Below are positions 1 through 33,200 of a DNA stretch of 33,200 bases, piece after piece. Source of the stretch: Nocardia ninae NBRC 108245. Lineage in GTDB: Bacteria; Actinomycetota; Actinomycetes; Mycobacteriales; Mycobacteriaceae. Positions within the stretch are counted from its first letter, which is position 1. Every line of letters starts with the position of its first letter. A program made the position numbers and the translations under genes. The stretch spans positions 1-33,200 of the forward strand of contig NZ_BJXA01000088.1 of NCBI RefSeq assembly GCF_007990755.1, read 5' to 3'. The notes under the pieces are model-generated. The model was not told the origin of the DNA, did not search any database, and saw only the letters and a program-made list of their open reading frames with translations.

Positions 1-1096
1 ACGCGTCGTCCAGGGCGCCGCGACCGCACACCGGGCACGGGCAGTCGCCGCTCGCCGTGTGATGGTCGCGGGCCCGGCGCAGCAGCTCGAGCACGCGCAG
101 GTCCGCCTCGGCGTCGGCGGTGGTGCCGCGGGTCAGCGCGGTACCGCATTCGGCGAGCCGGGTGGCCACCTCCGCCACCTCGGCGGCGGTGGGCAACGTC
201 AGCCGCACGATCGCGCGCAGACTCGCCGGGCCGCTCTGGTCGTCGAAGGTGCCGATCACCTCGCGCCCCACCGCGGCAAGGTCCGGTTGAGCGGGTCGCA
301 GCAGGCTGTTCACCCGGATGGCGCGGTCGTCGGCCACCGTCTCGAGCGCCTCCAGCAGCTCGAGGCGTTCCTGGCGCGAATCACGCACCGCGCGTTCCAG
401 TTCCAGCCGGCGCATCCGAATTCGTTCCTGCGCCAAGGTCAGTTCGTCCAGGCCGAGCAGTTGGTGCAGTGCGTCGAACAGGTCGCTCGGTTTGCCGTCG
501 ACCAGCGCGCCGAGCTCGCTGTAGGACAGGAACGGGCGGTAGAGCTCCAGCCGGCCCGCCCAGCGGTCGATGTCGAATTCCGTTGGCGCGGCGGGCGGGT
601 GCTGTTCGGTCCACTGCGCGTCGGGGAGATCGGCGTCGGCGGCCCACTCCTTGGCGATGGTCAGCTGCGGCTTGTTTCCGGTGGTGAGCAGCTCCACTTC
701 GATGCGGGCGGTGCCGCCGTCGTGCAGGTTGCGCCAGCCCTCGCGCCAGGCCGCGGATCGGCCGTCCCAGCGGCGGTTTCCGCCGGTGAACACCAGCTCT
801 GCGGCCTCGGCGAAGCTGGATTTGCCGCTGCCGTTGCGGCCGACGACCAAGGTCAGGCCTGGCCCGGGCGGTAGTTGCAGTTCGGCCTCCGGGCCGATGC
901 CGCGGAAGCCGCGGACCCGGATGGCCCGCAGGAAGATCCCGCCGTCATCGAATCGGGTTGCCCGATCATCGTTCTCACTACCGCCGAGGGCGCGCAGGAC
1001 GGTTCGTGCGACCGAGGGCGTCACCGCGGGATCGTCGGCCAGCCGCCGGGTCACCACCTCGGTCAGCCGAGGCACCGGATCGGCGTCGGGACGCAA
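1..1096 (-). CDS. SMC/RecF-like AAA ATPase with zinc-hook motif (partial, 3' part outside window)
   Basis: The reading frame runs off the left edge, leaving 365 codons. Seen: after about 85 residues comes an RVRGFRGIG segment and a P-loop GRNGSGKSS near residue 89, the typical N-terminus of RecF/SbcC/RecN-type ATPases. A charged, probably helical stretch (residues about 190-230) follows. Close to the edge (about residue 350) is CPCPVCGRG, like the CPxC zinc hook at the tip of the Rad50/SbcC coiled coil. The start is TTG at 1096: it is the only start codon just downstream of an in-frame stop and has a GGAGGGGG ribosome site 10 bases upstream. Known: such proteins bind DNA and use ATP in end processing or repair. 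Inferred: a DNA-repair or defence ATPase. The C-terminal ATPase half is not visible, so the subfamily is open. It is transcribed away from the SWIM cluster. Confidence 0.8.
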   Translation of the reverse strand, partial: MRPDADPVPRLTEVVTRRLADDPAVTPSVARTVLRALGGSENDDRATRFDDGGIFLRAIRVRGFRGIGPEAELQLPPGPGLTLVVGRNGSGKSSFAEAAELVFTGGNRRWDGRSAAWREGWRNLHDGGTARIEVELLTTGNKPQLTIAKEWAADADLPDAQWTEQHPPAAPTEFDIDRWAGRLELYRPFLSYSELGALVDGKPSDLFDALHQLLGLDELTLAQERIRMRRLELERAVRDSRQERLELLEALETVADDRAIRVNSLLRPAQPDLAAVGREVIGTFDDQSGPASLRAIVRLTLPTAAEVAEVATRLAECGTALTRGTTADAEADLRVLELLRRARDHHTASGDCPCPVCGRGALDDA

Positions 1097-1517
1097 TTTG
1101 GTCGGACCCCCTCCACCACCGAGCCGCTACACGTCCTCCGATCCCGTGCGCGGCGCCACTGTCGAAGCTGTGCGAAACGCTACCCGATCCCGGCGGATTC
1201 GCCCACCGGAGGTGAGACCTCCGGCAGCCATGCGAACCTGCCCGCGGGGATGGATATGGTCATCGAAACGGCTGGGGCCGCGCGTCGATGTCCACCCCTC
1301 GCCAGCCCCGGCGGGCAGCTCGATGGTGTATCACCCGATTTGGATGGTTCGGTCGAGCCGAACAGGACAGAATGCCAGAGAATACCCACACATGCAAGAT
1401 GTTTTCAGCACTGAAACCTGCGATGGCACAGGTATTTCCATGCGAACCACACCGGTCGACGCGGCACTTGTCGGTGGCCTGGGGTACAAATCCGGACAAC
1501 CGAGGAACGGGGGAAAC
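1097..1517. other. Divergent intergenic region with a dyad and a possible leader ORF
   Basis: This 421-base gap separates two divergent genes and must hold both promoters. Seen: a perfect 6-bp dyad, GTTCGG/CCGAAC, at 1347-1352 and 1358-1363. From about 1370 to 1500 the DNA is clearly less GC-rich than its surroundings, with a possible -10 TACAAA at 1485-1490 but no convincing -35. A 49-codon ORF runs from ATG 1372 to a TGA at 1519-1521 that overlaps the ATG of the SWIM gene. An AGGA sits 5 bases before that ATG. I do not call it a gene, but it could couple translation. Confidence 0.4.
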
Positions 1518-4391
1518 ATGACGCGCTGGAGCGAGGACCAGGTCACGGCGCTCGCGCCGGACGCGAGCTCGCTGTCGGCCGCGCGCAAACTCGCGAGTCG
1601 CTGGCGCGGCACCGGGCAGCACGACATCGCGCTGTGGGGACTGTGCCAGGGCAGCGGCGCCAAGCCGTATCAAACGACCGTCGACCTGTCCGGGCCCGCG
1701 TACAAGTGCTCCTGTCCCAGTCGCAAGTTCCCGTGCAAGCACGCGCTGTCGCTGTTGCTCGAGTGGGCGGCGGGCCGGGTCGAGCAGGCGCCGGGAATCG
1801 CCGATTTCGCGGCGAGCTGGATCGACGGCCGAGTGGCCAAGGCCGCCAAGCCTGCGGCGGAGTCCACCACCCGCACCGCGAGTCCCGCGACCGCGCAACA
1901 GCGCCGGGTCCGGGTCACCGCAGGGCTCGCCGAGCTCGACGTCTGGCTGGGCGATCAGGTGCGGACCGGGCTGGCGCAGACCGACCGCTCGTTCCGGGCG
2001 TTCGAGGCGATCGCCGCCCGAATGGTCGACGCGCAGGCCCCCGGCGTCGCCGCGGCGCTGCGCCAGCTGCCGACCGCCGTGGTGACCAGGGCCGACTGGC
2101 CCGAGGTCGTGCTGCGCGAATACGCGCGGCTGCACCTGCTCATCGCCGCGCACCGGCGGCTGGACGAGCTTTCGCCCGAGTTGTCCGCCACCGTACGCAC
2201 GCACGTCGGTTACCCGAATCCCGCCGAGACGGTGCGCACCGAGCCTGCGGTCCGCGATCGGTGGATGGTGCTCGGCGTCCGGATCTCCGAGGACGAGCGC
2301 CTCTACACGCGGCGAACGTGGTTGTACGGACGCGCATCTCGGCGCTGGGCGCTGGTGGTCGACCACTCGTTCGGTTCGCCGGGCTTCCCCGCCGACGTGC
2401 CGACGCTCGGCTTGCTGGCCGACGCGGACCTGCACTACTACCCCGGCGCCGCGCCGCTGCGGGCGCTGTGGGGCGAACGCCACGGTGCGGCAGAACCTTT
2501 CACGACCCTGCCGATCGATCCGGACCACCCCGGCACGGTGGCGGCCGCGCTCGATGACCATGCCGCCGCGCTCGGCGCCGATCCGTGGCTGCGCGGTTGG
2601 CCGGTGCTGCTCGTCGATGTGATACCGGTGCACACCGAAAACGGTTGGTACATCACCGAATCCGACGGCACCGCGTTACCGGTGGCGCCGGGCGAGCAGC
2701 CGTGGCGACTACTCGGTGTGTCCGGCGGCCATCCGGTGACCGTGGCCGCCGAGTGGACCAGCGAGGGCCTGGTGCCGATCTCGGTGTTCAGTGCGGGCGA
2801 GGTGATCGACCTGGCCAGGCTCGATCCGGTCGGCCGGAGCACGTCGCAGACCCGGACGACACAGTCCTCGAGCTCGGCGGATCTGACCTCCGTCGCGCTG
2901 CTCGGCACCGCGCGCCGGGCACCGGACCTCGCCCAGCTCGCCGCACCGGTGGCGCGCGCCGCCGACCGGCTGCCCACCGATCCGGCCCTGCGCCTGCTCG
3001 AATCTGCCGCGCTTCAAGACGTTTTCGCGCGCGGCGGGGCCCGTGCGGTCACCGCGACCGCGCCCGAACCCGCCGAGGACGACCCCCGACGACTGCTGCC
3101 ATCCACCGCCGCGGGCCACCTCGCGCGCATGCTCCAGGAGCGCTCCCCCTTTCTGCCCGAATGGTTCGCCGCGGCCACGCCGTTCGACTACCGCGCGCCG
3201 GACGCGCTGTGCGGGCAGCTGCTCGATCAGGCGAAGAGCAACGCCGAGCTGCGTGAGCCGCTGCTGCGCCTGGCCGGCACTCGTGGCCGATGGCTGGCCG
3301 GCCAGCATCCGGAATGGCGAAACCTGGTGCGCAAGCAGACCGCCACGGTGTCCACCGAGGAGGTGTGGCAGTTCGGTCAGCCACCGGAACGGCGAGCGTG
3401 GCTGGCCGAGTTGCGCCGGCGGGACGCGGACGCGGCGCGTGACACGCTCGCCGCGGCCTGGCCGAAGGAGCCCGGGCCGTTGAAGGCGGAGCTGCTCGCC
3501 GTCCTCGCCGACCGGATCTCGCGGGCGGACGAGCCGCTGCTGGAGGCCGGGTTGGACGATCGACGCTCCGATGTCCGGCGGACCGCCGCCGGGCTGCTCA
3601 CCCTGCTGCCCGATTCGGCGTTCGCGCAGCGCATGACCCGCCGCGCGGGCGACTGGATCCAGGTCGAGCACCGGCTGCTGCACACCGAACTCGTTGTCGC
3701 CCTGCCCGATACGCTCGATCCACCCGCGCACCGCGACGGCATCACCGACCGCAGCGTCGAATTCACCTACCGCTGGGGTGGTGGCCCCGACGTCACCGCG
3801 GGCAGGCTGCGGCAGCTGGTCGCGGCGACACCGCTCAGCCACTGGGCGAGCGCGCTCGGCGCGCCGGACAAGGCCGTCAAGGTGACGATCGACGACCGCT
3901 TCCGCCAGCCGGTCTTCGACGGCTGGGTGGATGCCGCACTGGCGCAGCATGATTCGTCCTGGGCGCGGGCGCTGTTCGACGCGGGCGTGCCCACCGACGT
4001 CGCCATGCTGCGCAGGCGTGAGCTGTTCGCGCTGCTGCCACTGGCCGATCGCACCCGGCACCTGCTCGAGCTGGACGGCTCCTGGCTCTCCGAAGTCGAG
4101 GCGCTGCTGCCCGCGATGGGACATCCGTGGCCGGAACCGCTGGCGCAGCACCTGATTCTGCTGCTGTTCGAACGTGCCCGCGCGGCGGCCCGCCGCCCCG
4201 AGGCGCACGGCAATACCCCCAACGCGCACCGGTCGCTGCTGTCCGCCGCGTCGGTGCACCTGCCCGTTACCGCCGCGAGCGCCGCCGCCGTGGTCGCGCG
4301 CCGGTGCGGCGATCCCGCCTGGGAGCGAGCCTTCGATCAGCTCGCACACGACCTCAACCACCGCTCGATGATGCTCGAGGAGTTGCAGTGA
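1518..4391 (+). CDS. SWIM zinc finger-DUF5691 fusion protein
   Basis: 957 residues. Seen: a SWIM zinc finger with Cys64-x-Cys66, Cys73-x-His75 in a KCSCPSRKFPCKH context, then a helical region to about residue 430 like YehQ-type SWIM proteins. From about residue 452 (SVALLGTARR) to the end lies what I recognise as a DUF5691 region. The start is ATG 1518 behind a purine-rich GGAACGGGGGAA. The open frame extends upstream, but without a comparable ribosome site. Known: SWIM fingers bind DNA or protein; DUF5691 has no assigned function. It opens the cluster and ends 2 bases before the ATG of the MoxR gene (or overlaps its GTG alternative), so translation is probably coupled. Inferred: the substrate- or nucleic-acid-recognition part of the system. 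The fusion is unusual, since I know these domains as separate proteins. Confidence 0.85.
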   Translation: MTRWSEDQVTALAPDASSLSAARKLASRWRGTGQHDIALWGLCQGSGAKPYQTTVDLSGPAYKCSCPSRKFPCKHALSLLLEWAAGRVEQAPGIADFAASWIDGRVAKAAKPAAESTTRTASPATAQQRRVRVTAGLAELDVWLGDQVRTGLAQTDRSFRAFEAIAARMVDAQAPGVAAALRQLPTAVVTRADWPEVVLREYARLHLLIAAHRRLDELSPELSATVRTHVGYPNPAETVRTEPAVRDRWMVLGVRISEDERLYTRRTWLYGRASRRWALVVDHSFGSPGFPADVPTLGLLADADLHYYPGAAPLRALWGERHGAAEPFTTLPIDPDHPGTVAAALDDHAAALGADPWLRGWPVLLVDVIPVHTENGWYITESDGTALPVAPGEQPWRLLGVSGGHPVTVAAEWTSEGLVPISVFSAGEVIDLARLDPVGRSTSQTRTTQSSSSADLTSVALLGTARRAPDLAQLAAPVARAADRLPTDPALRLLESAALQDVFARGGARAVTATAPEPAEDDPRRLLPSTAAGHLARMLQERSPFLPEWFAAATPFDYRAPDALCGQLLDQAKSNAELREPLLRLAGTRGRWLAGQHPEWRNLVRKQTATVSTEEVWQFGQPPERRAWLAELRRRDADAARDTLAAAWPKEPGPLKAELLAVLADRISRADEPLLEAGLDDRRSDVRRTAAGLLTLLPDSAFAQRMTRRAGDWIQVEHRLLHTELVVALPDTLDPPAHRDGITDRSVEFTYRWGGGPDVTAGRLRQLVAATPLSHWASALGAPDKAVKVTIDDRFRQPVFDGWVDAALAQHDSSWARALFDAGVPTDVAMLRRRELFALLPLADRTRHLLELDGSWLSEVEALLPAMGHPWPEPLAQHLILLLFERARAAARRPEAHGNTPNAHRSLLSAASVHLPVTAASAAAVVARRCGDPAWERAFDQLAHDLNHRSMMLEELQ

Positions 4392-4393
4392 CC

Positions 4394-5488
4394 ATGACCG
4401 ACGTGACGCCCGACCTGCTGCGTCCGCACGCCGAACAGGCCTACGCCGACGAACTGCGCGCGCTGGCCGCCGCCGACGAGCGTCCGCGCCCGCCGTCCTG
4501 GCGGCTGTCCCCGTGGGCGGTAGTCACCTACCTGCTCGGCGGCACCCTCGACGACGGCACCGTGATCAGCCCGAAGTATGTGGGGCCGCGCAGGCTGATG
4601 GAGGTGGCGGTCGCGACGCTGGCCACCGACCGGGCGCTGCTGCTGCTCGGCGTGCCCGGCACCGCCAAAACCTGGGTGTCGGAACATCTTTCGGCGGCCA
4701 TCTGCGGCGAATCGACGCTGCTCGTGCAGGGCACCTCGGGGACCGCGGAAGAGGCGATCCGGTACGGCTGGAACTACGCGCGGCTGCTCGCCGAGGGCCC
4801 GAGCGAGGGCGCGCTGGTGCCGTCGCCGGTGATGACGGCGATGCGCGGCGGCGCCATCGCCAGGATCGAGGAGCTCACCCGCATCCCGTCCGACGTGCAG
4901 GACGCGTTGATCACCGTGCTGTCCGAGAAAACGCTGCCGGTACCGGAACTCGGCACGGAGGTGCAGGCGGCCAAGGGCTTCAACGTCATTGCGACCGCCA
5001 ACGACCGCGACCGCGGCGTGAACGAGCTGTCCTCCGCGCTGCGCCGCCGCTTCAACACCGTGGTGCTGCCGCTGCCCGCCAGCGAGGACGAAGAGGTCGC
5101 CATCGTCAGCCGCCGCGTCGAACAGCTCGGCGCCTCGCTGGAACTGCCGAAGGTGCCCGCCGCGGCCGAGGAGGTGCGCCGGGTGGTGCGCGTCTTCCGC
5201 GAACTGCGCTCCGGAATCACCGCCGACGGCCGCACCAAGCTGAAATCGCCCTCCGGCACGCTGTCCACCGCCGAGGCGATCTCGGTGATCACCAACGGGA
5301 TCGCGCTGTCCGTGCACTTCGGGGACGGCGTGCTGCGGGCCGCCGACATCGCGGGCGCCGTCCTCGGTTCGGTGATCAAAGATCCGGTCGCCGACGCGGT
5401 GGTGTGGACCGAGTACCTGGAAGCCGTTGTCCGCGAACGCCCGGAGTGGTCGGACTTCTACCGGGCCTGCCGCGAGGTCTCCGGATGA
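4394..5488 (+). CDS. MoxR-family AAA+ ATPase (YehL-like)
   Basis: 364 residues. Seen: Walker A GVPGTAKT at 86-93, Walker B IARIEE at 155-160, a sensor-1 region FNVIATAND near 197-205 and an arginine-finger-like RRRF soon after. The order and spacing are those of MoxR AAA+ proteins. Known: MoxR ATPases act as chaperone-like remodellers that work with VWA-domain partners, here the gene at 8045. Start: ATG 4394 has GAGGAG 11 bases upstream; GTG 4388, which overlaps the previous stop as GTGA, is an equally possible start only 5 bases after it. The 3' end overlaps the next gene as ATGA. Inferred: the motor of a four-protein complex, by analogy with E. coli YehL in the YehL/M/P/Q set. Confidence 0.92.
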   Translation: MTDVTPDLLRPHAEQAYADELRALAAADERPRPPSWRLSPWAVVTYLLGGTLDDGTVISPKYVGPRRLMEVAVATLATDRALLLLGVPGTAKTWVSEHLSAAICGESTLLVQGTSGTAEEAIRYGWNYARLLAEGPSEGALVPSPVMTAMRGGAIARIEELTRIPSDVQDALITVLSEKTLPVPELGTEVQAAKGFNVIATANDRDRGVNELSSALRRRFNTVVLPLPASEDEEVAIVSRRVEQLGASLELPKVPAAAEEVRRVVRVFRELRSGITADGRTKLKSPSGTLSTAEAISVITNGIALSVHFGDGVLRAADIAGAVLGSVIKDPVADAVVWTEYLEAVVRERPEWSDFYRACREVSG

Positions 5489-7950
5489 GCGCGGCCGATC
5501 CCGGTTCGGCGGACGGCGGTGCGCTGACCCGGGTGTTCGGCATCCGCCATCACGGGCCGGGCTCCGCGCGCTCGCTGCGGCTGGCGCTGGCGGAATTCCG
5601 GCCGGACACCATCCTGATCGAGGGGCCCGCCGACGCCGATCCGCTGGTCGGCTACGTTGCGGCCGAAGGGATGCAGCCGCCGGTCGCACTGCTGGCCTAT
5701 GTGCCCGACGCGCCCGCGAAAGCCGCGTTCTGGCCGTACGCGGTGTTCTCGCCGGAGTGGCAGGCGCTGGCCTACGCGGCCGAACACGAGGTGCCCGTAC
5801 GCTTCTGCGATCTGCCCGCGAGCATCGTGCTGGCCGCCGAGGAGGAGCCCGGTGATCGGTTCGATCCGCTGACCGAGCTGGCCGCGGCGGGCGGTTACGA
5901 CGATGCCGAACGCTGGTGGGACGCCGTGGTCGAATCCTCGCCCGACGCCACGGCTTTCGAGGCGATCACCGAGGCGATGGGTGCCCTGCGCGAAGGTGCC
6001 GAGCAGCTTGCGACCGAGCTGGAGCCGGTCGGCATCACAACGAACGGCCGCCGCGACGAGGCCGAACAGGTTGCCGCCGAATATGATTCGCCCCTGTCCG
6101 TCAACCTACGGCCCGAACATGTAGCTGCCGAGAATGATTCGACCCCATCCATCGACCTGCGACCCGAAGCGGTCCGCGGGGAACCGGAGACCAATTCGGT
6201 CGCCGAGGCCACCGACGATGTCCTCGAGCTGGAACCGATCCGACTCGGGCCCGTCCGCATCGACGCGCACACGCTGCGGCGCGAGGCGTACATGCGGCAG
6301 ACGATGCGAAAGGCGTTGAAGGACGGGGCGGTCCGGCTCGCGGTGGTGTGCGGGGCATGGCATGCACCCGCGCTGGCGGGCAAGCTCGGGCCCGCCGCCC
6401 CGGATACCCGCCTGTTGAAAGGACTTCCGAAGACGAAGGCCACGTTGACCTGGGTGCCGTGGACACATTCGCGGCTGGCCACGACCTCCGGATACGGCGC
6501 GGGGATCACCTCGCCCGGCTGGTACCACCATCTGTTCACCGAGACCGAGCGGCCGATCGTGCGCTGGCTCACCAAGGTCGCCGGGGTGCTGCGGGCGCAC
6601 GATCTGCCGGTGTCGAGCGCGCACATCATCGAGGCCGTCCGGCTCGCGGACGCGCTCGCCGCCATGCGCGATCGCCCGCTGGCCGGATTGTCCGAGGTCA
6701 CCGAGGCCACCAGGGCGGTGATGTGCGCGGGCGACGAGACGATGCTGCGGCTGGTCGTCAACGAACTCGTCGTCGGCGAGGCCCTCGGCACCGTGCCCGA
6801 GGGCACGCCGACCGTCCCGCTCGACGCCGACCTACGCGCCCGGACCCGCTCGCTGCGGATGAAGCAGGAGGCCTCGTCCCGGGTGCTCGACCTCGACCTG
6901 CGCAAGGAACGCGAGGTCGAACGATCGCGCCTGCTGCACCGGCTGCGCGTGCTCGAAATCCCGTGGGGCGAGCTGACCACCAGCGAGGTGCGCAGCACCG
7001 GCACCTTCCGCGAGACCTGGACGCTGCAATGGCGGCCGGAGTACTCCATCTCCATCATCGAGGCCTCCCGCTGGGGCACCACCATCCGCACCGCCGCCGA
7101 GGCGAAGATCCTCGACACGGCCGCGCGAGACGAGAGCACCGTCGGCGACCTCACCGCCGCGCTGGAGGTCGCGCTGCTGGCCGACCTCGGCGGCGCCACC
7201 GACGGATTGATCAGCAGGCTGGAATCGGCCGCCGCGCTGGATCACGACATCACCCACCTGCTCGCCGCATTGCCGGGCCTGATCAGGACGCTGCGCTACG
7301 GCGATGTCCGCGGCACCGACACCAAGGCCCTCGCGCACGTGGCCGACGGCCTGCTGGTGCGCGTCTGTGCCGGCCTGCCCGGCGCCGTCACCGGGCTGGA
7401 TACCGACGCGGCCACCGAATTGCGCGCCCAGCTCGACGCCGCGCACACCGCCATCCATACCCGCGACGACGGCTGGGCCACCGGCGAATGGCTCGGCGCG
7501 CTGCGCAAGCTCGCCGACCGGGACGACGTGCACGGCGCCCTGGTCGGCCGCGCCGTCCGGCTACTCTGCGACGCGGGCCTCATCGACGAGACCGATTCCG
7601 CCCGTCGGCTTTCCGCCGCGCTGTCGGTCGGCAACACCGCCGCCGCGAAGGCCGCCTGGATCGACGGCTTCCTCGGCGGCCGCGGCCTGCTGCTGGTGCA
7701 CGACCGAGAGTTGTTGCGCCTCATCGACGATTGGCTGAGCGAACTGCGCGAGGACCAGTTCGTCGAGACACTCCCTCTGCTGCGCAGAACTTTCGGCGCT
7801 TTCGAATCGGGTGAGCGCCGGGCGATCGGCCGAGCGGTGCGCGATGGGGGTGCCGCCGCCGTCCGATCCGATGGCGACGGAAGTTTCGACATGGCGCGGG
7901 GCAGCATCGCACTGCGCTCCGCCGCAGAGATTTTGGGGGTCGCGGTGTGA
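5485..7950 (+). CDS. DUF5682 family protein (YehM-like)
   Basis: 821 residues, start ATG 5485 overlapping the MoxR stop by 4 bases. Seen: the N-terminal GIRHHGPGSARSLR and a TILIEGPADAD segment are hallmarks of DUF5682 as I know it. A second conserved-looking block, VVCGAWHAPAL, lies near residue 290. The C-terminal half is helical, with no signal peptide or membrane segment, so the protein is cytoplasmic. A tandem 17-residue duplication (6070-6171) sits in a variable linker between the two blocks. Known: the family has no defined biochemical role; members sit beside MoxR and VWA genes, like E. coli yehM. Inferred: a scaffold, or an enzyme whose HH and GxWH motifs suggest a metal or ester site; that last point is speculation. 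Confidence 0.85.
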   Translation: MSAADPGSADGGALTRVFGIRHHGPGSARSLRLALAEFRPDTILIEGPADADPLVGYVAAEGMQPPVALLAYVPDAPAKAAFWPYAVFSPEWQALAYAAEHEVPVRFCDLPASIVLAAEEEPGDRFDPLTELAAAGGYDDAERWWDAVVESSPDATAFEAITEAMGALREGAEQLATELEPVGITTNGRRDEAEQVAAEYDSPLSVNLRPEHVAAENDSTPSIDLRPEAVRGEPETNSVAEATDDVLELEPIRLGPVRIDAHTLRREAYMRQTMRKALKDGAVRLAVVCGAWHAPALAGKLGPAAPDTRLLKGLPKTKATLTWVPWTHSRLATTSGYGAGITSPGWYHHLFTETERPIVRWLTKVAGVLRAHDLPVSSAHIIEAVRLADALAAMRDRPLAGLSEVTEATRAVMCAGDETMLRLVVNELVVGEALGTVPEGTPTVPLDADLRARTRSLRMKQEASSRVLDLDLRKEREVERSRLLHRLRVLEIPWGELTTSEVRSTGTFRETWTLQWRPEYSISIIEASRWGTTIRTAAEAKILDTAARDESTVGDLTAALEVALLADLGGATDGLISRLESAAALDHDITHLLAALPGLIRTLRYGDVRGTDTKALAHVADGLLVRVCAGLPGAVTGLDTDAATELRAQLDAAHTAIHTRDDGWATGEWLGALRKLADRDDVHGALVGRAVRLLCDAGLIDETDSARRLSAALSVGNTAAAKAAWIDGFLGGRGLLLVHDRELLRLIDDWLSELREDQFVETLPLLRRTFGAFESGERRAIGRAVRDGGAAAVRSDGDGSFDMARGSIALRSAAEILGVAV
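6070..6171 (+). repeat. Tandem 51-base in-frame duplication inside the DUF5682 gene
   Basis: Two adjacent 51-base units (6070-6120 and 6121-6171) encode 17 residues each: VAAEYDSPLSVNLRPEH and VAAENDSTPSIDLRPEA. They share 11 of 17 residues and about 37 of 51 bases, so the duplication is not recent. The surrounding segment is acidic and low in complexity, which suggests a flexible linker between two conserved blocks. Confidence 0.85.
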
Positions 7951-8048
7951 GTACGCCACTGCTTGCCGCACCGTCCGGCACCGTCGTCCGGGCTAGATCC
8001 GCGCGGCCTGCGCCGTTCGTCAGTTCGACCACTCAGGGGATGCGATGA
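7947..8048 (+). CDS. 33-residue bridging mini-ORF
   Basis: This small frame starts with GTG at 7947, overlapping the DUF5682 stop as GTGA, and ends with TGA at 8046-8048, overlapping the ATG of the VWA gene as ATGA. It fills the whole 94-base gap. The peptide (MSTPLLAAPSGTVVR, then Arg/Pro/Ser-rich) matches nothing I know. The layout would let ribosomes move from DUF5682 to VWA without leaving the mRNA, so the act of translation may matter more than the product. Caution: overlaps of this kind can arise by chance in high-GC DNA, and the VWA gene also has its own AGGGGA site. Confidence 0.4.
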   Translation: MSTPLLAAPSGTVVRARSARPAPFVSSTTQGMR

Positions 8049-9205
8049 ACACCGACAACGAAACCCAGGCGCGGCGTTGGCGTTTGGTGCTCGGCACCGC
8101 TGCGGAAGAAGGGCTCGGCGGCCTCGGCTCGGCCGACGACGTCGCGATGGATCGCGCGTTGTCCGCGCTGTACAACGACGACGAACGAACCTCGGGCAAA
8201 CGCTCGGGTGGGCTGGAGGGGTCCGCGCCCAGGGTGGCGCGCTGGCTCGGCGACATCCGCAATTACTTTCCCTCGACCGTCGTCGAGGTGATGCAGCGCG
8301 ACGCCGTGCAGCGGCTGAATCTCACCCAGTTGCTGCTCGAGCCGGAGCTGCTCGAGGCGGTGGAGCCCGACGTGCACCTGGTCGGCACCCTGCTGAGCCT
8401 GAACCGGGTGATGCCCGAAACCACCAAGGCCACCGCGCGTCTGGTGGTGGAGAAGGTGGTGCGCGAGATCGAACAACGCATCGCCGCGCACACCGTCGCC
8501 GCCGTCTCCGGCGCGTTGAACCGGGCCGCGCGCGTCTCCCGCCCCCGGCTGCGCGATATCGACTGGGACCGCACCATCCGCAAGAACTTGGCCAACTACC
8601 TGCCCGAACACCGCACCGTCGTGCCGGAGCGGCTGGTCGGCTACGGCCGCAAAGCCCAAGCGGTACAGCGCGATGTGGTGCTGGCCATCGACCAATCCGG
8701 CTCGATGGCCGCAAGCGTCGTCTACGCCTCCGTCTTCGGCGCCGTCCTCGCCTCCATGCGTTCGCTCAAGACCTCCCTCGTCGTCTTCGATACCGAGATC
8801 GTCGACCTCACCGACAAACTCGACGACCCCGTCGACGTCCTGTTCGGCACCCAGCTCGGCGGCGGCACCGACATCAACCGCGCCATCGCCTACTCGCAAA
8901 CCCTGATCACCCGCCCCACCGACACCCTCTTCGTCCTCATCTCCGACCTCTACGAGGGCGGCGTCCGCGACGAAATGCTGCGCCGGGTCAACGCCATGAA
9001 GGAATCCGGCGTCCAGGTGGTCGTCCTGCTCGCGCTCTCCGACGAGGGCGCCCCCGCCTTCGACCACGACAACGCCGCCGCCCTGGCCGCCCTCGGCGTC
9101 CCCGCCTTCGCCTGCACCCCCGACAAGTTCCCCGCCCTGCTCGCCGTGGCCCTGGACCGCGGCGACCTCCAAGTCTGGGCCAACGCCAACTCGAGCCATA
9201 GCTGA
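8045..9205 (+). CDS. VWA domain protein (YehP-like)
   Basis: 386 residues. Seen: an N-terminal helical region (1-200), then a von Willebrand A domain with a complete MIDAS metal site: D216-x-S218-x-S220 (DQSGS), the GGGTDIN threonine, and the aspartate in LISDLYEGG. There is no signal peptide or membrane segment, so it is cytoplasmic. ATG 8045 has AGGGGA 4 bases upstream. Known: VWA proteins with intact MIDAS bind a partner through a metal ion, often the MoxR ATPase encoded beside them. Inferred: the adaptor of the SWIM/MoxR/DUF5682/VWA complex, matching E. coli YehP in size and position in the set. It is the last gene of the cluster. Confidence 0.92.
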   Translation: MNTDNETQARRWRLVLGTAAEEGLGGLGSADDVAMDRALSALYNDDERTSGKRSGGLEGSAPRVARWLGDIRNYFPSTVVEVMQRDAVQRLNLTQLLLEPELLEAVEPDVHLVGTLLSLNRVMPETTKATARLVVEKVVREIEQRIAAHTVAAVSGALNRAARVSRPRLRDIDWDRTIRKNLANYLPEHRTVVPERLVGYGRKAQAVQRDVVLAIDQSGSMAASVVYASVFGAVLASMRSLKTSLVVFDTEIVDLTDKLDDPVDVLFGTQLGGGTDINRAIAYSQTLITRPTDTLFVLISDLYEGGVRDEMLRRVNAMKESGVQVVVLLALSDEGAPAFDHDNAAALAALGVPAFACTPDKFPALLAVALDRGDLQVWANANSSHS

Positions 9206-9209
9206 AGGA

Positions 9210-9247
9210 ATGTTGGTCATGTATCCTTGAATGTACATCACCAACAT
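9210..9247. promoter_or_regulatory. Palindromic operator of vapBC
   Basis: Arms 9210-9223 (ATGTTGGTCATGTA) and 9234-9247 (TACATCACCAACAT) are reverse complements at 13 of 14 positions, with a 10-base spacer. The site lies 18 bases before the vapB start, in the only gap between the VWA gene and vapB. Known: VapB/VapBC complexes bind palindromes over their own promoter. Inferred: the autoregulatory operator; TATCCT at 9222-9227 could be the -10 it covers. Confidence 0.75.
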
Positions 9248-9264
9248 CGAGACCGAGGTGTGCC

Positions 9265-9492
9265 ATGTCAGTGACGCAGATCGACCTGGACGACGACGCG
9301 CTTGCCCAGGCAATGGCACTGTCCGGCGTCCGCACGAAGAAGGAGGCGGTCAATATGGCTCTTCGCTTCTACGCGGAACAACAGCAACGCGCCGCCCTGG
9401 TGCGCGAACACTTCGAGCGCGCTCGCACCTGGGGTGCGGTGGCGGACGCCGAGCGGCTGCATCTCGCCGAGAAAGCGGAACGCGATCGGTGA
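9265..9492 (+). CDS. vapB: VapB-type antitoxin
   Basis: 75 residues. Seen: an N-terminal DNA-binding segment of ribbon-helix-helix type (VTQIDLDDDALAQAM, then GVRTKKEAVNMALRF), as in short VapB antitoxins of actinobacteria. A charged helical tail follows, the part that usually wraps the toxin. ATG 9265 follows GAGG by 6 bases. The stop overlaps the toxin GTG as GTGA, the normal arrangement for a pair in which the antitoxin is made first. Inferred: it neutralises the VapC at 9489 and, with it, represses transcription from the palindrome at 9210-9247. Confidence 0.88.
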   Translation: MSVTQIDLDDDALAQAMALSGVRTKKEAVNMALRFYAEQQQRAALVREHFERARTWGAVADAERLHLAEKAERDR

Positions 9493-9896
9493 TCTACCTT
9501 CTGGACACCTCCGGACTGGTGCGCCTGCTCGCAGACCCGGCCATTCAGGCAGCCTGGGAGCAAGCCATCGTCGCGCAGACCGTCGGCTCCTGTTATGTAC
9601 AGCGCTCGGAGTTCCTCTACAGCGCCCGCGACGCGCAGGAGTTCGATGAGCTCAACGAGATGTTCGCGCGTATCTACCCGGACGTTTCGGTGCCGAAGCA
9701 GGCGGGTGCCTGGGTCAACGCCGTGCAGCACCGCATGTCACGAGTCGGTCAGCATCGCAGCGCCTCGGCCGTGGACCTGATCATCGCGGCAACGGCCGCC
9801 CACCATGGGCTGACCGTGCTGCACGACGACAACGACTTTCGCACCGTCGCCAGGCATGCGACGGACTTGACCGAACACAACATCCGCAACTATTAG
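9489..9896 (+). CDS. vapC: VapC-type PIN-domain ribonuclease toxin
   Basis: 135 residues, a usual length for VapC. Seen: the first PIN acidic residue Asp6 in IYLLDTSGL, Glu41 in QRSEFLYS, then Asp in SAVDLIIAATA and the closing acidic cluster in LHDDNDF. All four acidic positions of the metal site appear to be present, so the toxin looks active. Known: VapC enzymes are Mg-dependent RNases that cleave tRNA or rRNA. GTG 9489 overlaps the antitoxin stop. The longer open frame upstream (from 9231) runs through the antitoxin and is not the start. The RNA target cannot be read from the sequence. Confidence 0.9.
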   Translation: MIYLLDTSGLVRLLADPAIQAAWEQAIVAQTVGSCYVQRSEFLYSARDAQEFDELNEMFARIYPDVSVPKQAGAWVNAVQHRMSRVGQHRSASAVDLIIAATAAHHGLTVLHDDNDFRTVARHATDLTEHNIRNY

Positions 9897-9904
9897 GCAA
9901 CCAC

Positions 9905-9991
9905 TCACCCGGACAGGCTGGAGAGGGCCGAGGCCAGGTTGACCAGCTGGATGGCGATGCCGAGCAGGGTGGAGAGGGTGGAGAGATCCAT
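9905..9991 (-). CDS. 28-residue hydrophobic peptide
   Basis: ATG 9991 has AGGAG 4 bases upstream and the frame closes with TGA at 9905. The peptide, MDLSTLSTLLGIAIQLVNLA followed by SALSSLSG, has no charged residue after Asp2 and could form one membrane or amphipathic helix. It is too short to assign to a family. It lies downstream of the PAP2 gene on the same strand with a 99-base gap, and a possible -10 (TACGAT on the minus strand, near 10033-10038) could give it its own transcript. It may be a small membrane protein or a toxin-like peptide; a chance ORF remains possible. Confidence 0.45.
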   Translation of the reverse strand: MDLSTLSTLLGIAIQLVNLASALSSLSG

Positions 9992-10090
9992 CGGGCTCCT
10001 ATCTGAACGGGCGAACCGGACAGCTCAGGAGATCGTACGACAGAGATCGCGGGGAGGAGCCGGGTTCGGCATACCGCCGCGCGACCGGTT

Positions 10091-10918
10091 TCAGCTGGTC
10101 ACAGCGGGTTTTGCCGGAACGGGGCCCATGATGCCCCAGGCGGTCGCCGCGGTCGGGACGAGTTTCGGATGCAGCAGGGCGGCCGCAGCTAGCAAACCGA
10201 TCGCAACCATGATGTCGAGCCAGTAGTGGTTGCCGGTGCCGACGACTATCACGGTGGTGAGCACCGGGTGGGCCAGGGCGAGCCAGCGCCACGACGTGCG
10301 AGTCGCGGCCACGACGGCGAACGCGAGCAGCAACGCCCAGCCGACATGCAGTGACGGCATGGCGGCGAACTGATTGGACAGCCCGCCGGATTCGGCCGAG
10401 CCGTAGACGGATTGACCGTATACCGCCGCCAGATCGACGAAACCGTGCTCCGGCAGCATGCGCGGCGGCGCGAGCGGGACCAGAACGTGCACGACGAGAG
10501 CGGCGGCCGTCAACGCCACCATCAGGTTTCGCGTCCATCGATAGTGCTCGGGCCGAAACATCCACAGCCACAACAGGACCGCCACCGCAACGGTGAAATG
10601 CGCGGTGGCGTAATAGAAGTTGGCAGGCACGGCGAAGAAGTCGCGGTGCACGAAGATCGACTGCACCGTCGTCTCCGCCGGCAGCCCGAGCCGATCCTCC
10701 AGACCGAGCAGACCCCGCGCATTGCCGAACGCGCGCACCGTGTCGTCGGCGGTGAACATCCGGCCGACGCGATAACCGAGATAGAGCACGGTGATCAGCG
10801 CGAGCTGCCCGGCAGCCTCGCCACCACGGCCGTGCACCGCTGCCCGCACCCGCTCGACGATCCCGCTCGGCGCGAACTCCAGACCCGCACCGGGCCCATC
10901 AAGACCCACAGCCACCAT
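10091..10918 (-). CDS. PAP2-family membrane phosphatase / inositol-phosphotransferase-like protein
   Basis: 275 residues with about six hydrophobic segments. Seen: the PAP2 signatures MPSLHVGWA (near residue 187) and GNHYWLDIMVA (near 227), giving the His and Asp residues of the active site; the first motif (KxxxxxxRP) is degenerate, as in the AUR1-like inositol-phosphotransferase branch. Known: this branch acts on lipid phosphates at the membrane, and actinobacterial members have been linked to lipid phosphate removal or phospho-inositol lipid chemistry. ATG 10918 has GGAGG 9 bases upstream. The substrate cannot be told from the sequence, and the neighbours do not help. Confidence 0.85.
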   Translation of the reverse strand: MVAVGLDGPGAGLEFAPSGIVERVRAAVHGRGGEAAGQLALITVLYLGYRVGRMFTADDTVRAFGNARGLLGLEDRLGLPAETTVQSIFVHRDFFAVPANFYYATAHFTVAVAVLLWLWMFRPEHYRWTRNLMVALTAAALVVHVLVPLAPPRMLPEHGFVDLAAVYGQSVYGSAESGGLSNQFAAMPSLHVGWALLLAFAVVAATRTSWRWLALAHPVLTTVIVVGTGNHYWLDIMVAIGLLAAAALLHPKLVPTAATAWGIMGPVPAKPAVTS

Positions 10919-10982
10919 TGCCTGCGGCCTCCTTCTCCGTTGAACCAGGCCGATCCCGGCAATTAAGTGGAGCTACATCCTC

Positions 10983-11011
10983 CGTTTAACTTAGCAGCGC
11001 CCACCGGTCAA
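10983..11011 (-). promoter_or_regulatory. Candidate promoter of the PAP2 gene
   Basis: On the minus strand TTGACC (11006-11011) is followed by a 17-base spacer and TAAACG (10983-10988), an acceptable SigA-type pair in an AT-richer patch. Transcription would begin near 10976 and give a leader of about 60 bases. TAAGTT, overlapping the same spot, is an alternative -10 at worse spacing. Confidence 0.4.
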
Positions 11012-11098
11012 CTTCCACAAGGGTGATCAGGGAGACAGAACGATCGACCGACCTGCGCCAGACCTGCTGTGAGGACACCGGATTCGAACCCAGGGCAC

Positions 11099-11131
11099 AA
11101 AAACGGCGGCCCCGAACATCGGGGCCCGCCG
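11099..11131 (-). terminator. Intrinsic terminator of the ABC exporter operon
   Basis: On the minus strand, 13 bases past the permease stop, a stem pairs 11119-11131 with 11104-11115 (12 pairs with one bulged base and a 3-base loop) and is followed by five T (11099-11103). This is the only stem in the window with a proper U-tract. Confidence 0.85.
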
Positions 11132-11143
11132 GATAACGCGCTG

Positions 11144-13669
11144 CTACAGGTCGGCGATCGCCGCCAACGGCGGCGTGCGAGCCGCACGCACCGCAGGCCA
11201 GAGCGCTGCCAGTACGCCGACCACCGCCGAACTCACCAGGACGAGCACCAGCTGCGACCACGGGATGGCGATCTGATCCAGACCGAGATCACGCAGCGTC
11301 CGCAGGAACCCCACGCCGAGGCCGAGGCCCAGCAGCATGCCGACGATCGCGCCGAACACGGCGATGAGCATGGATTCCAAATAGATGGTCCGGCGCACTT
11401 GGGCACGTTGCATCCCGACCGCGCGCAGCATGCCGATCTCCCGGCGCCGCTCCACCACCGACAAGGCCAACGTGTTGACGATGCCGAGGATGGCGATCAC
11501 CACCGCCAGCGCGAGCAGGCCGTAGAGGATGGCGAGCAGCGTGTTGATCTGTTGGCCCTGAGCGCCTTTGAACTCCTCCCGGTCCTGCACTTGGACCACC
11601 GGGAACGGTTCGACCGCCTTCTCCAGATCGGCACGCAACTCGGTGAGGTCCGTGCCGGGCTGCGCGGTGACCAGCACCACGAAGTTGCTCTGGAAGTTGA
11701 CCGGCACGACCTCCTTGTACACGACCGGCGACACCACCAACGCGCCGAGCAGCGGGGTCTTGCGGTAGATGCCGGTGACGGTGAGCGGTACCTTCTTGCC
11801 GTCGAAACTGCTCGGCGACACCTGCTGGCCGACTCGCCAGCCACGCTTGTCGGCCTCGTCCTCGGACACCAGGATGTCTCGATCGCCGAGAGTGGCACTG
11901 CCGCGCAGTATTTCGTAGTTCAGCGCCCGATCGAGCTGCCCGTCCGGCGAGGCACCGCCGACCTGGTCGTCACCGATCTTGAAGCCGACCCCGCGGATCC
12001 CGACCACGTCGGCGACGCCGGGCACCGACTTGCGGACCGCGTCGGCCGCACCGAACGGCACGCCGACGAACTGCTGTCCCGCGAGCACGTATTCGGACTT
12101 CACACCCTTGTCCACCAGCACACCGACGCTCGCCTTCGCCGAGGCGCCGAGCATGCCGATCGCGGTCACCAGCATCAACCCGAGGGTGAGCGCGAAAGCC
12201 GTTGCGGCGGTGCGGCGTGGGTTGCGCGCGGCGTTGTTGCGCGCCATCCGCCCGATGGGCCCGAACGGGCCGATGAGCACGCCGAGCCCGGCCACCACCG
12301 GCCGCGACAGCGCGGGGGCGGCCAGCAGTACCGCCAGGATCAGCGCCAGCGCGCCGATGCCGACGGTCAACGCCGCGTTGCCACCGGTGGACTGCGCGCC
12401 GACGTACACGAGCACGCCACCGGCCACCGCGAGCACCGCGCCGACCAGCGTGCGCACCCGCAAAGAGTCACCGGCCGAGGCGAATTCCTCACGCATCGCC
12501 TCGACGGGCGGGATCTTCGCCGCCCGGCGGGCCGGGGCGTAGGCGCTGAGCACCGTCACCGCAAGCCCGACGAGCAACCCGACCACGATGGTGCGCGGCA
12601 GCACCGCCATCGACCCGGTGGGCAACCCGACATCGAAGGCGTTGAGCACTGCGGACAAGCCGAACGCCAGACCGACACCACCGGCCAAACCCAGTGCGCT
12701 GCCGACCAATCCGATAACGAACGCCTCCGCGACGACGGACCGGCCGACCTGCTGTCTGCTCGCGCCGACGGCTCGGAGCAGCGCTAGTTCGCGCAACCGC
12801 TGCGCGACGATCATCGAGAAGGTGTTGTAGATGATGAAGGTGCCGACGATCAGCGCGATCGCGCCGAACGCGAGCAGGAAGTAGTTGATGAAGTTGAGCG
12901 CGTTGGAGACCTCCTTCTTCAGGTCTTCGCGCACCTGATCGCCGTTCTGCACCTTGTAGTTCGGCAGCGCCTTGGCAAGGTCGTCACGCACTTGATCACC
13001 CGGGATGCCGGAGACAGCGAGATCGACATAGGCCACGTGCAGTCCGTCGGTGAACAGCTTGCGTGCCTGACTGTCGTCGAACAGCACCCCGATGAAACCG
13101 CTGGTGTCCGAGGGCACCTCGTAGATGCCGGTGAGGGTGACATCGAGGGGATTGCCCTGGGACGGGATCATCACCTTGGTGTGCTCGCCGAGCTTCAATC
13201 CCGCCCGCTCGGCGCCGGTGGCGTTCAGCGCGATCTCGCCCGGTTTGGTGGGCGGGGCGCCTTGGACGAACTTGTTCGGTTCGGCGACCGCCTGCTCCGG
13301 CGGCAGGTACGACTGGCCGAAGGTGGGCGCGCCACCGGTCTGGATGGCCTTCTTCCCATCGGGCGTCAGCAGCACCACGACGCCGTTCACGCTCGGCGCG
13401 GCCGTGCGCACCCCGGGATACTTCCGCAGCTCGTCGACGATATTGTTCGGAATCCCTTGCGCTTGGCGCTCTTTCGGGCTTACCCGAACGTCGACGCCCT
13501 TCGCCTGACCCGCGAAGATGCCGTCGAACGTGCGCTGCAGCGTATCGGTGAACACGAACGAGCCCGCGATGAACGCGGTGCCGAGCACCACCGACAACAG
13601 GGTGAGCGCCAGCCGGACCTTATGTGCCGCAAGGTTGCGCAACGCAACCTTGCGCATCGGACTACCCAT
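11144..13669 (-). CDS. FtsX/MacB-type ABC transporter permease
   Basis: 841 residues. Seen: an N-terminal NLAAHKVRLALTLLSVVLGTAF membrane anchor, a large outer domain (about 50-260), three membrane helices with the FtsX-like FNTFSMIVAQRLRELALLRAVG motif, a central membrane pair, a second outer domain, and a second VVERRREIGMLRAVGMQR block before the last helices. This two-repeat layout is the usual long actinobacterial permease. The start ATG 13669 shares one base with the ATPase stop (TGATG); Met5 (13657) is an alternative. Known: such systems export or extract lipids, lipoproteins or peptides using energy from the partner ATPase. The substrate is unknown. Confidence 0.92.
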   Translation of the reverse strand: MGSPMRKVALRNLAAHKVRLALTLLSVVLGTAFIAGSFVFTDTLQRTFDGIFAGQAKGVDVRVSPKERQAQGIPNNIVDELRKYPGVRTAAPSVNGVVVLLTPDGKKAIQTGGAPTFGQSYLPPEQAVAEPNKFVQGAPPTKPGEIALNATGAERAGLKLGEHTKVMIPSQGNPLDVTLTGIYEVPSDTSGFIGVLFDDSQARKLFTDGLHVAYVDLAVSGIPGDQVRDDLAKALPNYKVQNGDQVREDLKKEVSNALNFINYFLLAFGAIALIVGTFIIYNTFSMIVAQRLRELALLRAVGASRQQVGRSVVAEAFVIGLVGSALGLAGGVGLAFGLSAVLNAFDVGLPTGSMAVLPRTIVVGLLVGLAVTVLSAYAPARRAAKIPPVEAMREEFASAGDSLRVRTLVGAVLAVAGGVLVYVGAQSTGGNAALTVGIGALALILAVLLAAPALSRPVVAGLGVLIGPFGPIGRMARNNAARNPRRTAATAFALTLGLMLVTAIGMLGASAKASVGVLVDKGVKSEYVLAGQQFVGVPFGAADAVRKSVPGVADVVGIRGVGFKIGDDQVGGASPDGQLDRALNYEILRGSATLGDRDILVSEDEADKRGWRVGQQVSPSSFDGKKVPLTVTGIYRKTPLLGALVVSPVVYKEVVPVNFQSNFVVLVTAQPGTDLTELRADLEKAVEPFPVVQVQDREEFKGAQGQQINTLLAILYGLLALAVVIAILGIVNTLALSVVERRREIGMLRAVGMQRAQVRRTIYLESMLIAVFGAIVGMLLGLGLGVGFLRTLRDLGLDQIAIPWSQLVLVLVSSAVVGVLAALWPAVRAARTPPLAAIADL

Positions 13670-14445
13670 CAGGCTTGCTCCAGCGCCTTCATCCGATCGA
13701 GCACGGTTTCCGAAGTCGGGTCCCGCATTTCATCGACGATCTGCCCGTCGGCCAGGAACACCACCCGGTCGGCGAACCCGGCAGCGTGCGGCTCGTGCGT
13801 GACGATCACCACGGTCTGCCGGAACTCGTCCACCGCGGCCCGCAGGATCGACAGCACCTCCTCGGAGGCCTTGGAGTCCAGGTTGCCGGTCGGCTCGTCG
13901 CCGAAGATGATCTCCGGTTTCGCCGCCAGCGCCCGCGCGCAGGCCACCCGCTGCTGCTGCCCGCCGGACAACTCGCTGGGCCGATGGGTGAGCCGGTCGT
14001 TGAGGCCGAGCCGCTTCAGCACGGTGTCCAGCCACTCCTGGTCCGGTTTGCGGCCGGCGATGTCCAGCGGCAGCGTGATGTTCTCCAGTGCGGTGAGCGT
14101 CGGCACCAGGTTGAACGCCTGGAAGACGAAGCCGATCCGGTCGCGCCGCAGCCGTGTCATCTGCTTGTCCGAGAGCCCGGCCAGGTCGGTGTCACCGATC
14201 CGGACGGTGCCCGTGCTGGCGCTGTCCAGTCCGGCCAGGCAGTGCATCAGGGTCGACTTGCCGGACCCGGAGGGGCCCATGATCGCCGTGAATTCCCCCT
14301 TCGCGAACTCGGCCGACACCCCGTCCAAGGCCCGGACCTGCGTATCTCCCGACCCGTAGACCTTCACCAGGTCGATAGCGCGGGCCGCGACATCGGTCGG
14401 AACCGCCACTTCGGCGGTGTCGGAACCCAAAGCTTGCGAAGTCAT
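13669..14445 (-). CDS. ABC transporter ATP-binding protein (MacB/LolD type)
   Basis: 258 residues from ATG 14445; a GTG two codons upstream (14451) is an alternative. Seen: Walker A GPSGSGKST, Q-loop VFQAFNLVPTLTALEN, signature LSGGQQQR, Walker B IIFGDEPTGNLD and the switch His in VTHEPHAA. The NLVPTLTALEN and DEPTGNLDSK wording is typical of the LolD/MacB/FtsE class that partners FtsX-like permeases, and the partner follows with a one-base overlap. The upstream gap to the MarR gene (14446-14526) holds a 10-base palindrome, GGGAATTCCC, at 14485-14494 that could be an operator. Confidence 0.95.
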   Translation of the reverse strand: MTSQALGSDTAEVAVPTDVAARAIDLVKVYGSGDTQVRALDGVSAEFAKGEFTAIMGPSGSGKSTLMHCLAGLDSASTGTVRIGDTDLAGLSDKQMTRLRRDRIGFVFQAFNLVPTLTALENITLPLDIAGRKPDQEWLDTVLKRLGLNDRLTHRPSELSGGQQQRVACARALAAKPEIIFGDEPTGNLDSKASEEVLSILRAAVDEFRQTVVIVTHEPHAAGFADRVVFLADGQIVDEMRDPTSETVLDRMKALEQA

Positions 14446-14526
14446 GCCCACCAGTCTTACCGGGTTCGCCCCCGCGCGCCATCAGGGAATTCCCCGACTC
14501 CTCCGGTATCGATGCGCTGCGGTGGG

Positions 14527-14964
14527 TTACGTGGTAGCGGGTTCGGTGTGCAGTTGGTCGACCATGGCGGCCAGCGACTTGGCCAATCGTCCGTGACCGG
14601 TGGCGAGCACATCGAGGCCGCTGGCGCCGACGGCACGGTTCATTGCCTGGTAGGCGAGCTGGCCGCGGCGGGTCGGGAACACCAGCACCCGGCGGCGATC
14701 GGTGTCGTCGACCTTGCGGTGCACCAAGTTGTCGGCGATCATCCCGTCGATCAACCGGGTCAGGTTGGCCCCGGTGAGCAGGGTCGCCTCCGCGAGGTGC
14801 GACATGGGGTGGCCGACGCCGTCCACCACCGCGGCCAGGACGTGCCAGCGCGCGACGGAGTTCTCGCCGAGGCTGGTCGCGATGGCCCGGTCGAGTTCCT
14901 GCGATGCCCTGCGCACAAGCCGGGCCAGCTCCTCCAGCGCGGCGGGGGCGGTGCTATCGTCCAC
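14527..14964 (-). CDS. MarR-family regulator of the amide locus
   Basis: 145 residues. Seen: a winged-helix core with MSHLAEATLLTGANLTRLID (recognition helix) and the MarR wing VDDTDRRRVLVFPTRRG. The start is GTG 14964. There is no ribosome site, but TATAGT ends 6 bases upstream, so the message may be leaderless. The frame stays open far upstream, but that part crosses the divergent gene. Known: the acetamidase operon of Mycobacterium smegmatis is also controlled by a MarR-like protein (AmiA) and an AmiC homologue. Inferred: it represses itself and the divergent amide genes through the repeated motif at 14995 and 16178. Confidence 0.88.
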   Translation of the reverse strand: MDDSTAPAALEELARLVRRASQELDRAIATSLGENSVARWHVLAAVVDGVGHPMSHLAEATLLTGANLTRLIDGMIADNLVHRKVDDTDRRRVLVFPTRRGQLAYQAMNRAVGASGLDVLATGHGRLAKSLAAMVDQLHTEPATT

Positions 14965-14970
14965 AGCAGT

Positions 14971-14976
14971 ACTATA
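14971..14976 (-). promoter_or_regulatory. -10 element of the MarR gene (leaderless)
   Basis: TATAGT on the minus strand ends 6 bases before GTG 14964, so transcription should start at or next to the start codon. No clear -35 is seen; the region where it would lie contains the candidate operator at 14995-15012, which would allow autorepression. Confidence 0.5.
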
Positions 14977-14994
14977 GCCAACCCCGTATGGTAA

Positions 14995-15012
14995 ATATTC
15001 AAATGGAAATAT
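14995..15012. promoter_or_regulatory. Operator motif, copy 1 (MarR / AmiC-like divergent promoter)
   Basis: ATATTCAAATGGAAATAT is a dyad (ATATT, 8 bases, AATAT) in an AT-rich island between two divergent genes. Its first 17 bases recur at 16178-16194 with one mismatch. Location and repetition point to the binding site of the MarR protein encoded beside it. Confidence 0.65.
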
Positions 15013-15028
15013 ACGGTGGTGATTTCCG

Positions 15029-16102
15029 TTGTCGCGCTCCGGTTTTCGTCGATCCACGGTAGACATCGCGCTGGTGGTGCCGCTGAGTGGCACGGCGGGC
15101 ATGTTCGGGCCCTCCTGCGAGGCCTGCGCCGCCCTGGCGATCGGCGACATCAACGCCGCGGGCGGCATCCTCGATCGGCCGGTCCGGCTGCACCCCGTCG
15201 ACGCGGGCGCGCCGCTGCCCGTGCTCGCCGCGACGATCGACCGGATGGTCGGCACCGGGATGGTCGACGGCGTCGTCGGCTGGCATCTGTCCAACGCGCG
15301 CAAGGTGATCACCCCGCACACCGCGGGCCGGGTGCCCTACGTCTACACCACCTTCTACGAGGGCGGCGAGGACTCCGACGGTGTCTACATGGTGGGCGAG
15401 ACCCCGGAGCAGCAGCTGTTCCCCGCGCTGCGCTGGCTGCGCGCCGAGCACGGCATCCGCCGCTGGTGCGTGGTCGGCAACGACTACGTGTGGCCGCGGG
15501 AAACCGCAAGGGCCACCCGGGAATTCGCACTGACCACCGATATCGAGGTGGTCGGGCAGGCGTTCGTCCCGCTCGGCGGCCGGGACTTCCGGCAGGCGCT
15601 GGAGCTGGTCCGCCGCTCCCCGGCGCAGGGCGTGCTGCTGTTCATGGTCGGCGCGGACTGCGCCGCGTTCAACCTGGCCTTCGCCGAGGCCGGACTAGAC
15701 GACGGCAGGCTGCGGCTGAGCATGATGATCGGCGAGGACGTGCTGTACGCGGGCGGTGCCGACAGCACGCGCGGATTATTCACCGCCAGTGGCTATTTCG
15801 AGAGCGTCGTGTCGCCGGCCGGGATGGATTTCGGCGCGCGCTACCTGCACGAGTTCGGCCCGGCCGGGCCGGCGCTCAACAACATCGGCGAATCCTGTTA
15901 CGAGGGACTGCTGCTGTTCGCCTCGCTCGCCGAATCCGCCCGCAGCCTCGACCTGCGAGACATCGAACGCAACGCCCCTCGGGTCAGCTACGGCGGCCCG
16001 CGCGGCGAGGTACGGGTCCGCGGCGCGCACACCACCCAGCCGGTCTATCTGGCCGACGCCGACGCGCTCGAATTCAGTGTGCTCGCCGAACTGAACTCCT
16101 GA
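15029..16102 (+). CDS. AmiC/UrtA-like amide-binding sensor protein
   Basis: 357 residues. Seen: a type I periplasmic-binding-protein fold from the start (VDIALVVPLSGTAGMFGPSC, AIGDINAAGGI, GVVGWHLSNARKVITP, YEGGEDSDGVYMVGETPEQQ), closely recalling AmiC of Pseudomonas and its mycobacterial counterparts. No signal peptide precedes the domain, so it should be cytoplasmic and act as a sensor rather than a transport component. TTG 15029 is the first start after an in-frame TGA at 15020, with a weak GGTGG upstream. Known: AmiC binds short amides and controls amidase expression. Inferred: it reports acetamide-like ligands for the fmdA operon. No ABC transporter genes follow, which supports a sensor role. 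Confidence 0.8.
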   Translation: MSRSGFRRSTVDIALVVPLSGTAGMFGPSCEACAALAIGDINAAGGILDRPVRLHPVDAGAPLPVLAATIDRMVGTGMVDGVVGWHLSNARKVITPHTAGRVPYVYTTFYEGGEDSDGVYMVGETPEQQLFPALRWLRAEHGIRRWCVVGNDYVWPRETARATREFALTTDIEVVGQAFVPLGGRDFRQALELVRRSPAQGVLLFMVGADCAAFNLAFAEAGLDDGRLRLSMMIGEDVLYAGGADSTRGLFTASGYFESVVSPAGMDFGARYLHEFGPAGPALNNIGESCYEGLLLFASLAESARSLDLRDIERNAPRVSYGGPRGEVRVRGAHTTQPVYLADADALEFSVLAELNS

Positions 16103-16155
16103 ATCTCGTAACACGAACTTCACCTTGCGGTTTCGCTGCGGCGACCTGCCGGGCT

Positions 16156-16184
16156 TTGTATCGTCATCATACGAAACATATTCA
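16156..16184 (+). promoter_or_regulatory. Candidate promoter of fmdB-fmdA
   Basis: TTGTAT (16156-16161), a 17-base spacer and TATTCA (16179-16184) form an acceptable promoter 22 bases before the fmdB GTG. The -10 lies inside operator copy 2, so a bound repressor would block it. Confidence 0.45.
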
Positions 16185-16194
16185 AATGAAAATA
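16178..16194. promoter_or_regulatory. Operator motif, copy 2 (upstream of fmdB)
   Basis: ATATTCAAATGAAAATA matches 16 of 17 bases of copy 1 at 14995-15011. It lies in the 103-base gap after the AmiC-like gene, the only other AT-rich gap in this locus. Confidence 0.65.
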
Positions 16195-16205
16195 ATGAGG
16201 TCTCC

Positions 16206-16484
16206 GTGCCCCTCTACTGGTTCCACTGCCGCGCCTGCGGCGGCTTCGATCTCACCTTCTCGATGGCCGACGTGCCCGCCGCGGCGCCGTGCCCGGACTG
16301 CGCGACGAGCAGCAAACGGCAGTTCGGCGTCGCGGCACTGATCCGGCCCGGTTCCTCGGCCACCCGGCTCATCGACATGACCGAACGCACCGCGAGCGAG
16401 CCGTCGGTCGTCGCCGGGCCACCGCCGCGCCGGTCCGTGCCGGTGACGCGTAATCCGCTGCACCGCAAGCTGCCCCGCCCCTGA
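16206..16484 (+). CDS. fmdB: FmdB-family zinc-ribbon protein
   Basis: 92 residues. Seen: an N-terminal zinc ribbon with C-x2-C in FHCRACGGFDLTF and CPDC about 20 residues later, the standard FmdB layout, then a basic, disordered tail. GTG 16206 has GAGG 5 bases upstream; the frame extends to 16125, but without a ribosome site and across the promoter. Known: fmdB was first described beside formamidase genes and proposed to regulate them; its molecular action is not settled. It lies 15 bases before fmdA. Inferred: a regulator or maturation factor for the amidase. Confidence 0.85.
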   Translation: MPLYWFHCRACGGFDLTFSMADVPAAAPCPDCATSSKRQFGVAALIRPGSSATRLIDMTERTASEPSVVAGPPPRRSVPVTRNPLHRKLPRP

Positions 16485-16499
16485 CCTGAAGGAAACACC

Positions 16500-17753
16500 A
16501 TGCCCGAGTTACTGTTCCCGCTCGACTCCAGCAAGCGGTTCACCGAGCAGAAGATCGTCGGCCACAACCGGTGGCACCCCGATATCCCCGCCGCGGTAAC
16601 CGTCAAACCGGGCGACGAGTTCCGCGTGCACGTGCGCGAGTGGTTCGACGGCGCCATCCGCAACGACGACTCCGCCGAGGACGTACTGAACGCGCCGCTC
16701 AGTACGGTGCACTGCCTGTCGGGCCCGTTCGCGATCGAGGGCGCGCAGCCCGGCGACCTGCTCATCGTCGACATTCTCGACATCGGCCCCATCCCACAGG
16801 AGGACGCGGGCCCGCTCGCCGGTCAAGGCTGGGGCTACACCGGCATTTTCGCCACCGACAACGGCGGCGGCTTCCTCACCGAACATTTCCCCGATGCCTA
16901 CAAGGCCATCTGGGATTTCAGCGGTCAGACCACCACCTCGCGGCACATCCCCGGGGTGAAGTTCACCGGTATGACGCACCCCGGCTTGATGGGTACCGCC
17001 CCGTCCGCCGCGCTGCTGTCGACATGGAACGCCCGGGAGGAGGCGCTGATCGCGACGGACCCGCACCGGGTGCCGCCGCTGGCGCTGCCGCCCGAACCGC
17101 GCGACGCCGTCCTCGGCACGCTCACGGGCGCCGAGTTCGATCGAGTCGCCGCCGATGCCGCGCGCACCGCGCCGCCGCGGGAGAACGGCGGCAACCAGGA
17201 CATCAAGAACTTCACCCGGGGCAGCAGGGTGTTCTATCCGGTGTTCGTCGACGGTGCCCACCTCTCGGTGGGTGACCTGCACTTCTCCCAGGGCGACGGC
17301 GAGATCACCTTCTGCGGCGCCATCGAGATGGGCGGATTCATCGACCTGCGGGTCGATCTCATCAAGAACGGCATGGAGCTCTACGGCGTCAGCGAGAACG
17401 CCATCTTCGTTCCGGGTAACTCCGGACCCAATTACTCTGAGTATCTGGCCTTTTCGGGCACCTCGGTGACTCTCGACGGCGAACAGCGCTATCTCGACTC
17501 GCAGCTGTCGTTCGAGCGGGCCTGCCTGCACGCCATCGACTACCTCACCAAGTTCGGTTACTCCCCGGAGCAGGCTTACTTATTACTCGGCGCCGCGCCC
17601 ATCGAAGGTAGGTTCTCCGGCGTCGTCGATATTCCGAATTCCTGTGCCACCGTCTACATTCCGACCGCGATCTTCGACTTCCCCGTGCTCCCGACCGCAG
17701 CCGGTCCGACTCGGATCGACCCGGGCCCCGGCGCGCCGCGCGCCACCCGCTGA
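16500..17753 (+). CDS. fmdA: Acetamidase/formamidase (FmdA/AmdA family)
   Basis: 417 residues, close to the ~410 of the family. Seen: the N-terminal HNRWHPDIPAAVTVKPGDEF block, GPFAIEGAQPGDLLIVDILDI, the GIFATDNGGGFLTEHFP region, HPGLMGTAPS, a GGNQDIKNFTRGSRVFYPVF stretch and DLHFSQGDGEITFCGAIEMGG, all typical of FmdA. Known: the enzyme hydrolyses acetamide or formamide to ammonia and the acid; the M. smegmatis acetamidase is of this family. ATG 16500 has AAGGAAA upstream. Inferred: its expression is controlled by the MarR and AmiC-like proteins encoded upstream. Whether formamide or acetamide is preferred cannot be read. Confidence 0.95.
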   Translation: MPELLFPLDSSKRFTEQKIVGHNRWHPDIPAAVTVKPGDEFRVHVREWFDGAIRNDDSAEDVLNAPLSTVHCLSGPFAIEGAQPGDLLIVDILDIGPIPQEDAGPLAGQGWGYTGIFATDNGGGFLTEHFPDAYKAIWDFSGQTTTSRHIPGVKFTGMTHPGLMGTAPSAALLSTWNAREEALIATDPHRVPPLALPPEPRDAVLGTLTGAEFDRVAADAARTAPPRENGGNQDIKNFTRGSRVFYPVFVDGAHLSVGDLHFSQGDGEITFCGAIEMGGFIDLRVDLIKNGMELYGVSENAIFVPGNSGPNYSEYLAFSGTSVTLDGEQRYLDSQLSFERACLHAIDYLTKFGYSPEQAYLLLGAAPIEGRFSGVVDIPNSCATVYIPTAIFDFPVLPTAAGPTRIDPGPGAPRATR

Positions 17754-17766
17754 CCGACCACGCGGT

Positions 17767-17795
17767 GCCGGTTGTGCCCGCCTGTCACAACCGGC
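17767..17795 (+). terminator. Hairpin after fmdA
   Basis: GCCGGTTGTG (17767-17776) and CACAACCGGC (17786-17795) form a perfect 10-bp stem with a 9-base loop, 13 bases past the fmdA stop. No U-tract follows, as is common in high-GC actinobacteria. It separates fmdA from the CqsA-like gene. The remaining 191 bases before that gene hold a small dyad (TGCGGG/CCCGCA, 17819-17832) and no clear promoter. Confidence 0.65.
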
Positions 17796-17986
17796 CTGCC
17801 GGGTGATTGCTGAATCATTGCGGGTGCCCGCACATAGAACTGCGGCAAACCGTGCGGTCGGCGTTCGTACGCAGGTGAATTAGTGGTCATCCGTCAAGTT
17901 ACCGAATACCGCCCTGGCCCGAAGCCACGGTGGTTCAATCGAGAGGCGTGTGCTCTGAAGTAGCTATTGGTAGCGAAAGGAGTTCC

Positions 17987-19225
17987 ATGGGCCCTACTGT
18001 CGCCGAACGGATTCGCCTGCGCGTCGATAGCTTTCAGTCGGGCAGACTCGCCGGACACTGGGGCGGCCGGCATATTCTGCACGGCGGTGTCCCCGACCAC
18101 GGCGATGTCGTGCTCACCAGCAACGACTATCTGGCGCTGTGGGCCGATCCGCGGATCACCCACGCGCTGGAGACCGCGCTACGCGCCCCGACCTCGGGAA
18201 GACTCGCCGCGAGCGCCTTCCTGCGCGACGACCACCCGCAGGTGCTATTGGAACGTGCGCTCGCCGATCATCTGCGGGCACCCGCCGGGATACTCTGCCA
18301 ATCCGGCTGGGATGCGAATGTAGGGCTTCTTCAATCGATCGCGGACGCCGAAACTCCCGTTTACATCGACCAATTCGCCCACATGTCGTTCTGGCACGGC
18401 GCGCGGGCGGCCGGGGCGCCGATCTATTCGTTCCGGCACAACTTTCCCGGGCACCTCCGTGAGCAGATCCGCGCGCACGGGCCGGGCATCATCGCGGTGG
18501 ACGCCATCTACGGCAACACCGGCAGCCGGTGCCCGCTGACCCACATGTGCGATATCGCCGACGAAACCGACAGCGTGCTCGTCGTCGACGAGTCGCACGC
18601 GCTGGGCACCGACGGTCCCGCCGGGGCGGGAATGGTAGCGGCGCTCGGCCTCACCGATCGGGTGCCCTACCGAATCGCCAGCCTGGCCAAGGCCTTCGGC
18701 GGCCGGGCCGGGTTCGTCGGCGCGAACAGCATCGATTTCGTGGACTACTTCAAGCTGGAGTCGCATCCCGCGGTGTTCTCCTCGACCATGCTGCCCTACG
18801 AAATCGCCGGACTGGCCGCGACGCTCGAGATGATTCGGACCGACAACTGGCGGCGCCAGCGACTACGCGAGCTGTCGACCATGGTGCGCCGGGCGCTGAC
18901 CGCCCTGGAATTCGACCTGGCCGGCTCGGCCAGCCACATCGTCGCGCTCCAGGCCGGACCGGACCTGCGGGCCGCCGCCATCCGGGACTTCCTGGAGATC
19001 CGCGGCATTTTCGGCACCCTGCTGTGTCCGCCCAACACCGCACGCAATCACACGCTGATCCGCTTCTGCCTGCACGCTGGCCTCACCGACCAAGCCGTCG
19101 ACCGGATCATCGACGCGTGCACCGAAGTTCGCACCAGGTTCGGTGCGATGCCACCGGTCGAGCCGTACCCCAAGCCGAGCGCACCACCACCCCGACATGC
19201 GCAGACATCGGCCACCGCGGGTTGA
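17987..19225 (+). CDS. CqsA/LqsA-type alpha-oxoamine synthase (putative autoinducer synthase)
   Basis: 412 residues. Seen: the PLP-dependent alpha-oxoamine synthase fold with the PLP lysine at 235 in IASLAKAFGGRAG, and SNDYLALWADP, QSGWDANVGLLQSI, VYIDQFAHMSFWHGAR, RAHGPGIIAVDAIY, VVDESHALGTDGPAGAG and VFSSTMLPYEIAGL. As I recall them, Vibrio CqsA has nearly the same wording at these places (QSGWNANVGLLQTI, VYIDFFAHMSLWEGAR, VVDESHSLGTHGPNGAG), much closer than BioF or KBL. Known: CqsA and LqsA condense an acyl-CoA with an amino substrate to make alpha-hydroxyketone signals. ATG 17987 has AAAGGAG 4 bases upstream. No histidine kinase or response regulator lies nearby. Inferred: makes a ketone-type signal; the product is not known. 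Confidence 0.85.
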   Translation: MGPTVAERIRLRVDSFQSGRLAGHWGGRHILHGGVPDHGDVVLTSNDYLALWADPRITHALETALRAPTSGRLAASAFLRDDHPQVLLERALADHLRAPAGILCQSGWDANVGLLQSIADAETPVYIDQFAHMSFWHGARAAGAPIYSFRHNFPGHLREQIRAHGPGIIAVDAIYGNTGSRCPLTHMCDIADETDSVLVVDESHALGTDGPAGAGMVAALGLTDRVPYRIASLAKAFGGRAGFVGANSIDFVDYFKLESHPAVFSSTMLPYEIAGLAATLEMIRTDNWRRQRLRELSTMVRRALTALEFDLAGSASHIVALQAGPDLRAAAIRDFLEIRGIFGTLLCPPNTARNHTLIRFCLHAGLTDQAVDRIIDACTEVRTRFGAMPPVEPYPKPSAPPPRHAQTSATAG

Positions 19226-19232
19226 GCGACCG

Positions 19233-19266
19233 CCGTGCGCGGGGACCGAGAAGTCCCCGCGCACGG
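19233..19266. terminator. Bidirectional terminator between the CqsA-like gene and tuf
   Basis: A perfect 14-bp stem (19233-19246 with 19253-19266) and a 6-base loop fill the short gap between two convergent genes. It begins 8 bases after one stop and lies 11 bases beyond the other. No T-run is present on either side. It is the strongest hairpin in the window and should act on both transcripts. Confidence 0.8.
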
Positions 19267-19276
19267 TGTCGCACCG

Positions 19277-20455
19277 CTAGCCGGTGGCGAGCACGGTGCC
19301 CGCGCCGACCGTGCGGCCGCCCTCCCGGATGGCGAAGCCCAGGCCGGGCTCCAACGGCACCGGGCGGCCCAGTTCGACGGTCAGCTCGACCGTCTCCCCC
19401 GGCATCGCCACCCGGATGTCGCCGGGCAGTGTCACGTCACCGACCACGTCACCGGTGCGGATGTAGAACTGCGGGCGGTAGCCGGTGGTGATCGGCGTAC
19501 GCCTGCCGCCCTCCGCCGCGCCGAGCAGGTAGACGCGGGCGGTGAACCCGCTGTGCACGGCGACGCTGCCGGGTTCGACGACGACCTGGCCGCGGCGGAC
19601 CTGATCGCGCTGCACGCCACGCAGCAGCAGCGCGACATTGTCGCCCGCCTCCGCGACATCCATGGTGCGGCCGAAGGTTTCGACGCCGGTGACGACCGAG
19701 GTGAGCTCGTCACCGAGGCCGAGCACGGCCACCCGATCACCGAGCCGGACCCGGCCGCGTTCCACCGCACCGGTGACCACGGTGCCGCGACCGGTGATGG
19801 TGAGGACGTTCTCCACCGGCAGCAGGAACGGCGCGTCGGTGTACCGGACCGGGGTCGGCACATGCGTGTCGACGGCGTCCAGCAACCCCAGCAGCGCGGC
19901 CGTCCACCGCTCGTCGCCCTCCAGCGCACGCAGGCCGGAGACCCGGACGACCGGCAGGTCTGCCCCGGGATAACCCTGCGCGGTGAGCAGTTCGCGTACC
20001 TCCAGCTCGATCAGGTCGAGCAGCTCCGGGTCACCCGCGTCGGCCTTGTTGAGGGCGACGACGATGTGCTCGACGCCGACCTGGCGGGCCAGCAGCACGT
20101 GCTCGGCGGTCTGCGGCATCACCCCGTCCTGCGCCGAAACCACCAGGATGGCGCCGTCCAGCTGGGACGCCCCGGTGATCATGTTCTTCACGAAATCGGC
20201 GTGTCCCGGCATGTCGATATGCGCGTAATGCCTGGTCGCCGTCTCGTATTCGACGTGCGCGATATTGATGGTGATGCCACGCTGCGCCTCTTCCGGCGCC
20301 CGGTCGATCCGGTCGAACGGCACGAAGCTGCCGCCGCCCCGCTCCGCGAGCACCTTCGTGATCGCCGCGGTGAGCGTGGTCTTGCCGTGGTCGACATGGC
20401 CCATGGTGCCGATGTTGAGGTGCGGCTTGGTGCGGACATAGGTCTTCTTGGACAT
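19277..20455 (-). CDS. tuf: Divergent elongation factor Tu (stand-alone paralogue)
   Basis: 392 residues, full length. Seen: G1 GHVDHGKT at 19-26, switch I RGITIN, G3 DMPGHADF, G4 NKAD, and a G5 region VRVSGL where the usual wording is VRVSAL; domain III ends with [13 protein letters not shown]. It differs from housekeeping mycobacterial EF-Tu at many positions (for example [19 protein letters not shown] and [19 protein letters not shown]). No fusA or ribosomal protein gene is beside it. Known: EF-Tu carries aminoacyl-tRNA to the ribosome; some actinomycetes have a third, divergent copy (Streptomyces tuf3), and variant EF-Tu can resist elfamycins. Inferred: a specialised second copy, with a structured leader upstream. 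That a standard tuf exists elsewhere is assumed. Confidence 0.9.
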
Positions 20456-20477
20456 TGTTTTTCCTGGTTTGCCTGGC

Positions 20478-20571
20478 GGGCACGAGCGAATGTGCCCGAC
20501 GATGTCGAGCGGGACCTCAGCGACGGGGCGACCTTCCCCGTCCGAGGTCCCGGGACATCCCGGGGAAGGTC
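20478..20571 (-). promoter_or_regulatory. tuf leader with two mutually exclusive hairpins
   Basis: On the minus strand, in order of transcription: hairpin B pairs 20561-20571 with 20530-20540 (11 of 11 bases). Hairpin A pairs 20544-20551 with 20511-20518 (8 bp) and 20536-20542 with 20522-20528 (7 bp). A and B share 20536-20540 and cannot form together. A third stem, 20492-20497 with 20478-20483 (6 bp), lies just before the tuf ribosome site (AGGAAAA). The stop codon of the 35-codon ORF (20570-20572) overlaps the first arm of B, so a ribosome there would block B and favour A. No U-tract follows. Known: this is the layout of translation-sensing attenuators. The function here is inferred. Confidence 0.6.
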
Positions 20572-20677
20572 AGCTTCGGGCTCCGTCGAGCTGCGCGGCA
20601 GATGCTGCCGAGGCGGCCAGGACAGCAGCCATCGCGCCCGCGACTGCGGACGATGCGACGATGGCGTAGCTGAACAT
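20570..20677 (-). CDS. 35-residue putative leader peptide of tuf
   Basis: ATG 20677 to TGA 20570. The peptide starts MFSYAIVASSAVAGAMAAVL and continues Ala/Ser-rich to QLDGARS. There is no ribosome site, but a -10 TACCAT (20685-20690) ends exactly 7 bases before the ATG, so the message is probably leaderless and this ORF would be the first thing translated. Its stop lies on the first hairpin of the tuf leader. The hydrophobic Ala-rich body also resembles a signal peptide (ASAASAAQ), so a tiny exported peptide is the alternative. Confidence 0.5.
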   Translation of the reverse strand: MFSYAIVASSAVAGAMAAVLAASAASAAQLDGARS

Positions 20678-20684
20678 GCTGGGA

Positions 20685-20690
20685 ATGGTA
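20685..20690 (-). promoter_or_regulatory. -10 element for the tuf leader transcript
   Basis: TACCAT on the minus strand, 7 bases before ATG 20677, fits the TANNNT-N7-ATG pattern of actinobacterial leaderless promoters. No good -35 is seen. The remaining gap to the HMG-CoA lyase stop (20691-20836) has GC-rich palindromes such as GGCGCCCGGCGCC near 20725-20740 but no clear terminator with a U-tract. Confidence 0.45.
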
Positions 20691-20836
20691 AGCGCCGAGC
20701 CCCGCTGAGCGCGACGCATTTTCCGGGCGCCGGGCGCCTCGCCATCTACCGCCGCGCGATGAGCGAAAGCTCGCAGAGCGCACACGAGCTTCACCGCCCG
20801 ACGGCTGTCTGAGTGTTTACCGGATGCCGCCGGATG

Positions 20837-21766
20837 TCATGAGCCCGTGGACCGCTGGCTGACCCATTCGAAGGCTTCGGCTTTTGATCGTGTGCCTTCG
20901 GCGGTGCGGGAGCGGTTGGGTTCGCCGAGGTCGGCGAGGAGGTTTTCGGAGAGGTCGACCAAGGTTGCGAGGGTGGTGGGGGTGAACCAGGCCGGGCGGG
21001 TGGCGAAGAGGATGTCTTCGGTGGCGGTGTTGCCGCTGGCGCCGGGGGCGAAGGGGCAGCCGCCGAGGCCGCCGAGCGCGCCGTCGACCATCGTGGCGCC
21101 GGCCGTGATGGCGGCGAGGGTGTTGGCTACGCCCATGCCCCAGGTGTCGTGGCCGTGGAAGACGATGCGGCGCTGGGGGGTTCGGGTGTGGACGGCGGAG
21201 ACCAGTGCGGCGACCTCGCCGGGATGGGCTTGGCCGAGGGTGTCGGCGAGGACGATGTCGTCGGCGCCCGCGGTGCGCGGGTCGTTGGCGATGGCGAGGA
21301 CGCGCTCCGGATCGACCGGGCCGTCGAACGGGCAGGTGAAGCTGGTGGCCAGGCACAGCTGGATCGAGCCGCCCACGGACGTGGCGAGCCGGACCGCGTC
21401 GGGCATGGCGGCGACGCTGTCCTCGGTGCTGCGGCCGATATTGGCCTTGTTGTGCGCATCCGAGACGGAGAAGCAGTACTGGAAATTGCGCACCCCCGCC
21501 GCGGCCGCCTTCTCGACGTGCCGCGGCGTGGCCACCCACACCCAACAGCGTTGCAGCTCTTCGGGACTCAGCGCGGCGATGAGCTCCATGGTGTTCGCCA
21601 TCGGCGGCACCAGGTCGGGCCGGGCCATCGAGCCGATCTCCAGCGCGGGCACACCGAGCCCGAGCAGCCGCCGGATGAGGTCGGCCTTCTGCTCGACCGG
21701 CAGCACCTTTCCGGTGAGCTGCAAGCCGTCGCGCAGGGTCACGTCGCGCAGGATCGCCGAGCTCAC
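20837..21766 (-). CDS. Hydroxymethylglutaryl-CoA lyase family protein
   Basis: 309 residues from GTG 21766, the normal family length. Seen: the HMG-CoA lyase/DRE-TIM signature ILRDVTLRDGLQ at the start, a metal-site HGHDTWGMG, and the catalytic-loop block GGLGGCPFAPGASGNTATED with its cysteine. Known: the enzyme splits 3-hydroxy-3-methylglutaryl-CoA into acetyl-CoA and acetoacetate; relatives act on similar branched hydroxyacyl-CoAs. The GTG overlaps the stop of the 52-codon ORF as GTGA and has GGAG 11 bases upstream. ATG 21811 is a longer alternative. Inferred: acts after the CoA-transferase encoded upstream. Confidence 0.88.
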   Translation of the reverse strand: MSSAILRDVTLRDGLQLTGKVLPVEQKADLIRRLLGLGVPALEIGSMARPDLVPPMANTMELIAALSPEELQRCWVWVATPRHVEKAAAAGVRNFQYCFSVSDAHNKANIGRSTEDSVAAMPDAVRLATSVGGSIQLCLATSFTCPFDGPVDPERVLAIANDPRTAGADDIVLADTLGQAHPGEVAALVSAVHTRTPQRRIVFHGHDTWGMGVANTLAAITAGATMVDGALGGLGGCPFAPGASGNTATEDILFATRPAWFTPTTLATLVDLSENLLADLGEPNRSRTAEGTRSKAEAFEWVSQRSTGS

Positions 21767-21921
21767 CGTTCGTCCCGCTCCTGCCGCGGCGCGCACATCA
21801 CGCCGCCCCACGGCTTTTCGTGCACACCCGCGGGGTTCGGATGCACGGTCGGCCGGGTGAACCCGGGCGAGCGGATGTCGCGTGGGCCGCGTCGCGGCGG
21901 TCGCCTGCGGTCTTCCCTCAT
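21763..21921 (-). CDS. 52-residue Arg/Pro-rich protein between CoA-transferase and lyase
   Basis: ATG 21921 overlaps the CoA-transferase stop as ATGA, and TGA 21763-21765 overlaps the lyase GTG as GTGA. The peptide begins MREDRRRPPRRGPRDIRSPG and continues through HPNPAGVHEKPWGGVMCAPR. It is basic, Pro-rich and has one Cys, with no membrane segment or family I recognise. Start/stop overlap at both ends and co-direction with metabolic partners favour a real, translationally coupled gene. The alternative is a longer lyase N-terminus from ATG 21811, which would make this frame a shadow. Confidence 0.5.
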   Translation of the reverse strand: MREDRRRPPRRGPRDIRSPGFTRPTVHPNPAGVHEKPWGGVMCAPRQERDER

Positions 21922-23135
21922 TTCGCCTCCAAAGCGTCGATCTCGCTGTCGCTCATGCCGAGTAGCCCGGACAACACCTCGTGCGTGTGCTCTCCTAGAT
22001 CGGGTCCGACGTTGCGGATGGGCAGGGACTGTTCGCCGATCACCGGGACGATGCCGGGGAAGCCGACCGTCTTCGGTTCCGCCGCACCGACATCCACCGA
22101 GAACTGCTGAATCATGTTGCGCGCCTTGTACTGTTCGTCGGCGACGATGTCGGCCGCGGTGTAGATGGGACCGCACGGGATGCCCGCGGCCTCCAGGATC
22201 TTCAGTGCCTCGGCGCGCGTGTGCCTGCTGGTCCACTCGGTGATCGCGGCATCGAGGCGGTCGTGGTTGCGCCAGCGGCCCGCGTTGTCGTGCAGTTCCG
22301 GGTCGGCGGCCAAGTCGGGGCGGTCGATCACCTGCATGTAGCGCTGGAAGATGGCGTCACCGTTGCCGCCGATAATGATGCTGACGCCGTCGCTGCACGG
22401 GTAGGCGTTGCTCGGGGCGATGCCCTCGACCAGACCGCCGGTGCGTTCGCGTTTGATGCCGTAGGCAAGGTAATCGGGCACGAGCGATTCCATCACCGAC
22501 AGGATCGTCTCGTTGAGGGCGACGTCGATGACCCGCTCGCGCAACGGAATCGACGTCTCGTCCGGCCTGCGCTCACGCTGGAACAGCGCCATCACGGTGC
22601 CGAAGGCGGCATAGACGCCCGCGATCGAGTCACCGATCGAGACGCCCGTGCGCACCGGCGGCCGGTCCGGTTCGCCCATCAGTTCGCGCAGGCCACCGAC
22701 CGCTTCGGCGACGGCGGCGAAGCCCGGCCGGGACGCGTGCGGCCCGGTCTGCCCGTAGCCGGAGATTCTGGTGATCACCAGGTCGGGGTTCGCCGCGTTG
22801 AGCACCTCCGGGCCGAGCCCCCACTTCTCCAGCATCCCGGGGCGGAAGTTCTCCAGCAGCACATCGCAGCGGCGGACCAGGTCGAGCACGACGGCACGGC
22901 CTGCTTCGCTGCGCAGGTCCAGCGTGATCGACTTCTTGTTCCGGTTGACGGTGCGGTAGAGCATGGAGGTGTCGCCGCCGTAGAGCCGCCAGTTGCGCAG
23001 CTCGTCGCCGGCCTTCGGCCGCTCCACCTTGATGACCTCGGCGCCGAAGTCGCCGAGGATGCGCCCGGCGGTCGGCGCGGCAATGTAATTGCCCAGCTCC
23101 AGGACGCGAACACCGTCCAACGGCCGAATACTCAT
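21918..23135 (-). CDS. CaiB/BaiF (class III) CoA-transferase
   Basis: 405 residues, full length. Seen: the N-terminal LDGVRVLELGNYIAAPTAGRILGDFGAEVIKVE block, the NRNKKSITLDL and LLENFRPGMLEKWGLG motifs, and GVSIGDSIAGVYA with the catalytic aspartate. Known: class III transferases move CoA between carboxylic acids through an aspartyl-CoA intermediate; one branch transfers CoA from succinyl-CoA to glutarate or hydroxymethylglutarate. Inferred: with the downstream HMG-CoA lyase it would activate and then cleave a hydroxymethylglutarate-like acid. The exact substrate is not proven by sequence. Confidence 0.92.
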   Translation of the reverse strand: MSIRPLDGVRVLELGNYIAAPTAGRILGDFGAEVIKVERPKAGDELRNWRLYGGDTSMLYRTVNRNKKSITLDLRSEAGRAVVLDLVRRCDVLLENFRPGMLEKWGLGPEVLNAANPDLVITRISGYGQTGPHASRPGFAAVAEAVGGLRELMGEPDRPPVRTGVSIGDSIAGVYAAFGTVMALFQRERRPDETSIPLRERVIDVALNETILSVMESLVPDYLAYGIKRERTGGLVEGIAPSNAYPCSDGVSIIIGGNGDAIFQRYMQVIDRPDLAADPELHDNAGRWRNHDRLDAAITEWTSRHTRAEALKILEAAGIPCGPIYTAADIVADEQYKARNMIQQFSVDVGAAEPKTVGFPGIVPVIGEQSLPIRNVGPDLGEHTHEVLSGLLGMSDSEIDALEAK

Positions 23136-23194
23136 CGCACCAGTGTCTCAGGGGCCGCAGCGGCAGCGCACGACGACACCTCGCTGGGACCCAT

Positions 23195-23965
23195 CTACCC
23201 CACGTGCTCGCGCAGGTAAGCCAGATCCTCGGCCACTCCGTCGGCGGGCGTTTCCAGGATGACCGGGGCGTCCGCGCTCTTGCAGACCTCGGCGAGTAGC
23301 TGAGGGTCGATGGTGCCGTCGGCGAAGTTGGCGTGGCGGTCGGCGCCGGAGTTGAACTCGTCGCGCGAGGAGTTCAGGTGTACCAGGTCGATTCGACCGG
23401 TGATCGCCTTGATGCGGTCGACGACGCCGATCAGCTCCTCGCCACCCGCCCAGGCGTGACAGGTGTCGAGGCAGAAGCCCGCGCCGAAATCGCCGACGGC
23501 GTCCCACAATCGGGCGATCGAATCGAAATGCCGCGCCATCGCGTGATTGCCACCCGCGGTGTTCTCGATGAGGATCGGCACCGCGAAGCCGCCCTTGTCC
23601 TGCTGGCGTTCGAACAGTTTGCGCCAGTTGTCGACGCCGGTCGCCAGCTCGGCGTCCGAGCGCACGTGCCCGCCGTGCACGACCAGACCGATCGCGCCGA
23701 GGTCGGCGGCGGCCTTGGCCTGCTGGGCGACCGCGTTGCGGGAGGGCATGCGCAGGCGATTGTTCAGGCTCGCCACATTGATCTGATAGGACGAGTGCAC
23801 CACCACGTCGATCGGGCTGGCCACGATCTCCTCGGTCCGCGGGTGCGGGGTGGGTTTGTCCCAGCTCTGCGGGTCGACGACGAACATCTGGATGACGTCG
23901 GCGCCGAGTTTCTCGCCGAAGCCGATCGGATCGCCGTCGAGCCGGACATGTGCGCCAATCTGCAT
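23195..23965 (-). CDS. nfo: Endonuclease IV (deoxyribonuclease IV)
   Basis: 256 residues from ATG 23965 (MQIGAHVRLDG). Seen: the metal ligands of the family in order: His in VVVHSSYQIN, His in LVVHGGHV, Glu in LIENTAGG, Asp and His in CLDTCHAWAGG, His in LVHLNSSRDE, Asp-x-His in ADRHAN, and Glu in VILETP. Known: it cuts DNA at abasic sites in base-excision repair with three zinc ions. TAAGCT ends exactly 7 bases before the ATG, suggesting a leaderless message; Met at 23995 is an alternative start. It is separated by 59 bases from the CoA-transferase start and is not obviously linked in function. Confidence 0.93.
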   Translation of the reverse strand: MQIGAHVRLDGDPIGFGEKLGADVIQMFVVDPQSWDKPTPHPRTEEIVASPIDVVVHSSYQINVASLNNRLRMPSRNAVAQQAKAAADLGAIGLVVHGGHVRSDAELATGVDNWRKLFERQQDKGGFAVPILIENTAGGNHAMARHFDSIARLWDAVGDFGAGFCLDTCHAWAGGEELIGVVDRIKAITGRIDLVHLNSSRDEFNSGADRHANFADGTIDPQLLAEVCKSADAPVILETPADGVAEDLAYLREHVG

Positions 23966-23972
23966 GAGGGCC

Positions 23973-23978
23973 AGCTTA
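23973..23978 (-). promoter_or_regulatory. -10 element of nfo (leaderless)
   Basis: TAAGCT on the minus strand, then 7 bases, then ATG 23965. The spacing places the transcription start on the A of the start codon. No clear -35. Confidence 0.45.
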
Positions 23979-24273
23979 ACGACCACCACCGACATCGAGC
24001 CGCGGACGGCGAACCGGGATATGTTGCATCGCGCGAGTCCGGCGAGATACATCGGTAGTATCCGCGCGCTCGACCCGACAACGGGGGTGAATACCGTGTT
24101 GCAGACCGACGATCGACCGGCCTTGCCCCGCCCTTGCTGGCGGGCCGCCGGTCCGGTGACAACTGCTATGGTTTCGATGTTTTCCGTGGTCCGGCCCGTG
24201 CCTGATCGCGCGTTCTTATGCTGTACGCCTGTTCGTCGGTGGGTCCCGGCGGGCGGCGGGAAGTGGAGCAGAC
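23979..24273. other. Divergent region between nfo and the first kinase
   Basis: About 295 bases with no gene I can support. On the plus strand possible -10 elements are TATGGT near 24169-24174 and TATGCT near 24217-24222, and GTGACA near 24156-24161 resembles a -35, but spacing is poor for all pairs. The kinase has GGAG at 24265-24268. Confidence 0.4.
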
Positions 24274-26076
24274 ATGCTGGCCAGCGGTGACGTTTTCGCC
24301 GGTTATGTCATCGAGCGGCAACTGGGTCGCGGTGGCATGGGATCGGTCTACCTGGCGAAACACCCTCGGCTGCCGCGCCTGACCGCGTTGAAGCTGTTGA
24401 ACAGGGAGATGTTCTTCGACAAGGAGGTGCGGGCGCGGTTCGAACGGGAGGCGGATCTGGTCGCCCAGCTCGACCACCCGAATATCGTCACGGTCTACGA
24501 CCGCGGGCTCGAGGCCGAGCAGCTGTGGATCTCCATGCAGTTCATCGACGGCATCGACGCCGCATCGGTGCAACCGCAGGCGCTGCCGCCGGAGCGGGCC
24601 GTGCAGATCGTCAAGGAAACCGCGGACGCCCTCGACTACGCGCACGGCATCGGTGTGCTGCACCGCGACGTGAAACCCGCGAACATCCTGCTGGCGCGCG
24701 GCGGTGGTGGCCGCGGCGAGCGGGTGTACCTCACCGACTTCGGCATCGCCCGCTTCCGGGACGACACCGGCCATCTCACGCAGACCGGAACCTTCACCGC
24801 CACACTGGCTTACGCCTCGCCCGAGCAGCTCACCGGTTCGTCGCTGGATCACCGGTCGGATCAGTATTCGCTGGCGTGCTCGCTGTTCTGGTTGCTCACC
24901 GGGACCGGCCCGTTCTCCGCGACCAACCCCGCGGCGGTCATCCAGGGTCATCTGCAAGGTGCTCCGCCCGCACTGAGCAGCCACCGCCAGGGCCTGCCCT
25001 ACGCGCTGGACAGCGTGCTGGCCAGGGCGATGGCGAAGCGACCGGAGGACAGATATCCCAGCTGCGCCGACTTCGCCGCCGCCGCCCGGCACGCCCTGAC
25101 CAACCCCAGCGTGCCCTCGATGCCGGTGGCCGGCGGGCCGCGGCCGTTCACCGCACCACCGACGGCAGTGGCCGGACCACGCCCGACCACCGGGCCGAGG
25201 CCGACCACCGGACCCCGCCCCACCACCGGACCGCCCACCCCGACCACCGGCGCGCCCTACCCGGCGCAGTACGGCCAGCCGACCAGCGGACCGAATCACC
25301 TTGCAGGATCACCGTTCACGCCGCCACCGGCCACGCTGGCCGCGCCGCAGTACGGCAACGGCCAGGCCCCGCAGCCGACCGCCCCGTACGCGGGCCAGCA
25401 GTTCGGCAACAACTACGGCCCGCCGCCCATGTCTCCGGTCAGCGTCGGCGGACGGCCGCCGAAGAAATCCAACGTCGGCGTCATCATCGGCATCTGCGTC
25501 GGAGTCGTGGTGCTGCTGGTAGTGACGCTGGCCATCATCGGCGCGGTCAGCGATTCGACCGCCTCCGGCGGCGACACGACACCGAGTTCGGTCGCGTCCG
25601 GCGTGAACGGGCCCGGTAAAACGGTGCCCGCGACCGTGGACTCGATCAGTGCCGAGTTCCCGCGCATGGTGCCCGCCAGCAAGACGGAGCAGGTCGGCTA
25701 CAACGGCGCCAAATGCTGGGAGACCGACGCCACTTACACGCCCTCGCCGAGCGAGGGCGACCCGGAGTTCGGTGACTGGGCCTGGCAGTGGCGCTGCTAC
25801 GGCGGCGGCGACAGCTCCGACCCGCTCTATCGCATCTACGTCTACAAGTCCACCGCCGACGTGCAGGCGGTGCTGAAGACGCTGCCCGCCAACACCAAGT
25901 CCACCGACACCAACGGCGGAAAGTCCTACACCAACTACAAATACGACACCGGCGGCCCGAAGATCGTCACCGCCTTCACCGGCGATCCGGACCGTGCCCA
26001 GTACCTGATGTTCACCGACGGCTCCGGCTCCATCGATCAGACCCTGCGCTGGTGGCGCTCGGCGCCGCTGAACTGA
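24274..26076 (+). CDS. Transmembrane Ser/Thr protein kinase, tandem copy 1
   Basis: 600 residues. Seen: a complete kinase domain (about 10-270) with the glycine loop GRGGMGSVY (18-26), Lys40, HRDVKPAN at 130, DFG at 155 and the activation segment TGTFTATLAYASPEQL; then a Pro/Thr-rich linker with PRPTTG repeats, one membrane helix (about 401-425) and an outer domain ending in WWRSAPLN. The outer domain has two cysteines (AKCWETD and WQWRCYGG) likely to form a disulfide. Known: PknB-type kinases phosphorylate activation-loop threonines and sense outer ligands; this outer domain is not PASTA. ATG 24274 has GGAG 5 bases upstream. The next gene is a paralogue 3 bases away. Confidence 0.95.
   Translation: MLASGDVFAGYVIERQLGRGGMGSVYLAKHPRLPRLTALKLLNREMFFDKEVRARFEREADLVAQLDHPNIVTVYDRGLEAEQLWISMQFIDGIDAASVQPQALPPERAVQIVKETADALDYAHGIGVLHRDVKPANILLARGGGGRGERVYLTDFGIARFRDDTGHLTQTGTFTATLAYASPEQLTGSSLDHRSDQYSLACSLFWLLTGTGPFSATNPAAVIQGHLQGAPPALSSHRQGLPYALDSVLARAMAKRPEDRYPSCADFAAAARHALTNPSVPSMPVAGGPRPFTAPPTAVAGPRPTTGPRPTTGPRPTTGPPTPTTGAPYPAQYGQPTSGPNHLAGSPFTPPPATLAAPQYGNGQAPQPTAPYAGQQFGNNYGPPPMSPVSVGGRPPKKSNVGVIIGICVGVVVLLVVTLAIIGAVSDSTASGGDTTPSSVASGVNGPGKTVPATVDSISAEFPRMVPASKTEQVGYNGAKCWETDATYTPSPSEGDPEFGDWAWQWRCYGGGDSSDPLYRIYVYKSTADVQAVLKTLPANTKSTDTNGGKSYTNYKYDTGGPKIVTAFTGDPDRAQYLMFTDGSGSIDQTLRWWRSAPLN
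25174..25227 (+). repeat. 18-base coding repeat (GPRPTT x3) in kinase 1
   Basis: Three tandem 18-base units encode GPRPTT, followed by the degenerate GPPTPTTG. They lie in the linker between kinase domain and membrane helix, which is rich in Pro and Thr. Confidence 0.85.
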
Positions 26077-26079
26077 TCC

Positions 26080-27861
26080 ATGCTGCAACCCGGAGAGATA
26101 TTCGCCGGGTACACCATCGAACGGCTGCTCGGTCGCGGCGGCATGGGCTCGGTGTACCTGGCGCGGCACCCCCGCCTGCCACGGTTGACGGCGATGAAGC
26201 TGTTGAACCCGGAAGTGTTCCACGACAAGGAGATCCGCACTCGGTTCGAGCGGGAGGCCGACCTGGTCGCCCGGCTCGATCACCCCAACATCGTGACCGT
26301 GTTCGACCGCGGCGTCGAGGACGAGCGGCTGTGGATCTCGATGCAGTACATCGACGGCACCGACGCCGCCGGGGTGGAGGCGCGATCGTTGCCGCCGGAA
26401 CGCGCGGTGCAGATCATCGGCGAGACCGCCAAGGCGCTCGACTTCGCGCACCGTCGTGGCGTGCTGCACCGAGATGTGAAGCCCGCCAACATCTTGCTCG
26501 AACGCACCGCGGGCGCCGGCGAACGGGTGTTCCTGACCGATTTCGGCATCGCGCGCTTCCGCGACGACACCGGGCGGCTCACGCAGACCGGAACATTTAC
26601 CGCCACACTGGCGTACGCGTCACCGGAGCAGCTGTCGGGCGCGCTGCTCGATCACCGCTCGGACCAATACTCGCTGGCCTGCACGCTGTTTCGGCTACTG
26701 ACCGGCACGGTGCCGTTCGACGCCACCAACCCGGTCGCGGTGATCCAGGGACATTTGCAGGTGCCGCCGCCGCCGGTCAGCCGGTTGCGGCCGGGGCTGC
26801 CGGTGGCGCTGGATGCGGTGCTGGCCAAGGCGATGGCGAAGCGGGCCGACGGGCGGTTCGATTCCTGCGCCGAATTCGCCGGTGCCGCTTGGCGTGCGCT
26901 CACCGCGGCGCAAGAGTTCGGCTCGCCCCCGGCGCAGCAGCAATTCGCGCCGTCCTCGGCACTGCAACAGTTCACGCCATCCCCGGTACACCAGCAGCTC
27001 ACGCCATCCTCGACACCGAACCAGTTCTCGCCCTCCGCCGCACCGCACAAGTTCGCACCGTCCTCCACGCCGAGCCAGTTCGCGCCACCTCACCCGCTGA
27101 ATCAGCAACGCGTCATGGGGCAGAACGGGCACGATGCCAGTCCCGCCCGGCGCGGCCCGGTTCCCGTGCAGCGCCCGAAGTCCAACGCCAAGCTCGGCGG
27201 CGGCATCGGCGTCCTTCTGGTGCTCGGCCTCATCGCCTCGCTCATCATGTCCTCGCGCGGCGAATCAGGTTCGGCGGGACCGACGGTCACCACGACGGCG
27301 ACTACGCCACGCGCCACAGCCATTGCCGACACCACCGAGCCGCCGACCTCGGCACCACCGGCGACGACCGCCGACCCCGCCCAGGTGGGCACGAACGCCG
27401 CGGCGCTCAGCGCCGAGTTCCCGGCGATGCTGCCGAAAACCACTGCCCAGCAGCTGGTTCACTCCGGATCGGGCTACAACAAGGCAGGTTGCTTCTCCTA
27501 TGATCCGACTTCCGCGCCGACCATCGACGAGGAGGATCCCGCCTTCGGCGCCTGGCTGGTGATGTGGCGCTGCTTCGGCGGCACCGAGAACAAAGCGGCC
27601 TTCTCCTTCTACCTCTACAACTCCCCCGCCGACGTCCACGCCGCGCTGGACGCCTTACCCGCCAACGACCGGACCACGGCCACCAATCACGGCCACACCT
27701 ACACCAATTACACGTTGCACAACAGCAGTACCCGGCGCCCGCGGATGATCACGGAGTTCACCGCCGACCCGCAACGCGCCACGATCCTGATGTACAGCGC
27801 GGGCTTCATCGCCACCGAGTCCGAGCTGATGCAGTGGTGGACCGACGCCCCACTGAACTGA
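26080..27861 (+). CDS. Transmembrane Ser/Thr protein kinase, tandem copy 2
   Basis: 593 residues, paralogous to copy 1 along the kinase domain (EIFAGYTIERLLGRGGMGSV, LHRDVKPANILL, LTDFGIARFRDDTG, TGTFTATLAYASPEQL) and in the outer domain (LSAEFPAMLP, two cysteines in AGCFSYD and MWRCFGG, and the ending WWTDAPLN). Linker and membrane helix (about 372-391) differ: the linker is Gln/Ser/Pro-rich with 9-residue repeats. ATG 26080 is only 3 bases after the previous stop, so the two are co-translated. Catalytic residues are intact, so it is an active kinase. Inferred: the pair may form heterodimers or answer to related ligands. No known Pkn orthologue is evident. Confidence 0.95.
   Translation: MLQPGEIFAGYTIERLLGRGGMGSVYLARHPRLPRLTAMKLLNPEVFHDKEIRTRFEREADLVARLDHPNIVTVFDRGVEDERLWISMQYIDGTDAAGVEARSLPPERAVQIIGETAKALDFAHRRGVLHRDVKPANILLERTAGAGERVFLTDFGIARFRDDTGRLTQTGTFTATLAYASPEQLSGALLDHRSDQYSLACTLFRLLTGTVPFDATNPVAVIQGHLQVPPPPVSRLRPGLPVALDAVLAKAMAKRADGRFDSCAEFAGAAWRALTAAQEFGSPPAQQQFAPSSALQQFTPSPVHQQLTPSSTPNQFSPSAAPHKFAPSSTPSQFAPPHPLNQQRVMGQNGHDASPARRGPVPVQRPKSNAKLGGGIGVLLVLGLIASLIMSSRGESGSAGPTVTTTATTPRATAIADTTEPPTSAPPATTADPAQVGTNAAALSAEFPAMLPKTTAQQLVHSGSGYNKAGCFSYDPTSAPTIDEEDPAFGAWLVMWRCFGGTENKAAFSFYLYNSPADVHAALDALPANDRTTATNHGHTYTNYTLHNSSTRRPRMITEFTADPQRATILMYSAGFIATESELMQWWTDAPLN
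26938..27099 (+). repeat. 27-base coding minisatellite (six units) in kinase 2
   Basis: Six consecutive 27-base units encode nine residues each, with consensus (Q/N)QFxPSxxP: QQFAPSSAL, QQFTPSPVH, QQLTPSSTP, NQFSPSAAP, HKFAPSSTP, SQFAPPHPL. The linker of copy 1 has different repeats at the same place, so this arose after the gene duplication. Copy number could vary between strains. Confidence 0.9.
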
Positions 27862-27900
27862 GCGAGCCGACCACCCGCCGCGACTGGAAGGGCCAGGCGC

Positions 27901-28734
27901 TCAACCGAACGCGTGGTGCACGAATTCGTGGGTCGGATGGAAGCCGATGGACTGGTAGATCTTGCTCGAGGTGCGGTTGGCGGTGTCGGCGAACAGGCAC
28001 ACGTTCAAGTTGTCGGCGCGCAAGACTTGTGCGATGTGCGCGGTGACGGCGCTGGCGTAGCCGTGTCCGCGCTCCTGCGGCGGTGTGTACACCATGCCGA
28101 CGCGGGACCAGCCGTGCACGGGAAGGTGATGGGCGGCAAAGCTTGTCGGGCGGCCGTCACGCTCCCAGAACCACATCAGTCCGGCCGCGACCCGGTTGCG
28201 GAGGGTCGCCTTGTCCAGTCCGGCCGGCGAGATCCCGGCCTCGGCACGCATGGCCTCGGCCCATTCGACACACAGCTCGACCTCGGATTCGGTTGCCCGG
28301 CGCGGACTCCCGGGCACCTCGGGGGTACGCAGCGCACCGAGCCGGTACAGCCTGGTGGTGTAGGACGGTTGGACGCCGACCCCGAGGCGGTCGCTCCACC
28401 GCTTGGCGAAGATGTCGGCGTCGGCGGCGAGTCCTTCCACCCCTGCGCTTTCCGGTGCCACCTCGGCCAGCGCGTCCGCCACCGCGCTCGCGCCGCCCTC
28501 GGGCAGCTCGCCCAGGTACAGGTCCCGGTCCGCGACCCGCATGGCGACCCCGGCCACGGCCGCGCCGTCGCCATACAACGCCAGGAATCGCGAGCCGCCG
28601 TCGGCGGCCTGCAGGCCGGCCACCTGATTGGCGATGCTGGTGCTGATCACGGTGTGCCGCAGCGGATCACGGAGCAGAAACGACTCGGTGCGCGAGCGGA
28701 ACTCGGCCGCGTCCGTGCTGATCTCGATCCTCAT
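27901..28734 (-). CDS. GNAT-family N-acetyltransferase
   Basis: 277 residues from ATG 28734; two GTG codons just upstream are alternatives. Seen: the C-terminal GNAT core with VGMVYTPPQERGHGYASAVTAHIAQVL (acetyl-CoA loop Q/RxxGxG/A) and the closing NRTSSKIYQSIGFHPTHEF. The N-terminal half is less conserved. Known: GNAT enzymes move an acetyl group from acetyl-CoA to an amine; the substrate cannot be predicted here. TACCGT ends 7 bases before the ATG, suggesting a leaderless message. It converges on kinase 2 across a 39-base gap with no obvious hairpin. Confidence 0.88.
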   Translation of the reverse strand: MRIEISTDAAEFRSRTESFLLRDPLRHTVISTSIANQVAGLQAADGGSRFLALYGDGAAVAGVAMRVADRDLYLGELPEGGASAVADALAEVAPESAGVEGLAADADIFAKRWSDRLGVGVQPSYTTRLYRLGALRTPEVPGSPRRATESEVELCVEWAEAMRAEAGISPAGLDKATLRNRVAAGLMWFWERDGRPTSFAAHHLPVHGWSRVGMVYTPPQERGHGYASAVTAHIAQVLRADNLNVCLFADTANRTSSKIYQSIGFHPTHEFVHHAFG

Positions 28735-28741
28735 GATCACC

Positions 28742-28747
28742 ACGGTA
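28742..28747 (-). promoter_or_regulatory. -10 element of the GNAT gene (leaderless)
   Basis: TACCGT on the minus strand, then 7 bases, then ATG 28734, the same spacing as at nfo and the tuf leader. GGTGAT in the spacer could also serve as a weak ribosome site. Confidence 0.4.
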
Positions 28748-28842
28748 GGCGGCGGATGCGTTGCGCGCCCGCGTGTCTCGCCAGGCCTGCCACGATGATC
28801 GACCGGTGGTCGAGTCGGCGCACGGCTCAGTTGGGTTCGGCG

Positions 28843-29133
28843 TCAATCCGTTTCGTTGCCGCCACGGCCACCTGTGCGAAGTTTGAGCAGGACCAACCCT
28901 GCGGTGCACGCGAGAATCAGTCCGGCGACGGTGATTTCGACGTGTAGGCCTGCGATGCCGAGGACAGCCCCGACGATGCCGCCAATGAAGATCAGCCAGG
29001 CGAGTGTCCGCGAAAGAATCGTGGACAGCGAGCGCGCTGACCCGTTCGACACGAGATGCTGCGAAGAAGCCGACACCGCATCCTTGGCGGCTGCGGACGA
29101 CTCCTGCTGCGACGCTGTCGAGTAAGCTCCCAT
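28843..29133 (-). CDS. Small membrane protein of unknown function
   Basis: 96 residues from the second of two adjacent ATG codons (29133), which sits 6 bases after GAGGAG; the first (29136) is too close. Seen: a Ser/Ala-rich N-terminal 40 residues, then two hydrophobic helices (LAWLIFIGGIVGAVLGIAGL and ITVAGLILACTAGLVLLKL) and a short Gly/Arg tail. Two-helix hairpin membrane protein, no known family. It is not clearly co-transcribed with GNAT, which has its own promoter. Confidence 0.65.
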   Translation of the reverse strand: MGAYSTASQQESSAAAKDAVSASSQHLVSNGSARSLSTILSRTLAWLIFIGGIVGAVLGIAGLHVEITVAGLILACTAGLVLLKLRTGGRGGNETD

Positions 29134-29427
29134 CATCTACTCCTCGATGACGCCGATCAGAGAACCAATGCCGCGTTCATCACACAACGCTTCTCTCATC
29201 TGGGTACAGGCGTCTCACGCGTAACTTTGCTCACACGCTACGACCATGTCGCGCCATATGACAGCGACACGTGCCCACGACACGCCGAAGAGACCAATTC
29301 GATATCTGAGTTACCGGCGTTTAAAATGTGTACGTCCGACGCACCGGCGGCGACCGCTTCGCCTGGCCCGGTGGACCGCGCTCGAGTAAGGTGATGCCCA
29401 CTCGAACCGCAGCAGGAGTTGTCACCG
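29134..29427. other. Divergent region before the lipoprotein gene
   Basis: 294 bases with lower GC than average (for instance around 29290-29330, with TTTAAAATGTG). Must hold promoters for the small membrane protein and the lipoprotein. TAAGGT at 29388-29393 could be a -10 for the latter. I see no gene and no convincing -35. Confidence 0.4.
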
Positions 29428-29931
29428 ATGGAGAGCACCAGGACCAAGATCGCAGGTCCGGCGATCGCCGCAGGCGCGATCTCCGTCGGGCTAGTCCTCG
29501 TCGGCGCCTGCGGAATCGGCAAGCAGGACACCTACGTCGCACCGCCACCGTTGCAGTCGGACCCGAACGTCGCGCCCGTGGTGCACTCGGGCACCAGCGT
29601 GACGGTGCCGAAAGTGTCGATTCCGCCGTCGCCGACCTGGCGCATCGCCCCGTATCAAGCGCCCCAGGCGACACCGTTCACCGGATTCGCCACCACGACG
29701 TCCGGCGAGCCGGCCCCGGAAGAGTCGCACGGGATTCCACCGCACGAGACCCCGTCCGAGGACGCGCGCCCACCGGCCACCACCACCGAGGCGCCCACGA
29801 CCGAAGCGCCGACGACCAGGCCGACCACCACTCGGCCGACCAGGCCGCGGCCGACGACTACGACCCCGGACGAGCCGACCACCCGCCCGTCCGAAAGCCC
29901 GTCCGGCGGTTTGAACACCGACCACGAGTGA
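29428..29931 (+). CDS. Thr/Pro-rich lipoprotein
   Basis: 167 residues from ATG 29428, 9 bases after AGGAG; the TTG at 29419 sits directly on that site and is not used. Seen: a lipoprotein signal with basic N-terminus (ESTRTK), a hydrophobic core and lipobox LVGAC, so mature Cys is near residue 28. The rest is low in complexity, rich in Pro and Thr, with TTEAPTT and TRPTTTRP repeats near the end. Inferred: anchored in the membrane with a long, probably O-glycosylated, disordered arm. No recognised family or enzymatic motif. Confidence 0.8.
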   Translation: MESTRTKIAGPAIAAGAISVGLVLVGACGIGKQDTYVAPPPLQSDPNVAPVVHSGTSVTVPKVSIPPSPTWRIAPYQAPQATPFTGFATTTSGEPAPEESHGIPPHETPSEDARPPATTTEAPTTEAPTTRPTTTRPTRPRPTTTTPDEPTTRPSESPSGGLNTDHE

Positions 29932-29934
29932 CCC

Positions 29935-29963
29935 GCGGTGGTGCGCGAAGCACGCACCACCGC
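29935..29963. terminator. Bidirectional terminator between lipoprotein and acyl-CoA dehydrogenase genes
   Basis: Arms 29935-29945 (GCGGTGGTGCG) and 29953-29963 (CGCACCACCGC) pair perfectly over 11 bp with a 7-base loop, between two convergent stops. Only a weak AT-rich tail follows on the plus side. Confidence 0.75.
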
Positions 29964-29969
29964 AAGGAT

Positions 29970-31097
29970 TTACAGCTCGGGCAGCTCGTGCTCGCCGACC
30001 CGCGCGCTGAGCACCCGCAGATGCTCCAGCCCGCCGCCCAGCGTGCGTTCGATCGCGGTCAACCTGGCCACGTAGTGACTGACCGGGTACTCGGCGGTGA
30101 CGCCGATCCCGCCGTGCAGCTGGATGGCTTCCTGGCCGATGTGCCGCGCCGAGCGACCGACCTGGAGCCGGGCCCGCGAGGCCACCTGGTCGTCGATCGC
30201 GCCGTCGGCCGCGGCCGCGGTGGCGTACAGGCTCATGCTGCGCGCGAGTTCCAGCGACACATACATGTCCGCCGCTCGATGCGTGAGCGCCTGGAACTTC
30301 GACAGGGTGACCCCGAACTGCTTGCGCTGCTTCAGGTAATCGGTCGTCAACCGCAGCGCCTCTTCCATCGCACCGATGGACTCCGCACACAGGCTCGCCT
30401 GCGCCTGGCCCTGTGCGGCCCGAATCGCCTCGGCCGCATCACCATCGCCGCCGAGCAGTTCGGCAGCGGCCTGATCGAACTCGATCTGCGCGCCGCGCTG
30501 CCCGTCCACCGTGCGGTAGGCCTTGCGGCTGACGCCCTGGGCGTCGGCGGCGACCAGGAACAGCCCGGTCCCGCCGCCCGGCAGCTGTGCGCTGACCACC
30601 AGCTCGTCGGCGCAGTCGCCGTGTGTCACCGGATTCTTGATGCCGGTCAGCGCGTACGAATCACCCTGCGGCACAGCGGTGGTCGACAGTTCGGTGGACG
30701 GCCAGCGCACGCCTGGTTCGGCATGGGCGAAGGCCAGCAGCTTGCTGCCCGAGGCCACCTCGGGCAGCACGCGCTGCCGCTGTTCGGTGCTGCCCGCGAG
30801 GGTGATCAGCGCGCCGGGGACCAGCACCGCATCGAGGATCGGCTCCGGCGCCAGCCTGCGCCCCACCTCCTCGAGCACCACCATGGTCTCCACCGGGCCC
30901 GCGCCGACGCCGCCGTCGTCCTCGCTGAAAGTCAGTCCGAGCACGCCGAGTTCGGCGAGCTGCTGCCACACCTCACGGCTCCAGCCGAGTTCGGTGTCGG
31001 TCACCTTCAGCCTGGTCTCCGGGTCGTAGTTGCGAGCGAGCAGCTCACGCACCGTGTCCCGCAGCATTTCCTGTTCATCGGTGAGATCGAAATCCAT
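29970..31097 (-). CDS. Acyl-CoA dehydrogenase, smaller partner
   Basis: 375 residues. Seen: the ACAD N-terminus MDFDLTDEQEMLRDTVREL, a middle domain with AHAEPGVRW, and the C-terminal HGGIGVTAEYPVSHYVARL. The usual tail with a catalytic YEGT-like segment is replaced by IERTLGGGLEH. ATG 31097 has GAGG 8 bases upstream and lies 9 bases after the stop of the next ACAD. Known: actinobacteria use pairs of unlike ACAD subunits as alpha2beta2 enzymes for steroid side chains and similar acyl-CoAs. Inferred: the partner subunit of such an enzyme with the gene at 31107; its own FAD site and activity may be incomplete. Confidence 0.9.
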   Translation of the reverse strand: MDFDLTDEQEMLRDTVRELLARNYDPETRLKVTDTELGWSREVWQQLAELGVLGLTFSEDDGGVGAGPVETMVVLEEVGRRLAPEPILDAVLVPGALITLAGSTEQRQRVLPEVASGSKLLAFAHAEPGVRWPSTELSTTAVPQGDSYALTGIKNPVTHGDCADELVVSAQLPGGGTGLFLVAADAQGVSRKAYRTVDGQRGAQIEFDQAAAELLGGDGDAAEAIRAAQGQAQASLCAESIGAMEEALRLTTDYLKQRKQFGVTLSKFQALTHRAADMYVSLELARSMSLYATAAAADGAIDDQVASRARLQVGRSARHIGQEAIQLHGGIGVTAEYPVSHYVARLTAIERTLGGGLEHLRVLSARVGEHELPEL

Positions 31098-31106
31098 GGC
31101 GGCGCC

Positions 31107-32279
31107 TCACAATCCGAGGATCGTGGAGGCGATGATGGTGCGCTGCACCTCGCTGGAGCCTCCGTAGATGGTTGTCTTGCGGTAGTTCAGATAGCTGGGA
31201 CCGCTGCGCTGCGCCCACCCGGGCGAAGCGATGTCGTCGGCGCCGACCGGCACCGCGTCCGGGCCCGCGATATCGAGCAGCAGCTCGGTGGCGGCCTGCT
31301 GCAACTCCGAGCCACGCAGCTTCAGCACCGAGGACGCCGGATTCGGCTTGCCGTCCGAGGAGTTCGAGACCACGCGCAGCTGGGTGAGTTCCAACGCGAG
31401 CAGCTCGTTCTCAAGTTCGGCGAGCCGCGCCGCGAACAGCGGATCCTCGAGCAGGGTTCCGCTGCCCGACCTGGTCTGCGCGGCATACTCTTTCGCCACG
31501 CCGATCTTCACCTTGGTGCGACCGACGCCGGTGATACCGGTGCGCTCGTTGCCGAGCAGGAACTTGGCGTAGGTCCAGCCCATGTTCTCCTCGCCGACCA
31601 GCTGATCGGCGGGCACCCGGACGTTCTCGAAGAACACCTCGTTCACCTCGTAGCCGCCGTCGATCAACTTGATCGGGCGGATGGTGACGCCGGGCGACTT
31701 CACGTCGAACAGCAGGAACGAGATGCCCGCCTGCTTCTTCGGCGCGCTCGGATCGGTGCGCACCAGGCAGAAGATCCAGTCCGCGTACTGCGCCAGGGTG
31801 GTCCAGATCTTCTGGCCGTTGACGATGTAGGAGTCGCCGTCGCGCACCGCGGTGGTGCGCAGCGAGGCCAGGTCCGACCCCGCGTCGGGCTCGGAAAAGC
31901 CCTGGCACCACCAGATGTCGAGCGCGGCGGTGGGCGGCAGGAAGCGCTGCTTGAGCTCCGGCGAGCCGAAGTGCGCGATCACCGGGCCGACCATCTGGGC
32001 GTTGAACGTCAGCGGATCCGGCACCGAGGCGAGCTGCATCTCGTCCTGCCAGATGTGGCGCTGCATCGGGGTCCAGTCCTTGCCACCCCACTCGACGGGC
32101 CAGTTCGGCACCGCGAGGCCGTGGTCGTTGAGGGCCTTGTGCGAGCGGACGATGTCGTCGCGGGACAGCTCCCTGCCGTATTTGAAGCGCTCACGGATGT
32201 CGGCGGGGATCTCGGTCCGATAGATGTTTCGCAGTTCGTCGCGGAAGGCGACTTCATCGGGGGACAGGCTTATTTTCAT
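31107..32279 (-). CDS. Acyl-CoA dehydrogenase, larger partner
   Basis: 390 residues from ATG 32279, 7 bases after GGAG; the frame upstream to 32354 has no ribosome site. Seen: the FAD/substrate block QGFSEPDAGSDLASLRT, NGQKIWTT, the LLGNERTGITGVGR helix, and the C-terminal IYGGSSEVQRTIIASTILGL. The usual Glu of the YEGT motif is Gly here (YGGS), so the catalytic base must lie elsewhere, as in the actinobacterial FadE subfamilies that work as mixed tetramers. First gene of a two-gene operon with the ACAD at 29970. Inferred substrate: a bulky or branched acyl-CoA; it is not certain to be a steroid. Confidence 0.93.
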   Translation of the reverse strand: MKISLSPDEVAFRDELRNIYRTEIPADIRERFKYGRELSRDDIVRSHKALNDHGLAVPNWPVEWGGKDWTPMQRHIWQDEMQLASVPDPLTFNAQMVGPVIAHFGSPELKQRFLPPTAALDIWWCQGFSEPDAGSDLASLRTTAVRDGDSYIVNGQKIWTTLAQYADWIFCLVRTDPSAPKKQAGISFLLFDVKSPGVTIRPIKLIDGGYEVNEVFFENVRVPADQLVGEENMGWTYAKFLLGNERTGITGVGRTKVKIGVAKEYAAQTRSGSGTLLEDPLFAARLAELENELLALELTQLRVVSNSSDGKPNPASSVLKLRGSELQQAATELLLDIAGPDAVPVGADDIASPGWAQRSGPSYLNYRKTTIYGGSSEVQRTIIASTILGL

Positions 32280-32306
32280 ACGCAGCTCCGTCTGTGTCTC
32301 GTACGT

Positions 32307-32373
32307 CCGAGTCCAACCTACCCTCCGGTAATCCTCCACTGTCGACTGGATCACACAGGTAGGACACGCTCGG
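32307..32373. promoter_or_regulatory. Divergent control region with an inverted GGTAGG motif
   Basis: CCGAGTCCAACCTACC (32307-32322) and GGTAGGACACGCTCGG (32358-32373) are imperfect inverted copies (11 of 16 positions), one pointing to each divergent gene. They could be two half-sites of one regulator. No promoter hexamers stand out. Weak evidence. Confidence 0.3.
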
Positions 32374-32486
32374 CGGGCGTCAACCAGGGGTGGACACCGG
32401 CGCTACCTGGGCGGCACCTCGGACGAACTGGTACGTTGCTGGACGTGGGTTGGGGACCCCGAGACTTTGCGTATCGAGGAGTTCGA

Positions 32487-33200
32487 GTGAACGGCAGGAC
32501 CATCGCACGAGCCAGTACGGCCGTGGCAGCTCTCGGCATCGGCGCGGCACTGACCCTGGGTGGCCCGGCCACCGCCGATCCCGAACCGGCACCGGTGGAC
32601 GCCGGCCTGACCCATCTTGCCGAGATCGCGGGCCCGGACCCGACCGTGCAGGCGGGTGTCGGCGCGCTGACGCAGTACACCAAGCTCGCCGACGTCGCCG
32701 GACTGCGCCACGTGACAAGCGCCTTCACCCCGTTCGCCTACGCCGCACCCACTTTCGGCTGTGGCAGCGTCGGCCCGGTCACCACGATCATCGCGGCCGC
32801 GACCACCGACGGTGCCGGTAACAACCAGGACCTCAATATCGCGCCGGGCACGCTGCGGTTCAGCGCGACGCCCGCGCACACCGGCGCGCCGCTCGCCTCC
32901 GGCCTCGTCGTGGCCTGGGTGAACATCAACAACGGCGCTAGCGGCATCGATTCGCTCGACGACCTCACCGAGTACGGCCTGCCGTCGCTGTCCAAGACGG
33001 TGCACAGCGGACCAGGCACGGTAATTGCCTCGATGTGGGGCATCATCAACTACCCGTTCGCGAACTGCGTGATGACGCCGACCGTCGGCACCTTCATGGT
33101 GCCGGACCAGCCGGTGCACCAGCCGAGCAATCCGGCGAACACGACCGGTCCCGGACTGACCGCGCCCGGCCCCAACGGGACCGAGATCGGCCCGGCCCCG
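32487..33200 (+). CDS. Secreted protein, partial at the right edge
   Basis: 238 codons up to the edge, all open. GTG 32487 has GAGGAG 5 bases upstream. Seen: a signal peptide (NGRTIARAS, hydrophobic AVAALGIGAALTLGG, cleavage site near PATA-DP), then a mature domain with two cysteines (TFGCGSV and FANCVMT) and blocks VVAWVNINNGASGIDSL and TVIASMWGIINYPFANC, then a Pro/Gly/Thr-rich tail that continues outside. I do not recognise the family; such proteins are common as secreted unknowns in Nocardia and relatives. It diverges from the acyl-CoA dehydrogenase operon. Confidence 0.85.
   Translation, partial: MNGRTIARASTAVAALGIGAALTLGGPATADPEPAPVDAGLTHLAEIAGPDPTVQAGVGALTQYTKLADVAGLRHVTSAFTPFAYAAPTFGCGSVGPVTTIIAAATTDGAGNNQDLNIAPGTLRFSATPAHTGAPLASGLVVAWVNINNGASGIDSLDDLTEYGLPSLSKTVHSGPGTVIASMWGIINYPFANCVMTPTVGTFMVPDQPVHQPSNPANTTGPGLTAPGPNGTEIGPAP

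Follow-up and report, generated by a model that had tools for sequence, protein, structure and literature searches.

What does the gene set centered on a DUF5682 protein in Nocardia ninae NBRC 108245 encode, and do its parts form a single machine? The window (i.e., the whole stretch of DNA analyzed, 33,200 nucleotides of contig NZ_BJXA01000088.1) carries four intact genes on the forward strand at positions 1,518 to 9,205. A Pfam scan identified their products as a SWIM-DUF5691 fusion, a MoxR ATPase, a DUF5682 protein, and a VWA_CoxE protein, which bears out the original prediction of a four-gene set of these families. The overlapping or near-overlapping gene ends it described are likewise present: two bases separate the SWIM-DUF5691 stop from the MoxR gene, and the 5′ end of DUF5682 shares 4 bases with the end of MoxR. 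The VWA gene begins 94 bases past DUF5682.

The first protein (957 aa, positions 1,518–4,391) contains a SWIM zinc finger of the form CxC...CKH (1,677–1,763, residues 54–82; PF04434, 26.4 bits against a cut-off of 19.6) and a C-terminal DUF5691 (2,880–4,385, residues 455–956; PF18944, 458 bits), predicted to form a helical-repeat (HEAT-like) scaffold. Its AlphaFold2 model has a pLDDT of 93.3 and a pTM of 0.78. The CxC..C[KR]H pattern was found in 76 of 80 SWIM loci. Fusion of SWIM to DUF5691, as predicted, is true of the window but not general: 22 ORFs were called as fusions, whereas the two modules are neighboring genes in the other loci. The second gene, which starts with ATG, encodes a MoxR-type AAA+ ATPase (4,394–5,488; AAA_5, PF07728, 135.6 bits), and its family carries a Walker A pattern in 90/90 loci and a Walker B-like pattern in 89/90. 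The 386-aa VWA protein (8,045–9,205; VWA_CoxE, PF05762, 177 bits) has a complete metal site (MIDAS), comprising D216-Q-S-G-S220 (8,690–8,704), T275, and D301, in agreement with the intact site predicted earlier, and DxSxS plus GGGT[DN] patterns occur in 83 of 89 loci. A Walker A/B ATPase adjoined by a MIDAS-bearing VWA partner is the arrangement of MoxR-VWA machines, as had been proposed.

To assess conservation, we surveyed the best-scoring 80 of at least 575 DUF5682 relatives from a public scan, a sample that is biased toward the window's kin because it was chosen by score. Among these best 80 loci, 69 contained all five modules (SWIM, DUF5691, MoxR, DUF5682, and VWA), including one (L111) in which the VWA gene lies 9 kb away, and in six of the 11 incomplete loci the contig breaks off next to the set. 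The order SWIM-DUF5691-MoxR-DUF5682-VWA was kept in 56 of the 69 full loci, and SWIM-DUF5691 is inverted in the other 13, from Streptomyces and Streptantibioticus. A single genus supplied two loci in which DUF5682 and VWA are fused into one ORF. Across 75 loci, the pairwise distances computed for each of the five proteins correlated with one another (r 0.81–0.94, without a vertical-descent baseline). Beyond linkage, DUF5682 and DUF5691 exceeded the cut-off in the identical seven of 117 cyanobacterial genomes, being unlinked in three, and DUF5691 was located elsewhere in the genome in all four cases where the retrieved locus had DUF5682 alone. At locus L081, DUF5691 lies inside the locus itself. 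The families are therefore together or co-occurring rather than mostly apart, their association is far beyond chance, and the four genes with their five modules are one conserved unit, as originally predicted.

Comparison with Escherichia coli yehLMPQ showed that this unit has a counterpart. The window MoxR is 41% identical to YehL, the VWA protein is 39% identical to YehP, and DUF5682 matches YehM (28% identity over the longer of the aligned segments, E 3e-20); on these alignments, YehL, YehM, and YehP are clear homologues of the three window proteins. YehQ had no BLASTP similarity to SWIM-DUF5691, has no DUF5691, and was only weakly matched to the window SWIM protein by hhalign (72 columns, probability 8.9). 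The predicted equivalence with E. coli consequently stands for YehL, YehM, and YehP but not for YehQ, which shares the SWIM module alone. The system comprises two classes: class I, with DUF5691, and class II, with DUF4132, to which E. coli yehLMPQ belongs. Among 299 pseudomonadotal genomes, DUF5691 was found in 6/6 class I genomes and DUF4132 in 8/8 class II genomes. The same pairing of class and partner holds in 10/10 actinobacterial genomes, one of which (G124) was judged from its locus, and in every genome over the cut-off among the sampled Cyanobacteria and Pseudomonadota. In a Chitinophaga locus (L112), DUF4132 also follows a class I set. DUF5691 and DUF4132 were rejected as a single family (hhalign E 0.4, no kinship seen), so the two have a common slot rather than a common sequence. 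Class I also occurs in Cyanobacteria, Chloroflexota, Bacteroidota, Planctomycetota, Pseudomonadota, and Deinococcota (all but the last assigned from record names), and class II is present at two actinobacterial loci; hence, the earlier description of the window as the actinobacterial version does not hold.

Genes flanking the set do not belong to it. A vapBC pair and a zinc-hook ATPase had been noted as flanks, but a search of other loci (L003 and L028–L121) found no counterpart of the PIN (VapC-like) gene, and matches to the left-edge ATPase were limited to one locus of the window's genus (L036) and 14 of 15 named Nocardia loci. Both were ruled out as members on this distribution. The zinc hook of the ATPase would lie outside the window edge. 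A conserved sixth gene was also ruled out, as the largest other protein clusters covered 17 and 16 of 96 loci with one genus dominant, and genus-crossing clusters covered 16, 11, 10, and 9 loci; these counts are noisy because ORFs were picked by length.

In the DUF5682 protein (821 aa, 5,485–7,950; PF18934, 848.9 bits), the Pfam scan names DUF5682 alone, and the predicted model (pLDDT 86.0, pTM 0.80) has an N-terminal alpha/beta domain (5,524–6,519) and C-terminal helical repeats (7,030–7,851). The N-domain contains G-x-R-H-H after the first strand (R21-H22-H23, 5,545–5,553), E46 on strand 2, and RExxM followed by GxxH293 (RREAYM ... GAWH293, 6,277–6,363). This order, H-E-RExxM-GxxH, agrees with that of TraB/Tiki-type hydrolases, including a His after strand 1, a Glu on strand 2, and a second His in GxxH. 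The motifs are retained in both classes ([VI]R[HR]H.P in 94/95 loci; RE..M then [GA]..H in 95/95). A 2His/2Glu site has been described for Ere and RRSP (PMC6254334), the first Glu of which is missing from the DUF5682 G-[IV]-R-H-H, as it is from six TraB rows examined (G-[TS]-x-H).

Profile comparisons, based on 75 of 113 N-domain rows kept after coverage and identity filters, 13 of 17 TraB loci, and 20 of 25 Ere loci, were in line with this likeness. The N-domain scored 28.5 and 27.4 against TraB by hhalign, exceeding all 60 and 100 column shuffles (a lenient control) as well as unrelated or reversed profiles (11.5–21.6), and compared with 19.9 and 20.1 for the TraB-Ere pair. Nonetheless, the hhalign probability for TraB was low (9% at best), and a third alignment (21.0) was out of register. 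Against Ere, scores depended on direction (33.9/32.3 one way, 21.4/20.5 in reverse, where a control pair reached 21.6), so that similarity exceeded that of unrelated families in one direction only; in the second Ere alignments, the first strands of the two families were not matched to each other. One Ere row (L141), seemingly out of frame, was kept in the first profile comparisons and omitted from the final one. In a Foldseek search of BFVD, a viral structure library, rank 2 was a TraB family protein (probability 1.00, E 0.013, rmsd 14.7, TM 0.37 by target), below an unrelated Sec6 protein (E 0.0027). A whole-protein search against the PDB gave no match with E <0.001, its list being filled by the helical tail, and structure matches cluster on residues 516–789. 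In a Pfam search of 24 N-domains, TraB was found for one (E 0.11), ranked below several chance-looking families. Because motif order, controlled profile comparison, and the viral structure library agree, we consider that the N-domain probably has a TIKI-like fold. It resembles TraB most closely, and we do not assign it as a superfamily member; this TraB/Tiki-type resemblance is a new reading of DUF5682.

Of the explanations considered, we favor, at roughly even odds, a machine powered by ATP. In this model, a TIKI-like hydrolase is gated or fed by MoxR-VWA, and the SWIM and helical-repeat parts serve recognition. MoxR would form the ATP-driven ring, to which the VWA protein may bind while holding a target via its metal site, by analogy with NorQD and CbbQO. 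DUF5682 would be the catalytic or client part, its putative TraB/TIKI-like hydrolase domain and helical-repeat tail seated on the VWA protein, and the SWIM protein with its scaffold partner (DUF5691 in class I, the DUF4132 protein in class II) could recognize or recruit substrate. ATP hydrolysis by MoxR might then gate the hydrolase or feed substrate to it inside the cell. The sequences directly show the conserved unit, its two classes with their partners, the conserved motifs, and a natural DUF5682-VWA fusion, whereas hydrolysis, its gating, and substrate recruitment are inferred from them.

A maturation chaperone is a possible, though rather improbable, alternative, in which MoxR-VWA would act like NorQD, CoxDE, or MadBC in remodeling some complex, such as a metalloenzyme, with DUF5682 serving as its client or as an adaptor that lacks catalysis. 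It would fit the family matches of MoxR and VWA_CoxE, the only NCBIfam models that match the window MoxR (MadB_ATPase and GvpN, both far under cut-off), and the report that the MIDAS is required for NorQD action on its target (PMC9976466). However, no additional gene family occurs in more than 17 of the 96 loci, and in DUF5682, the residues presumed to form the active site are conserved at 94–95 of 95 loci, beyond an adaptor's need. A nucleic-acid damage response, with SWIM (and WGR/DUF4132 in class II) binding DNA or RNA and MoxR-VWA remodeling the bound matter, seems unlikely. DUF4132 genes do adjoin class II sets, as does WGR in E. coli, and Deinococcus radiodurans DUF4132 and WGR genes are reported to be strongly upregulated on DdrO depletion (PMC8533742), but these may not belong to this operon. 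Moreover, among the 80 SWIM-bearing loci, LexA-type patterns lay upstream of just two SWIM genes (L088 and L095); the E. coli pattern was absent from the locus of that species, where a loose actinobacterial pattern matched once, away from the set. As a LexA-type box is not common to the loci, SOS control was ruled out.

Least probable, and in our view very unlikely, is the idea raised originally of a conflict system, whether directed against phages or otherwise. Such a system would be related to the MoxR-vWA ternary systems. The core idea of MoxR with VWA is the same, 31 plasmid-collection records match, restriction genes adjoin one set, and the set is patchily spread (over cut-off in 10/149, 7/117, and 12/299 genomes). 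Nevertheless, PADLOC found no match in the window, composition is fixed across phyla, and a single match among 50,697 phage records was to an unverified, doubtful contig, which together ruled this out as the leading reading. In addition, bpMoxR scored 19.8 bits, under its cut-off of 27, VMAP was unmatched, and Pfam found no effector domain in the window VWA protein.

Genes labeled putative or uncharacterized in the E. coli K-12 record thus belong to one of the two classes of a system that spans at least seven phyla, and the TIKI-like reading suggests a specific biochemistry, tied to individual residues, for DUF5682 and YehM. If this reading is true, a hydrolase would join the list of things on which MoxR-VWA machines act. 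More speculatively, and less likely than not, the set may represent an ATP-dependent hydrolase system that spans phyla, differs in kind from Clp, Lon, and FtsH, and has so far gone unrecognized. Here, DUF5682 would be a TIKI/TraB-like protease or esterase of the cytoplasm under the control of a MoxR-VWA ring, while a SWIM finger and an interchangeable scaffold (DUF5691/DUF4132) would direct it to its target; E. coli YehLMPQ would serve as the model system.

To our knowledge, none of the pairs NorQ/NorD, CbbQ/CbbO, RavA/ViaA, and CoxD/CoxE has DUF5682, DUF5691, or SWIM partners. They likewise combine a MoxR AAA+ protein with a MIDAS VWA protein, in the VWA_CoxE family (mechanism in PMC9976466). 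The ternary conflict systems also comprise MoxR, vWA, and a third component, but differ in their VMAP, iSTAND, or beta-propeller third part and variable vWA effectors, neither of which is in the window, and the main text of their description does not mention SWIM, DUF56, YehM, TIKI, or EreA (eLife 2020 e52696). TraB/PrgY/GumN and erythromycin-esterase-like (TIKI superfamily) proteins share with DUF5682 the GxxH after strand 1, the strand-2 Glu, and the R-x..x-[MW] helix followed by GxxH, while DUF5682 has an extra long helical-repeat tail and a fixed tie to the MoxR-VWA set. Closest is E. coli yehLMPQ, with homologous MoxR, DUF5682, and VWA proteins and also a SWIM protein. There, the SWIM gene comes last, and DUF4132 (yehI) and the WGR gene yehF lie nearby; the window has DUF5691 in that slot and lacks a YehQ-type SWIM protein. 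Judged by these sequence features, the window belongs to class I and is thus a sister of the yehLMPQ system rather than a member of it.

The four genes of the set all run left to right in the window and are intact: the SWIM-DUF5691 fusion (1518-4391), the MoxR ATPase (4394-5488, Walker A intact), DUF5682 (5485-7950) and VWA_CoxE (8045-9205), whose unbroken MIDAS agrees with the intact metal site noted in the original prediction. When the genome collection was scanned with a DUF5682 alignment, the nearest loci among the matches listed pointed to a Nocardia as the source of the window (Nocardia vulneris matched at 81% in its best segment; the source genome is 9.7 Mb). The best 80 of 575 relatives were kept, with modules called using purpose-made profiles, and represented six phyla, assigned by us from record titles (Actinomycetota, Cyanobacteria, Chloroflexota, Bacteroidota, Planctomycetota and Pseudomonadota). 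All five modules were present in 69 of these 80 loci, in line with the co-occurrence of the four families across phyla that the original prediction named as support. The order SWIM, DUF5691, MoxR, DUF5682, VWA was found on one strand in 56 loci, SWIM-DUF5691 was divergent in 13, and the set was dispersed in some (e.g., VWA at 9 kb distance in L111). SWIM and DUF5691 formed one ORF in 22 cases (the window, L036, 15 Nocardia and five further actinobacteria) and also on a Hymenobacter plasmid. Among the 11 incomplete loci, six were on contigs ending near the set (L062, L075, L085, L086, L102 and L115), L081 was missing SWIM and VWA, and four had DUF5682 alone (L074, L100, L103 and L105). DUF5691 was located elsewhere in the genome, outside the fetched locus, for all four of the latter, and the L074 contig starts 275 bases upstream, so a neighbor may lie past the break.

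Whole-genome comparisons showed the same pairing (hypergeometric P = 1e-9 to 3e-14, not corrected for phylogeny). DUF5682 was found in 10 of 149 Actinomycetota genomes and DUF5691 exceeded the cut-off in nine, all common to both; in the tenth DUF5682 genome (G124), DUF4132 replaced DUF5691 in the locus, and G049 had a DUF5691 match below the cut-off without DUF5682. Among 117 Cyanobacteria genomes, the identical seven carried DUF5682 and DUF5691 over the cut-off (additional matches below it: DUF5682 in one genome, DUF5691 in six). The two genes were 1.7 and 3.1 Mb apart on a single contig in cyanobacterial genomes G155 and G219, and on separate contigs in G150; hence, linkage alone is insufficient to explain their co-occurrence. 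In 299 Pseudomonadota genomes, DUF5682 exceeded the cut-off at 14 places in 12 genomes, assigned to classes by score and neighbor. The six high-scoring places (at least 658 bits) corresponded exactly to the six genomes with DUF5691 over the cut-off, always nearby, while two other genomes had DUF5691 below the cut-off without DUF5682. The eight low-scoring places (329-385 bits) were in eight genomes, all with DUF4132, which was nearby on the same contig in seven and on another contig in G458. DUF4132 occurred without DUF5682 in two Pseudomonadota genomes and was absent from the four class-I-only genomes.

Two classes were distinguished. Class I, to which the window belongs, comprises SWIM, DUF5691, MoxR, DUF5682 and VWA, and is also found on plasmids (Deinococcus, Methylosinus, Hymenobacter and Rhizobium). 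Class II comprises DUF4132, MoxR, DUF5682, VWA and a YehQ-type SWIM protein, and is carried by E. coli (on the chromosome and in one plasmid record), Iodobacter, Allorhizobium (with DUF4132 between DUF5682 and VWA) and, as a second set, actinobacterial genome G128, whose YehQ homolog has the CxC..CRH pattern without a Pfam SWIM match. In Chitinophaga L112, a DUF4132-type gene comes after the class I set. DUF5682 and VWA are fused in one ORF in a single actinobacterial genus (1266 and 1340 aa; L037 9653-13453 and L038 7922-11944), adjoining a conserved ORF whose two copies align across 1,732 columns; a Pfam scan of the L037 copy yielded no match. These fusion loci perhaps represent a third class. 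Individual sets also varied: VWA is split into three ORF pieces in the Methylosinus trichosporium plasmid set (L123 11154-12379), and in Fusobacterium vincentii (L127), which has SWIM, MoxR, DUF5682 and VWA, the DUF5691 model gave no match in the gap separating SWIM from MoxR.

The AlphaFold2 model of DUF5682 is of good quality (59 sequences; pLDDT 86.0, pTM 0.80). Its alpha/beta domain extends to approximately residue 345, and the remainder is mainly helical. Invariant residues across 14 sequences of both classes include R21, H22, H23, E46, S89-P90-E91, D109, R266-E267, M270, G290 and H293. A likeness to TraB and Ere was first proposed from motifs (GxxH, Glu on strand 2, R-[DEN]..[MW] helix and GxxH, in the same order in all three) and tested afterwards. 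TIKI enzymes have a 2His/2Glu site (PMC6254334); DUF5682 has three of the four positions, and the first Glu is missing, as in the TraB rows printed. In hhalign comparisons of 75 non-redundant N-domains with 13 TraB sequences, the RExxM-GxxH stretch scored 28.5 (27.4 in the opposite direction), and a second alignment, from the strand 1 His to the strand 2 Glu, scored 22.4 and 24.7; a third (21.0) was out of register. Column shuffles reached 22.8 (best of 60) and 21.8 (best of 100), unrelated or reversed profiles 11.5-21.6, and the TraB-Ere pair itself 19.9 and 20.1. The HH-suite probability of the TraB match was only 9%. The same stretch was best against Ere, scoring 33.9 or 32.3 when Ere was the query and only 21.4 or 20.5 in the other direction, a level equaled by one control (21.6); here, shuffles reached 20.1 and 25.1, and second alignments were out of register. 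Of 266 entries ranked by Foldseek among viral models, a Sec6 protein came first (E 0.0027, probability 0.41) and a member of the TraB family second (probability 1.00 at E 0.013; rmsd 14.7, target-normalized TM 0.37). Counting against the relationship, a PDB search gave no match with E <0.001, because the helical tail filled the list, and a plain Pfam scan matched TraB in just one of 24 members (E 0.11). We consider it probable that the N-domain has a TIKI-like fold.

The original prediction also placed a vapBC pair and a zinc-hook ATPase beside the set and named sets of this kind as candidates for stress or conflict systems. The PIN-domain (VapC-like) gene directly after VWA (9231-9896; PIN domain from residue 89, the listed frame probably starting too early) had no match among the other loci searched, and matches to the divergent AAA_23 ATPase (2-1096, minus strand, truncated by the window edge) were confined to Nocardia-type loci. 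These flanking genes are incidental to the set. Elsewhere, the window encodes an acetamidase/formamidase (16500-17753; 580 bits) and two tandem protein kinases spaced three bases apart (24274-26076 and 26080-27861). A conflict role is weakly supported: PADLOC returned no match, the composition of the set is fixed across phyla, and the sole match among phage records was an unverified contig. This contig (L130), 14 kb in length and recorded as "Bacteriophage sp." from human feces, encodes MoxR, DUF5682 and VWA, and is perhaps a bacterial fragment.

MoxR-VWA machines are already known. A literature search, with most subscription papers outside its reach, and a term search of eLife e52696 did not find this composition or a TIKI-like reading of DUF5682 in print. 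In NorQD, the VWA partner binds the ring, with MIDAS required for the target and not for ring binding (PMC9976466). By analogy, VWA would join MoxR to DUF5682, a link supported by the natural DUF5682-VWA fusion, while SWIM and the exchangeable scaffold may recognize the substrate; hydrolysis, gating and the nature of the substrate are likewise putative.

The proposed kinship to E. coli yehLMPQ held for three of the four proteins. MoxR is 41% identical to YehL, VWA 39% to YehP, and DUF5682 28% to YehM across 378 columns (E 3e-20; an additional N-terminal segment, 36%); the DUF5682 model scores YehM at 330.8 bits. YehQ, however, has SWIM without DUF5691; BLASTP detected no similarity to SWIM-DUF5691, and profile comparison aligned the SWIM region alone (72 columns, E 0.0037, probability 8.9). 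The K-12 gene row reads yehF (WGR), yehH (pseudogene), yehI (DUF4132), yehK, yehL, yehM, yehP and yehQ. The E. coli set has DUF4132 beside it and a YehQ-type SWIM protein, whereas the window set has DUF5691 instead.
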